From NCBI GenBank assembly GCA_019915135.1, contig JAHLMK010000003.1, positions 2,542,001 through 2,606,000 of the forward strand: a DNA stretch of 64,000 nucleotides. The letters run 5' to 3'. The position numbers and the translations under genes were made by a program. This DNA comes from Strobilurus pachycystidiatus (taxonomy: Eukaryota; Basidiomycota; Agaricomycetes; Agaricales; Physalacriaceae). The notes beneath the pieces are model-generated. The model made no database searches, was not told the origin of the DNA, and saw only the letters and a program-made list of their open reading frames with translations. The stretch's first letter is position 1. Each line of letters starts with the position of its first letter. Positions 1-64,000 of this stretch are shown piece by piece.

Positions 1-304
1 GTGTCCGGCGTGTATCTTATTGAATCTTCCCGATAACGTATCTGGTCCTCGATGGCGCTGCCTTTCGCGAAAATGCGGAGGTAGTGCTCGAGCTGGGAGG
101 CAGTGGGGACGACTCTCTCGCGGATGGTACCATCGCGAAGGTAGACGGTGACATCCGATGTGACATGGCGGTCGTTTAGCAGCTGCGTGTACGTCGACTC
201 CCAAAGCCTGGCCCGGCGCGCGTCCATGGACTTCAAAACAGAGATGACCATCTGCACATTGTCGCTCCATTCCACGCCATTGCGCAGGAAATGAGCAGAC
301 CGGG
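1..304 (-). CDS. Partial hypothetical protein, cut by window edge
   Basis: The minus strand is open from about position 304 down to the window edge. It begins just after an acceptor-like sequence (ACTACCAG on the minus strand, with an ATAAC branch-like site upstream), so this is probably an internal or last-but-one exon. The encoded segment is hydrophilic and ordinary in composition (it includes WSDNVQMVISVLKSMD and HVTSDVTVYLRDGT). It has about 100 codons without a stop and fungal-like codon use. I do not recognise the family. The C-terminus lies outside the window. Confidence 0.45.
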
Positions 305-1695
305 CTGGTAGTTATGCGGAATAATGGGGAGACAAGCCTCAGTGAGGTATAAAAGCGGTCCGGCTGCGCGGTCGGAGCGTCTCGTTTTATAGGCGGCAAC
401 AAAGAACACGACCCACGGCGGTGCGGCTGCGATGTGACGAGTGTTGAAAATTTCAGAGTAAAGTCAAGACAAAGTGAAGGTACTGTCTAGCGCACCCGTC
501 AAACGTTGTCAAGGCGAGCCCCCTCCCTAGCTCCACTATCCTTGTGCCCGGTTTGATTGTCGACGGCCCACCTTACTACTGCGCACAAGTAGGTGTGCTC
601 TGACCCGACAGCAATCGTTACTGGACGTTTGTTGTCCGCGGTGGGAATGTACCGTCGCCGTCGCTGCCGTTAGCGTATGCGTGATTTTGGCAGAATAACC
701 TTTGAGAGTGTAATGAGGACGAGGAGGTGATTGCGCGGCAACAATTGGCATGGCACTGGTAGAAGTAGAAGGAGACGTGAATGAATGAGTGAGACATGAT
801 GCATGATGGTCGGACAGGACAGACGATTGCCATATTGGGTCATCGATGCGACCCTGTTCCATTGATGGGACTGTAAGTGTAAACAACTGGAACACTTGGC
901 AGTGTCCCGGAACATCATGAATCGAGTCCCCAGGTTTCGGTACACCTACTATCTAAGTACTATACTTAAGATACAAACGCCTCCAAGAGGCCTCAAAAAG
1001 GACAGCTTTTGATTGGCTGCAGGCCTTGCAGCTCTCACACTCTATTGCGTCCGCTGCCTCTCTCTGCCTTCCTCCGCCATCATCTCCCCTTCGCTCGCGC
1101 GCGCAGCGCGCGAAACACACTGACGACTCATCAGCGCTTCTGCTCTATGGCTCCTGCATAGACACGGTCCATCCCTCTGAACCTGACTCTTTCCAAGCAG
1201 CAATGACGTTTACACAATAGCCGGGTACTCGATCGACTGTCATCGAGTCCGGCGTTTTTTGGTACTGGTTCGAGTCTACGTTTACACCCTCACAGAGTCG
1301 CCATTTCTTGGGCTAACGGATGTCAAAAACCTTTCCGTACGCTTTCCAATGTCAATCACGACACCGGCAGCATTTCACCACTCCGAGGATTCTTCGAACG
1401 TTCATAGTCCATCTTTTACGCTCTAGAGATCTCCTCCGTGAATGGACGACCGAGTCAGTCGTCTTACCAGCATATCAGATTTGTTGTGTTCCGTTCTTTT
1501 TTTTACCAGGTTTGTCCACCGAATACAATCAGTTGTCCTGCCTCTCTTCTTTTCTGGATTGTGCGCTCCACTGCTCCCATTCCTGAATCCTCCCCAACAG
1601 CAATGTTTGGAGCCTCAAGGTGTTCTTTATTCATGCTTTATGAAGGCGTCGACTAAGTGCGATACAGTATCCTACTTCCGTCAGATATTCGTCTC
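305..1695. other. No supported gene
   Basis: Short overlapping open frames occur on both strands but none has splice signals, homology that I recognise, or sensible composition. The stretch around 960-1650 is pyrimidine-rich on the plus strand (CTCTC and TTCTT runs), as in fungal promoters, and may serve the gene beginning at 1696. Confidence 0.4.
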
Positions 1696-3341
1696 ATGGC
1701 CCCTTCTAAGCACTTCATTGGTCTCCGTCCTCTTCAAGTTGTTCCCACTACTTTGCCGCAGGTTAGCGCGCAGGTTCTTCAAAACCGCGCTGTCCTGGTC
1801 GAGAAACTCAAGCCGTTAGTATCGGGCTCGGAGGTTCCGTCGAACGGTGCGCCTAGCTTGGCAAAACTTTGGCCCGATCTTCAGCAAGCCACTTGGCCAC
1901 TTCCACGCTTCCCCGCTCGCTTCCTAACGTCCAACTGTTGGCTGACAAGTTCGATGTAGTCGCTGGTGCTATTGCGGTGCGTGTTCTGATTCAGATTTTC
2001 TTACTTGCTTACTGAAATTTCTTATGTAGGCGGCGAACCCTACTCTTCAGAGTAAGGATCCGAACTTGGTCGTCCCCGACTGGATGCCCGCGGTCATTTG
2101 TGACCTTCGTTCGCTTCTGGGCTATTTCAGTGTGGTGTCAGCCCTCATCATGCTGAGCTTAACCTCCCCAATCTCTTGAACCCTCTTGTGCAGACTTGTA
2201 CCAAGCGCGGTACGCTCGCCCCGGAGCTGTACCTCGTCGAGGAAGGTCATCCCATGCATCCCAACTTCAAATACGCTGCGGTTGCGGCTGGTACCCCCGT
2301 TACTGCTCCTGTCACTCGCAGCAAGGATAAAGGAAAGGCCAAGGTCGTGGTGAGATTTGTGTTACTCAGCCATTGCTTGGTACTGATTAGTCTTGTACTC
2401 TTCTTAGAAAAGCGCCGTGCTCATCGATGAAGTTCTCGAGGCCGTAGGCGACGGTTCAATTCGCGTGGTGTCTTCCTCTTCCTCGTCCAAGGCGGCGGTG
2501 CCTTCGGAGGATATTGGTAACTTTTTCCAGTTGAATCCTGGCTTTCACTGGGCTGAGGACGTCGAAGCTATGGACTCTGACTCCGGTGAGGATGAATCCT
2601 CTGATGAAGAAATCGAAGTAAGCTTATACGATTCCCGTTCCAGTCAACTTTCTGATTCAGGAGCTGCAGGAGCTCTCTGTCTCTTCGGGTCCTTCCGCTG
2701 GTTCTACGGCCCCGAAGGTGTGTTACTGCACTGTCTTGTTATCTCAGTTGGCTGACTTTGCTCTTGATTAGGTGACATACCTTCCGTTCGCTGAAGTGCC
2801 CGGTATGGACACTAACGACCGTCTTTTTGTCAAGGCCATCCGCGTCTTGGGGACTGCTAACAGTACGGCTGCTCCTACTGGAATTACTGTCACTAGCGCT
2901 GCGACCGAAGTCGAACCGACCCCCGTCAAGCGTAAGGCGAACGTGAACCTCGAAGGTTCTCGTCGCATGGCCAAGGCCCTTCGACCCGCCGTTTTTAACG
3001 TCGAACCAGTCCTTTTGGACCAGCTTGGTTCCTGTAGGCGTCCTTTTTACATAGGTTTACAGTTACTGACTCGTTTAACAGCGGTCCAGCATGTCAATGG
3101 ATATAGTGCCGCCATTTCCGCCATCTTGAAGCGTCTGCACATTCTCAATAACATGGTCGAAACTTCTGGCGTCTCGCCTGGTGCGGTCGCAGCTGAGCAT
3201 TCCTACCGTCACGAATTGTCTCTGACGCTTAATCGCATCCACGGAGAGATGCAGACTTTCCTGCGTACCCGCGATCTGTATCTGGTATCTGGGCGCGACG
3301 GATTCGCTCGTCTAAACATGTCGGTAGCTGTTCTGTACTGA
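1696..3341 (+). pseudogene. Decayed multi-exon hypothetical gene A
   Basis: The start is ATG 1696 (MAPSKHFIGLRPLQ). Good introns can be seen at about 1977-2032 (gtgcgt..tgtag), 2350-2407, 2620-2661, 2719-2771 and 3034-3081, and reading continues across several of them. The middle part is acidic and serine-rich (SSSSSSKAAV, then MDSDSGEDESSDEE, about 2470-2615). The last part is an alpha-helical region (SAAISAILKRLHILNN) ending at 3341. Reading needs two frame changes with no intron to explain them, near 1870-1895 and near 2125. I therefore call it a decaying gene, although an unusual intron at either place is not excluded. I do not recognise the family. It lies next to other broken genes and a Ty3 integrase on the opposite strand. 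Confidence 0.45.
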
Positions 3342-3521
3342 GATATTCTCTTTGATTCCTGTATTCGCGTGTAGCTCCTAGGTAGAAAACTTGTTATTCA
3401 TCTGACTGGTAGCCGGAGGTTTTTCGTTATTGTACATTTTCGGACTTTGCTTTTGTACAAAAACGTCTGTAGTTTTTACGGGCTTCACAATGTGACATAG
3501 ACTTATTGCCAAGGATTTAGT

Positions 3522-4890
3522 GTGAAACACAGACGTACATTTCCGGAACACGATCCTTCTAGGCGCGCAGTTAACCGCCAGTCGGATTCGGTTTTGCTTA
3601 TCCAGCCACTGGCATCACAGATCCCTAAATTGCTCCGTTCGTCTCAGGTTTCCGTGACAGCTCTACCCGTCTTAGCTGTCCTTTCACCTTATGTAGGCAC
3701 GTTGTCGCTAGTCTTTCTTTAGCACAAGCTGCCTTCCCAGTACATCCTTCCTTTCATCGAACTTCGTCTGAAGAACATCCGTAACCTCACCGTTCGCCAG
3801 TCCGCCGAGAGAGTCTTCGCCATCGAGGGCGAATTTGCTCTCGCCAGTGCGCTAGACATCTTTCATCGGTCCCTTCGATTCCCCATCGTCGAGCGGCAGA
3901 ACGATGTTCTTTCGTTCGTCGATTGCTCGGTTTTACTCTGGATCGTCCCGCAGACGAGGTTGGTCCCGAGGTATTGGAAGCTCCTCGTCTGCAACTTGGG
4001 TTTCTTGAGCGTCTTGATGCGCCAACGGCGCGCTACATAATCCATGTCTTGGTGCGTCCCCGGTTTAGGCTTACTCAGCCATTTCTGACCACTGGATTCG
4101 CCCACTTATAGCGTCGTTATGCTCGCCTCTGGCAATATCCGAAACTATTCCTTCCTGGTTCCAAGACGAACTTCTTTGTGATGTTTTCAACTTGTGTGGC
4201 GCAGCTGCGCAAGTGGTTTACCAGTGACCAGCCCAAGGGTCTCGACGGTCGAAGAGACTAACTTCCTGCCCCGTCCTTTCCTCGAGTCTGCCGTATTTTT
4301 CCCTGATATCCATAGGGAGATCATGGATCACTTTTTGGTATGTCTGGGTTTACTCGTCTTCAGTACTGGCCTGATACTGTTTAGATCAAATCTGTCTTAG
4401 GTTCTCACGAGGGAGTCTACGATTGCGTTCGTTGGCTTACAACTCCTCGCGAGGCTGAGTGGCTGTTGACCATCGCTCCGGACTTGAGCGGCTTGCCAGG
4501 TCCCATTCGCGAGGTCGTTACTTGGTGGCCCGCTTATCAAGCCTGTCACCCAGTCTTGTTTGTCAAACCTGATCCCGAAGTCTACCATCGCGACTTGAAC
4601 ATTCGAGAGAACGTCCGGTATCATATTCGCGAGTACGGGCCTCGGTAAGTCTTATCTAGGTTTCACCTTTATAGTGACTTAATCTTCTTATATTAGGGTC
4701 GCTCCCGAATTTCCTGGTGTCTTCGATGGCTTCTGGGAAATTCGCTGGAGCCAAGCTGGCTTGTGGGAGTTCGCACAGCTTCAAGAAGTTATCGACGGAC
4801 TTGCGCCCGGACTTGTTTCCGATAAGTTCTTTTCTCGCTTATATTCGTTGGAACATGCCCCTCGCTTTGACTTCTACACTGTGTGTTGCT
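3522..4890 (+). pseudogene. Decayed multi-exon hypothetical gene B
   Basis: The first exon begins at ATG 3522 (MKHRRTFPEHDPSRRAVNRQ). It is followed by coding-like segments at 3722-3930 (YILPFIELRLKNIRNLTVRQ), 3930-4050, 4110-4335, 4385-4645 and 4697-4880, joined by plausible introns at about 4336-4384 (gtatgtc..ttag) and 4646-4696. The 4110-4650 part is rich in aromatic residues (for example REVVTWWPAYQACHPVLFVK). A frame change near 3930 has no splice signal, and the downstream 3' end runs into T-rich DNA. I do not recognise the protein. It is head to tail with gene A, with about 180 bp between them, and faces gene C. Confidence 0.4.
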
Positions 4891-6037
4891 TAGTGTACCA
4901 GTCCCCTTAACTTGCATTTGTACTCTGTATTCAATCGACGTTGTCTTTTTCTGTCCGGTTTTTCGGTTTCACTCTTGACTGTGCGATCCAAATTCTACAA
5001 CTTATATACATACTGTCTCGCGTCTGAGTAACAAGTCCCAGTAGATATCTAATGCTATCTACTTTCGCTTCTTATTGTTAACCCCGTACTGTCGACGCTG
5101 CTTTTTCTTGGGCGGCGGAGTATCTTCCTCCTCCGTTTCGGCTTCTTCTTCCTCATCGTCCTCCTCATCGTCCCTATCTTCATCTTCTTTTGCTCCCGGC
5201 AGGTGCTGTAGCTGCCGTGTCAACTTTTCGACCTGCGCCTTCAATTCCTCGAAGTCCTTATTCGAGGTGGTGGCTTCTGTTCCAGGTCGAGGCCCACGCC
5301 GACGCGACAAACCACGCGCTTCTTCGAAAGGGATAACTAGCTGTCCGCGGTGGAACGCCAGCTTGCACCTGTGGTTCTGGCGGACGCTCCTGTCGCACTT
5401 GATAATCCCTTCGCTCGTTTTTCGTTCCCGAGTTACGTTCCGGTTACGCGTGCAGTCGTGCAGGTACCAGAAACATTCACCACATTTGTAGGGCTCGTCG
5501 CGCGTATACGGGGGATCGCCATTTGCTCGGGCGAAGGTCTTCCCAACTTTGACTTGTGGCACCTGGTCCTTTTCGATGTAGACGGTGGTGGTTGGCATTC
5601 CCGGCCAGTCGCTGGTTTCCTCTTTCGCTATGCGGGCCTGCGTTGGACCTGCTTGCGATCCCTTCTTCTTCGTCCGAGTCGGACTCTTCGTCTCCTGCTT
5701 CTCCCTCTGCGTTCGTTTCCGCTTCTCCGGAGTCACTGCCGTGCTCGCTGGTATAATGATAGGAGGTATCGGCTGAGTTGGCTGCTCCGGAGCCGGATTC
5801 GTTATCTGGGGAGATGCTGGTGGCGGCGCAAGCGGAGAGGGTTCTCGAGGAGGCGACGGCTGCATAGCGTCCTCCATGTGTACATCGCCCATCTCGACGT
5901 TGTCTGGTGTCAATTCACGAGGAGTCAATGATTGTCGTCGGGGCTCATATACCTCCTCGTCGCTAACATACGGCGGCGGCGGCTCCGATTCTTCTCATAT
6001 TGACACAGGCTTAGGACTGGCGGGCTGGTTTTCATTT

Positions 6038-6045
6038 TCTGGAAC
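6038..6045. repeat. Target-site duplication, left copy (TCTGGAAC)
   Basis: This 8-mer directly abuts the left end of the 624-bp element and is identical to 6670-6677. Confidence 0.88.
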
Positions 6046-6669
6046 TAGTGATCTGCCGGCTCTGGCTTCAGGCCGGGCCAGCCGTGGGCCAGCCGTACTT
6101 GGGCCAGAGCCAGGCCAGGCCGTGGTGACGGCTTCGCAAAGCTCATGGCCTGGCTTGAGATCTTGAAAGCCGTAGGCCAGCCGTCGAGCCGTGGCTTGAC
6201 ACCGTGGCAGGTGTTGGATGAAATGCACTGCAAAACTTCACAAGCAATCCACTCCTTCGAGGCCGTGAGAACTGGTTGCTACTGGTAGCTTTCTTGAGAC
6301 CGTATCCCAGTCGCACGGTGGAATCTAAGTTGCGCGGTGAGTGATGTCCCAATTAGGAAACACAAGTCTCCAGCACTCACTCGATGTTACGCAATGCTCA
6401 AGTGTCCATTGGGTGGACTTGTCCTGTCAGGAATGTCACCTGTAGTGCCCAGAAACAACTCGTACACTATCTCACACCCCGCCGCATCCCGCTTACATCC
6501 CGCCTACATCCCGCCGCACCCCGCCTCAAGCCGTGGCCCAAGCCGAAGCCAGGCCAGGGCCAGCCGTGACTGACGGCTTTGGCCTGGCTTGACATTCCAA
6601 TGAGCCAGAGCTTTGCGAAGCCAGGCCAGGCCGGCGGCTTCAGGCCAAAGCCGGGCCAGCAGATCACTA
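6046..6669. mobile_element. Non-autonomous hAT-type element (MITE), 624 bp
   Basis: The element has imperfect inverted ends: the left end reads TAGTGATCTGCCGGC and the reverse complement of the right end reads TAGTGATCTGCTGGC. Partial pairing continues inward through GGCTT..GGCC-rich sequence. It is flanked on both sides by the identical 8-mer TCTGGAAC. An 8-bp target duplication and ends beginning TAGTG are typical of hAT elements. The interior has no open frame of note and is built of GCCAGGCC / AAGCCGTGG-like GC-rich repeats. It is too short to encode a transposase, so it would need one in trans. It interrupts gene C. Confidence 0.88.
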
Positions 6670-6677
6670 TCTGGAAC
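6670..6677. repeat. Target-site duplication, right copy (TCTGGAAC)
   Basis: This 8-mer directly abuts the right end of the 624-bp element and is identical to 6038-6045. Confidence 0.88.
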
Positions 6678-8705
6678 CATCGGTGGCGACGGTGGACGCG
6701 GAGTCTCTACTCGAGCGACTGGTGGTTCGACTGCTGGAGGACTGGGCTGAATAACAGCAACAGGATGTGGGATTGCCGTTGCTGCTATCTGTGTCGGCTG
6801 AATAGACTGCACTGGAGGGGTGGGCTTCTTTGGGGGCGGTGGTGGTGGCAGCTTGGTCTTTTTGAAGGGAGGAGTCTTCGGGGGAGGCGGAGGTGGAGGA
6901 GAAGGGGGTGGCGAAGTGGATCTCGACCCGGGCGACGACGTTTCTTGTACCACGAACTGATTATCGTGTATGGCGAAACATCGATTCGTCTTGCTCCAGG
7001 TCATCGCCGCGTATCGACCTTTGTCGAACTTGATGCCCTGGATCCCCAACTTCTTCTTGTCCTTCTCGTCCAAAGCCAGAGCGCAGCGCCACAGGACGTC
7101 GTCGAAGGTTTGCTGTGCCGACAGCCGAAAGACCTCTCTGTCCACCACTGCCGCCAACAATTCAAAGATCCGTTTCAGATGGGGTGGACTCTTCCGAACT
7201 GCTGTCTCTTGCTCCATTTCGCTATGTCGATCGGGAATTGTCCCGGGCGTCGCAGGTACAAAAGCGACAACTGCTCATTGAACCCGACCTGCATCGACGC
7301 AGGAAAGCTAGGCCGCATCGAAAACCGAAGAGTCGTCTGGTCCTGAACGTAGACCATGTTGCCCCTCGCTCTATCCATGCCGGGATACTTCTTGATGACA
7401 TTCGCCGCGAAAGTGTCGAATCGGAAGGGTTCCCAAACCAGCCGTTCGATCGTCTGCTGTCGCTGCGTCTTCTGCATCTGCACCAACCGGTTCCCTAACT
7501 CAGCCCACCACGAATATACAGGTTCGGTCCTGTCTGCAACGCGGAAACTGTTGAGCAACACGACTAAGCTCCAAGGATTCTCCCAGACCCGTTCGAGCAG
7601 ACTGGTCGTCAACGGAATACGGTACTCCATTCGTATGGAGGAGCTGACTACGAAACCTTGCAAGTCTCGCCGCAAGTAGATCTGGGCCCTCCTAGTGCCA
7701 TGCGACCAGACGTTGCCAGATTCCGAGTCATCCCGCGTAATCCAGTTTCGTAGTTCGAGTTCCTCATATTGTGACTCGATATCTTCGTCTGGCGCTGGCG
7801 ACTTGTCGCGTACTGGGGCGGGTGCCGTCACTTTCTTCGCTGGCTGGGTAAAGATTATAGTCGTTAGCTAGGTTCATTTTGTAACCCATTTAACGACTTA
7901 CCTTTTTCTTGGTTGCTGCTTTTGCTGCCGTTGGTTTTTTCTTTACCAACGTCGCTGGTTTCGCCTGTAGCTTTATTAGTTGACGCAATTCCTCGCGTGT
8001 CCTTAAATGAGTTTATGCTGACCTTCGACGCTGCCACGGTACGCCTTATCTGGACTTGCTCCTGCGGTTGGCTGAAGTGTCGTGCTTCCTGCGATGTCTC
8101 CGGCCAAGTATTCGCTGTCTCAGGAGGAGGCGTTGGCGAGCCCGGAAGGAACAGAGGTTCGACAATCTTCTGCTGTGTCGGTTCAGGCCCCTCCGTGGCT
8201 TCGTCCCATGGCACTTCTCGTAGATTTCCCGGGAAGATATTATGACTTGTCTGTGTTTTATCTTAGCGACTGCTTGACATGTTTACTAGTTCACATACCA
8301 TAAAATCTTTCATCAACTCGTATACTTCCCAGTACCACGCACGTGGGACCCAGTTCTTATCGTACGCTTCCAGTATCGCGTCGTTGAGAACAGCTGTTTC
8401 AGCGTGTCCCTAGTCTCGCTCTTGATTTTGTGTCTGTGATAGTACGCGTAGGGAATGACTGTGCCGAAGAACTTGTGGCACGTGATGGCTAGACGACCGA
8501 ACCAGTTGTACAGCTTCTGCGGATAGTCGATGAAGTGCTCCAGGTAGTCCACAGTCTCCTGGCTGGGTATGTCCAGCTCGATGGCCGGCGCATTTCTTTC
8601 CCATCTTTCGCCCAGCGCGTAAAACCGCTTTTCCGCTTCTACTCTTTGCGCCTGTTGCCCGGTGGATGCCCCAATCGTGTTGGAAGGTCCCGCAGTGGTA
8701 TACAT

Positions 8706-9217
8706 GTCTCTTGGATTTTGTTTTGCGGTGGATGCGCGTCTTTTCGTCGTGGCGGAAGAGAAAGAGTCTATTCAGCTCGAACTCTCCCTACTTAATCCAC
8801 CCTGAACGTTAAATCCGGTTAACGCCGCCTTCCTGATCTGCGTTCACCGCCTTCGTACTGCGGTCTGTGCTTCTTCCATCCATACTTAGGACACATTCGT
8901 TCTGCGCTTGGTCCCTAGCACCACTGTGTTTGCCTCATACAATGCTGTAGATCTGTCTTTTTTGTTTTCCGAATCTCTTATTTGTTCAATTTTCGCTCGG
9001 CTAAATAAGACATACTCGAAAATTCTCTGCTACACTGTATGGTAACCCCAACTTGTTCACTCTTTCTTTTCTCTAGATGGTGTTCGCACCATCCTTGTTG
9101 TCTCTGTGTACTTACTCGACGTCAATTGAGCGCGTTTTGGCTCCAGTAGACGCGTTCGCCTACTTTGGCTTTCCGGCCCGGTTAGGCTGAATAACGATTT
9201 GAGCACCGTCTACTGCT
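8706..9217. other. No supported gene between gene C and the integrase
   Basis: About 510 bp rich in T and C on the plus strand. I looked for a long terminal repeat belonging to the neighbouring integrase and saw no second copy of this stretch in the window. A short inverted motif, GATGGTG..CACCATC, lies near 9075-9093. Confidence 0.35.
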
Positions 9218-10405
9218 TCATAACTTCTTAGCCAAGTCATTGACTACTTTCACAGCACCTTCCTTGATTCTTTCTAGGCGTTTGAAGAACTTCTTACCGA
9301 AGGCCTTCTTGTCTTTTCGCGAGAAGAAAGGAATCACTCTAAACTTCGCGACTTTACTGTCTCTTAAAACTGTTCCATCCAGTTCGCAGAGCACGTAGTT
9401 ACCACGGGTCGTTCGAGCTATGACAGCGTACGGTCCCTTGAGCCGTTCCTTGAACTTAGCGTTGAGTTCTTTCTCGATGCGAGTATTTCGAACGACTCGG
9501 AGCACCAGGTCGCCCGTCTCGAATACATGTTCTGGCATGGAATTGATATAATCTTCCTTGTACTCCTCCGCTGATCGTTTCTTCGCCACAGTGACTCTCT
9601 TTCGCATTTCTTTAACGTCTTCTTTATGCTTTATGAGCTGTTTAGCTCGATACGCGATGAGGTCACTATGTGACACGATCTTATCTGGGGTGTTGATCAA
9701 CCAAGTTACTTCCTCGATATCCAGCGGTAGAATCGGGTCGCACCCAGTTACCGCGTAGAGCGGTGAAGTTCCAATCGACCTTTTGACTGTTATCCTTTCC
9801 GCCCATAGCACTTCATGTAGGTACGCTGGCCAAGTTTCGGGGTCGCCTCTACATACTTTGAATAGTGATTGACGAATGTCCCAGTGGCCCCTTTCTACCT
9901 TCCCATTAGCCTGTTTGTTATATGGGGTGATCAGGATACCAATTACACAGTACTTTTCTTCGATGTGTCTCAACGCTTTCTTGATTGCTGGACCGTTGTC
10001 AGTAACTATTTCGTTCCAGCACCCCCACCGACACAAGATGTCCTCGAAGATCCATTCTCCGAGTGTTTCTGCCGTCTCGTCATCTTGCTTCTGGCGAGCC
10101 GGCGAGTCCACATCGTGCTACGGTTACTGCATTGTAGTTCTTGTACTTCGAATTCTTATCTTTGGCACCTGAGTTCGGCATTTTAAACGTGTCTATGTAC
10201 TCTCTTTCGAAGATCCCCGGCGTCGACGTGATGACCGGTTCTATGTGGATATTCTGTCGCTTCTGACAGAGTAGGCATGTGCGTACATACCACTTCACGT
10301 CTGCCTCAAGTCCTGGCCACCAAAAACGCTTACTGACCAGTCGTTGTACTGAGTACTGTCCTTTATGTCCACTCATACGTTCGTCCCTCCGGAGACGAAG
10401 GCTCT
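9218..10405 (-). pseudogene. Ty3/gypsy-type integrase fragment
   Basis: Two overlapping minus-strand frames encode consecutive parts of a retroelement integrase. The upstream part (10080-10405) carries the HHCC zinc-binding region (GHKGQYSVQRLVSKRFWWPG, then CLLCQK). The downstream part (9218-10111) carries the core with the second and third acidic residues of the D,D-E triad (TDNGPAIKK and NGKVERGH). It is followed by a long basic C-terminal region with a chromo/SH3-like stretch (GDLVLRVVRN, LKGPYAVIARTTRGNYVL). The frame changes by one base near 10085, after a GLAGSPEAR segment that should lead into KQDDETAETLGEW. Protease, reverse transcriptase and RNase H are missing upstream (the homology stops near 10405) and no LTRs are visible. 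This is a dead 3' fragment. Confidence 0.9.
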
Positions 10406-10489
10406 AGTATGGGTCCCAAACTCGGAAATAAATCAATCGCGACATTCGAGAGGGAGACAGCAAATTTGAACAAGTGGTCTTCACCTTGG

Positions 10490-10735
10490 TACCACGGTTT
10501 TCGGATTGAACCCTGACATCTTGAGTGTGAACCCCGATTTAAGTGTGAACCCCGACATTTGCAGCGTGAACCCCGACATTTTGCTCGTGAACCACGACAT
10601 CAGCATAGATGTTACGCGCACCTGATGGGTAGATTTTCGAAGTCCTGAATAGAAATCGCGACATTTGAGTGAAAATCCCGAAATCCTGAGTGGAAATCCC
10701 GACATTCCAGTGGTAAAGCCCGACCTTGGGGTGAG
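10490..10735. repeat. Degenerate minisatellite
   Basis: About a dozen imperfect 17-25 bp units are variations on GTGAACCCCGACATTT on the plus strand, drifting to GTGGAAATCCCGACATTC in the right half. Read on the minus strand the units form a peptide repeat like MSGFTLK, but the frame is broken and this is probably incidental. Confidence 0.8.
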
Positions 10736-10993
10736 GTACTGAAACTGAGAAGAGGCAGCATAATCAGAGGTGGTATTCACTTTGTATTTCGGGCTGAGAG
10801 AGGTGTCTGGGGTCCATCAGGGGAGCCAGTGTGGCGCACTAGCATTCCCGGACCCTCCCATCCAGCTCAGGCTGAATGTATTAAGACCCGGAAGAGTGTT
10901 GAATCAATGGATATGAGTATACCAAGGGTGCTTACCACCCGAAAGCCTGGGTATGTGGCTCGAGACTCAGCGCAGATCCGGGGCCGGTACTGC

Positions 10994-11024
10994 ATCTGCG
11001 CCCGCATAGTATGCGGGCGCAGAT
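10994..11024. repeat. Perfect 31-bp palindrome
   Basis: Two 15-bp arms (ATCTGCGCCCGCATA and its exact reverse complement) are separated by one G. The preceding 30 bp also contains GCGCAGATC, a partial copy of the arm. The palindrome sits 5' of the gag-like frame. Confidence 0.85.
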
Positions 11025-11045
11025 AACAGAGATTCGTGGCTCGTG

Positions 11046-11472
11046 ATGCCTGAGTACGCAGCTGGCGAGTGGGACGCGTTCAGAAAAGCGGTTCTCGCAA
11101 GCTACAGCAAAGGCTCGATACATGATTTACGACGCGATATCTGAGTACAAGGAAGAAAAATCGGGTACGAAAAGGCGTTGGATGGCGTGTCAGCGAGAAG
11201 TAGTACATATCCTGAAGTACTTCGTGAAAAACGAAGATATCACGGAGAAGGCAGCTGTAGAGCATATTCGGGGATGCTTGAAGCCAGCCGTATGGGACGC
11301 GGTCTTCACGAGTCTACGAAGGAAGGCCCTACAAGCGCAACCGGCTCCGGATAAAATCACTTTCAAACTCGACGAGGTTCATTCATTCATTCATACTCGG
11401 CACGGACCAATTACTGATCGCCGGACGCTAGAGAACAGTACAGGCACTAACGATACTGTCACCTCCAACTAA
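11046..11472 (+). pseudogene. Gag-like retroelement remnant, 5' part
   Basis: ATG 11046 opens a frame (MPEYAAGEWDAFRKAVLASY) that resembles the start of the small gag-like proteins of fungal LTR elements, where a W..F...V...Y pattern precedes a helical segment. The frame shifts near 11135 and continues from 11122 to 11472 (for example HILKYFVKNEDITEKAAVEH, then KPAVWDAVFTSLRRK). No zinc knuckle is present. The assignment rests on pattern and context only. The 3' end carries a roughly 45-bp sequence that recurs at 20990-21038. Confidence 0.45.
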
Positions 11473-11583
11473 CCCCCTACTTCTCCAAACAAGCCGAGCT
11501 CGCGGTCGACGTCAAGTTATTACACTCTCACCCGGCGCTGTAGAACTTGAGCAGATCCATAAGCGGAGAAACGTCAATACCCA

Positions 11584-12485
11584 TCAACTGTCCAAGATCT
11601 CTAAAGGATGCGAGGCGAGTGGAGTAGCATAGAAGATTTTGAGAACACGATGCGCAAATGCTGCGACGAGGGCGATAGATTTCCTTTCATAGATCATTTG
11701 CTGCAGAATTCTGATATCCGGTAGTGAGAGCGTATAGCCTCCACCAGACCGGGGTTCAAGGGCATGATTGAGTTCATCATATCTCCTCGCAAAGCGACCA
11801 GGTCTGGTGATGAACCGCACCGTATCATGGCGTGTTCGGGCGTCTCAACTGCTGCATGACAGAAACGACACAGTCGTTGATCTCTTGGAGGTCTCTCTCG
11901 TCCCCTTGGTACGCGCCGCAATTCCTCGATGGCCAGATGATGGTGTGACAACAGGACATTGGTGATGGCCCTCCTGTGGTCAGGTACATCGACATCGAGG
12001 TAATGACGCCTACCAAGTGCTTTAGGCACTGGTTTCATCTTCTTCCTTGGCTCCACCCTGTCTCGTATGAGATAGAGCTTGTCAGATCCGAAGTTTACTT
12101 CTCGCAGGAGCCATTCCCCCATGGAGGCCGTTACGAGCGAGATGTAATCATCAACATCTTCGACGGTTACTGTCAAGATGTCGAGCTCGCGCGGCAGCTC
12201 AAAAGGTAGTAGGCGACCGGCCTTGAGTACATGAGTCCACCAGCAGACCTTGTTCCTCGGGTACCAGTACACGCTACTTTCAAACGCAGCGCGTGCATAG
12301 TGACCCTTATGAAGAGACAGGTAATACCTCAGACCGATCATGACTTGCAAGAAGCGACGGACTTCGATGGGCATGATTCCCGTTTCGGTGTATAAGGGCA
12401 GATAGCGGCTACTAGCACCTATTTCAACTCTGGTATTCAATATGCCGGAGTGAAGACCGAGATCGAGGAAGGCTAGGTTGGCCGT
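11584..12485 (-). pseudogene. Non-LTR retrotransposon ORF2 C-terminal fragment
   Basis: The minus strand encodes the post-reverse-transcriptase part of a LINE-type ORF2. It includes LPLYTETGIMPIEVRRFLQ, a motif also found in the copy at 18 kb as LYSETGIIPLRYNR. It ends in a C-terminal zinc knuckle, CRFCHAAVETPEHAMIRC (C-x2-C-x8-H-x4-C), typical of fungal non-LTR elements. The tail switches frame near 11700 to IYERKSIALVAAFAHRVLKI. The palm domain is missing, so the copy is 5' truncated near 12485, as is usual for target-primed insertions. It differs clearly from the 16.3-18.9 kb element and is a different subfamily member. It lies between two gag-like pieces. Confidence 0.9.
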
Positions 12486-12488
12486 AGC

Positions 12489-12686
12489 TTGATGGCACCA
12501 GGCACAGCGAAAGTCAAACTTGAGGACTTACAGGATATGAACAATTTGCTTTCCAGCTTCCGCGACACAGTCAACGCACAAGAAAAGCGGCTCAACGAGA
12601 CGCCCAACATGGTCCAGAATCTACTAGAAATGGTCCTCCAGAATCAGCGAGAATCACGCGAACTATCGGCTACTGACCTCCAGTAA
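12489..12686 (+). pseudogene. Short helical frame, possible gag-like remnant
   Basis: A 65-codon frame (MAPGTAKVKLEDLQDMNNLL) is strongly helical and glutamine-rich. It has the look of the middle of fungal gag-like proteins (a VKLEDLQ..L..F..T pattern). It is on the same strand as the 11046-11472 remnant. One reading is that the LINE piece at 11584-12485 landed inside one gag-like gene and split it. I cannot show this without a reference copy. Confidence 0.3.
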
Positions 12687-13655
12687 CCGATGCATAAATG
12701 AAAGGATAGCAGCGCGTGGCGACGCATGTCTGTTGCGCCGTGACGCGCCAAATGGGACCTGTATGAGCGCGAGTAGCGACGGATTCAGCGCGTCACAACG
12801 CGCTGCAACGGTGGGTACTTAGACACACGAAATATATCACCGGTGGGCACTGATGGACGACGTGGCGCGTTGCAGCGCCGGTAAGAGAGTCGCGACGAGC
12901 GTCGCGACTCCTTGTGCTCATGCAGGCAATCACGCCAAGAGTAAGTGTAGCGACGCGATATGTATTGCTCAAGATAGGGTACATTTTGTATTTGAGGAAT
13001 ATACAGTTGCTACTCACCGTAGCAACGCTATTAGCTTTAGCCATCTGAGATGGCAAAACGTCGCCGCAAGATCATCGAGGTTTCTGACTTGAATGGACGC
13101 ACTGAAGTGCAGGCTCGAAGTGCTCGCCCTGTAGTGTCTTCGGCACCCCGAAGTGTTACCCCGTCACTCCTTCTAACCAGTGCAAGGAACTTGAGTATTT
13201 GACACTAAGGGGTGTAATTGTACTGTAGTAGTTACACTGTAGTGCTATATCAATACATGCTACCTACGTTACACTCTAGTGTTTGGTGGTAAACATCCGG
13301 AAATCCTTAAGTCGGGCGATCTGGACATTGGTCGATCTGGACATTGGTCGACACGGTAATTTTGGACACACCCATTATCTGGTGTTGGACAGAGCACAGT
13401 GAACGACATCCGTCACTCATCCTTCAGTCCGCTCGTTCAAGTTCTCATCCACATACCCGCAAATCAGCGCACGAACAATAGCAGACCATCAAGTCCAGGC
13501 TTTGAGTAGTTAGTCGAACATCACACGATCCGGCGCATACCAGGCGTATCTGAGGCTCTTCTCGACCTGGCACCGTGATGACAGTCACTCGGGGATTCTG
13601 CGGTGCAAGATGTTCCATATGTAGACAATATATAGGGAGACATCGTTATCCGAGG
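12687..13655. other. Non-coding stretch with a hairpin and a tandem 16-mer
   Basis: No credible gene. Features visible by eye are a 24-bp hairpin at 12887-12910, a direct tandem repeat of GATCTGGACATTGGTC at 13318-13349, and GCGC-rich words around 12710-12870. It is the downstream flank of the E(z) gene. Confidence 0.5.
12887..12910. repeat. Hairpin, 10-bp arms
   Basis: GAGTCGCGAC and its exact reverse complement GTCGCGACTC are separated by GAGC. Confidence 0.8.
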
Positions 13656-16178
13656 TCAGTCAAGAAAAAAATTTATCCCGTAGTTGAAAAGAATCTCCTC
13701 TTCGACTTTGATATTCCTGTCTGTCAGACACAAGTTGTAAGAGCACACACCATACTCGAAGAAATACTCACTGGCATAGAACCCAATTCGTTGCTCTCCG
13801 TTAACGAGTTTCACTGCCCAATTGTAAGCCGATGATCTCCAACCCAAAAGCATTGAACCCACATTCTGGATAACAATTGGCTGCATCTTCGCTATGGTTG
13901 ATGTACCTGGTCTCGTTTGAAATGTAGGCGCTGTCGATCACAAGTTCGCTGTCAAGTCGAAAGAAATAGTTACGCCCTCGGTGGTTTGTCAGGTCACTGC
14001 AGCGGTACTCAGCACGCAGCCATTCAAAATCAAGTTCACTTTCACCTTCTGGACTCGACGGTCGGCTCATATACCAGTTCACCAACATATTCTTGATCCG
14101 TTCTTGTAAGTAAACAAAAGAAGCCGGCCAAGATTAGAAACCGGCTTACCGGCTATGAAGTCGCCTTTCTTTATGGCTTCGCCGGCGAAGAGTCCGCGAC
14201 CGTGGTTGCTTTCCTTAACTTTGACGAGCTACGTCTTGTGTCAGTATCAGCTATGAGATTAATGGCGAGTGAAACACCTTGTTCACACCCCGTTGTATAG
14301 CATTGTTCTTGCATCTCCCACTCTTCAGGTCTACATCGATGGTGAGCGTTCATGCGGACAAATTGTTTGAACACAACTTACTTCTTGGACAATGGAAGGC
14401 GGACCCTCAATATCATAGGCTTCATCAGATAGAAAACACACTTACGCAGTTTGACACGTTGTGCAGCCCTCCGGATCGCATTCCATGCCCGCCGCAAAAC
14501 ATGGACAGGATTTGGTCCTGCAATTTCTCTTGCATGCACAATTTCTTCGCAGTCGTATACCTGAGATATGTTGACATAGCGTCTGTTGTAGCGCAGGAGG
14601 TGGCACGCACAAGGTTGATGCTCGCATCGACAAGCCTCTTCGCAGTAAGCGCCGCTCGCGTAGCATGGACAATCATCATCTGTGCATGGTCCTGGATGTG
14701 CACAGTTGTTGCTATCCCACAGTCATTCAGAAACCCTTGTATCAGAATCCAGAGGTCACAACAACTCACGGGAGGACAACATCAGTTTTACAAGCTGTAT
14801 CTAGGAGCGGTGTGGTCAGTGACGATGATCAAGATCCAGACAAAGTCAAAAACCTTTCTTGTATGGGCCTCGCTTCGGAATAGACTCATCCGGTATGATC
14901 TTCTTGCGGTATTGGAAGACCTGCACATTCTTCAGTAATGCCAGGTATGAGACTCTGACTGCAAACCTCTGGACACGGCCTCTTGCATATGACAGCTAAA
15001 TCGCATGGTGAAAGGTCCGGAGAGTAGCGTAGCGTCAGCGTTAACACATCAACATCATTGGCACTCCACTTGGGTAGCTGGAGTATATCCATCTTGTTAG
15101 GGTTGTTATGACACCGGTGTCAACGGGCCTACCTGCTGGGACTCATCCTTCAGATCCGCGATCGAGAAACACAGGTCACTGCAAGGCTCCACACACTTCT
15201 TGATGAGCTTGCTACTGGAAAGCTTTGCTTGCTCAATAGGGTATTCACTAGACGCTGTTCCACATTGAGTTAAATTAGGCCTCTCTTTCTGCACAAGTAC
15301 GGTGGGGAGAACACACTTGGTGGGTGGGGAGAACACAGGCTAGTTAGACAGTTCAAGTTGCTGCAGAACAGCGTAGTCGACGAGGTGAATCGTTCCAGCA
15401 ACGACGCTGGCTGTTCAGATGAAGGCGGCACCAATGACTCCTCTGATCTGGACGCTGGCCAGGCCAAATGATCTCTTCAGTTGTTCAGACTCATTTGTGC
15501 ACCGAGGGTCAAGACGACTGACCTTCTTGCGTATGTAGACTGCAGTCCGGGCCCGTCAGTGTCGCTGCTGCACAATCTGAGTGGCATGATTCCGGTGGCG
15601 TCAATCTCAGCAGACGAGATCCCGTGGAGAGACTCAAGCCTGCGGGATGCCTCCATCACGACAACCTCGACTGTTGGGACATAAATTCTTCAGTAGGGAC
15701 GGAGGCGCCGAAACACCGACAACTTACTGTTAGGGTCGTAATCATCATCCCAGGCAAAGCGCTTATGTCGCAGAGCGTGGCTCTCAATGTCGAAGGTTTT
15801 GTCATCCGCGAAAGGAATGAAGGGCAAGTCGTCAGAGTCGTCGCCAGTGAAGATGTTTCGAGTCGTCAATGGTGAGGATTCGTACGGCGATGGGGCGGGT
15901 AGGTCATTCTGGCAGGTGATGACCTTGACTGGCGCGAATGCCACAGTGAGTGAGGAGCCCTCGATATGATGCACCTTCAGAACCGTATCGCCGTCGTCTG
16001 GCAGAGTTTGTGCTGATGGGCGCGAAGTAGCAGTGCGTTCAGTGTGATCATATAGACGCGGATTAGGTGTAGCAAGAGCCATTATAGCATTCTCGCAGTC
16101 CTTTTGTTCCCACTTATTGAACTCGTTCCAGGTCGTTTCCAGGATAGAACGTATAAGATCGGCCTTGGAGTCAGACAT
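13656..16178 (-). CDS. KMT6: E(z)/EZH2-type histone H3K27 methyltransferase
   Basis: This is the catalytic subunit of Polycomb repressive complex 2, which acts in the nucleus on H3 lysine 27. Exon 1 is 15728-16178 (start ATG 16178) and the first intron is 15671-15727. Matches in order are: DDLPFIPFADDKTFD (N-terminal binding region), TDGPGLQSTYARR (EZH2 has IDGPNAKSVQRE), VEPCSDLCFS, a SANT-like segment, and the CXC domain (PNNCAHPGPCTDDDCPCYAS, then CKRNCRTKSCPCFAAGMECD across intron 14561-14610). A CKNNAIQRGVNK segment (EZH2 CKNCSIQRGSKK) leads to the SET domain: EYV-GELV, FFRLDSELVIDSAY, RYINHS, NCYPE, LVNGEQRIGFYA, EEILFNYG. Most junctions keep frame; the stop is at 13656. About ten introns. 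It seems intact, and the protein is shorter than animal EZH2. No ESC or Suz12 partner is certain here. Confidence 0.93.
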
Positions 16179-16324
16179 GCCGCGTTAATGGTCTGATCTA
16201 CAGAGTGGCGGAAACGATGGGGCTCGGTTGTACCTAGATAGCGCAGCCCTCGTCGTGGTAACAGGGAAAGTTCCGGCGGGCAGCGTGAACGATCGGTCAC
16301 TCTGCATCCACTATTCACACGTTT

Positions 16325-18933
16325 GTGACGATCGTGATCGTTCAAAAGAGCACACCCCTATTGATCCAGGATAAACAGGCAGTTGAAGCTTACACGCTAC
16401 CATACCTCACTGCCCTTCCCACTTTTCCACCTTCCGGCTCAGTGCAGCCTGTTCCAGATGGCGGCGCGAAAGTCACGACAACTCTGCCTAAGATCCCACC
16501 ACCCCGGAAACTGCAGTCGTCGGTTGACGATGACATCCCCCCTTCCTTCCTGTCCTCTCATGGCGGTCGTGACTCTTCCCGCGCTGAGCGCTGGGAACTG
16601 CTTATTGACTTTATTCAAGCCGCACAAAAGGGGACAGCTCTTTTTGGGATATGGTGCGAGAGGTTATTGATCCCAAGATGAGAGACGCGGAGATCTTGAT
16701 TGACGAAATGGCAAATGAGTTCGAGGCGCGCCTAAACAGCCCTGCGAGTGTTCCCGAGGAGTTCGACCTTGACGCACTAGCTCACGCCCTTCTGCAGTCC
16801 GAAGCGATCCCATTCGAGACAAGCGACACCTCGCCAGAGGGATTCTTCTCCGCTGACTGGACAGAGGTCGATATAGAGGAGGTGAAGGAGGAGATGCGGC
16901 GTGATTCATCGGGTGCAGCGGGATGGGACCGCACAACTTACGACGTGTTCCTGCGTATTCCCAAGGATCGACTCTGTCACTTGTTCAACAGGTGTCTCGC
17001 CTTACGAGGAGCCCCGCGAATGTGGCTTATAACCATCCTCATCGGCATTCTAAAAGCAGGGAAGGATCCAAAGCTGGCCGGGAGTTATCGTCTCATTGGG
17101 CTAGAGTCTTGTATTCTCAAGATGTTTACCCTTCTGATCGACAAACGGATACAGGCTTGGATGATTGCGAGGGGTATTATCCCTGACACCCAGAACGGCT
17201 TCCGCAAAGGGTTTGACGCGCTCAACAATCCGTGGATCCTACTATGCGCTATTCAGATGGCTGCCGCAGAGAAGAAGACACTCTATGTCGTCTTTCCCGA
17301 CCTCACAAACGCTTTTCCATGGACTAACCACGCGGTTCTGTGGTCTATGATGTATCAGCGAGGCGCTGGGGGACCGATATTTGACTGGATCAGGATGTTG
17401 TACCGTTGCATGACCTATGTGGTCCGCTTAGGCACAGAGTTCTCGAAGCCATTTCGGACGACCATCGGAATGCTTACAGGCGATACCTCTTCACCTAGCC
17501 TCTGGTCCTTTGTGTCATCGGATCTCACTATGACATCTCACCCCGAGGACACCATCATGGATGGACGGGCAGTGATCAACCACGTCTTGCATGCTGATGA
17601 CGGCGCGATGTGGTCGGGTCCTCGGGGCATTGTATCCCATCTCGAAGAGTACGCCGCTTATGCGAGCCGGAAGGGATTCATGGTGAACGTTCCAAAAACA
17701 AAGGTGCGATTGCGCGCTGGTGACCGTGTAAGGGATGCTTAACAGAGTTGCGATAGGCTATGGCTTTCGGTGCTTTACCTGACGTCCTACCAGTCTTCAC
17801 GCTCCAAGGGAAGGAGATCGCATGGACGGACGAACACAGATACCTGGGTGTCACCCTCTACTCACGGACCGGTGGCCTCTTCTCCAAGATGTACCTGTCA
17901 AAATCCATCACAGCACGAAAAACGGCAAACGTAACACGTTACCCTACGCCTCCAAAAGCACTTTGGCGACCTACCTCCAGCTCAAGGCCTTACGGTCTAC
18001 AAGGCCCGGGTCGCAGCGCACCTAACTTACGCGGCTGAGCTATGTGTAGACGTCAATGGACGCGGCCTGGCTCTCCTGGAAAGTGTCGAGAAGCACTTCT
18101 TACGTCGAATTCTTCACGTCCATGACCATTCGCGCGTTGCTACCTTGTACTCCGAGACTGGTATCATCCCACTGCGCTACAATCGTCTACTGCGCCCACT
18201 CAAGTTTCTGAGGAGGCTCCTACTCCTACCCGATGAACGACTAGTCAAACGGTGCTTTGCTGTGTACGTGACTCTCTGGAAGGCAGGTGCCGCAGGATGG
18301 TTAGGTGATCTTGGCAATGTTCTCGCGAGAGTCGGAGTGCAGGATCCCTCCAACTGGTTGAATGCCTTAACGAGCGTTCAGGGTGTCGACGCGCTGATGG
18401 CAGCGGTTCGTTTGGCGGCGGAGCATTGGGTCAGCAGTCAGATTGAAAGCCAGCGTTTGCCCTTGCTCGTGGAACGACGCCAGCGAGGGCGCGGGGGTCG
18501 ATGGTACGATGGGCCAGTTCTCCTTTGGAACTACTTGCTTGTGCGGGTGCCTGCTCATCGAGTGGCGCTCACGCGACTAGTAACGGGTTCTCATCTACTA
18601 GGAGTCGAAGCCGTTAAGTGGATTCCACGTCCTGCGGCATTCACGGGAGGAGTACCAAGACACTGGCGTCTTTGCCGCTTATGTGGAGACAGTATCGAAG
18701 ACGAGATTCATGTGATGCTAGCATGCTGCGATCCCGCACTTGTAGACATGAGAAGTCGACTGATAGTCGAGGTATGGAAGATGTACCCGGGCTTGAGGGG
18801 TAGGGCTAATACGCCGGAAAATTGGTGGCGACTGGTGCTCGAGCATGATGATCTGGTGCCCATAGTGGCTGAATATGTCTTTGCAGTGCTGCAGATCGTC
18901 CTCAGTGTACCAATGTATGTACCCGAGTGGTAG
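16325..18933 (+). pseudogene. Non-LTR retrotransposon ORF2 (reverse transcriptase)
   Basis: A LINE-type reverse transcriptase. The N-terminal linker is at 16325-16640. The palm and fingers are at 16651-17703: SGAAGWDRTTYDVF, GILKAGKDPKLAGSYRLIGL, NGFRKG, VFPDLTNAFP (holding the first catalytic Asp) and LHADDGAMW (catalytic DD, with His in place of the usual Tyr or Phe). The thumb follows at 17757-17940 (FGALPDVLPVFTLQGKEI). The C-terminal part, 17945-18933, has LYSETGIIPLRYNR and a zinc knuckle CRLCGDSIEDEIHVMLAC. A 53-bp intron-like insert lies at 17704-17756. One-base frameshifts near 16635 and 17942 kill the frame. No endonuclease domain is seen upstream, because the element is truncated near 16.3 kb next to the E(z) start. 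Confidence 0.93.
17704..17756 (+). other. Intron-like insertion inside the LINE reverse transcriptase
   Basis: The 53 bp begin GTGCGA, contain GCTTAAC (a CTNAY-type branch point) 16 bp before the end, and finish with GATAG. Removing them joins ..PKTK to AMAFGALPDV exactly in frame, which is the expected path of this protein family (KTKVMVFG-like). Left in, they bring an in-frame stop. Confidence 0.75.
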
Positions 18934-19490
18934 TACAGGTAGTAAAAAGATATTGTACTTCTGTTTCATGCATCGAGCTTGACTCTGCATTCTTATGAGG
19001 TATTGAACTTGGCTCTGCCATCGCATTGAGCTCAGCTCTGCACGAAGGAAGGCGGTTAACATGTTGTACAATGTATGGCGACGCTCAGCTGTAAGTTGTT
19101 TGCGTGTAAGGACGGCTTTGTAGTTGCATGCCATGCATCCCGTTCCGGTAGCTTTCCCTGCCACGGCTTTTTGCCCTCTTCGACGTCAGTCTTTATTTTT
19201 GTCCTCAATGAGGTTTTCTCAGGTACCGCGTATCGGAGAGGTTTTTTACAAGCAGGGTTTTGATGCACCCGTGTTCCATGACGCCTCGCACTTCCTTTAT
19301 TGTAGTGTAGTAGTTTTATTATCACCCGCCGTCATTGATATTGTGAGGACGCACCTTACGAAGGCTGATCTGAATCAATTAGGTGGCGGCAGGGTTCGGT
19401 ACCGTAGCATGTATTGTAGTACGGACCGTGCTGTGTTCTTTAAGGGCTAGATGCACGTAAAAATATATCTATCTATCTATCATACGGCGT
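18934..19490 (+). other. 3' region of the LINE, ending in an ATCT microsatellite
   Basis: No coding frame. The stretch ends in AAAAATATATCTATCTATCTATC (the repeat part is 19464-19481), after which sequence character changes. Several fungal non-LTR elements end in short tandem repeats rather than poly(A), so I place the 3' end of the element here. Confidence 0.5.
19464..19481. repeat. ATCT microsatellite
   Basis: About four units of ATCT at the proposed 3' end of the non-LTR element. Confidence 0.8.
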
Positions 19491-20524
19491 CGGAGGGCAG
19501 TAGAAGAATTATCGTAGGCTGTTGGTGGACCGTGCGGGGATTTGACGATGTGACCATGGTGGGAGGAAAGTGACGAGGACCTACCGCGGATCGCGAAGTA
19601 TCACACTAGCCGAGGGATACAGTCAAGAGATGGACGGCGACCTCCTTGCTGATGTTGGAGTATGAGGAACTTCACGCGTTTCCCAGGAATCCTAGCCTGG
19701 AAACCTGGCTCTAGTAGCGAAGACAGTCGTTCGCTGTATAGACAGGAATCCCAGCAACCCAATGCCGCCACGAGATTAAACCCGAGATTACGGACTTAAC
19801 GCGAAGCGGCGGACTTGCCTAAGCTGCTGCGCATCATAGACCTTTTCCCACTTGCTTCCTACCGCCACGGAGCGACGAACGCGAGCACCAGAAAAACCTC
19901 CAGGTAAGTATTGAGGTCAGCTTACCGATATCAGTCGTAGTCAAGATGAATCTTCAATGAGTGCAAACATCGCGAAGAAGGAATGAAAGTTCTTCATCTA
20001 GTATGGTGCTGACTACAAATCCAGTACAATAATGGCACGCACAAAGCAAGTCAAGAGACCAAAACGTGAGAGACAAGCCATACATTCTAATCCATGACAC
20101 CCTGACGCCGGCTTAGCTAAAGGACCTCCGAGTCCTCCAACTAGGACATACACAAGGATGACATGTGCCCCGCCCATGAAAGAACATACAGGTGCGCTCT
20201 CTACATTCCAATACCAAATACCGCACCGTTCCTAATCTGCTTGCGCAGATCAGCGCTACGCAGCCGGTGAGATCGTGCTGACTGTGGCTTATCTTCTCAT
20301 AGAGTATATCAAACAGGTGAGGAAGAGCGTCTGCGATGGCGTGGAGTGCATAGAGTACTATATATTTTGGTACTCTTATGCCCATGGCACGTAAGTGCCC
20401 TTACCCCATCTTCCTCAACTCTGGATTATTGCTGAATCATGAACGACCTCAGTTGGGAGTCGGCGGACTCTTGGAGCCACAAATGGTAAGCATGGGTTAA
20501 CACACAAACACGTGTACTCTACTC
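19491..20524. other. No supported gene
   Basis: Neither strand shows frames with splice signals or recognisable motifs. A 90-codon minus-strand frame at 20113-20385 has no other support. Confidence 0.4.
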
Positions 20525-20943
20525 ATGCCTCCAAGTAGTCAAGATAAAGATACAGTTGCCTTGTGCGAACGAACGGAAAAGCACCTCCTCAAACGTCGCA
20601 GCATCAATGTCAGAGAGATGCCGGTCGGTACCACTCTCAAGGTGGGAAGGAAGTTCATTGGTAAGTGTCCACCATGATTCAAGGATTTTGACCGTTGATA
20701 TCTACCTGCCTATAGACAAGGAAAGGGCCTCGTTTGCGAGACGTATCAGGCAAACTCAGGAAGACGCAGCAGGTCCATCCCAAGTCAGTCCTGTGTACGC
20801 ATACGCTCTTGGCTCCTTATCATTTTGTAGGGACCGGCGGCCGATGCGACTCAAGACTGAACCGGCGCGAACAACCAAGAATGACGAAGAGGGGTCGACC
20901 GTTGTCCTCTTCACATCCATTCCTAGCATGCCCTACTACCTGA
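20525..20943 (+). CDS. Small three-exon hypothetical protein
   Basis: ATG 20525 opens exon 1 (MPPSSQDKDTVALCERTEKH), which ends at a good donor (gtaagtgtcc) near 20659. The acceptor is ctatag near 20715 and exon 2 reads KERASFARRIRQTQEDAA. The second intron (gtccat..ttgtag) ends near 20829 and exon 3 runs to TGA at 20943. Phases match at both junctions and give a basic protein of roughly 95 residues. I do not recognise it. The last exon has low complexity and its frame choice is the least certain part. Confidence 0.4.
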
Positions 20944-20969
20944 ATACATTGTTTTCTGCTGGTTGCGAC

Positions 20970-21060
20970 TCTGATCGACTGAATGACCGCTTCATTCATT
21001 ATTACTCGGCACGGACCATTCCTGATCGCCGGACGCTGATCGACTGAAAGACCGCTGATT
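20970..21060. repeat. Short duplicated block shared with the 11.4 kb region
   Basis: CTGATCGACTGAATGACCGC near 20971 is repeated as TGATCGACTGAAAGACCGCT near 21037. Between them lies ACTCGGCACGGACCATTCCT and following bases, which match 11393-11428 with about four differences. The block ends where the hAT transposase frame stops. Confidence 0.7.
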
Positions 21061-21069
21061 TGCAGCCGA

Positions 21070-22918
21070 TTAAGAAACGATACTTAGGCCATGCCCCTCG
21101 TATACCTCATCGACCAACTCTGCGTATCGTGTCAACGTCTCCTCCACTTCTCCGGGCTCGACGTTCGGATCGTCATCGTCAATATACGGCATTCCAAGGT
21201 ATTTCAGACCCGTCTTGACAGCGATGTTGATGATGTGGGGAAAGCACCTGTACGTGTATCGTATCAGGAACATATAGGATATTTGGAAGCAACGGTACCT
21301 GATGCGATTTGAGTTCCTGTGGAATGGCAACCCTCGGCTCGTCAGAATACGAGCAATGGCCTCCATCATAGTTCCGTTCGATGCAGCATTATCAAGGGTG
21401 ATAGCGGAAATCTGTGAGAATGTACAAATCAGAAAATTGCAGGGAATCTCAAAGAGAGAGTACTTACTTTGTGGGCTATCTTCAGTTCATCGAATACATT
21501 GATCATGACCTTGGCCATGTTCTCGCCATCGTGGCTACCACGAACATATCGGAAGGCAACCAATCGGGCGCGCAACACAAGGTGGCCATCGATCAGTACC
21601 AGGTAGTGCGCAACGGCCATATATCCCTGCAAAATTCCACGCGACCACATATCGGCCGTGAAAGCGATACGCCCCAGAGCATGCTGAGAAAGAGTCAGAC
21701 CTGTGGATGGATAACAGACAAAACATACTCACAGCCAGATCATCAACAATGCGTCCGTGTTCCTTCCCATAATGCAGGTAAATGAGTTCGGTCAGTTTGT
21801 CATGATGCGGAACATTCGTGTCGGTGATGTTGTTCATGCCGACATAGAGTAAGAGATCCCGGAACTCGGGACATTCGACAACATTGACAGCCTGACAGAG
21901 ATTACAGATGTTGGTCGGAGTATTGGCTACGAGCAATCGAGACGTACCGCATCGTACACGCTAATCCACTTCACGAGGCGGTCATGGAAGCCGTCAAACG
22001 TGAAGTTCTCGCCCTCATAAGAGCGAGGTCCCTTGCTTGTCCTTGTCGCTGCAAATAAATTTGTGCAGATGAACCGTCTCCCAGCCCTTGAGGTGCTCAG
22101 AGAGAACACACTCGTAATACTCACGAAAGTGAGCCTTCGTGAGATGGGTTCGGATAGCTGAGGTTGAACCGCCGTTATTCTTCCAGGTTCTATAATTCTC
22201 GCCGCTATTTGCATATAGTCAGCGTCACACGGAATGATGGTTGTTTAGAGCGCACCTGCAGAAGCAACAGGCAACACGCTCGCCGGGAGGCTGCTCCTTG
22301 TACAGTGTCTCGGGGATAGCGGGAGGAGTGGACAGAGTCAACAGGACGAACGAAGTACCAGACGTCGCTTGCGGTTGACGTCTTGGCCGCCTGGGCTTTC
22401 TCGGTTGCTACAGTGAAACTGCGAGTGCTCATCGGGGGTGGGCGAACGACGGGTGATGCCTCAGCATTGGCAGGGGCAGGCCCAATTCCATATAGAGCCG
22501 TCGCGTCTCCTCCTGCTGGCGTGTTGTTGTCGGTACGCGGTCGAACAGCGCGAGAAGTGTCTGCGGCATCGACCCGGGTACGCTTCCGACGTCGTTTAGG
22601 TGCAGGCGCAGGTGCAGGTGCAGGTGCAGGCGCAGGTGCAGGCGGAGGTGGCATAGCGAATGAGTATCCATACGGAGGTTGTGACAGATTATGCGGCGGC
22701 GGTCCAGGCAGTGGGGAAAAATGTGGGTAAGCAGGATATCCGGGAGGAGGCGGCGGCACTGAATATGTCGGAGCTGCATGTTGGAATGCTGGTAACTCTG
22801 CTAAATGGCCCCGTGGATGCTGGGACTGTTCAGCCTGAGGCGGTAACTCTCCTAGATTGAAATCCGGAGGGCGGTAGTGATGGAAGGGATATTGGTGCTG
22901 AGGTGGAGGTCCGGACAT
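21070..22918 (-). CDS. hAT-family transposase with BED zinc finger, C-terminally truncated
   Basis: The transposase of a hAT-type DNA transposon, which would cut and paste DNA in the nucleus. Exon 1 (about 22256-22918, ATG 22918) has a proline/alanine-rich N-terminus, an (AP)n run, a basic KRRRKRTR nuclear-localisation-like motif and the first half of a BED finger (SDVWYFV, then ACCFC). The intron is 22205-22255. Exon 2 has the rest of the finger (RTWKNNGGSTSAIRTHLTKA) and FDGFHDRLVKWISVYDA. Later exons give PEFRDLLLYVGM, PHHDKLTELIY, AFTADMWSRG-type sequence, ITLDNAASNGTMMEAIARIL and CFPHIINIAVKTGLKY, which are the conserved RNase-H-like core blocks. Phases agree at the junctions checked. 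The frame stops at 21070 soon after the FPHIINI block, so the rest of the catalytic core and the C-terminal hAT dimerisation domain are absent. Confidence 0.9.
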
Positions 22919-23708
22919 GAACTGAATGACCAGTGCGGTCAACATTTGCGTGCAGAGAAAGGTTGTATGCGCACCAAGTCTCGGCGCGCCTTTTATCGCG
23001 CTCAGAAGCCCCACTGTCGGATTTTGCTGCTCCACCCGACTGTAGGCGCGTTGACGCGACTGACATCATGTTACCGTAGCCTCATGCTCCAGGGATATGC
23101 ACAACGAGGAATCAAGGCGTGCATTGTGTACGGGAGATACCAGATGATGATGGTACGGGGGTAAGAGCGCGCCAGCGTGCAATATGATGAGAATCAAAAG
23201 CGTGCCATAACGGGGGTACCCGTCGTCAGACGGTCTTCAGATGGCATCATCGTACGATGCCTTCAGATTTGATGGGATCATCTTCAGACCGTCTTATCGG
23301 TCCGACGTCGTGGTCTTGCCGCAACACTACATGATTGACTCGTTGTGATCTTGTTGGCGGGGTTGAAAGTTTGATCGAGCCGTCATGCCGGATGACGCGG
23401 AATGGTGGGCAATACACAGAGCGTTTGTTGAATTATCCTCGCTGATGTCGGTGCAAGCCATGGTATGATATCTGAGACAGTAGAGGGTACAGGTGGACGT
23501 TGGGACGAGGTGGTTTATGAACTATTTTTAAGCAAGCCGCACGGCTCGATCAGAATTTTCGACCCCGCTCACAGCATCACGACGAGCCCATGTAGTTTCT
23601 TAATCGGCTGTGAGCTGGGTCCGGGAGAGTGATCGTCATCAATCCTGGGTAAAACTAATTAGGTCCTATCTGGTCTCAGATCAATCAACCATTACGGACC
23701 CAGTACTA
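22919..23708. other. No supported gene; upstream flank of the hAT transposase
   Basis: The minus-strand frame of exon 1 stays open up to 23035, so translation might start there instead. Beyond that nothing coding is evident. Around 23222-23300 the word CAGACGGTCTTCAGA recurs in changed order and orientation (CAGACGGTC, CAGACCGTC), giving a loose inverted structure. Confidence 0.35.
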
Positions 23709-24290
23709 ATGATGTCGTCTCAGAATAGTCCCAGCTCAAACCGCCCCAATATCGTCCGAGGTCCTCTTGGTCACCCCCCCCGGGGTTCGCTGCCTTCCCT
23801 CTCATCAGCCCGAAGAAATAGCAGAGTCAGGCGAATCAGATACCACTGGTGATTCCTCCGACGAAGACTCGTACATCAGTTCGGACGACGACAGCGATCA
23901 TCCGTCGTATCCCTATGTCTTGGGTACGCCAGAACCGAACAGCGTAAAGACTGTCTTGTGGTTTGAGGTACGTGTTGTCGAGCTCTTCATTTCAATGACG
24001 TGACATTCTCCCAACAGACTGGCCGATGTCCCGCAGAGCTCTGGCTTAGAACCCACAACGGCCATATCATTTTACGCTCAAATAGCGATGTTCTGAGCCA
24101 AATCCCTTTGTATGCCGGATCAACTCTACTTCGTTTTGTGCCTGGCCCTCCTCATGGACATTGGGAGCGAGTACAGTACAACGAACCATTTGAGGTGGAT
24201 GTAGAGCGCATGCTGGGACTCCGGCAAGAGGATGTTTGGTCTTTGAGACACACGTACATGTATTATGAGGACGTGTTTAAAGCCTACTAG
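23709..24290 (+). CDS. Small two-exon hypothetical protein
   Basis: ATG 23709 (MMSSQNSPSSNRPN) opens the frame. An acidic serine stretch follows (GDSSDEDSYISSDDDSDHPS, about 23848-23907). The intron is near 23969-24018 (gtacgt..caacag), and exon 2 reads GRCPAELWLRTHNGHIILRS, then PPHGHWERVQYNEPFEVDVE, with a stop at 24290. The junction keeps frame (LWFE|TGRCP). A run of eight C near 23776 separates the start from the acidic stretch. The two parts are in different frames, so a length change in this run may inactivate the gene or be an assembly error. Family not recognised. Confidence 0.5.
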
Positions 24291-24423
24291 TTGTAGGACA
24301 CTCAGAATATGCGTACAAATTTCCGAATGACATCCGCACTACTCTCGCCTCTCTCTGTTCATGGTGGCAGGCCCTTTATTCAATTTTTTTGTCTCGAACT
24401 TTTGATAACAATAAAGACTATTG

Positions 24424-24976
24424 ACTTTGGAGGGCATTTCAAAAGGAGGCATTCAGAGCCCAATATAGACGACTCGCCCTCACTTTCACACGGTTTCCCC
24501 TTTCGCTTTATACCACAAAGTCAGATAGAGCACCCTCATTTTTAGCACCTCTCGTCCCTCGGGGAACGTTTTGTCTAGAATGGCATGCGTCGAGACTTCC
24601 GTATTTCCGTCCCTTCTTCTTTTGTTCGTCTGGATTCAGTCGCCAGGTTCGTGTTGACCCTGCCCTCGTAAATCTCTTATCTTTCACAACTCGCCGTCTT
24701 ACAGTCGTCTTTGCCCGGTGTTGGATCGAACACAACCCTGTAAACAACACACTTCAGGTGGACTTTGACACTTACTCCAACTTCAACTTTCAAGACTGTT
24801 TCAACCGAGGACAGAAAGTTTCTGTTCTTGTTCCGAGTCGTTACATCGAAAGCTGGTGCTTACTTGACTATCAGAACGCTGTTGACTGCAAAGAATGCTG
24901 TCCGCTACTTCCCCTTTTCTTCGCGCTAGACTTGGACAGCCGGCGCTATGTCCATGACTATCATCATTGCCCGTGA
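24424..24976 (+). CDS. Open frame, unknown protein
   Basis: About 184 codons are open on the plus strand, beginning just after a TGA near 24424 and ending at 24976. The content looks protein-like: RAFQKEAFRAQYRRLALTF, LVPRGTFCLEWHASRLPYF, RCWIEHNPVNNTLQVDFDTY and VLVPSRYIESWCLLDYQNAV. There is no ATG near the 5' end (the first is 24758), so it is either an exon of a larger gene or a relic. A W..F......YRRL pattern slightly recalls fungal F-box-family helices, but I cannot assign it. Confidence 0.35.
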
Positions 24977-24983
24977 ATGAACG

Positions 24984-25594
24984 ATGGGCGCTGCCTACAA
25001 CGGCTCAGTGGAGACAGGATCGCCCTCAAACAGCTCTGCGCGGACGCCGAGGACGACGCGCGTGAGGCTACATGACAACCAACGCGTCAAACGCGAAAAC
25101 CTGGATACTAGGTGCGTGATATCCTGCTCTAGTGTCTATGTACACAGACCCACTTTTACCTGCAGGCCTCCTTCCACGTCGGCTCCCGCGGACTTTTGGC
25201 TCGGTGCGTACACCTGTCCGTTTCGGACCCTTTGACTGACGCCGTGTTCCCTACTACTGTAGCCGTTGTTGCACTGTATCCGGATCTCATTCGCTTCACC
25301 CCCTGCCATCATCTGTACGTGTCCTTTTCTCTCGTTTCCATCCGTACATGCTCTCATTTGTCGACAGAACCCTTTGAATCATCCACAGCAAACGACACGA
25401 CGTTTTATTCTCCGGTACGCAAGCTCACGCTGATCCGGACATGTCAACCAATTAGTCTTATTCAGATGTCTTCCACTTTCATCCGACATCGGGACCACCG
25501 ACTTGGTTTCTCCTCGCTGGACCACGACAGAATGGAGTCATCGTTTGGTACCAGTACAGGTAGCTACGATGTCACTAGACACCAATCACATTGA
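24984..25594 (+). CDS. Possible multi-exon gene of unknown function
   Basis: ATG 24984 opens MGAAYNGSVETGSPSNSS. Several convincing intron-like intervals follow: gtgcgt..ctgcag (25111-25164), gtgcgt..ctgtag (25203-25261), gtacgt..gacag (25317-25369) and gtacgc..attcag (25417-25465). The series of good donors and acceptors suggests a real gene, but I could not find a phase solution that avoids stops in the short exons between them. Confidence 0.25.
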
Positions 25595-25866
25595 CTCTCA
25601 TTGATCTGTATAGCCCTGCATGGACCAAATGAACCGAGTCGATACATGTCGACCGATGTCCACGAGGGTCTACTGAAGTGAATGTGAGGTGCAAGACCCG
25701 CCTACCGATATGTAATCAGCTGTCATACGAAATGCAATGCGTGAGTACGATATATATCCTGTTTCAGAGACGCGCAGTGCATGTAACGCGGCAGCCTACA
25801 TAACTAACGGTAATGACGACCGGAACGTTCTGCGTCGCACCTTGAACCTACTTGTGTGTTTTCAGA

Positions 25867-26864
25867 TCAATTATCAACTAAGGGCAAATACGAAGCAGGA
25901 AGCCGTACCTTGAGAGCCGCACCATCTTCGCTCTCGAGGGCAGGCGGCGGATCAACTTCAGTGAACAGCCCATTGCAAACGACCCCCCCCGTCTGGATTG
26001 ACAAAAGCAAAGGGGATACCAGTGGACCAAAGGCTATGATCGACCTCGTGCGTATATCCATGAATGATGAGATCACGTCACACCCACTTCAACAACGCAA
26101 GCACGAGGCGACAGACTGCAGAGTTGCGATTGAGCGTGGTGGAAGCAATTATAAGGGTCAAAAACTCACCAGGGATGGACGATGGCGGTGCTGCTGCTCG
26201 TATCATAGCTAGTGACGATTCGATGGAACTCGGGCTTCCCATCGAAGATAGGGAGAGACTGCGACAGAATTGCGTCTGAGTTCGTGGCGCGCTCGCCCCG
26301 TATAATATCCTTCTCCATGACTGTGTCCTATCTCGCTAGGACTGTGAGACTGGGCAAAGAAACTCCCGTAGGACTCTTATCAGTGTCGTCTTCCCTGAGA
26401 CTGCGAGGTGGGTACCATTCGGTAATCTGTGTTTCAATCTTGACGAGGGCTTGTGCTGCCTTAGAAGAGCGCTTGAGGCTCGCAGTCGCGACGTTTGATC
26501 CTGCTACCAGCCACACAGGCACAATCACAATAGGGAAAACATGAAGAGATTATACACACCTTTGCAGTTGGAGGCCGGGCTGCTACTCGGAGTGTCATAC
26601 CATGCTTCTCAATGTCATCGTCATCACTGGTGAGTGTGAGCATGCCACAATTAATCTGGAAGATGGTGTTTAGGGTCAACTAACAAGACTCTTGCACTTT
26701 AGTATCGCTGGGAATAGAGACCGGTTGCTTTCCTTCTGTGGTGTTCCCGATGCTCGTGAGACTTCGTTATCACTACGGGGATAGTAAGGAGGTACTCGCG
26801 TAGATGACAAGATAGATATACGGCATAACAATGATTCCGGAATCCGGTACCGTTGAGGTGCCAT
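25867..26864 (-). CDS. Possible multi-exon gene of unknown function
   Basis: Minus-strand pieces at 26680-26864 (MAPQRYRIPESLLCRISIL), 26570-26660 (GMLTLTSDDDDIEKHG), 26330-26525 (TASLKRSSKAAQALVKIETQ) and 25867-26076 have coding-like composition. Intervals such as gtgtgt..tggtag (about 26505-26562) could be introns. The frame used after that intron is ambiguous. The whole may be a decayed gene. Confidence 0.25.
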
Positions 26865-27051
26865 CCAAAGATTCGGGTGTATCTTGCAGTGAGTTACTGT
26901 CTAAGGTCATTGGAGCGTCTGAAGATTCGGCCTGTGTCGCATGGGAAGATTCAAACGATTCCGGAAGAGTGAAAGGTCTTGCTTCGTTGAGACGCGTATC
27001 TGTCTAGAGTCGTTTGGCCTCAGGGATAGCGGAAGGTGAGCAAGATTGCTT

Positions 27052-27745
27052 TCAAATGGATTTTGGTTTAGACGCAGGCTTGCGGCTATCCCAGGTAGAG
27101 TAAACCTTGGTCGTAAAGGTCGTAAAGGCATGAAGCTTCCAGCCGCCTGCGCATAGCTGGAATGGTAGAAACTTGCCAAGCATCTTTGCGTTATACCACA
27201 CCAACGCATCCTTGTCCCAATGCATCCTCGTCCAATGCATCCTCATCCACGTGTTTCCAGGAGTCTGGGGCAAGTTCTGCCTTTTTGAGCGAACGCCAGC
27301 ATCGACGAGCCTGTTCTCGCATTTCATGTAGAGCGGCGTTGGAAATGAGGGCACCAATATCATTCTCGAGGTACATAAAGCTTGCCACAGTGATTTCATT
27401 GGTCGGAACAACTGTGTCAGTGCGCTTTCGTCCAAGCCGGGTAACGGTAGCATTGTAGGGGGTGTCGCTGCGCGTTTTGCTAGATGATCGTTGTAACTTT
27501 GCTGGGTCCAGAAGCGAACATGCGGGTGATTGTCATGAGTCAAATGTTCGAGTGTAGCAGGCGCAGAGGGAAGCGAGCAGGAAGATGAAGACACACTATT
27601 GGAGGTGGCTTTAGAGACCTCATCAAGTCGAGTGGTGATGGTACTGAATGCAGGTTGTGTGGTATCTCGAGAAGCGAGTATGGAGACTGTCTCAATCAAA
27701 TGTTTGGAGAACCACTTGTACTCGGAGGAGCCTATAAATCGAGAT
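27052..27745 (-). pseudogene. Decayed member of a basidiomycete-type dispersed gene family
   Basis: The minus strand encodes, in two alternating frames, a plausible protein. The first part reads SEYKWFSKHLIETVSILASR, then VRFWTQQSYNDHLAKRA. The second, in another frame from about 27455, reads FMYLENDIGALISNAALHEM, then RRCWRSLKKAELAPDSWKHV. The third, back in the first frame, reads KDALVWYNAKMLGKFLPFQL, then KVYSTWDSRKP. The order (W..Y.D.., an acidic-rich LED segment, A..W..L....APDSW, then F...F.LC...WK.......Y..W) matches a family that I recall being repeated in Agaricomycete genomes with unknown function. The second frame change falls in a slipped GAGGATGCATTGG tandem repeat near 27196-27250. 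Confidence 0.5.
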
Positions 27746-28019
27746 TGGATAACTGAGTTGCCACCTGAGTTTGCTGAGTCCGGATTGACAGCTTCAGGGA
27801 GAGAAATCGAAGAGCGAGCAGTCCAGAGGACAGAGAAAAGTGACAGAGTAGCGTATTGAGAAAGATTGTAATGGGTTTATGCGGCAAAAGGGGACGGGAG
27901 AAAGCATCAGGAGTCAGGACAATGGTCCAAGAACGAAAATGATACGTCATTTGTCACGAGTTCGTGACCCTGCGATAGTCCTGCGATGGTGCTGCAGCTG
28001 CGACATGAGAGTCTCAATG

Positions 28020-28124
28020 AGAGGCCTCAGGTGTAAGGTGTCAGGTGTCAAGATCAAGAGACAGTTATACAGGAAACCTTCAACTATGCTACGCGTCTCA
28101 CTGCTCAAACTCAAAATCCACAAC
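28020..28124 (+). repeat. Inverted repeat, left copy
   Basis: AGAGGCCTCAGGTGTAAGGT, then two GTGTCA units, AGATCAAGAGACAGTTATAC, AGGAAACCTTCAACTATGC, TACGCGTCTCACTGCTCAAA and CTCAAAATCCACAAC. This matches the reverse complement of 34784-34910 with few changes. It has fewer GGTGTCA units and lacks the duplicated AGGAAACCTGC of the right copy. Confidence 0.9.
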
Positions 28125-28527
28125 TGCTGCAACGTGACTGTCTCAGTGTCTGCCACTGTCTCAGTGTCTGGTCCTCCCAGGGACCCAGCCCTTCTCGAAT
28201 CTCAGCCTCTCGCGCCGGGGCCCGGCAGTGGGCACCGAGTGAACATCACATGGAAGAAGAATTTCGCAGGACGCAGTATGATCAGTCACGCGTCACGGCT
28301 CGGTCATCTTTGTGACTTGACGCGCTGTGTACCGCGCGTCGTTGATGTTTGGCTCTGAGATATAAGGTTGGTTTACAATGTTTTGCCCTCTTCTTTGCTC
28401 ACCACCACCTGCAGTCACCCCTATGTTGGGGCTGAGTGGCGTTCAGTCCTATACTGAGCCTCCACTGCTGGTCGGTCCTCTCCTCTTCTCGATCTGGTTG
28501 AGCCCATCGCACTCCTAATACCACGCA

Positions 28528-29836
28528 GTGGCGCACATTGCGCCCATCATTCGGTTAATTGTGCCTTGTTGGATGTGTCAGTCTCCGGTGTCAATCTCGC
28601 CGCCCGACTTGGTTTCCAACGACCGCGTCTTGACCTCCGAACCTCCGAGCGTCATTGCTTTCTCTTTGACGCTACCCGAACACATCAGGAGGAACGGCAT
28701 TGGTATCGCTCACGAATTCTACCCCACCCCACCCGACCAGCTCTCTCGCGCCACGTCCTCCTCCCATGTATCCCAAGAAAGCCAGATTGCTCAGCCTCTC
28801 CAGAAACCCCAAAGCGGTATCGCGTCCCTCATGATATTCGGGAACGGTCCCGATGCGGCGCGGCTAGTCTGAACGGACTTGTAAGCTACGGTTTCGTCAG
28901 ATCGAGGATTTCAAACTTACCAAGTCCCTTTGCAGATACCGCTCGGAGCCAACTACCGCTACTGCCCAAATCATCTGAACTCGACACCTTCTTTCTGCAA
29001 GTCTGGTGAGTTCACGCCCGGTTCACATCCGAGTCGAATGCTCACCTCTACGTGCCTCAGCGCACCGAACGAACTTAGGTCAGAATGACGAACAGGATAA
29101 TCCAGCACCTGGCCCATTGTCACGGCGGCCTGCATCAACCGTGCCTTTCTCTCGTCGAGCGTCTTTGGTGACGAGAAAGACGTGGACCTCATTCCTCCAG
29201 ACCCAACTCTTTGACCCATCCCGGTCAGAGATTGGCTGTCAGTCGCAGACTTGGTCATCTGGCTTGAATACGCCTATACACTCACATCACGTCTGAACGA
29301 TTTCACCAATGTCCTCGACCAACACGTCGATTCCATGATGACTTCGTCTTATTCGCAGAACGCAGGCGTCATTGACGGTATGGGAATGATTGGGACAGTG
29401 CTTGGTTTACATGGACTGGTTCTCGGCCCATCCTCGGCTCGACTCGAGTGCATCGTCCTCCTACCTCGACAACTCCTTTCCTGCCTCGCCGTTCTCATCG
29501 ACCAGCTCACACCATGGCGTCGTCGACCGCTACGATCTGGTCAACATAATAAGAACATTCCCGCGGGATTTTCACATTGAAGTGGGCTCGTCAGGTCTGA
29601 GCGTTGAGATCTACCCACCACGTCGCGAGTATCATTGCGACTATGCAGGGAAGGCTCCTTTGGCGGCGAAGGCCTCGACTATCTCGAATAGGTGCTCTCC
29701 TCCTCGACAACTTTGTTTCCTTCAGCTCTGCCCGCAACCATGCTTCGCCCGCCTACAGACAATCTTTGATCGAGATGCGGGTCGACAGCCAGACAACTTG
29801 AAAGACACACCTCGGCGAGGCGAATCGGGCCAATGA
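28528..29836 (+). other. Weak overlapping frames inside the KDZ unit
   Basis: Plus-strand frames at 28528-28872 (IAFSLTLPEHIRRNGIGIAH), 28566-29009, 29251-29580 (VIWLEYAYTLTSRLNDFTNV) and 29390-29836 could be exons. A minus-strand frame at 28971-29258 also looks acceptable. I could not join them into one model or recognise a domain. If the KDZ unit is real, this 1.3 kb is either cargo or a relic. Confidence 0.2.
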
Positions 29837-30108
29837 GTGCAAATTGGCGGAGATTATGATGTTCAAGTTGAGCTTGAGATCCGCATCGAGGGTCCTCGTC
29901 AGTGCCATCCTATGCAACCTGGTGAAGACTTTGGGCATCATGGTCGACTATCGAGTATTCATCACAAATCTACTCCATTTCCAATACAGTGTGCGAGAAA
30001 GTCAGTAGAAACCTTTTGGGTCACGTTAGACATGCTCTATAATCAAACAGACAATCAAGTACACAGTATTGAAAATACTACTGCTACATTGATCCTCATG
30101 CCCGGGCC

Positions 30109-33100
30109 TCACCCTCCTATCAGAGTTTCATCCTCCCCGTCGCTATCACCCCCTTCTTCAATCTCCAAGAGTTCCACCTCTTCTGCTGAAGGAGCCGCCG
30201 ATGGTGATGGTGATGCCCACTGCGCGCCAAATGCCGCCAATAGATTTTCATGGACCGCGACCTGATGCTCCGCATATGCCCCAATCCCCTCTTTGATCTC
30301 TTCAGATAGGGTTGGGTCGGGATTTGACTTTCGTCCTTTCCAAGCTTCTGCCCGCGTCTTCATAGTCACCGTCACCCGTCGCATTTCTTCCTTCAACAAT
30401 TTTACTTCCTCAGACCATCTAAGGGCACGCGCCCTACTCTTGAGCCATTCGACTCGAAGTCCTGTTCGTATTTCAATGGAAACTCATCCAGGCAGCAAGC
30501 AACACGTACCTTCCAATACTCTACGATCCGGTGTGCCATCCTTGCCCGGCATTGTTTCAGTTGTCCAGACCCATGATGGCTGCACGCGACCTTGACCCAA
30601 CGGCATCAACACGTCGACATCGAGATTCGCCCCCGCCATGTTCTGAACATCCCCATCGCGAAGAGGGCGAAGCTCCACGCTCCAAGGACCATCGGGATGC
30701 AGGGCGTTTAGTGCATGGCGACATCTCCGGTACTTATCGACAGCAAACCTCGATCTCTCTTTCAATGTGTTGATCGTACTGCGCGCACGCGTCACTGCGC
30801 CTTGGCCTTCCGTCTGGAAATCACGAAAGACGAAAAGTGCGCGCAGGCACCGCTCTGTTGTCCGGATGACATGGAGAGCGTCGTGGCATTGAGCCATTCG
30901 CAGTTCTTCTTCTTTGGCAGCAACACCATCCAAACATGCCGTGGTACGGGCCTCTGCCTCGAAATCGGAGGCCAACCACAGCTTTTGATCCTCGACCTCC
31001 ACGGCTGCGGATCTGGCTACCGAAGCAGCGGAAACCTTGGTAGGTGCACCTGGAATATACACCGCCTGAACTTGACGGAACAGCCTGATTCGCCTAGCAA
31101 TATTTGAGCGTTTCTTCTGGATGTCGCTTGCTTGTGCCGTTGTCAAAACACCCTCGCCGTCGGTCTGCAGACGTAACTTCTGCCTAACATCGATCATGAA
31201 AAGTCTGTGCAAAAGCAATTGCAAGGGCGCACTTACTGAGACTCTTCAATTCCTAGAGCCATCGCCAAGCAACCGGTGACCGAGGTGTCATTGAGGCAGA
31301 GGGCCCCTGCTACCAGAGCCTGCCGCTCCTCCTCGCGCAGGCGATAACGCACTTGAGCTTCCGTCTCGTCTGCGCTGCAAGTCAACCAAAGCCCCCAAGC
31401 AAAGGCAATGCCAATGAAGACATACGGTTGATGTCGGGAACGTAAGGATTGGGCTGGGACCTATCCGCTTCCCAAGTCTCAACCTTGTCCATCCATTCTT
31501 GTGTCACAGTTGCTTCTAGATGCTCCGTAAATTCCTTGTGAAGGTCTCCTTGCTTCGTCATCTGAGTCAGTGCCGTCTCCAAACGACGATGTAGTGTATC
31601 GCCTAGACATGATGACCGATACAGTTGAGCCGCGAGAGTTCTGCACACGAACGAAGAAGGATCTCCTACCCAAAGTCACCAGTTTTGTCCAATTGAGAAA
31701 TCCAAAGTGGTCGTCCAAGGTATCCGCCCTTGAGCCCGGTCCCATTTCCTTTACGCTCGCGGCGCATCCCCTGATGAATGCCCAGAGCCGCTCGATTGTC
31801 TCACCATCCGTTCTCCCCACACCAGGCTGGATCCCCATGGCATACTGGCATTGGCAACTCATGACATGGCCAGGGCAGTGGCCTTTCGGTATCGCACTGA
31901 AGATAGCTATGTCCTCAGGGAGCTGAAGGTCTTCGGGGAGATGCTCCATGCGAACGAGTAGAGAACGGATCCACTGACAGACAATGTCGTAAGTAAAACA
32001 AACCTCTTTCAGATCGTGGCGCTTCCGCAGGCTGGACAGGGAAATGTAGTCAGAATTACAGTAGCTGGCATCATAGAATCAGTCGAGTCGGCACGCGATC
32101 ATTCAGGTATGCCAACCGTTCTCCTTTCTGGAGGTCGCCTACCCCCTCGGGCGCCACCATCTCATGACGAGCGCAAACTGACGCTAAAATACCTGTTGCG
32201 CGCATTCCAGAATGACTTTTGCTATCTGCATGAGCCAAGGCCTTGAAACCCGAACAGGTGCTAATCTAGACAAATTTCTCGTCAGCACCGTCGTTAGCAC
32301 CATGGCCCAGACTTACATCTGCTTGAGAGGCATTTTTCAAGATATGCTCTCGATATCCATCATCTTCGTTGATCATGTAACCGCCGCCGGGATGAAGGGA
32401 TGGATCCACGGATTGATTTGAGCGTATAAGACTCGTTATCCGGAAGCAAGCATCCAGGCTTTGAAACTGTCGATAGAGGAATCTGGTTTTATACGTCAGC
32501 GTGTTACGCCTCGACAATAAGCAAAAAGACAAACTGATCTGGTTGACTCTGCCAATTGTCTGGTAAATTCACAGCAGGCATAGGGCACGCAGGACAAACA
32601 ATCGCCAGCTCCCCACGCTCTACTTTTGACGCCCCATCTACCTGACAGCCCTTACCAGCACGTAAGAGCATCATGAGGTGCCTGTATTGTCGCACCACGC
32701 GCAGGAACGGCTGATACCGTCTCTGTTGTAGTGTGGTGAGGAAACTTCATTGATTGGCTACTGGTTGAGAGATCACACACCTTTGGGACATCCAAGCCCA
32801 ATGCGTCTGTTAGATACACAAGTGATTTGTAGAAGTTATAAGCCGAGACCTTTCCAGTTAATGTCGCGGAGTGGAAGAGTTCTAGCGCATCTAAGGATAC
32901 ACATGTAGCGGGGCGATGGACTGTCGCAGGGTACCAGCGAAACCGTAAGAGCTGCTTCCATTTAGCAACGTTGGAATCCTCGTCTAGGCAGTTGCAGTAG
33001 CTGACTGCAACTTCGTGAATTCCGTTCGTGTGAATGATCACCAGGCTGCAACTAGCCTTCTCCCGCAAGAGACATTTTGTTCCGTCTTCGTGACCCAGTT

Positions 33101-33873
33101 TAACACAAAGACCCATCCTGATGAGCGGCGTCTTGACAAAACGTTTCCCGTTCCAATACTGTTACCCTCATGATTCAGTTACTAGGTCGTTGAACACTGT
33201 AAGGCTGGGTACTCACTTGGATGAAGTGCAGTGGCATAGTGCGATGACGGTTTACACAACACCTTTTACACTCCAGACGCCAAGGATTACACAGAGCGCA
33301 GCGATAGGATGGCTTTTGAATGGTTTGACAGCTAGGACAAAGCCGCTTATTTGCACGGCCGCGGCTTTTTGACCTGATCAGTTCGTACAAAAATTCTTGA
33401 ATGTAACTCGGCTGCCTGTCCACTCCACGCCACACATCCATGGCACGTCGCTGCAAATAAGGAAGACGGGGGAACATCAGGTCCCCGTTCTCTACAGTCT
33501 AGAAGCCGCCACCCACCGTCTCCGTTTTAGCCGACGCCGCGAACGGCATGACTTTCTTGTCGCTGTCATGCGTGTGAGTTGCTGCGGACGTCGTCGCCAA
33601 AGGAACCTCCTCGTAATGCATTTCGAAGTCGCCATCTACGCCGTTGTCCCCTACATCAACATTGGTGTCCTCTGCGTCGTCAATTTCCATTGGCATTGGA
33701 GAACTCGCCTTCGGCGCCTGAGAAAGGGGAAGCAATGGTCCATGGAGAGCTCCTAGTACTCCGTTGCGACCACGTCGAAAGATTTGCGTTGGAATGCTCT
33801 CGGGGTGTAAAGGCCGAAGAAATTTTCCTGTCCGACCGCGTGCCAGTCTCTTCTTTAGTGAGCGAGTGTTCAT
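30109..33873 (-). CDS. KDZ-family transposase with CxC2-type cysteine cluster
   Basis: Transposase of the Kyakuja-Dileera-Zisupton superfamily, nuclear. ATG 33873 starts exon 1 (MNTRSLKKRLARGRTGKF). The first intron (about 33443-33511) leads to DVWRGVDRQPSYIQEFLYEL and the CxC2 cluster CPSCQ..YRCALC..LECKRC..HR..PLH. Next come LVIIHTNGIHEVAVSYCNC, LLRFRWYPATVHRPATC, HSATLTGKVSAYNFYKSLVY and VCPACPMP. The core follows: CSGFKALAHADSKSHSGMRA (32.2 kb), TGILASVCARHE, LQKGER, YDIVCQWIRSLLVRMEHLP, then PGVGRTDGETIERLWAFI and KEMGPGSRADTLDDHFGFLN (31.7 kb). The C-terminus holds VRYRLREEERQALVAG, a helical part and REEMRR-type repeats. Junction phases checked agree and no stop or shift was found, so it looks intact. 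It is divergent from the 34115 gene. Confidence 0.93.
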
Positions 33874-34114
33874 GGCGTGGTGGGTGGTGGATGGGGGGTG
33901 TAAGAGTGGCACTGAAGAGAACGCCAGACGGAGAATGACTGACAAATAAGGCTTAGACCTGATTTACGTTCTTTGGCTGCCTTCGTATCCGCCACCTGTC
34001 CGCCACGCATCCTGGGGATATCCGAGAACCTTGATTGAGACACAAGCATAAAAGTGCAACACTTCCCCATACATACATACCCTTATACCATCTACCTTAG
34101 TACCTACACCATCA
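33874..34114. promoter_or_regulatory. Shared spacer between two divergent genes
   Basis: The 241 bp lie between the KDZ start codon and the start of the small plus-strand gene. The right half is pyrimidine/adenine-rich with a CATACATACATA run (34068-34080) and no coding potential. By position it should hold both promoters; no specific factor site is claimed. Confidence 0.45.
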
Positions 34115-34810
34115 ATGTCTCAATCTCGATCAAGTCGTCAGCTGAATTGCCTAGACTCCCCCGAGATAAAGCTCGCACCCAACGAATGCCTTGTAGACTG
34201 GATTCTTCCCGACGGGTCCAAACGGACGGTCATCATGTACAAGGCGTCGATGCAGGTGGAGGCCGAGCGGCGGCAGGCGATCCTAGACGTGCCGTGAGTA
34301 CACTCCTGTCTTCCGTGGCTCTTTGTGATAGCCGCTCACTTTATTCCATGAAAAACAGGGAGGATAGCCCACCCACCGACGATCAGAAGTTCTTGTCGTT
34401 TTTCACCACTCGTACATATTTTATCTGGGAACGCTTTACCCCGGAACAGGGCCAATTCATCACTTCTCGCTTCGAGTCCTTTGAAGAGGCGGTGCGCCAC
34501 AACAACGCAAAGGGGTGGTTAGGAGCATTTTACCAAGAGTGGTTTGCGAGATTCACCAAGTACGTGGAAGACGACTGGGGCTTTGCAGAGCAGCAGAGGC
34601 ACTGTAAAGTGGTAAGCAGGTGCCACTTTCTAAATGATTCTTCCGGTTTAAGTAGCTCTCTAGCGACTCCTAAAATTTCTCATCAATACATTGGTCAATC
34701 ATTGGAACACGACGGGTCGCCCGAAGGGGAAGAACGGGCGAATGGACGTTATGATGGTTCGGGTGGACATGCTACACGAATTGGTTGTGGATTTCGAGTT
34801 TGAGCAGTGA
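34115..34810 (+). CDS. Intact three-exon 192-aa protein, divergent partner of the KDZ transposase
   Basis: Exons are 34115-34293, 34359-34611 and 34664-34810. Their lengths add to a multiple of three, both introns are GT..AG (gtgagt..aacag, gtaagc..tctag), and no stop intervenes. Exon 1 reads NECLVDWILPDGSKRTVIMY. Exon 2 is rich in aromatic residues (SFFTTRTYFIWERFTPEQGQ, then WLGAFYQEWFARFTKYVEDD). Exon 3 is basic and then ends in DMLHELVVDFEFEQ. I do not recognise the family. The last nine codons and the stop lie inside the right inverted repeat, and the left repeat contains the same terminal reading (VVDFEFEQ, stop) on its minus strand. A role in transposition or its regulation is inference from position only. 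Confidence 0.7.
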
Positions 34811-34910
34811 GACGCGTAGCATAGTTGAAGGTTTCCTGCAGGTTTCCTGTATAACTGTCTCTTGATCTTGACTGACACCTGACACCTGACACCTGACACC
34901 TGAGGCCTCT
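34784..34910 (-). repeat. Inverted repeat, right copy
   Basis: Reverse complement of 28020-28124. It contains four tandem GACACCT units (about 34874-34901) and a duplicated CAGGTTTCCT relative to the left copy. Confidence 0.9.
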
Positions 34911-34917
34911 GACACCA

Positions 34918-35295
34918 CGCTGGCCCAAAGATATTACCTAGAGTAAAAGAAAAGGACAAATGTTAGGCAAAAGCAAGAATTTGTCCCGGTATTTGTTCGA
35001 AGAAAAAGACATTCTATCAATCCTGCAAAATAATAGTCCAAAGCATAGCTTTTGCCAGAGAAAATGATCAAAAATTATACAAGAAAACGACTAAATTTAG
35101 ACAGCAACAAAGACAATGAATTACCTAGGAGAAATAGGTTCAAAATTCCGACACAAAGAAAGACAATTGCCGGGCACAAAGACATGATTTCTCCTCGGCA
35201 AAACACTATCTTTTACCCGGCACAAAGGCCGAGAGAAAGATAATCAATTGCGTCAGAGAAACTCTATCTTTTGCCGAGGTAAAAGAAAACGCCCG
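34918..35295. repeat. AT-rich tract with repeated purine motifs
   Basis: The tract contrasts with its GC-rich surroundings. GAGTAAAAGAAAA near its start is echoed by GAGGTAAAAGAAAA at its end. CTATCTTTT occurs twice (about 35207 and 35264), and CGGGCACAAAG / CCGGCACAAAG occur at about 35172 and 35217. It has no coding frame of note. It may be a small inserted element directly beside the KDZ unit; no clear terminal inverted repeat was found. Confidence 0.45.
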
Positions 35296-36535
35296 TTGAG
35301 GGGCAGATGAGTGCCCGAAGACCGGGTTCTCGGAAGTCCCTGCTCGGCCATTCGGCGGCTTGTGCTCGCCAGATGAGTGGGATCTCATAGCCGGATATCG
35401 GCAGACTAGACCGATGCCGCGACATACGCGCCTGTCCATCGTTCAAATGATCCAGGTCTCAATATTGAGCTTCTAATAGTGATATCTGACACGGCCTGCC
35501 TGAATGACAATCCGAAATTCACGCCTTTTGACGATGTATTTCCGTTGGACGAGACTGCAGCTGAGAATATCATAAACCTAGAATACACAAACGGCTATAG
35601 ATAGACACCGCGAGCGCTGAGAAGATACATACTGGATACATATGTACATTAAATACTATCGCCTGATGGCTTCCTGTGCCTGTCCGATCAGCCTGAATGA
35701 AATTCCGGCTAATCCACTTGACCCAACCGATCTATCCATCCCAATTAAGCACTGAACGCCTCCTTCGAACGACGCCACCCTCCACGACGTGCATCAGTGC
35801 ATCTTCTGGCTGGGCATACAATATGTTCGGCCTTCTCACCGTTCGCGCTCACCACTGCCGTAGGCCGATCATTGCACAGCCGCGTTCCAAACTAAGCTGA
35901 GCCTACCATTGCGCACCCAAACTCCAGCATCGCCCGCCGCCACCGTCGACAGCAGCCTCAAATGCCTCGTCAACAAGTCGAGCTTTTTCGCCCGATCAGA
36001 GGTCCACCTATTCTTACCCGCCGGCGTCGCAACGGCGCTCCGCTCGCCCACCGCGTCCTCAATGATTGCAAGCGCCATCGTCGCGCATTTGGGATGGACG
36101 CCAAGATCTTCGCGTTGGCGTGCGTGTATTCGATAGTGGCATTGATCTGTGCCAGTCTACTGATCATTATCCAGCCGACGCCTTACCATAAACCGACCAT
36201 TGCGCATCCCCGCGGCCATTTGACCGTCCGCGTATACAACGCCCAATCTTGGTGTATCGGGGCCGTTCATTGGTACCAACTGCTGGAATCCGACGTGTTC
36301 GTCCACGACGAAGAGCGACCCGGCTCTGTTGCATCCATGATCCACGTTCAGAGCACCGTGCCACGAGCCCAACGTCGTTTCAAGCACTGGTTCCGCCGCT
36401 CCGACCACATCCAAGTCAGTCAAACTCCAGTTTTCTCACTCACAGATCCTTCCAATCGAACTCAACTAGGTTCCCGTTCTTCCATCCGTCTGAGACACGA
36501 TTGTCGCCCGGTTTTGATTCTACACCCGTACCGTA
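35296..36535. other. No firmly supported gene
   Basis: One plus-strand frame (35962-36564) has a membrane-like segment (IFALACVYSIVALICASLLI) followed by a soluble stretch (VYNAQSWCIGAVHWYQLLES). The opposite strand is also open through much of the same interval, so the frame alone is weak evidence. It would run into the 75-bp tandem repeat. Confidence 0.25.
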
Positions 36536-36759
36536 CTATTCTTGTAAATACCACTTTACTTTAACCGTCCTCTTGCGAAAGCTCTAGTTCTTGTATCACC
36601 ATAGCTCACACTATTCTTGTAAATACCACTTTACTTTAACCGTCCTCTTGCGAAAGCTCTAGTTCTTGTATCACCATAGCTCACACTATTCTTGTAAATA
36701 CCACTTTACTTTAACCGTCCTCTTGCGAAAGCTCTAGTTCTTGTATCACCGTAGCTCAC
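36536..36759. repeat. 75-bp tandem repeat, three copies
   Basis: Units start at 36536, 36611 and 36686, each beginning CTATTCTTGTAAATACCAC and ending near ATAGCTCACA. They are nearly identical; the last has CACCGTAGC where the others have CACCATAGC. Near-identity implies a recent expansion. Confidence 0.95.
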
Positions 36760-36784
36760 TACATATCCTGCCACATGACTGTAC

Positions 36785-37351
36785 CTATTCCCCCAACGAG
36801 ACTTTCATAACAGATCGGATTTGGAGAAGAGATAGGAATTGTACACCTTCGCAGGCCAATCCAGGGACAAGAGATATCGCAAGCAGACCCGCAGTGAGAG
36901 GCGCGATGACCCTCTTCGTCGCCCTCAGAGAATCAGGGTCCTTCCATTGCGCATAATCTGTTTCTGCACTCAACAGCATTCCACTTCCTCGGAGACCAAG
37001 CCAAGATTGTACATGCGAGGGTGCGGATGGGAAAATAAGCAAGAGTAAGACCCAAAGCAAGAGTGGAGGCGCGGGGAGGAGAATTGCGTTTCGAAACCCG
37101 AGGCCGCTATTGGGAAGCATATCGACGTCGAGAACCTCGCTCGCTGCGGAGTTTGTTGAGCGGTTCACGGAAGAACTGCCACGCCTAGCAGACGCTTGAG
37201 CAGGGGAGCGCGATTGACGGAGGAGCCAGGAGATGACCGCAAGGTCAAAAGCGTTGTCGCTAACACATATGCACCTTGTTCTTGCGCACGCATGGGTGGC
37301 ACCCGCGTCGTCGATCGAGCCTCTCCAATGTCGAGCCTGGTTTCCCGCCAA
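36785..37351 (-). CDS. Possible small membrane protein
   Basis: A 188-codon minus-strand frame. It has a serine-rich middle (RRGSSSVNRSTNSAASE) and a strongly hydrophobic segment (ILLPAPPLLLWVLLLLIF, about residues 90-107) that would span a membrane. No family is recognised, there is no splice evidence, and plus-strand frames overlap. It may be a chance frame. Confidence 0.25.
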   Translation of the reverse strand: MAGNQARHWRGSIDDAGATHACARTRCICVSDNAFDLAVISWLLRQSRSPAQASARRGSSSVNRSTNSAASEVLDVDMLPNSGLGFRNAILLPAPPLLLWVLLLLIFPSAPSHVQSWLGLRGSGMLLSAETDYAQWKDPDSLRATKRVIAPLTAGLLAISLVPGLACEGVQFLSLLQIRSVMKVSLGE

Positions 37352-37384
37352 TTCTCATCTAGACGACAGCTCAGCGATTACTCT

Positions 37385-39875
37385 ACATCGAGCAGGGGAA
37401 TGAACAAACTTCGCGATGGCGATGACGGGCATCGTACTGGTCGGCGAATGCCTCGTCTACGTCTGTCACGGCTTGCTCTATAGCGGCCTTCTCAATAGCA
37501 GCGCATGCAAATTGTCCTGCACCAATATGAGAGTGACCTGATCCTGTTGAACAACCTCCGTGAACCAGCCTCGACCAAATACGTCCTAAGATGGTTGGCC
37601 AAATTGCTCTTGAGGGGCTCCTTGCAAGTAACGAGGGCAAGACTTCCAACCAACTTCTGCGCCATCAGGTGTGAGGCCTTCCGGATTTTATCCTCGTTGG
37701 GCTCCGTAGCAAAGTCTTTGACGATCAACTCCCGAGTCGAGATGCCGGCGATTGTGACAGACTTTTCGACGACTGGTAGAACGATCTTGAAGAAAAGGGA
37801 GTCAATGCATGGACAAGAGATCGGGCAAGTTTCCTCACCTCTCGAACCGAGCGACCAACAGCAAGTTGGACAGCCCGCTTGAACGCTGGGTTCAAGTTCA
37901 GGGACTCAACTGAGAATCAATAGAATCAACTGAATGTGGCCACCCAGTGGACGCTGCGTTTCCGCTGGGCTCGCAGGACCGAGAGGCAAAACCTGCGCAT
38001 CACCGCCAAGGTGCTGTGGCGTCGGATCGTAGTCCCCGCCCATAGGTAACGAATTGATATCAGACACATACTCCGGCAAAGGCGGTCCCGCGAGACTCTC
38101 GGAAAGGAGTCGGTTACGCAGAATGTCGTCGGGTCCACGTTGTTCAGGTCAATTTCAACAAAGGTGCATAGCAGCTCAATCTCGAATTTCGGGTTCAAAC
38201 GCAGCTCGGCGAAGTAGTAGAACTCGGCCGGAAGACTGACCACGGCCATCAGCCACGGATTGGGACTTTTGAATACCCTAGATTTGGAACAGCCCTCCAG
38301 CGTTTTGCACACGAAGGGCAAGGCAACATGCAACCGGCCGCTGTGATACCCTTCGATAACAAGGTCCTTGAACGACAGGTTCTGATGGGTTGGTCGCGAG
38401 CCAGGGTTATAGATCACAGCCAGAAGCCGACGTTTTTCAGAGCATTCCTCTCCGCCCCGGATTGCATGGACGGCTCGGAGTTCAACGATGTTCATATACT
38501 CACGAAGGTCTCGTATAGAATAAATTTAGAGAGAACCTTGAACCCAAGGCATCGAGGAAGCGGAGGTAGAGAAAGTGGTTGTTGGGCTCTGAGCTGACGC
38601 GTTGATCAACAAGGTAGTTCGCAAACCACCTGGAGTGGTCTTCAACGAAGAGGCCTTTCATCTCGCTGAGTTTGAAGTCGAAGTTACTGCGTGCCAAATC
38701 GTTGACAATGAAAACAATCTTGTCGGAGAGTTCCTCGGGCGGTTCGTCGATAAGATCCGTGAGAGGGTCGGGTTGGATGGATGTGAAGGCGGGAGCGGAG
38801 TCGGAGGGAGCGCCAATCGCAAGCGTCCTGACATCGCCATTTGCGTACCCTTCAACAGACGACGTTGCCAGATGGCGCTGGATACTCGTTACGAGTTCTG
38901 GCTTGGCCTCGGCCAGTGTTGAAATTTCGACCCATTTCTCGCACAGTGGACGCCATTCTGCCAGTCGATACTCGAAGCGACTGGAAGACTGAAGCCCAAA
39001 CTTGAAAAGATGGTGTCTGGAGGACAGTGGAGGGCATCTGAAACGTAGCGCATGGCGATGCCAAGAGGGATGGAGTCGATGAGCTGGTGCTGGATGAGCG
39101 ATCCGAAGAGGTATCCGGTCATGGCTAGCTCCCGGGCGGACTAATAGAATTGGAAGAACTTGTACTCGTCAAAGAGGAAATGGAGCATGCACGAGAAGAC
39201 TTTGTAGTCGCGAGGGTTCGAAGAGTCCTTGTATCGCTGCAGCTTGGAGATCACCTCGTCGATGGTAATGTTCTCGTCGTACATTTGCTTGTAGATGCCG
39301 TCTACCTCCGCCTCAACCTCTAGAGGGTAATTGACGACGGTGGTACCAGGTCCCACGTCTGATCCGGGGATGAGACTCATGAGGCGAGGATGGATTTGAA
39401 GACAAAAGTTTCGGACTTCCATGCTGCGCTGCGCGTCTTCCTTCTCCATCAAATTGGCACTAAGTAAGATGGATGAGAGTGTGCGTGCTCGACAGAAGAG
39501 AGCTGCTTACCTGTTCCGAAGAACATGAGTATGATACTATACGCGTGGTCTTCTCGCTTTGTATCTTGTCTTCCAAGAACTCCACAACTGCTCGAAGAAA
39601 TTCGGCGCCGTGAGTCCCAGATCTAAGAAGAAACACGAAAACTCACCATCGACAAGGAAAAGTAAAGTATCCAGAAGGGGAAAGACAACAGCATCAAGAT
39701 TGTTGCCCGATGCATGGAACTGCAATATGACATGAGTATCGGTGCAAATCCGCAAGATCCAACAACATACCGAAGTGAGCCGGAACAGAGCCTGACATAA
39801 CTCGCGGCGTAGTTCCTTCACAGAATGTGCTTCATTTGGCAAAGAGACCGCGGGTGACTTCAAAGGCTCCGTGGG
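37385..39875 (-). pseudogene. NOT1: Internal fragment of NOT1, CCR4-NOT scaffold
   Basis: NOT1 is the large scaffold of the CCR4-NOT deadenylase. The minus strand carries, in order, the HEAT region that binds tristetraprolin in animals (DEDAQ-type start, then VDGIYKQMYDENITIDEVIS, CMLHFLFDEYKFFQ, IPLGIAMRYVSDALHCPPDT). Next is the MIF4G domain that docks CAF1 (FIVNDLARSNFDFKLSEMKG, WFANYLVDQRVSSEPNNHFL, KSPNPWLMAVVSLPAE). Last is the DUF3819 / CNOT9-binding region (NPAFKRAVQLAV, SVTIAGISTRELIVKDFATE, GSLALVTCKEPLKSNLANHL, IEKAAIEQAVTDVDEAFADQ). The N-terminal part and the C-terminal NOT box are absent. One-base deletions occur near 39010 and 37575, with another shift near 37510. An intron (37790-37840, gtgagg..cttcaag) is kept, so the copy arose from DNA rather than mRNA. 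A 39860-40066 frame may be its first piece. Confidence 0.93.
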
Positions 39876-40066
39876 CACCTATGATATGTCAAGTCACTCT
39901 GTAGAACATAATGTCGTCCGGCGCACCTTCGAAAATCGGGCAAGACTTGTCGGATCTCCTTCCGCATCTCTCTCTCGTGTTGCTCCTCCGGGATATTCCT
40001 AACTCTGAAGCCGTACAAAGCTAAAGAGGGCGGCACAACGGCCACCCCTATACTGTGCTCCAACAT

Positions 40067-41231
40067 CCTGCAGTGTAGTAGTGCGGAAACAGATAGTATT
40101 CGTCTCGTTTGTGGCGGCAGTGGTGTTAGAACGAAGTATCAGCGCGCATTAAGGCGCCCGCCCCGTTACAACAGTGAGGTGATGAGCGAGGAAAGGGCCA
40201 ACTCCCGCGGGTCGAACCAAAACGCCTTGATTATTCTCCACGCCTGATCCAAAACGCCTTGCTTGCCAAATCCGTACTCGAGTCGAGTCGAGTTCAGGGT
40301 TCGAGTCACCTCGACCTCGCGAGTCGTCAAGCGAGAAGAAGCGGAAGATTGCCTATATCTGATTGAAATAGGGAAGGGTGTGTGGGTCCGACAGAAATGA
40401 GTGGGTAGGAAGACCTAAGTTGTCGAGTACAATGGGAGAAAGCTATGTGCCACGCCAGTCAGACAGGCCTGACTTTGCCAGCTCAAGACTATGCACCTCT
40501 TTGGACGTTCGGCCGGTCACAGCCAAACTGGCACCCATCGCCCGGTGGTCGCTAGGGCGGAAAGATACGAGCGCTGCATAACTGAGTTGGGAGCGGCTCA
40601 TCGCAAAGCAGGAAGAGCGGACGAACGGGAAACAGCATCACGCCGGGATCGCTCTTGGAAGGGTGAGTGCGGTCCTGCAACGCCTAGACGACAAAAAATG
40701 CTCCGGGGACGTATGTTCGGGTGCGCACGGTTCAACCGTGTCACAAAGTCGTCCTGAGGCCTGAGTATTGAGGAGGTGAGGGCGAGGGAGGCACCTGGGC
40801 GGCACTGAAGAAGGTAACGTTGTACTTGTTTGGCTGGCGACCTGTGCTGCACTGCTGCTGGCCTTCGGCGATCATTCGGTCCGGGCGAAGTTCTAAATGG
40901 ACCTGAAAGGCTGAAAGATTGACAGAAATCGGGCGATTCCGTTCATCCCCAATTTGTCATCGCGAGTCGCGATCGTCGGCGCGCCTTGCACACTCAGCAT
41001 GGCGTGAGCGCGTCAATGCGAGTCGAGGTAAGAAACGGGGATGTATAGAGAGGCGCCCACTAGTGTCATCCCTTCTTAAACGCCATGCGAAAGATTGTGG
41101 ATCCAATACAATTTATAATACAAAATCATACACGTAGTGAACCCTGCTCAACTACCAAGTAATAGATCAGCCAAACACGCTAAGGAACATGGAAATCGTA
41201 GAAAGACGAGATTGTAGTCGTAGAAATGCGC
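40067..41231. other. No supported gene
   Basis: Several short frames exist without splice or motif support. The segment 40262-40330 has a GAGTCGAGTCGAGTT run. Confidence 0.35.
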
Positions 41232-42500
41232 CTAACTCCTGCCATTGCGGTAACGCTCCAGCTCGGCGGCCATGGCAGCTACTTTGGCTTCAGCGGCGTC
41301 TGCTCTAGCTTCAGCGGCGGCTTTCCCGGCTTTGTCGGCTTCCTGTTGATGCAGGTCATGAGCCAGACTCTGCATAACTTGGTTGAGAGACAGGTAGAAA
41401 CGAATAAGTATAAGTTATCACAGACCGTCTTTGCTGCAGAAAGCTCCTTTTCGTTTAGAGCCCATTGCGTTTGATATGCCTTTTGGAGGGCCGGCAGTTT
41501 ATGCTTTTCTGGAAGCTGAGCGAATGCTGCGGGCGCGACGCCCGACCATTTCTTCTGCTTTCCCCTGCCCTTCTCGCATGGTGCGGCCCGAACCTTTGTC
41601 TCTGAGGTGATGAGGCTCCAGAGCATGCCCGCGAACCAGTAACATTGAGTCGTCACAACGTTGTATGCGGGTGATTCCCGGCTCAAGACAGATGCCATCG
41701 TGAGGAGTTGTTCGAGACGGAACTGAATGTTCTCTGCTATGAAGTCAATTTCCAGGAGGGTATACGACGGCGGGTCGTCGGTCATTGATTGTCCCAGCTT
41801 GTAGGACACTTTGTCCGCAGCTTTGCGTTTGCCAAAGCTCAAGTCAGAGGACCAGGCAACTGGCTGGCTGACACTCGAGCTAGAGAGTGTGGACCTCGAG
41901 GCGGGCCTTCCCGCCGGCGCGGGGGAGCCAGAGCGGCTTGGCGGCGAAGGTGGGGTCGTGGAAGCGGGCACGGCCTGGAAGGGTTGCGGGAAAGCCTCTG
42001 CATCTGACGCCCGCGGGTTCGTCTGGTCTACGTGGCAATCAGCATTGCGCATCGGTGAAATGTGCAGCGGCTCACCATCAATCACGACTGTCGGAGGGCC
42101 GTCATCTGGTGTAACGTTCTGCTGCGCATGCTTTCCACCAGCCTCGACTTGATTCTTTGAATTCTTCGCCTCCTGCAGATCACTGAAACGCTCTAGCCTG
42201 GCCACAGCCCTTTCCAAAGCGTTGCCATTGTCATCCCGGAGCTCGAGCAAAGCAACGACGTATTCGTGCTGGCTACCGGATTTATACTTGTAGAGCGTGG
42301 CATAACTGACAAACCAATTGCCGATGTCTAGTGGGGAGACCGTCCGTAATCGATCCAGTAGATCGTCCGCAGTCCTTATACCAACACCGTTGGTGAAGAC
42401 GGCAGCATTGCCACGAACTCGGTTTGCCGTAGAGGAAGATAAAGCGTTGGGAGGCATGAAGGAACTGATGAAGCGCTTGAGTCGAGAGAGGATGCCCATG
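41232..42500 (-). CDS. Two-exon unknown protein with C-terminal coiled coil
   Basis: ATG 42500 begins MGILSRLKRFISSFMPPNAL; an in-frame ATG further up at 42574 is possible but less likely. It is followed by GIRTADDLLDRLRTVSPLDI, then WFVSYATLYKYKSGSQHEYV. A long proline/serine linker follows, then a helical block with YNVVTTQCYWFAGMLWSLI and KKWSGVAPAAFAQLPEKHKL. One intron near 41374-41429 (gtctgt..atgcag) joins the frame to an alanine-rich coiled coil (ADKAGKAAAEARADAAEAKV), ending at TAG 41232. I recall similar proteins (SYATLYKY.., QCYWFA..) as multi-copy unknowns in Agaricomycetes. It appears intact. Confidence 0.75.
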
Positions 42501-44676
42501 TCAGAAGGAACGACGGCGAGGCACTTCAATGATATGGTCGACAGTACGCAGCGTGTAAGTAGCGCGTATGCCAAACAAGCTCAAGTTAGGAAGCAAGCTA
42601 TTTCGGGCCGGGCGCATGAGTGAATTAAAACAACGTGCCATTGAGCTTTAACTTGAATCATATGAATGTCAGATGAGGTACATACGTTCCCTTCTTGCCT
42701 CATCCTTCCTCGCGGCTCATCAGGCTGAGGTTATCTTATACAGTATCCGACACGAAGTGATCGCACACACTCGGTGGTCTGAAGTCTAGTCGGTAGCAAC
42801 GGATCACCAATCAGCTATTCAATTGATTTGGACTACAAGCGCGCGAATTAGGACCGCCGCGCTATTATCTTCTTCTGAACGCCGTTGACAGAACACAGCG
42901 CCTTGGTCAAACCACTTTTGAAATGCAAGTCTCTGTCAATATTCCACGAGAGCCCCGTTACTCTATCCCACGTCTCCTGGCTCCCCACATTTTCGTTGAC
43001 AAAATACGTAGGAAAAAGAGCATCTCCGAGGACAATCTCTTTGTCCAACCAGCTTCACATCTTCTGCGACGCACAAAAAGCTCAACAACTCTATCCGAAC
43101 TCCCAACCCTCGTCTTTTCCCGCTTGAACCGCTTTGACCGAGGCGCCTTCCAGATGCCTCTTAATACGAACATGGAGGTCTCAGCATCTGGCAATGCTCC
43201 ACATCCATCCTTCCAACTCGTCGATGAGCTTCAGGGCCCATCTTCTACTCCAGAAATTGTGGGGCAACCTACGAGCTTTCCCGAGTGCCCCAACTTATAT
43301 ACGGGTCATTTCTCGAGATGGTAACACCTCCCAACTCTGAAGGAGGCTCTAGGCCAGCCTCGGACACGAGTTCCGTGCGTTCCACCTCGTAAGTAGACGG
43401 TCATTCGTCTCTTCATCTGAAAATTGAATATGATTTCAGCCTCTCCCGGTCCTTATTACTGGCCGTTCGGGCCATACGTCTATAAGCGGCTTCGAGTGCA
43501 TCTAACAGTGAGAACGGAGGTAAGAAGTACGCAGGACTACTATCTCAGCCGCGACCGTGACTCTACCGCATCATGATCATCGTCTTTGCCGAGAGTCCAC
43601 GCCATGCAGCAAGCTGACCAGAGGCCCTCAGAAGGTCAGGAATCACGATGAGGTGTTGAACGTGGAGGATGCATTTCAGTCGACAGTCTGTGGTACACTC
43701 AAATTTCATTGTCAGACTTCATCTGCGGAGATTGGGCACCCCGATTGCCATTCAGATGGGTAAGTCGAGTGCAGTATCCAGTGAGCCGCGTCGAAGAAGT
43801 TATTGGTAACATGCTACTAGATGAAGCGGGAAGTACGGACGTGCATTTGAGCCTCGCATTGCAGTCATGGGTCCAAGCTAAGTTGAGCCCATCGCCTCAT
43901 GCTAATCACACGGCATTATTGTGATGCATGAGAAGGGTCTGAGTTGATTCGAAACATCTCAGTCTCATCCCCCCAATGTTGCAATGATGTATGTAGACAA
44001 GCCCAACCAGGTCGTGGCTACGCTTCTGACGCTTAGTGAGATAGAACAGCACAAGGAGCATTCGTGCGTGCGTGAACTTGAGTATGACTATCATATCGTA
44101 AGTAATCGATTAGGCTTGCTTACCTATGCATGTTGGTTTCCTTCTACCACGCAGCCCACCTTCCAACCTTCACACCGGACTGAGCCGACGTGGACCTCTC
44201 CTCCCACTGCTACTCATGCCTCGGGAAGTATCTCTCGTATAGACTTTTCTCCGGATCGACTGACCCTCAAAGCTTGCAGCATACCACGCTTGTGCATTCG
44301 GATGGACATGTAACATGCCCATGTATGGTATAGCGTTTATAGACCAGTAGCACCCGGAAAGAGCTTCGGGTTCGATCATGCGAATTCGAGAATCCTTGGG
44401 CGGAGGTTTTCCAGGCAGCCTGTTCAGGGAGTCTGCGTGAATCATTGTGAAGCTATGCTCTCCTTTGGCGATAGTGAATCTCAAGGTTTCGGCTCTGGTT
44501 GGTTGTATTCATTAGTTACTGTCGTAGGCTCATTTCAATGCTCAAACTTACCGTTCATCGGGCACCTTTTCATCCATTTTATCCCAAAGAGTCTCGCGAA
44601 CGGCTTCCTCCTCTCGCAGGGTACGCGGTGCCCTCACGATCAACTCCCCCATGCCAAAGTCCCCCTTGCCAGTTTC
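42501..44676. other. No firmly supported gene
   Basis: The best frame is 42923-43324 on the plus strand (FVDKIRRKKSISEDNLFVQP, then MPLNTNMEVSASGNAPHPSF), perhaps extending through an intron near 43389-43438 (gtaagtag..tttcag). I could not find a continuing frame after it. The rest, 43500-44676, holds only short frames. Confidence 0.3.
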
Positions 44677-46290
44677 GGCCTGGACCAATTGGGCGCGCTG
44701 GAACCCCGTTCTTCCCTGGATGTGTAGTCTATAAGAGAGTGACGTTTACAAGTGCAATAAATATTGACTCGCCTCTCTCATCTGCCGGAGCCCATCATCG
44801 TGAACATGGCCAGATTTGCCGACCTTGACAAAGTCAGCCTCAGGCCGCGGGCATGTAAACCCAAGTACGCGTACCTCACAATCGCCTTGGGTAGACCTGT
44901 CCAGACTTCTGTCCCTGTCTGTTCTTCTCTGAATCTTGGAGCTCCCGTGCTTAAGACTCGTAAGCGTCTACATCTTCCAAGTTGCAGGCCAACAAACTTA
45001 CGTCTCCCAAACGCTCGTCAATCTCGTACCAAGGGCGCTTACGCCCACCAGTGGTCCTAGCTGGTTCCTGACGTGTTCCTCTGGCCATTGAAATGGGTTC
45101 GTGACGTGTTGTTTCAAACAACTACGTTTGTCGTCCTGGCGCGTTTAGGAGAAGATGGTGAGCAGAGTAAGACTGATAGCAACCCTAATCAGGATCAAGT
45201 CAAGAGCCTTGCGTGCCGTAGGCCCGTAGCAGCCAAACACGTACAATCCTTCGCAACCCAGGGTATCCTTTTCTCCAACGTCTCCCTCACCACTTGTGGC
45301 CCTCTCCGTCTCGTCGCTTATTCTCTCCGGACGACAATGTGACATGGTTGAACCATGCGCACCCGAACTTGCTTCCCAGGGTCAATTTCGTCGTATTGGA
45401 CTCTCAAGAGGCGGCCCGGGACCCAGACAGTCAGCGACTCCCATGGACGTTTAAACGTCATCATATTCCATGAAATCCAATCCCTCTATCCCAATCTTGT
45501 AGTAGACGTATCATCCTGGTCGATGATAATTGACACCAAACATTGTCCTACTGGCCGCGGTACTGTAGCGGTGAGCGCCATGTTGATCATTGCGTCCACT
45601 TTGACTAATTCAATCGTAGCTCAGGACACAAGGACTCCCGTTTGACGGGCGAAACCCTTCCCGATGACGCCTTCCACCACAACTGACAAGGGGGCGGAAC
45701 ATAGCCCTTCGCATCTTCAACTTGGTTTGACTGACTTGATGCAGTCCGACGGGCTACCCCTACAAGGCGAATGTTCTTCATGACGCGATTCCGAGTCGGA
45801 TACACCCACTTCGAGAGACTACGAGAGGAACCTCCACGCACACGCGATTTGCCTCCATAGTTACGATACGCAATCTTCATTACAACTACCACTTATTGTA
45901 CCTGAAACTGCTACTATCACATCCCTGGCCATTTTCGTACTTATTTCCCTGCCAAAATGACCGAAACCAAAGAAACAGAGAGCACCGGCGGTGAGACCGA
46001 CGGAAGACCGATGTCCATGATGAGGAAGACGAAGAGGGCGCGCAGGAGTGACCACACTGTACCCGCCGATTCAGGATGGCCGATGGCCGAGTTTGTCTCG
46101 AGACTGTCTCGAGACTGTCTCGAGACCAGCTCGAGACCTTTCATAACGAATTATGCTGACGTTGTGTTTATTGCAGTTCCGACGGCCGACCCACACGAAG
46201 CCGTTGATCGCCCGATGGCGATCATTGCCCTCTTTTTCCACTCTTCGACGATTACTGTACTGGCATGTGGAGGCATGCCCGTCGCTACGA
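44677..46290 (+). repeat. Dispersed repeat R1, copy a
   Basis: Nearly identical to 61962-63580 in the same orientation at a constant offset of about 17,285 bp; only a handful of substitutions are visible over 1.6 kb. It contains three tandem TCTCGAGACTG-like units (about 46098-46130). The minus strand holds possible short exons (for example GRKRPWYEIDERLGDVSLLA and ALTATVPRPVGQCLVSIIID), but no complete protein could be assembled. Class unknown. The right end differs from copy c after about 46255, so this copy is truncated or rearranged there. Confidence 0.92.
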
Positions 46291-46620
46291 ACATCGCGTT
46301 CAGACTACAATGCGGGTAGTCGGCTATACCACTGCCATCCATAAACGCACGGCCCCGCCATTCTACTGTTTCTAGATCACCTCATGTTGTGATCGTGAAT
46401 CTCGTTGTCATCCGGCAAATTTCAAATTCTCCGCAACGCCATTCATACTTGAACAAAGGATGTAGTTCTTTGTGGCAAAGACCTTATATACCGCCTTCGA
46501 CATCGTTCCCGGTGCCCTTAGTCTCCGGCGCTCCTCCTCCTAGTAGCAAAACGTATCGACCAGTATGTTCGGCCGTACGAAATGCTCTTTGTGACGATGT
46601 TTATCATTTGACCAACAGAT

Positions 46621-49600
46621 CATGGCGTCGTCGTCTTCGTCTTCGAGGTTCAAGAGGCCTCGTACCGATTCGGTTTGGCGACCAGTCGCAGGATGATGCG
46701 CGTGACAACTCGGGGGATGATAGGCACGACGACAAAATGCGCCTTGTCTATCCTAGCACACCGACAATCCGACGATTGCAGAAAGACCTCCATGAAGCCA
46801 TCAAGGGGCAAGCAGCTGCCGGAGACCAGTTGGATAAGTTGCAGAAGCAACTCAAACTCCAAGAGCAGACGATACAGAACATGGAGGAGTCGCAGCTTCA
46901 AACGTCGTTGCAGTGGGAGCAAATGACGACCGAGCTAGGGGTGGCGAAGCAGGCTAGGGCGGCAGCAGAGAAGAAATTGGAGAGTAGCGATAAGTCATAT
47001 GACGATGCTTGCCAATACATCGAAGTGAGTCCTTCCTGTTCCCGTCGCGGTGCAGACCTTTGATCGTGAATTGCAGGAACTTAAGAGGGCACGTTCGCAG
47101 CAGGACATCGTAGATCAAAACGACCTACCGGTGGGTAATTCGCGATCGTTTCCTGTCCTCTTCTCAGTCCTTCTCCAGGGCAAGGACCGGGACGAAATAT
47201 CGAACCTCCAGGAGAGGCTACGCGAAGCAACTGATGCTAATCGGGCTTCAACGGTACATCGATCGTTATCCCACATCGTTTTTCTCATCCAATGTCCAGG
47301 AAAAATACGAGAGCGATATCTCAGGCCTTCGGGAAAAGTTGCAGCTTGAGACCGAAGCTAGAGAGGCTTACGAGGTATGGGTTGTATGTCTCCCTGCGCA
47401 GATGAACTGATCTGGCTCCAGCGTGAACTATCAGCTCGTCATAGAGATATATCAGATCTTGAAGCGAAGCTACTTACATGTCAACAGGAAAGTGCAGACA
47501 AGCTGGCCCAGATGGAAAGTCAGGAGCATGACCTCGTCGAGATAACAAGTCAACACAGCCGACTTCAGGATGAATTTGAAGCATATAAAATCGAGACCAT
47601 GTTGAACAACGGGGTAAGACCTTTTTCTTTCACTTGTTTGACCTATCATGCTGAATGCAACACAGGTCGAAGAAGGGGAAATAATCGAGCATGGGGTCTA
47701 TCGCGCGCAGTATGAAACAGAATTAGCATCATGGATAGCGGAGAGAGTGAAATTGGAGGCTGAATGCCAGGTGCATGGGACCGGTACTTCCTTTTCAATC
47801 ACAAACTGACCAGTCCGCATTCATAGAGCAAGAAGGAGGAATTGGAACGGCTCAACGTTACACTTGGAGCTATGCGAGAAGACAACGAGGCAGCTCTCGC
47901 TCAGTTAACGGATACGGTGTCACAGAGAGATGAAGCATATCGTCGACTCGAAATGGCCAAACAAAACCAGGCCACCGCACTGAACAAGGTCGATGGCGAG
48001 CTGAAGGAATTGCGGGTGCGTTATCCTCTCCACGTTCGTGCTCACCATCATTCTAATGACGACTAGGCCAAACATGATGAGCTTCAAAAGGAGAAGGAGA
48101 ATATTTGCACTGCGTTCGACAATGTCAAGGCGCGCTTCGTTTCTTCATGGTCGCTGTCTGTGCTCACTAACAGTCACCAGGCGGAAAAGACTTCTCAGCT
48201 CACGGCGACGGAGTCACAGAGAGACGATGCATACCATCGACTAGAGACGGCCAAGATTCAACTAGAGGAAATGTCTTCCCAGCTGACAGCGAAGGAGTCG
48301 CAGAGAGACGAAGCATGCCGCCTACTCGAGACGGCCAAGCAGAATCAAGCTACCGCACTGAGCAAAGTCCAAGGCGAGCTCAAAGCACTGCAGGTGCGTT
48401 TATCTTCTAGGCGTTCGTGCTCACCATCATCTCAATGACGACTAGGGCCAGCATGATAGGCTTCAAAAGGAGAAGGCGAATCTTTGCACTGCATTCGACA
48501 ATGTCAAGGCGCGCTTCGTTTCTTCATGGCCGCTGTCTGTGCTCATACTAACAGTCACCAGGCGGAAAAGACTTCTCAGCTCACCGCGGTGGAGTCACAG
48601 AGAGACGATGCACACCGTCGGCTGGAGGCGGCCAAGATTCAACTAGAGGAAATGTCTTCCCAGCTGACAGCGAAGGAGTCGCAGAGAGACGGAGCATGCC
48701 GCCTCCTCGAGACGGCCAAGCAAAATCAAGCTACCGCACTGAGCAAGGTCCAAGGCGAGCTCAAAGCACTGCAGGTGCGTTTATCTTCCAGGCGTTCGTG
48801 CTCGCCATCATTCAACGACTGCCAGACCGAGTATCAGAGTTTACAACTGGCGCATACGGGCGCAGAGAGTCTCCAGGTAAGCCATGGATAGAGCGCCCAC
48901 GATTGTTCCCCTCTGCGTCCAGCTCATATATTTCTTCCAGGCGCAATATGATCTTTTGAAAACAACCCATGACGCACAGACCTTGATCCTCGACCAAACC
49001 AGGAGTGCTGCTGCGGCTTTGCCGGTGCGTTGTCTGTCGTCTTTCCGCAGGTACTGTGGTTCTCATTTCCAAATGGAATGCCAGAGCCAGCATGCAAAGG
49101 CTCTCGAAAGCGAACGTGCCAAGTCAGCATCATTATCGACGCAAGTGCAAATTCTTGAAGCTGAAAGAACGACATGGTTGGCAGAGAAGGAAAGCCTGCT
49201 TGAGGGAACCAGAAACAGACCAAGTGTAAGATTGAACCTATGCGCCACGCCATCCTCAGCCTGACGTGACTATCAGGGCGCTGAAAGCGGTGCCTCTACT
49301 TCCGCCATTTTCGAGCCACTCCGGCAGCTCCAGATGGAGCTCGAAAAGTACAAGGTTGCCAATCTGATACTTTGCGACTGCAGCAGTCTAAAACAACCGT
49401 AGATCGATTTCGAAGCTTCGCAAGAGGTTATTAGGGACCTTGATGCAACCCGCCTAGGTAAGAACGCCATCTGTAGCCTCTGACCAATGCTAACAACGAT
49501 TGATAGAAAACAAAACTGTCATCAGCTGCATGCGCAAGGATCTCGAAAGCGCACATGCATACAAGGCGAGGTCTCGTCTTTTGGACAGGGAACTTGAATC

Positions 49601-51855
49601 TTGGAAGGTAATTTGCCGACAACTGCATGAAGACCTGATCTTCATGTCGTACAGCGCAAGCATCAAGACCAGGTGAACATGTGCTGCGACCTGAAACGGA
49701 CTACTACACAGGGACAATCCGAGTTGGAGGTATGTTGCCGAATCATCTGAACGCTCATGACGACTCTACACTTGTTTTAGGAAGCAAAACGGAAAATATT
49801 GGGACTGGAAGAGACTCTGGTCGGCCTTCACGATCAGATCTCAGAAGTGGAAGAACTGCGCAGTGAGATTCAAGCCATGAAGGCTTTGGTATGTTCTCCA
49901 GGGCTTTAACTATCTCCTTCTAAGTCTTACGAAATTACAAGGCCGGTTCTACTGCTTCTTCCTCTGCAGCCCCAATACCACGTCAGCCTCGTAGCTTCCT
50001 CCCGCAAGCATTGCGCCATACTCTTCGTCATACAGACGTGAATGCCGAACAGCGTCATGCGTACAACGTGCGTCCACGCTATGCGCTTGGAGACTCAGTC
50101 GTAAGTGTAATGATGCCGCTGCGCAAGGAACCGATTAACTGAAATGTTCTCAATCACTCACAGGAACCGCCGATAGTGGATCCGGAGCACTTCTACGACG
50201 GACCCATTCGTTCCCGACGCAAGCAGAAGGGATCTCCGTACGCACGCAGTACCGACGGTTACGCAGCCGATGCAGAGGGAATCAAACGTCGATACAAGAG
50301 TAGAAGACGTGCACAGCCCCAGTCTGACGAGTGGGATGAACAACAAGAGGGTAGTAGCGGTCGATACAAGGGTAAAGGGCGAGAAGAACCGCGGTTCTAT
50401 GGGCGAGCTGAAGCACGAGCGGCGCCCCAAAGAGACTCAAGGATGACGGATGGGGAGAAAGACCGTGTTGGTGTTGCCAGTCCTGGTGGTAACGACGATC
50501 AAGGCGCCGGTCCCGGCGACGTAGACATGAATGCTTATCCTACCGGCGGTAGTGAGCGAGATGTGAACGCAGATCTTCCACCTTTTGGCGGCAGCGATAG
50601 AGATGTGGACATGGATAGTGGCTCGGAGGTAGGGGCTTACACCCATTCTCATCAGATCCCTCTCATATGTCTTACTAGACCGACACGGACGTTGACGATA
50701 TGGCGGAATCAGAAGGAGAATCAACCGACACTGGGCACACAGAAGTCAAATACAACCGTCTGCGTATAGAGACAACGGAGACCGACGATGGCACGAAAAA
50801 AGCACTGAACGTATGTCCACCGTACGCCTGCTATCGACGTCGTTGACAGCTTGATAGAAACTCTGCCGCGACATCGTTCACGAAGGGCTGAATTTCAAAG
50901 TCCAGGTCTACCAGGTTCCTTTTCTCACTGGCGTCGACAGCGATCGTCTAGCCTGTTTCTACCATGCCCCTACCTTATACGGCCCCAGGCTACGACACAC
51001 TCATATGGATACCCAAGGCGATACAACGACAGACTTACTATCTTCTGACTGGAACCGAGCACTGATTCACAAGTTCGCAAACACTGCTAAAAAAATCGTC
51101 CATAAACGGCGTTCCGTAGGAGACCGTCGCTTCGGCTCAAGTAAAATCGAATTCGTAGATCTCTTCCGAGATCGTTTGAAGGGAGTCATCAAGACATACC
51201 TGAAGGGCCGCCGGCAGGACGGGGAGGGCGAAAAAGAGCACCAATTGCGTGTCACCCGTACCTGCGATGCGGAAGGAGCGAAAAGCAGGGTAAATACGTC
51301 CCGTCATTCGGTGAGACTGTGTTCCAATGCATATAATTACTTCGCTGATCATGATTTCAGAAATTCAGTCGGCGCACTAAGCTGTCGTCCGTCCTGGAGG
51401 TAGTTTCAAGGGCTCGAGGTGATGCTAGGGCCCTTGCATTCTGGGGCCAGGCCTGTCAAATTTTGCAAATCTTAGGGCCCGAAGGAATGTCTGAGGAGGA
51501 GGATGGAGAGGAGCATGGGATACGTGCTAACGGGTCCACAAGCACCACTCCCGTCAAGAAGATCACACGGTTGCCGTGGCGTCAGCGAGCGTTAGATCCA
51601 TTGTTGGTCTTCATGGACAGCATTCCCAGCAGGGAGAAGGCGTTGTTCAAGTACAAAAGCCGAACGAGACTCAAACGCGTCGAGACTGGGGTCATCTCCT
51701 CCAGGGACCCGCCCCAAGGTCTCCCAGCTTCCTTCTTCTCTGCCGAATATCTGGATAGTCTACCATCTTTCAAGATCGAGGATCTGAAAATCTCGCCAGA
51801 GGAGTTCATCTTGCGCATCCCCGATGCCGAGACCATGTCTTCCTTAGTTCAATAG
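46621..51855 (+). CDS. Large coiled-coil protein, many exons
   Basis: A long gene of more than 15 small exons. The likely start is ATG 46621 (MASSSSSSRFKRPRTDSVWR), although the join to the next exon is uncertain; otherwise it starts at ATG 46731. Exons from 46.7 to 49.9 kb encode almost continuous heptad coiled coil (KLQKQLKLQEQTIQNMEESQ, DISDLEAKLLTCQQESADKL, SQLTAKESQRDEACRLLETA). After the intron near 49890-49941 the protein becomes basic and glycine/aspartate-rich (AGSTASSSAAPIPRQPRSFL; IVDPEHFYDGPIRSRRKQKG; DVDMNAYPTGGSERDVNADL). Its end (WRQRALDPLLVFMDSIPSRE, then GLPASFFSAEYLDSLPSFKI) recalls the C-terminus of a repeated basidiomycete family with a GLPRNFY motif. Function unknown. The coil contains a recent tandem duplication. 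Confidence 0.75.
48067..48826 (+). repeat. 380-bp tandem duplication inside the coiled-coil gene
   Basis: Copies start at 48067 and 48447, each covering two exons and two introns (GCCA..CATGAT.., AATGTCAAGGCGCGCTTCGT, AGACGGCCAAG). A more diverged partial unit precedes them (about 47880-48066). The duplicated exons add two nearly identical coil segments of about 90 residues. Confidence 0.92.
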
Positions 51856-52044
51856 TTCCACTCATCTCCTCAGAAACATATATGTACTTGGGTAGTTTCC
51901 TCCAATCTTACTATTGTCATATCATTGCACCGAGTCTGGACGAGCAAACTTTCATTTGACGACAGTTCTATGTGGAACATAGACAACTGCCACTACAGAA
52001 TCTTACAGAATGCACAGCGGGTGACAGTCCCATGAAAAGTCACC
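51856..52044. other. Spacer between the coiled-coil gene and R1 copy b
   Basis: Presumed 3' untranslated region, T-rich on the plus strand, with no frame. Confidence 0.4.
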
Positions 52045-52742
52045 CGCTCGACCGTCGTAAGCTCATAGAGGGTAATAGACGCAAAAGCCGGAAAGTCATA
52101 GGGCGTGGCGCGTTCCGAGTATCGGTTTCTGTAGGTCGGAGCGACGAATGAGGCTACGCAATGACTTGTGTGGCTCCACCACCTCCGCAATAATACCAGC
52201 GCATTGGGCGAGGGGCCACACGAGGGCAATGATCGCCATCCGGCGATCAACGGCTTCGGGTGGGTCGGCTTCCGTCGGACCAGCAATACTTACTGAAGCA
52301 CGACGTCATGAATTTGAAAGGTCTCGAGCTGATCTCGAGACAGTCTCGAGACAGTCTCGGCCCTCGTCCATCCTGAATCGGCGGGTACAGTGTGGTCTTT
52401 CGTTCCTCCTGCGCGCCCTATTCGTCTTCCTCATCATGGACATCGGTCTTCCGCCGTTCTCACCGCTGGTGCTCATTGTTTCTTCGGTTCTGGTCATTTC
52501 GGCCGTAATGCATATTGTGATTCTGGAGGTATTAGTACAATAGTACTTAGTAGTAGTACCAATGGTCCCACGTGGGAACAGGCCGACCAATCCCAAGTAC
52601 AATCAGTCCGTATAATCTACGTAAAATCGCGTTGTTCTTGGGTTTCCTCGTAGTGGGTGTATCCGACTCGGAAATCCTGCTGGAAGGAGGCGTCATAGAA
52701 AAATATTCGCCTTGCATCAGATCAGTCAAACCAAGTCGAAGA
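52045..52742 (-). repeat. Dispersed repeat R1, copy b (inverted, diverged)
   Basis: The reverse complement of R1. The part 52045-52505 matches 63710 down to about 63230, and 52654-52742 continues collinearly with the segment around 45785-45708 (GTGGGTGTATCCGACTCGG; CAGTCAAACCAAG). It ends abruptly at GAAGATGCG, where chitin-synthase sequence begins. The TCTCGAGAC units are present at 52320-52360. Confidence 0.85.
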
Positions 52743-53830
52743 TGCGACCCATCACCGACCATCTGCCCGTCGTATCCCACACCATCCTCAAACACATGCC
52801 GCTGCACATACGAATGCAACAGCTCCTCCGCAAAGTTGATGCAGAACTCATCCAAGCCATTCGTGCCAGATGCGGCGATGAGTGGAGCTTGCCCACTCAG
52901 CGACATTGATTGGGTCCCTGATGCAGATGTGGAAATCGGGCTGGTGGAGGATAACAATTTGCCTGGCTGGCGGGGCGTCCATTGCGCTAGGTGCAAGCTT
53001 GTGGTTGACGGTCTCGACGATAAAGGCGAAAAGGATAGTGTGGAGGGTGAGGGTCTAGGGGAGCTCTTCGGCATATAGGCTGAGGAGGCGGGAAAGTGGT
53101 CGAGGACCTGGGCGTTGGCAGCGTAAGGGCAAAGTCGCGCTAGTCGCTGTCGAGGAATTTGAGGTTGCCGAGCTCGAGGATGGCGATGATCAGGGCGAAC
53201 ATGGATGACTTGGGTATTGGCTGAAAGCGGAGCAGGCATGGCCTGCCTAACCTCGCCATGGCTATGAGTCATCGCTGAACGGAGGAAGACGGTAGCTGCC
53301 CGGCATAATAGTCAGATGGATCCTCGATGGTCCCGCTCGGCCGGCTAGAAACTTGTAGAATATATATGGTATGACCGTTCTTCATGGACAAGGCAGCTGA
53401 ACGGGATTTGCCAAGACCAAAAGCGAGGACCCTTGAAGTGCGTCTTCAGGTAGCAGATGTGGCGGGAGGCGTTGGACGAGATGAGCGTCTTTGCATTCCC
53501 AAACGAGTCGAGGACGGTGGAGACGGCCTTGACCTGGTCCGCGACTTTGCCCTCGTGGCTCGAGAGTTGCAGTAGCAGCTGGTTGACGATGAGCCCTCAG
53601 CCATATGCTCGACGATTTGCCCGACTCGGTGCCTCTGCCGAACACAACCATTAGTACCGCGCAGGACAGCGACGAACCGGCGAACACACCTCGACACCAG
53701 CGCCTGGCTCTAGTTCTGCTTCCGCATGATGAGGCACATGCGTGACGCCAGCTCGTAGAGATGCGACTGTCGGGCGTGTTCACGGTCATGGACAGGCTCG
53801 TAAGTATCCTTGTAAGTAGTACAACTTGAG
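52743..53830 (-). pseudogene. Fragment of a myosin-motor chitin synthase
   Basis: The source gene is a fungal class V/VII-type chitin synthase, whose N-terminal myosin-like motor helps place the enzyme at growing tips. In minus-strand order: HLYELASRMCLIMRK, then a TAG where the family has Glu; a kept intron (about 53653-53707) with a TACTAAT branch point; the nucleotide loop GTESGKSSS; LLLQLSSHEGKVADQVKAV, DSFGNAKTLISSNASRHICY, HEERSYHIY, LLVAIL-like ALIIAILELGNLKFL, MSLSGQAPLIAASGTNGLDE, FCINFAEELLHSYVQRHVFE and VGYDGQMVGDG. Several stops and shifts break it, and the glycosyltransferase half is absent. It ends at 52743 in a direct fusion to R1. Confidence 0.9.
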
Positions 53831-54570
53831 GTTGTAGTACCGGTCCGCCTAGCTCCGGATTTCACTACCTCTGCCACGTGGTCCGTTGGCAATTACGCAA
53901 GACAGTGACACTGACAAAGCTTGGACTCGGAGCATCACCTCATCTCGAAACAGTCTCGAGAGTCTCGAGACAGTAATGAGCAAAGGTGTGGGGCGCACTG
54001 CTTTAACTAAATCGGCCTCATAATCTATACAGTAGCCGAAGAGCCTTTCATACAACGGGTGTTCCGGAATCTAGATTCAACCGGGCACGGAGCAGACATA
54101 TTTCTACGCGAGGGAGAGGAGATAGTGGATGGAAGACTTCCATCCTCCTGGTGGACCCGTATAATGCCTCTTCTCGTCGACCACTCTTTCGAATTGCCTC
54201 AGACGCGTATGCGGGCAGCGACTCTCCGCCCACTCCAAATCGCCATTCCCCATCAACAGAGTGAAATCGATACCAATATAAGGGAACTAAGGAGGAGGGT
54301 AGTTGTCGAGAGAAGCAGAGTGAATGGTGTCGTTAAGAGGTCAGTCAAGCTGTTGTATCATTGTCTTGTGGTAGCGAATGAACCGTGCTAGGGAACTTGA
54401 GCCTTCACATGTTGTGGATAATAATACAGCGTACACAAAATCCTTCTCGTGCCTCTTTTTGACATTCAAAGACAAGCTTTAGATCGAGGAAAAGAATGAA
54501 GGTAGCAACAGAGCAGACAGCTCCATCCCCGGACGGCACAATGGAGACGTACGGGTGATACACTAGTCTC
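53831..54570. other. No firmly supported gene
   Basis: A plus-strand 110-codon frame at 54059-54391 (DIFLREGEEIVDGRLPSSWW) has no other support. At 53936-53975 there is another run of TCTCGAGAC-like words as in R1, on the other side of the chitin-synthase fragment. Confidence 0.3.
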
Positions 54571-56477
54571 TTGTCGACGCATGGTTCAACACATTTTACT
54601 AGGTCACCGACAACAATCTACGACATGTCCCCGAACGCCGAAGGTGTCCCATTCCTTGAAGGTGGAGAGGAAGTGTGTTGGATAGGCAATGCAGGGTCTG
54701 TTGTGCGCGCTCGCGCCCCGACCTACATAGAAGATGGGAAAGAGACCTTAGGAAAGGTTGGCGATTGTCAATGATACATTCATCGACACGACTATTCACA
54801 TTGTGTTTTCTGATAGGTTGCCGCTGTCGTCAAAGAGATTGCGAAATTCGGACATGTGGAGCTTTCTACACCTGAAATACTGGTTATTCAACAAGGGAAA
54901 CAGACAAAATCCGACGTTGAACGCATCGTCAGAAAACATGTTTCGGAAAGCACACCAGTGCTTCTGATGGGCAATCGACTGCAGGATTGTTGGAGGGCAG
55001 GTCTTTCGGATGAGAAACTGGATGACTACGATGTTTGGCCAAACAGACAATGCGAAGTCTTTGGTAAGTAACACGTGAATACTCCTTGGAGTCTTCTGAA
55101 CGTTCATAGACCTCGTGGAGCAAGAAAAAGAACTTACAGACTCAGACCCTGTTCCAGACGACAACAGATTCTCCGCCACACCGCCACAAGCCATACTGCC
55201 AACAATTCCTCCACGACCTGAGGTTGAGACTATGTATAGCCCGCGTCTCAAAATGGAGTTTCGAGAGTTCAAGCGATCTGTAACGGAGGAAGGGCGAGTA
55301 AGATTTATTCTGGACCTCCCAACCAACAAGGCCAGCGGCATTCCACATGGGTAATAATGGCATACGCCTTTCTCGTATCGTCACAAGCACTGATTATGAG
55401 CATTTATACAGGAAACTTGACGATTGCGCCCGAGCATTTGACAATACAAAGGCATTTGATGACTCGTTGACTTGGCCGGATGCCGTCTGGGGCTTGGCAC
55501 ACGCCGCTGGATCCTTGTCCTGGTGGCATCACGACGGAGATGGCAAAATGACAACCGTAGATGCGATCACCGGCGCCAAATTATGGACAATGTTCATACC
55601 AAAAGCCACGCTGTCTGGGGAAGACCTCAGGGATATCACAGTGTGGCTCACTCGGCGGAAAGTTCATCTACCAAAGGCCGAGTTCGGGTCTATCGTGACT
55701 GTACTACTGCTACCTGGGGACACTCTGTCAGTATGAACTCTATCGAGTATCTTCTATTCTTTGTCCGAACTCATTGATGTTTCGAAGATTCATGCCACCG
55801 GGAATCGTACACCTAGTCTACACGCCTGTACCGTCCATCTTCCGCGGCTCGTCTTTTTGGACAATGGAGTCCCTACACCTTACTCACTGGTCACGAGAGG
55901 TGGACGCCGACCATGGAGATTCAACGACTAACATCGCCCATTCAGACGAGGATATTTTCCGCAGTCTGGTGAGACTAGCGCTTTCGCTGCCGTTGGCCAC
56001 CCATCTATGTCAGTAAATAGTTTTCGGTCCTTTCATAAACTAACATCTGCAGCAGCCATACATCGAAGGCCAATTTTATCTCTCTACAATATGTTGGTCA
56101 ACAGTGACAAGTTCATATCCATGCACGTCCAACATCCAAACTACCCTTCGAGCTCAGAGGTCGACGCATGCACGACCTCGGCAGCTCTGGAAACCGCTTT
56201 GTCCAAAAAGAGGAAACTTATCGACGAAAGGATACGGGAGAACATACCAAAGTCTCACTACGAGGTCGCTGTCAAGATCTTAGAAGAAATCTTGAGGGTT
56301 CATTTGAATAGGATTGCGCCTAAAACGAAGCCCGGTGTGAAGGCAGCCAAATGGATCCTTGCAGAGCTGGAGTGTTCGAACTGGTGCCATCCGGGAGCCA
56401 AAATTGAACTCGACCACGTTCAATTACAGGCTAACTACCCAGTTGCTTATAGTTTAGATAATCAAATTGTCAATTAA
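54571..56477 (+). CDS. JmjC/cupin-like domain protein
   Basis: Exons are about 54571-54756, 54817-55063, 55110-55350, 55412-55726, 55788-56009 and 56057-56477. Phases join cleanly with donors gttggc, gtaagt, gtaata, gtcagt and gtcagt. The N-terminal part is a small mixed region (ETLGK|VAAVVKEIAKFGHVEL, VRKHVSESTPVLLMGNRLQD). The central domain has the cupin pattern WGLAHAAGSLSWWHHDGDG (HxD metal ligands, x = His) and ITGAKLWTMFIPK. It continues LLLPGDTLFMPPGIVHLVYT, which holds the distal His, then FRGSSFWTMESLHL. This matches the JmjC-like fold of Fe(II)/2-oxoglutarate oxygenases and an Agaricomycete multi-copy group. The substrate is unknown; a lysyl-binding 2-oxoglutarate residue could not be confirmed. 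It appears intact. Confidence 0.75.
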
Positions 56478-57265
56478 GCACAGATCCAATATAACATCGC
56501 GTGTAGAGCTAGTCACAGAGCCCTCTATCACTTCTGGCGCGTGTTATATGCGAGCTTTTGGTCCTCGACAATCCTGAAAGGACGCGTACGGCTTACCCGA
56601 AATCAATTACTCAGCTTGCACTGCATCACTTGGCTGTACATGAATGACAGTGCGTCCAGCTGAGTGCCCGCGCTGTTTGTGCGCCCCGAAGTCTGGAGTA
56701 TCTGAGGAAGAGTTGTATGTCTTGGTAGCGGGATGAACAGAGTGGCAATGAGGAAATATAACGCGGGCTCCGAATCGAGAAGGGCCAGCGTGGCCCGAAT
56801 GAACTAGTTTCCGCTTAGACTGGTGTACTGGCGTATCCGACGATCAGGCCATACACCAACAGGCTCCATGCGCAGAGAATACACGGTAGGCAACTTGAAG
56901 AGAAGGGCAATGTGAAATCATAATACCTGCAGATCTGTGGAGTCGTGTACTCACGCAAAATGTATGAACTGAGCCCTCGCAAAAGCCTAGCGTCCGACAC
57001 GCGGCCGAAGTCTGGCATCCGCGCTCCAACCCGGGAGCCTACTGCGACGGAAAGAGGGTATGATCTTGCGTAAAGTAAGCGCGACATGGTGTACTCACAA
57101 TCCAACTGGGGATCATAGTGTAATTACTGCTGTTGCTCAGATTTCACAGCTTGCCAATGTTTCTAAGTAGCCAATCGACGTCTATCACGAAATATATACT
57201 TAGTAGGCGTCAAGTTTCTCTCTGCAAGATCAATTTGATATTGCGAAAGCATTCGTACTTGTGAC
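56478..57265. other. No firmly supported gene
   Basis: A minus-strand frame at 56815-57105 has one hydrophobic segment (CLPCILCAWSLLVYGLIVGY) but lacks other support. Confidence 0.3.
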
Positions 57266-58448
57266 TCAAATCTGTCGACGCCGTCCGCCAACATTCCGAC
57301 CTGTGCCCTCCATTTCCTCGAGCCGTGCTTCGGTTACCTCCAAGCGTCGTCGCTCTTGCTCCCGCTTGCTCGCCGATTTGCTGTACTTCAGAATCGTCCT
57401 TATGAAATCGTCGATTACCCACACTTCGTCGTAGTTGTCCAACCAGGGATATGCGTCCAGAACCTAGAACGATAGGCGTTAGCGTTCAAGGCCCGATAAT
57501 TCAAGCACTTACCCTCTCGTGTACGGATTGAATCCTCTGTTCTTGTTGCTCGTACAACGATTTATGTAAAATCAAGTTTTCCTCGACAACCTGTTTGACA
57601 AAAGCCTGTGTTCATCATCAGCCTGCGCAGCTAAATTGGACAACACCGTGACTTACCCGTATAGTCTTGAACTGTGAAGCTTCCCATTTGAGCGCCACCT
57701 GGAGATTGTATCCTCCACGACCCGGTCGGCCAACTTCTCCTAAGGGTTTCTTGATCTTTGTCGACGGCGTCGTAGAGAACCCGGTAGCTCGAGGCATCTG
57801 GAAAAGAGAGGGGTCGGGAGTGGGCGCAGAAAGTGCAGCGCCATGACCAGAAGATGAAGATCCAGCTACTTCAGGATCTGGAAGGGATGTCTTTACGGTG
57901 GTTGTAGAGGGAGGAGTAGGTTCAACGTGTGAAGGTCCTTCTCCGGTGGCTGATGGAGCTGCGATCATACGAGGAGGGGGCACCGTTACGTTGTCAGGAG
58001 CTTGTGAGACGTTTGTAGCGGGCGCGGACGTGGGTAAGGGACGGAGTCTTGGGATGGCGGTCATCGACGGTAAACCACCGTGTATTGGCTGATTGCCACC
58101 GGCGGCGTTGTTCGCTGACTTCGATTCAACAGGAGGTGACGAGCGAGTTGGAGGTTGTGGCGGGATGATGGGAGAAGGACTGCGGGAGGATTCCGCGTAT
58201 GATGACAGAGAACAGGGAGACATGGATCGGCAGGAGGAAGTGGACGAAGATCCACATGTACTGGAGGCATATAGACGCGGGGATGATGTCGGGGAACGAG
58301 GAGGGTAAGGGGAACGGTGCCTTTCATACCGTGTCTGGCGAACAGGGCCGACGACGGGTAGTAGCCGGTGTGCTATGGAAGTGGAAGGTGTAGATGCTGT
58401 GACTTCCGTGCATCTCAAGGTCGGGTATGAACGCACGTTGCGGGGCAT
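57266..58448 (-). CDS. Proline/serine-rich unknown protein with C-terminal conserved helical domain
   Basis: ATG 58448 opens MPRNVRSYPTLRCTEVTAST. A long low-complexity S/P/T region (about residues 20-240) leads to GRPGRGGYNLQVALKWEASQ. Introns near 57590-57656 and 57457-57513 then join VVEENLILHKSLYEQQEQRI and VLDAYPWLDNYDEVWVIDDF, then a charged coil (SASKREQERRRLEVTEARLE), with the stop at 57266. Phases agree. The GRP.RGGY..Q..L.W....F block and the Y...W...D.....LKY block are, from memory, the signature of a multi-copy unknown family in Agaricomycetes. It appears intact. Confidence 0.7.
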
Positions 58449-59094
58449 TTCAGAGAGCAAGGAATAATTGTCGGACCCCGAGACCTTTTGAACGATGGAG
58501 ACAAAGAAAGGATGATGACTGTAAATTTGAAAGGAATGCCCACCCTGTGCCCACACCTCCCTAATTCATGATCATTGGCTTGTGATTTGCTTGTGATCTC
58601 ATTTCGCACCCTCTCCACGGACCACGACGAATAAAATGCGGCTCGTTCAGGGAAGATTTTTCAGTCGGAGAGATTCCTGGTATAATCTTGCTCGGGCATC
58701 GGCGTTACGGTCATCTGAACGTTTCGTGCAGCTTCATAGTGCAGGTGGACATATTGGTGGTCGTGCTGCTCGTGCCTGCGATCGTCTCCAAGTCGCATTT
58801 CTGGACTCATGATACATCCTTCGGTCTGCTTGCGAAAAGCGGCGTCCATGGAACGCACCCAGGAAGCGCCCTTTGTCTGTGCTTTGTCTTGAAGAAAGAA
58901 TTTTAGGTTCCTTTCAGACGTCATCAGCCATATGGATTGGGGCTGAAAGAGCTTTCTTAGGCCGTACAAAAGATCGTGGGTGGGCTCCTGAGTTCCTTCC
59001 TGCTCTTGACGATCTAAAGATCAATCCCAGATACTCTCTTTGCGTATGTGGAATCTGCCCATGGCCCACCTCGTTGATTCTGACACCTCTTAGC
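58449..59094. other. Intergenic region between divergent genes
   Basis: Between the starts of the minus-strand 57266-58448 gene and the plus-strand RING gene. A minus-strand frame at 58661-58969 (MYGLRKLFQPQSIWLMTSER) is possible but unsupported. Confidence 0.35.
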
Positions 59095-59914
59095 ATGCCC
59101 CGTGTTTCCAACACTAGCAGTCGCAGCTCTGCAAGGACTGACACGGCGTTCAGGCCTTCCTCCCGAGGAACACAAGCGATTGACACGTCCCCCCGTCGCC
59201 GCTCTCCTCGAAACCACCCCACCTCCACTCCTACAGAAGATCGTCGAAGGCGGCCTCCGTCCTCTCCCTCTCGTCCACATCGCTCCACCATCACTTCCAC
59301 TTCTACAGAAGACCGCACCACGCAGCTTCCGTCCTCAGGATCGCCTGGCGCAGGCGTCACGACTACACCCAACTCCCAGGAAGCTGTTCCATCAACACGT
59401 CTTCTTGAACCATCGGCTAGTGGCGGTCCTCGCACGGGAATCAGCCTCCAAGGCGAGATATACGTCCGTAATCTTGCTGTCCCCTGTGCGCTGCTGCCTG
59501 ACTTGACTCTCCAGAGATTGAAAAGAATTCTGGAGTTGATTGTCCAGGATGAACGCAACGCCTTGAACTGTCCCATCTGTCATCAACTGGCGTGGCAGCC
59601 CCTCGTGTAAGTCGGCTCGTGGTCTTCAGCTCTGTATTGACGGCGCCTCTAGACTTCGTTGCGGACACGATGTTTGTACGCCATGCCTGATCAGAATTGA
59701 GAGAGAATATCTTACTGTCAAGGCTGACCACATGTGTTGTCCCAACGCGGAATGCCAGAGGCCCGTATACGACTTGCCTATGATATGCTACGATCTCATG
59801 GAGCGAATCGAAACTTTCGCTAAGGATATGAATCTTACGCCTCCCCCGCCTTTGAATCCAACATGGACCATACTGCGGCAACCACCCGTCCATCTACCGT
59901 CCATCGTTGATTAA
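59095..59914 (+). CDS. RING-type zinc-finger protein
   Basis: Exon 1 is 59095-59606, intron 59607-59652 (gtaagt..ctctag) and exon 2 59653-59914. ATG 59095 starts MPRVSNTSSRSSARTD. About 130 residues of Ser/Thr/Pro/Arg-rich, probably disordered sequence precede a helix (LQRLKRILELIVQDERNALN) and a RING-like C3HC4 cluster formed across the intron: CPICHQLAWQPLV|LRCGHDVCTPC, then CCPNAEC. It ends in a helix (YDLMERIETFAKDM). Most RING proteins are E3 ubiquitin ligases; its partners are unknown. Both exons are intact and the junction phase is correct. Confidence 0.85.
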
Positions 59915-59970
59915 TTCGTCGGGGGAAAACTTCAACTTCGTCATATTTCACGTTATCCTATCTCAATCAT

Positions 59971-60055
59971 TCTATTCCAATCTTGTAGTAGACGTATCAT
60001 ACTGGTCGATGATAATTGACACCAGATTTTGATCTATTGGCCGCGGTACTGTAGC
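59971..60055 (+). repeat. R1 fragment, copy d
   Basis: TCTTGTAGTAGACGTATCAT, then CTGGTCGATGATAATTGACA and GGCCGCGGTACTGTAGC match 45490-45572 (and 62775-62857) with a few changes. Confidence 0.85.
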
Positions 60056-60665
60056 AATTCGTACCAACAGGACGGACGGAACACTCTCGCAAGAAGGTGA
60101 GATGCATACGTCTCCCTGCTTGATACAGGACCTGTGAGCAGCAATAGATGAATAACAAGTTCAAGATGTCGATTACAGTCCGAATACACGTCTTATATAC
60201 TGCCAGAATCGTCTTATGTAAAACAAGTCGAAAATGAAACTAAATGAAAGTACAGGAAAATACGAGTGGAGTGTCCGTGGTATGTAGAATGGTGGCGTGG
60301 TATGAGGAATGAAGGAGCCGGTGCGTTGCGACTACGAGACTGCTTGCTCTAACCGCTAACAGGACTAATGCACCTCCTCTTGGCAACAAAGAATACAGGC
60401 TGCGACAGCTCACAATGCTGTGAGAATGAAAGAGGGACATGTTCGCACCACCCGCAGGAGGATAGCATCCGTAATATGTGCCCGATGCGCGCGTGTTTCA
60501 GGGTACCGACAAGAAAAAGAGAGGAATTGGATGTCCGGTGGTCAATAATTACAGACGACGCTTAGGAAGGTGGGGAGGGTGGAAGCGTCAATGTGAGCGT
60601 CCAGTCGGCACGGTGTCGGTAGAACCTAAACCAGCAATCAGGCTTTGTGGCATGCAGACAAACAC
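60056..60665. other. No supported gene
   Basis: No frame with splice or motif support. Confidence 0.35.
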
Positions 60666-61481
60666 TCACGCGCACCCCCAATCGGGGAAGTCCTGCCGTA
60701 GTTTCGAATCGAAAGATGTGTGATCATTTTTGATGTGGTGCCTCAACATCATATGGTTGTCTAAGACGCCATGGATGCTGCACACAGGGCAGCGCCATCC
60801 CCTGACCTTAACCTGGAAAACAGGCTTTCTCTTCTTCGCACCCTGCCGAGGTTGGACAAATCTCAGCCGAAGATCGGGCTGGTGGAGGTGCCGATGTTCG
60901 GGAGATTTTTGACTTTCCCAATCGGTTATGATTTTGTGGTCGGCACAAGAGGCGAGCAAGTCTCTCCTTGCGGCTTGGACCGCAGAGTCTGCAGGGAGTG
61001 AGTGGTTCAAGTAGGAGGTCAGGGGGTGGGGTGGATCTGTTAGATCAGAAAAAGCCTGGAAACTAGCATCGCCTGAGCAACAATAGTCTGGCCAATCATC
61101 TGTGTCTGACTCGAAGACAGAGCTCTCCGGTTCCTCTTCGCTATCTTCTTCTTCCACTGAGGACTCCGGGGCAAATGACCTGTGGGGCCTAGGATAACCT
61201 TGGGTATAACCTTGGCTATATGGAGATCTAGCTGGCATCATCCTTGCCAGGCTCGGGAACCGCGGCTTCTTCCCCCTCTTTCTCTCTTCATCTTCCTCAC
61301 CCTCCTCTACAACCCTCTGTCTCTTCGGGGCGATTGGCTGCCGAGCATCTGACACGTTCGATGGACCAGCAACCGGTGTACCTTCCTTGACTTTGCATAG
61401 CGGTAAGATCATTGTGGGGGTGTTCAAGGGGGGGGCTTCTTGATTAGTGAGGGAAAGATGAGCGGAGTGATGCTGGGACAA
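60666..61481 (-). CDS. C2H2 zinc-finger protein
   Basis: A minus-strand frame of 271 codons. The N-terminal half is disordered and contains acidic and basic blocks (KRQRVVEEGEEDEERKRGKK; SSVEEEDSEEEPESSVFESD). The C-terminal half has a leucine/proline stretch and one C2H2-type finger, WRCPVCSIHGVLDNHMMLRH followed by HIKNDH (C-x2-C ... H-x4-5-H). It ends at DFPDWGCA. The true 5' end is uncertain: two duplicated upstream stretches (61440-61905) read like earlier exons on the same strand. A run of eight C near 61430 also makes the start frame uncertain. It may bind nucleic acid or protein; I cannot assign a role. Confidence 0.6.
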   Translation of the reverse strand: MSQHHSAHLSLTNQEAPPLNTPTMILPLCKVKEGTPVAGPSNVSDARQPIAPKRQRVVEEGEEDEERKRGKKPRFPSLARMMPARSPYSQGYTQGYPRPHRSFAPESSVEEEDSEEEPESSVFESDTDDWPDYCCSGDASFQAFSDLTDPPHPLTSYLNHSLPADSAVQAARRDLLASCADHKIITDWESQKSPEHRHLHQPDLRLRFVQPRQGAKKRKPVFQVKVRGWRCPVCSIHGVLDNHMMLRHHIKNDHTSFDSKLRQDFPDWGCA

Positions 61482-61905
61482 GGGTCAGGATATGGGGGCT
61501 GTCATGGTCACGTTTAGAGGAGGCTCACAAGGTTCTCTTTTTGCTGCACCGCTCTCCAACTTATGTTGTCTTCATCGTCGGTCCCGGTCAAATCAATCAC
61601 TTCGATTGGTGGAGGGGCTGATTTGGGTGCGGGGCGGGAACCTGGGACGGGCGTCTGACAAGTATTTGATCCCGTTTCTTGATTAGTGAGGGAAAGATGA
61701 GCGGAGTGATGCTAGGACAAGGGTCAGGATATGGGGGCTGTCATTGTCACGTTTGAAGCTCACAAAATTCTCTTTTTGCTGCACCGCTCTCCAACTTGGG
61801 TCGTCTTCATCGTCGGTCCCCGTCAAATCAATCACTTCGATTGGTGGAGGGACTGATTTGGGTGCAGGGCGGGAACCTGGGACGGGCGTCTGACAAGTGT
61901 TCGAT
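61440..61905 (-). repeat. Tandem duplication of an exon-plus-intron encoding a SUMO-interacting-type motif
   Basis: Copies at 61440-61678 and 61679-61905 (offset 239 bp) differ by small indels and substitutions. Read on the minus strand, each encodes CQTPVPGSRPAPKS then PPIEVIDLTGTDDED, followed by a donor gtgagc and an intron ending CACTAATCAAG. VIDLT followed by acidic residues is the usual SUMO-interacting motif. The copies do not splice in frame to each other or to 61481 in any simple way. Confidence 0.85.
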
Positions 61906-61961
61906 CCCGGAGCAGCCGAAGGTTCGAAATGCGTTGCTCTGGGAGGCGCAGGAAAAAGTCC

Positions 61962-63720
61962 GACCTGGACCAGTTGGGCGCGCTGGAACCCCGTTCTTCC
62001 CTGGATGTGTAGTCTGTAAGAGAGTGACGTTTGCAAGTGCAGTAAATATGGACTCGCCTCTCTCATCTGCCGAAGCCCATGATCGTGAACATGGCCAGAT
62101 TTGTCGACCTTGACAAAGTCAGCCTCAGGCCGCGGGCATGTAAACCCAAGTACGCGTACCTCACAATCGCCTTGGGTAGACCTGTCCAGACTTCTGTCCC
62201 TGTCTGTTCTTCTCTGAATCTTGGAGCTCCCGTGCTTAAGACTCGTAAGCGTCTACATCTTCCAAGTTGCAGGCCAACAAACTTACGTCTCCCAAACGCT
62301 CGTCAATCTCGTACCAAGGGCGCTTACGCCCACCAGTGGTCCTAGCTGGTTCCTGACGTGTTCCTCTGGCCATTGAAATGGGTTCGTGACGTGTTGTTTC
62401 AAACAACTACGTTTGTCGTCCTGGCGCGTTTAGGAGAAGATGGTGAGCAGAGTAAGACTGATAGCAACCCTAATCAGGATCAAGTCAAGAGCCTTGCGTG
62501 CCGTAGGCCCGTAGCAGCCAAACACGTACAATCCTTCGCAACCCAGGGTATCCTTTTCTCCAACGTCTCCCTCACCACTTGTGGCCCTCTCCGTCTCGTC
62601 GCTTATTCTCTCCAGACGACAATGTGACATGGTTGAACCATGCGCACCCGAACTTGCTTCCCAGGGTCAATTTCGTCGTATTGGACTCTCAAGAGGCGGC
62701 CCGGGACCCAGACAGTCAGCGACTCCCATGGACGTTTAAACGTCATCATATTCCATGAAATCCAATCCCTCTATCCCAATCTTGTAGTAGACGTATCATC
62801 CTGGTCGATGATAATTGACACCAAACATTGTCCTACTGGCCGCGGTACTGTAGCGGTGAGCGCCATGTTGATCATCGCGTCCACTTTGACTAATTCAATC
62901 GTAGCTCAGGACACAAGGACTCCCGTTTGACGGGCGAAACCCTTCCCGATGACGCCTTCCACCACAACTGACAAGGGGGCGGAACATAGCCCTTCGCATC
63001 TTCAACTTGGTTTGACTGACTTGATGCAGTCCGACGGGCTACCCCTACAAGGCGAATGTTCTTCATGACGCGATTCCGAGTCGGATACACCCACTTCGAG
63101 AGACTACGAGAGGAACCTCCACGCACACGCGATTTGCCTCCATAGTTACGATACGCAATCTTCATTACAACTACCACTTATTGTACCTGAAACTGCTACT
63201 ATCACATCCCTGGCCATTTTCGTACTTATTTCCCTGCCAAAATGACCGAAACCAAAGAAACAGAGAGCACCGGCGGTGAGACCGACGGAAGACCGATGTC
63301 CATGATGAGGAAGACGAAGAGGGCGCGCAGGAGTGACCACACTGTACCCGCCGATTCAGGATGGCCGATGGCCGAGTTTGTCTCGAGACTGTCTCGAGAC
63401 TGTCTCGAGACCAGCTCGAGACCTTTCATAACGAATTATGCTGACGTTGTGTTTATTGCAGTTCCGACGGCCGACCCACACGAAGCCGTTGATCGCCCGA
63501 TGGCGATCATTGCCCTCTTTTTCCACTCTTCGACGATTACTGTAAGTACTGGCATGTGGAGGCATGTCCGTCGCCCAATGCGCTGGCATCCACGAACGAG
63601 TCTGTTATTGCGGATTGGGTACACAAGTCATTCGGTAGACTCATTCGCTCCGACCTACTGTACAAAAACCCATAACGCCCTATGACTTTCCGGCTTTCGC
63701 CTCCACGCTCGTCCATTAGC
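61962..63720 (+). repeat. Dispersed repeat R1, copy c (longest)
   Basis: Matches copy a (44677-46290) over about 1.6 kb. Its right end (63575-63710) matches the start of copy b (52045-52190) on the opposite strand (CCCTATGACTTTCCGGCTTT). The unit is therefore at least 1.75 kb. Its left end lies within the minus-strand frame upstream of the zinc-finger gene. Confidence 0.9.
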
Positions 63721-64000
63721 TTACGACGACGACAACGCAATCCGCCGCATTTTGGACGAATACGACGCGGGAACGCTTGAATTGCAAAGGTTGACTGCGT
63801 TGGTGCTGGAGCATTCGCCGCGTCTCTGGGTGCCGAAGCTGTGTGGGCGATTGGCCGTCGGGGCCTGACCTGCAGTCATTCGGACTATTTGCCATCCTGT
63901 TGGCCTGCGTAATTGACGAGATCGTGGAAGCCAATCTCGATACACCAGCCGTAACAGGAAGATTTAGGGTAATGAGGAGGAAGACGAAGAGGGAGCGGAG
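63721..64000 (+). CDS. Partial open frame at window edge
   Basis: The plus strand encodes a helical acidic segment (AYDDDNAIRRILDEYDAGTL, then LVLEHSPRLWVPKL). In another frame it then encodes FGLFAILLACVIDEIVEANL, running to the edge through RRKTKRERR. GAGGAAGACGAAGAGGG near the edge repeats a word in R1 (about 46021). It could be the start of an element-encoded protein. Too short to assign. Confidence 0.25.

What the first reader, a model, noticed from the sequence alone, without database searches (positions are those of the whole stretch)
28020..34910. Two intact divergent genes, one a KDZ transposase, enclosed by inverted repeats
Seen: 105-127 bp inverted repeats bracket 6.9 kb holding a KDZ transposase with no visible lesion and a three-exon 192-aa gene that also splices cleanly, while most other elements in the window are broken. 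The two genes share a 241-bp spacer. Known: KDZ elements of fungi are often recognised from the transposase alone. Inference: this is a recently active two-gene KDZ transposon, and the 192-aa protein is a possible accessory or regulatory factor not described to my knowledge.
Basis: partly seen in the sequence, partly recalled or inferred. Interest (0 to 1): 0.85.

Follow-up and report, generated by a model that had tools for sequence, protein, structure and literature searches.

The report
Truncated KDZ transposon with partner gene
A fungal genome holds a cut-off, probably dead copy of a jumping gene whose flanking repeats are probably not its true ends, while its small neighbour gene proves to be a steady partner of that jumping-gene lineage and matches no family in the catalogue checked.

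Summary
The DNA features are real: 105/127-bp inverted repeats, a lesion-free KDZ transposase model (1074 aa; KDZ and CxC2 domains) and a 192-aa three-exon gene 241 bp away, head to head. "Recently active transposon bounded by these repeats" is not supported. One of three genomic copies of the repeat found (C3:2656714) lies in a 99% duplicate of the left half with no KDZ gene. Between left arm and transposase lies another repeat (B, 28257-29947) that three other copies carry past the point where it is cut here, 29947|29948. Seven related elements have a different left end, CACCC.ATATTTC or a variant; in the four measured it lies 338-379 bp beyond the transposase, with TTTGSCAAA-like sites inside it. 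The window has neither. No close copy of the unit was found. Pfam has no match; Hymenopellis radicata has a homologue. Best reading: remnant of a Kyakuja-like, multi-gene KDZ lineage with an apparently undescribed helical partner protein. How the left arm arose is unsolved.

The parts
28020..28124 (-). left inverted-repeat arm: inverted copy of the 3' end of the 192-aa gene and its downstream sequence; probably not the element's left terminus
   Evidence: also at C3:2656714-2656810 with the same flanks but no KDZ gene
27990..27996 (+). TGCTGCA, left copy of a 7-bp direct repeat that flanks 27997-28124 (second copy 28125-28131); possible target duplication of the arm
   Evidence: suggestive only
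28257..29947 (+). repeat B, a separate repeat of about 2.04 kb cut short at 29947
   Evidence: C3:2743026 (99.8%) and C3:2655802 (99.3%) and a distant copy at C4 continue past this point with shared sequence
29947..29948 (.). junction of cut repeat B with the KDZ 3' flank, 161 bp past the transposase stop; the left terminus seen in relatives would lie beyond it
30109..33873 (-). KDZ transposase gene, 11-exon model, 1074 aa, KDZ core plus CxC2
33874..34114 (.). 241-bp divergent spacer (294 bp in L055 and 278 bp in L056, to putative start codons)
34115..34810 (+). partner gene, 192 aa, exons 34115-34293, 34359-34611, 34664-34810
34784..34910 (+). right inverted-repeat arm: last 27 nt of the partner gene (stop included) plus 100 bp with a TGACACC minisatellite
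34909..38145 (+). repeat C, a separate repeat abutting the right arm (first base 34909-34911 uncertain; right end not determined)
   Evidence: similarity starts at 34909 or 34910 in 4 of 5 copies read, 12 bases later in the fifth

Best explanation
29948-34910 is a single, cut remnant of a KDZ element of a Kyakuja-like lineage. It keeps the transposase and its divergent partner gene but has lost the left terminus with its subterminal sites and, probably, the right part. The 105/127-bp inverted repeats are not terminal inverted repeats: the right arm is the 3' end of the partner gene plus downstream sequence up to where repeat C begins, and the left arm is a stray inverted copy of it on the far side of repeat B. 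Shown: the clade-limited pairing of the two genes, the different left terminus of seven relatives, the cut in B, a copy of the left arm without KDZ. Inferred: in whole elements the two genes are expressed together from the shared spacer; the transposase, perhaps with the partner, binds the TTTGSCAAA sites inside the ends; the partner is a small helical cofactor or regulator of transposition.
For: (1) Repeat search: 3 places found in 52 Mb, one in a 99.3% duplicate of window 27116-29947 with none of 113 KDZ matches near it. (2) B continues past 29947 in 3 of 3 other copies read there, and the tail strings searched are absent from the window. (3) Left terminus CACCCHATATTTC: 5 exact hits in the genome, each at the left end of a clade KDZ, backward control 2. 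The 27-base pattern with up to 3 mismatches: 9 hits, 6 at clade KDZ genes, controls 0. L076 holds a 6-mismatch variant 373 bp past its KDZ stop. In the window no hit to the long pattern, best 7 mismatches; the short one has one 2-mismatch hit at 9917, as chance predicts. (4) TTTGSCAAA-like sites (up to 1 mismatch) near positions 19, 53 and 98 in 4 termini examined (L069 lacks the middle one), 0 in 29948-34910. (5) No close copy of the unit, while C9 and C7 copies of a relative are 99.9% identical. (6) Partner gene at 10 of 10 clade KDZ genes, like exons and spacer in the two relatives examined, homologue in Hymenopellis radicata, E 1.8e-37.
Against: The arms lie where terminal repeats would, inverted, at near-perfect identity; this is not explained. 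Other KDZ elements do have 139-241-bp terminal repeats (Cryptococcus, PMC12810828, passages), and a Marasmius oreades paper says that a terminal inverted repeat motif of KDZ and Plavaka elements was characterised (PMC8290104, passages; figure not seen). GAGGCCTC at both arm ends (28021-28028, 34902-34909) could be an 8-bp target duplication. The KDZ-free copy is related by duplication to the left half here, so it could have lost the gene; an ORF3-like stretch (36-42% identity) lies about 4.3 kb left of it. The test that the left arm sits in the upstream region of another repeat family was not significant (z 0.9, 2.2, 1.3). C28:25747, a clade member, shows no left terminus in the 700 bp fetched, and one 1-mismatch hit, C28:8792, lies 17 kb from it in the orientation a right-hand inverted repeat would have. 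C1:2118340 had no pattern hit and its flank was not read. 3 of 10 KDZ plus partner pairs, the window included, have no detectable ORF3, so its absence does not prove a cut right end. No right terminus was reached.
Confidence: 0.78

Rival explanations
1. One reading: a two-gene KDZ transposon, 28020-34910, with 105-127-bp terminal inverted repeats and perhaps an 8-bp target duplication GAGGCCTC, later invaded by repeat B, part of which was deleted.
For: Inverted arms bracket both genes; Cryptococcus KDZ1-3 have 241/139/169-bp terminal repeats with 4-8-bp duplications; palindromic GAGGCCTC at both ends.
Against: Seven of nine clade members read have a different left terminus; the window is one of the two without. 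One of three arm copies has no KDZ. The arm overlaps coding sequence of the partner gene. The B junction needs an extra deletion.
Confidence: 0.15
2. The 192-aa gene is a host gene caught beside KDZ by chance or hitch-hiking, not a working part of the element.
For: No Pfam match; 7 of 17 loci of the gene have no head-to-head KDZ among the matches listed.
Against: All 10 closest KDZ genes carry it head to head, on seven contigs; exon pattern and spacer agree where examined; two 99.9% identical element copies carry it.
Confidence: 0.07

Closest known systems
Kyakuja elements of the KDZ superfamily (Kojima 2025, PMC12730594: abstract, section 3.2.1 and passages seen)
   Same: KDZ transposase; relatives here begin with CA and no inverted copy of that end was seen beside them; large multi-gene elements
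   Different: the TET/JBP gene reported there is not established here (13 sub-threshold matches, one at C26:273882 near a clade member); the text I saw does not mention such a partner; 7-bp target duplication not tested; the window copy lacks the terminus
Cryptococcus KDZ1-KDZ3 (PMC12810828, passages seen)
   Same: KDZ transposase in a basidiomycete; the arms here are close in length to the KDZ2 terminal repeats
   Different: those have 139-241-bp terminal repeats, 4-8-bp duplications and a CxC1 domain; this gene has CxC2 and its relatives another left end
Two-gene DNA transposons with a helper protein, such as Nuwa Harbinger with its Myb/SANT protein (named in a passage of PMC12730594)
   Same: small second protein beside the transposase
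   Different: no Pfam domain in the partner; helical model of a relative without a clear structural match

Membership tests
KDZ transposase (Pfam PF18758) | full KDZ domain | tested here: met
   187.3 bits against cut-off 26.6, positions 1-217 of 217
KDZ transposase (Pfam PF18758) | CxC cysteine cluster ahead of the core | tested here: met
   CxC2 127.8 bits against 27
KDZ transposase (Pfam PF18758) | catalytic acidic residues intact | not tested
   candidate residues were only read by eye against a motif recalled from memory
Complete TIR-bounded KDZ transposon | terminal inverted repeats shared with its relatives | tested here: not met
   arms found at 3 places only, one without KDZ; seven relatives have another left end
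Complete TIR-bounded KDZ transposon | target-site duplication outside the repeats | tested here: inconclusive
   GAGGCCTC lies within the arm homology and is palindromic
Kyakuja-type element | 5'-CA terminus | tested here: not met
   seen in 7 relatives, absent from the window copy, which is cut
Kyakuja-type element | no terminal inverted repeat, in the relatives | tested here: inconclusive
   no exact hit in right-end orientation, one 1-mismatch hit 17 kb from a member (C28:8792); right ends not reached
Kyakuja-type element | 7-bp target duplication and TG 3' terminus | not tested
   right termini lie beyond the sequence that could be fetched

The most novel reading that the evidence does not exclude
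The 192-aa family is a dedicated second subunit of a KDZ transposition machine: a small helical protein, encoded head to head with the transposase in every close member of one lineage, that recognises the fixed subterminal TTTGSCAAA sites or loads the transposase on them.
Probability: 0.25. Interest if true: 0.65.

Novelty: new variant of a known kind. Interest (0 to 1): 0.42.

Why it matters
A clade-specific partner gene, a defined left end and fixed subterminal sites give a testable picture of how one KDZ lineage is built. The window copy is also a warning that inverted repeats around a transposase need not be its ends.

Full report
Observation. The inverted repeats are as described: 28020-28124 and 34784-34910, main gap-free blocks 97-98% complementary, far above chance (E 4e-32). 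Between them lie a minus-strand KDZ transposase, modelled with 10 short introns from 33873 to 30109 (1074 aa; KDZ 4e-55 over its full length, CxC2 2e-37), and a plus-strand three-exon gene of 192 aa, 34115-34810. The spacer is 241 bp. The stop codon of the 192-aa gene lies inside the right arm, so the arms share 27 nt of coding sequence.

The arms are probably not the ends. A genome search with the right arm finds three places: the two arms here and C3:2656714-2656810 (the tool warns that its DNA search can miss common words). The third lies in a 99.3% duplicate of window 27116-29947, and none of the 113 KDZ matches is near it. The stretch 28257-29947 is a separate repeat, B: it is present at C3:2743026 (99.8%) and C3:2655802 (99.3%), and a more distant copy of its end at C4:60053-60420. 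In these three the sequence runs on past 29947 with shared sequence; in the window it is cut there and the tail was not found in the window. On the right, repeat C begins at 34909 or 34910 here and in four of five other copies read. So the KDZ unit is bordered by a cut repeat on the left and by the start of another repeat on the right. The left arm may be a small insertion of its own: a 7-bp direct repeat, TGCTGCA, stands at 27990-27996 and 28125-28131 and encloses 27997-28124. That is suggestive only, and a test for an interrupted upstream region of the neighbouring repeat family was not significant. An ORF3-like stretch about 4.3 kb left of the KDZ-free arm copy shows that other relics of KDZ-type elements lie in that area.

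What whole relatives look like. Two copies at C9 and C7 are 99.94% identical over an 8,570-bp block and 99.90% over a further 2,093 bp, and their homology begins at CACCCCATATTTC. The same end, CACCC(A/C/T)ATATTTC, has five exact hits in the 52-Mb genome, all at left ends of relatives, with two hits for the backward control. A longer pattern with up to three mismatches gives nine hits, six at KDZ genes of this lineage, with no control hits; of the other three, C28:8792 (one mismatch) lies 17 kb from the member C28:25747 in the orientation of a right-hand inverted repeat, and C3:2432730 and C5:1016490 lie away from the ten members. L076 holds a more divergent form (6 mismatches) beside C3:2111461. 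In total 7 of 9 members read have the end; the two without are the window copy and C28:25747 (700 bp fetched). C1:2118340 had no pattern hit and was not read. In four relatives measured the end lies 338, 344, 373 and 379 bp beyond the transposase stop; in the window only 161 bp remain before the cut. In those four termini, TTTGSCAAA-like sites with at most one mismatch stand near positions 19, 53 and 98 (L069 lacks the middle one; 0 of 500 shuffles reach the count for each; 0, 2 and 0 such sites in the rest of L055, L056 and L069); the window unit has none. Kojima 2025 (PMC12730594, section 3.2.1) reports that Kyakuja elements have CA..TG ends, 7-bp target duplications and no terminal inverted repeats, which fits these relatives. 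Against this, Cryptococcus KDZ elements have 139-241-bp terminal repeats (PMC12810828, passages), and a Marasmius oreades paper says that a terminal inverted repeat motif of KDZ and Plavaka elements was characterised (PMC8290104, passages).

The partner gene. Searching the genome with the L056 form of the 192-aa protein gives 38 matches at 17 loci; the window's own form gives 30 matches at the same 17 loci. Searching with one transposase exon gives 113 matches. The ten best (63% identity or more, the window's included) are exactly the ten with the partner gene about 2 kb away, head to head; by reading the lists, the other 103 have none in that arrangement, although two (C2:1422071, C1:2112010) lie within 4 kb of a partner gene in another orientation. 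Seven partner loci have no head-to-head KDZ and may be relics; three of these have ORF3 beside them. Exon pattern and spacer (241, 294, 278 bp) agree in the window, L055 and L056. A homologue of 157 aa, a hypothetical protein, occurs in Hymenopellis radicata (E 1.8e-37); its neighbours are unknown. Pfam and PDB sequences give nothing usable. A model of a relative (145 aa of continuous DNA, in-frame intron included) is all helical with moderate confidence and no clear structural match.

A third gene. Right of the partner, 7 of the 10 pairs carry a convergent open frame of about 400-450 aa without Pfam match in the two examples scanned, here called ORF3. The window, C28:23k and C1:2116k do not. 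One relative may also have a TET/JBP-like match (C26:273882, below the curated cut-off).

How it most likely works. In whole elements of this lineage the transposase and the partner are probably co-expressed from the shared spacer; the transposase, alone or with the partner, probably engages the subterminal sites. This is inference. The window copy lacks the left end and its sites and is unlikely to move; with no close copy found in the genome there is no sign of recent activity.

Novelty. The listings of five paper searches gave no description of a partner gene for KDZ transposases; only passages or single sections of three papers were read. Iyer et al. 2014, the founding paper (recalled), is not held, and supplementary tables could not be read, so prior mention cannot be excluded.

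Noticed in passing
L056 6608-7795 (-), L055 7419-8000 (-), L071; C26:271108, C3:2130419, C3:2107186, C4:2966931, C9:325227, C7:1425019, C7:1370567: ORF3, a convergent open frame of about 400-450 aa with no Pfam match in the two scanned, sits right of the partner gene in 7 of 10 KDZ pairs; one metagenome homologue (P0001, 48%).
   Followed up: partly
L055 6556-6948 (+): Short open frame between the partner gene and ORF3 with a weak SAM-domain resemblance (E 0.05, below cut-off).
   Followed up: partly
first 110 bp inside L055:1329, L056:1285, L069:1170, L076:492 (-): TTTGSCAAA-like sites at nearly fixed positions just inside the left end of related KDZ elements, candidate binding sites of the transposition machinery.
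   Followed up: yes
C9:318170 rightwards and C7:1433224 leftwards: Two nearly identical (99.9%) KDZ element copies of over 10 kb, a sign of recent movement by a relative of the window's element.
   Followed up: partly
window 36535-36759: Three tandem copies of a 75-bp unit in repeat C; in another copy of C (L036) the three align to one stretch, so it may hold a single unit.
   Followed up: no
window 16651-17742 (+): Open frame with a reverse transcriptase domain (RVT_1, 7e-13).
   Followed up: no
window 24895-28256 and C3:2654656-2658628: The left flank is a mosaic of repeats duplicated at 94-99% some 87 kb away on the same contig, with one segment inverted.
   Followed up: partly
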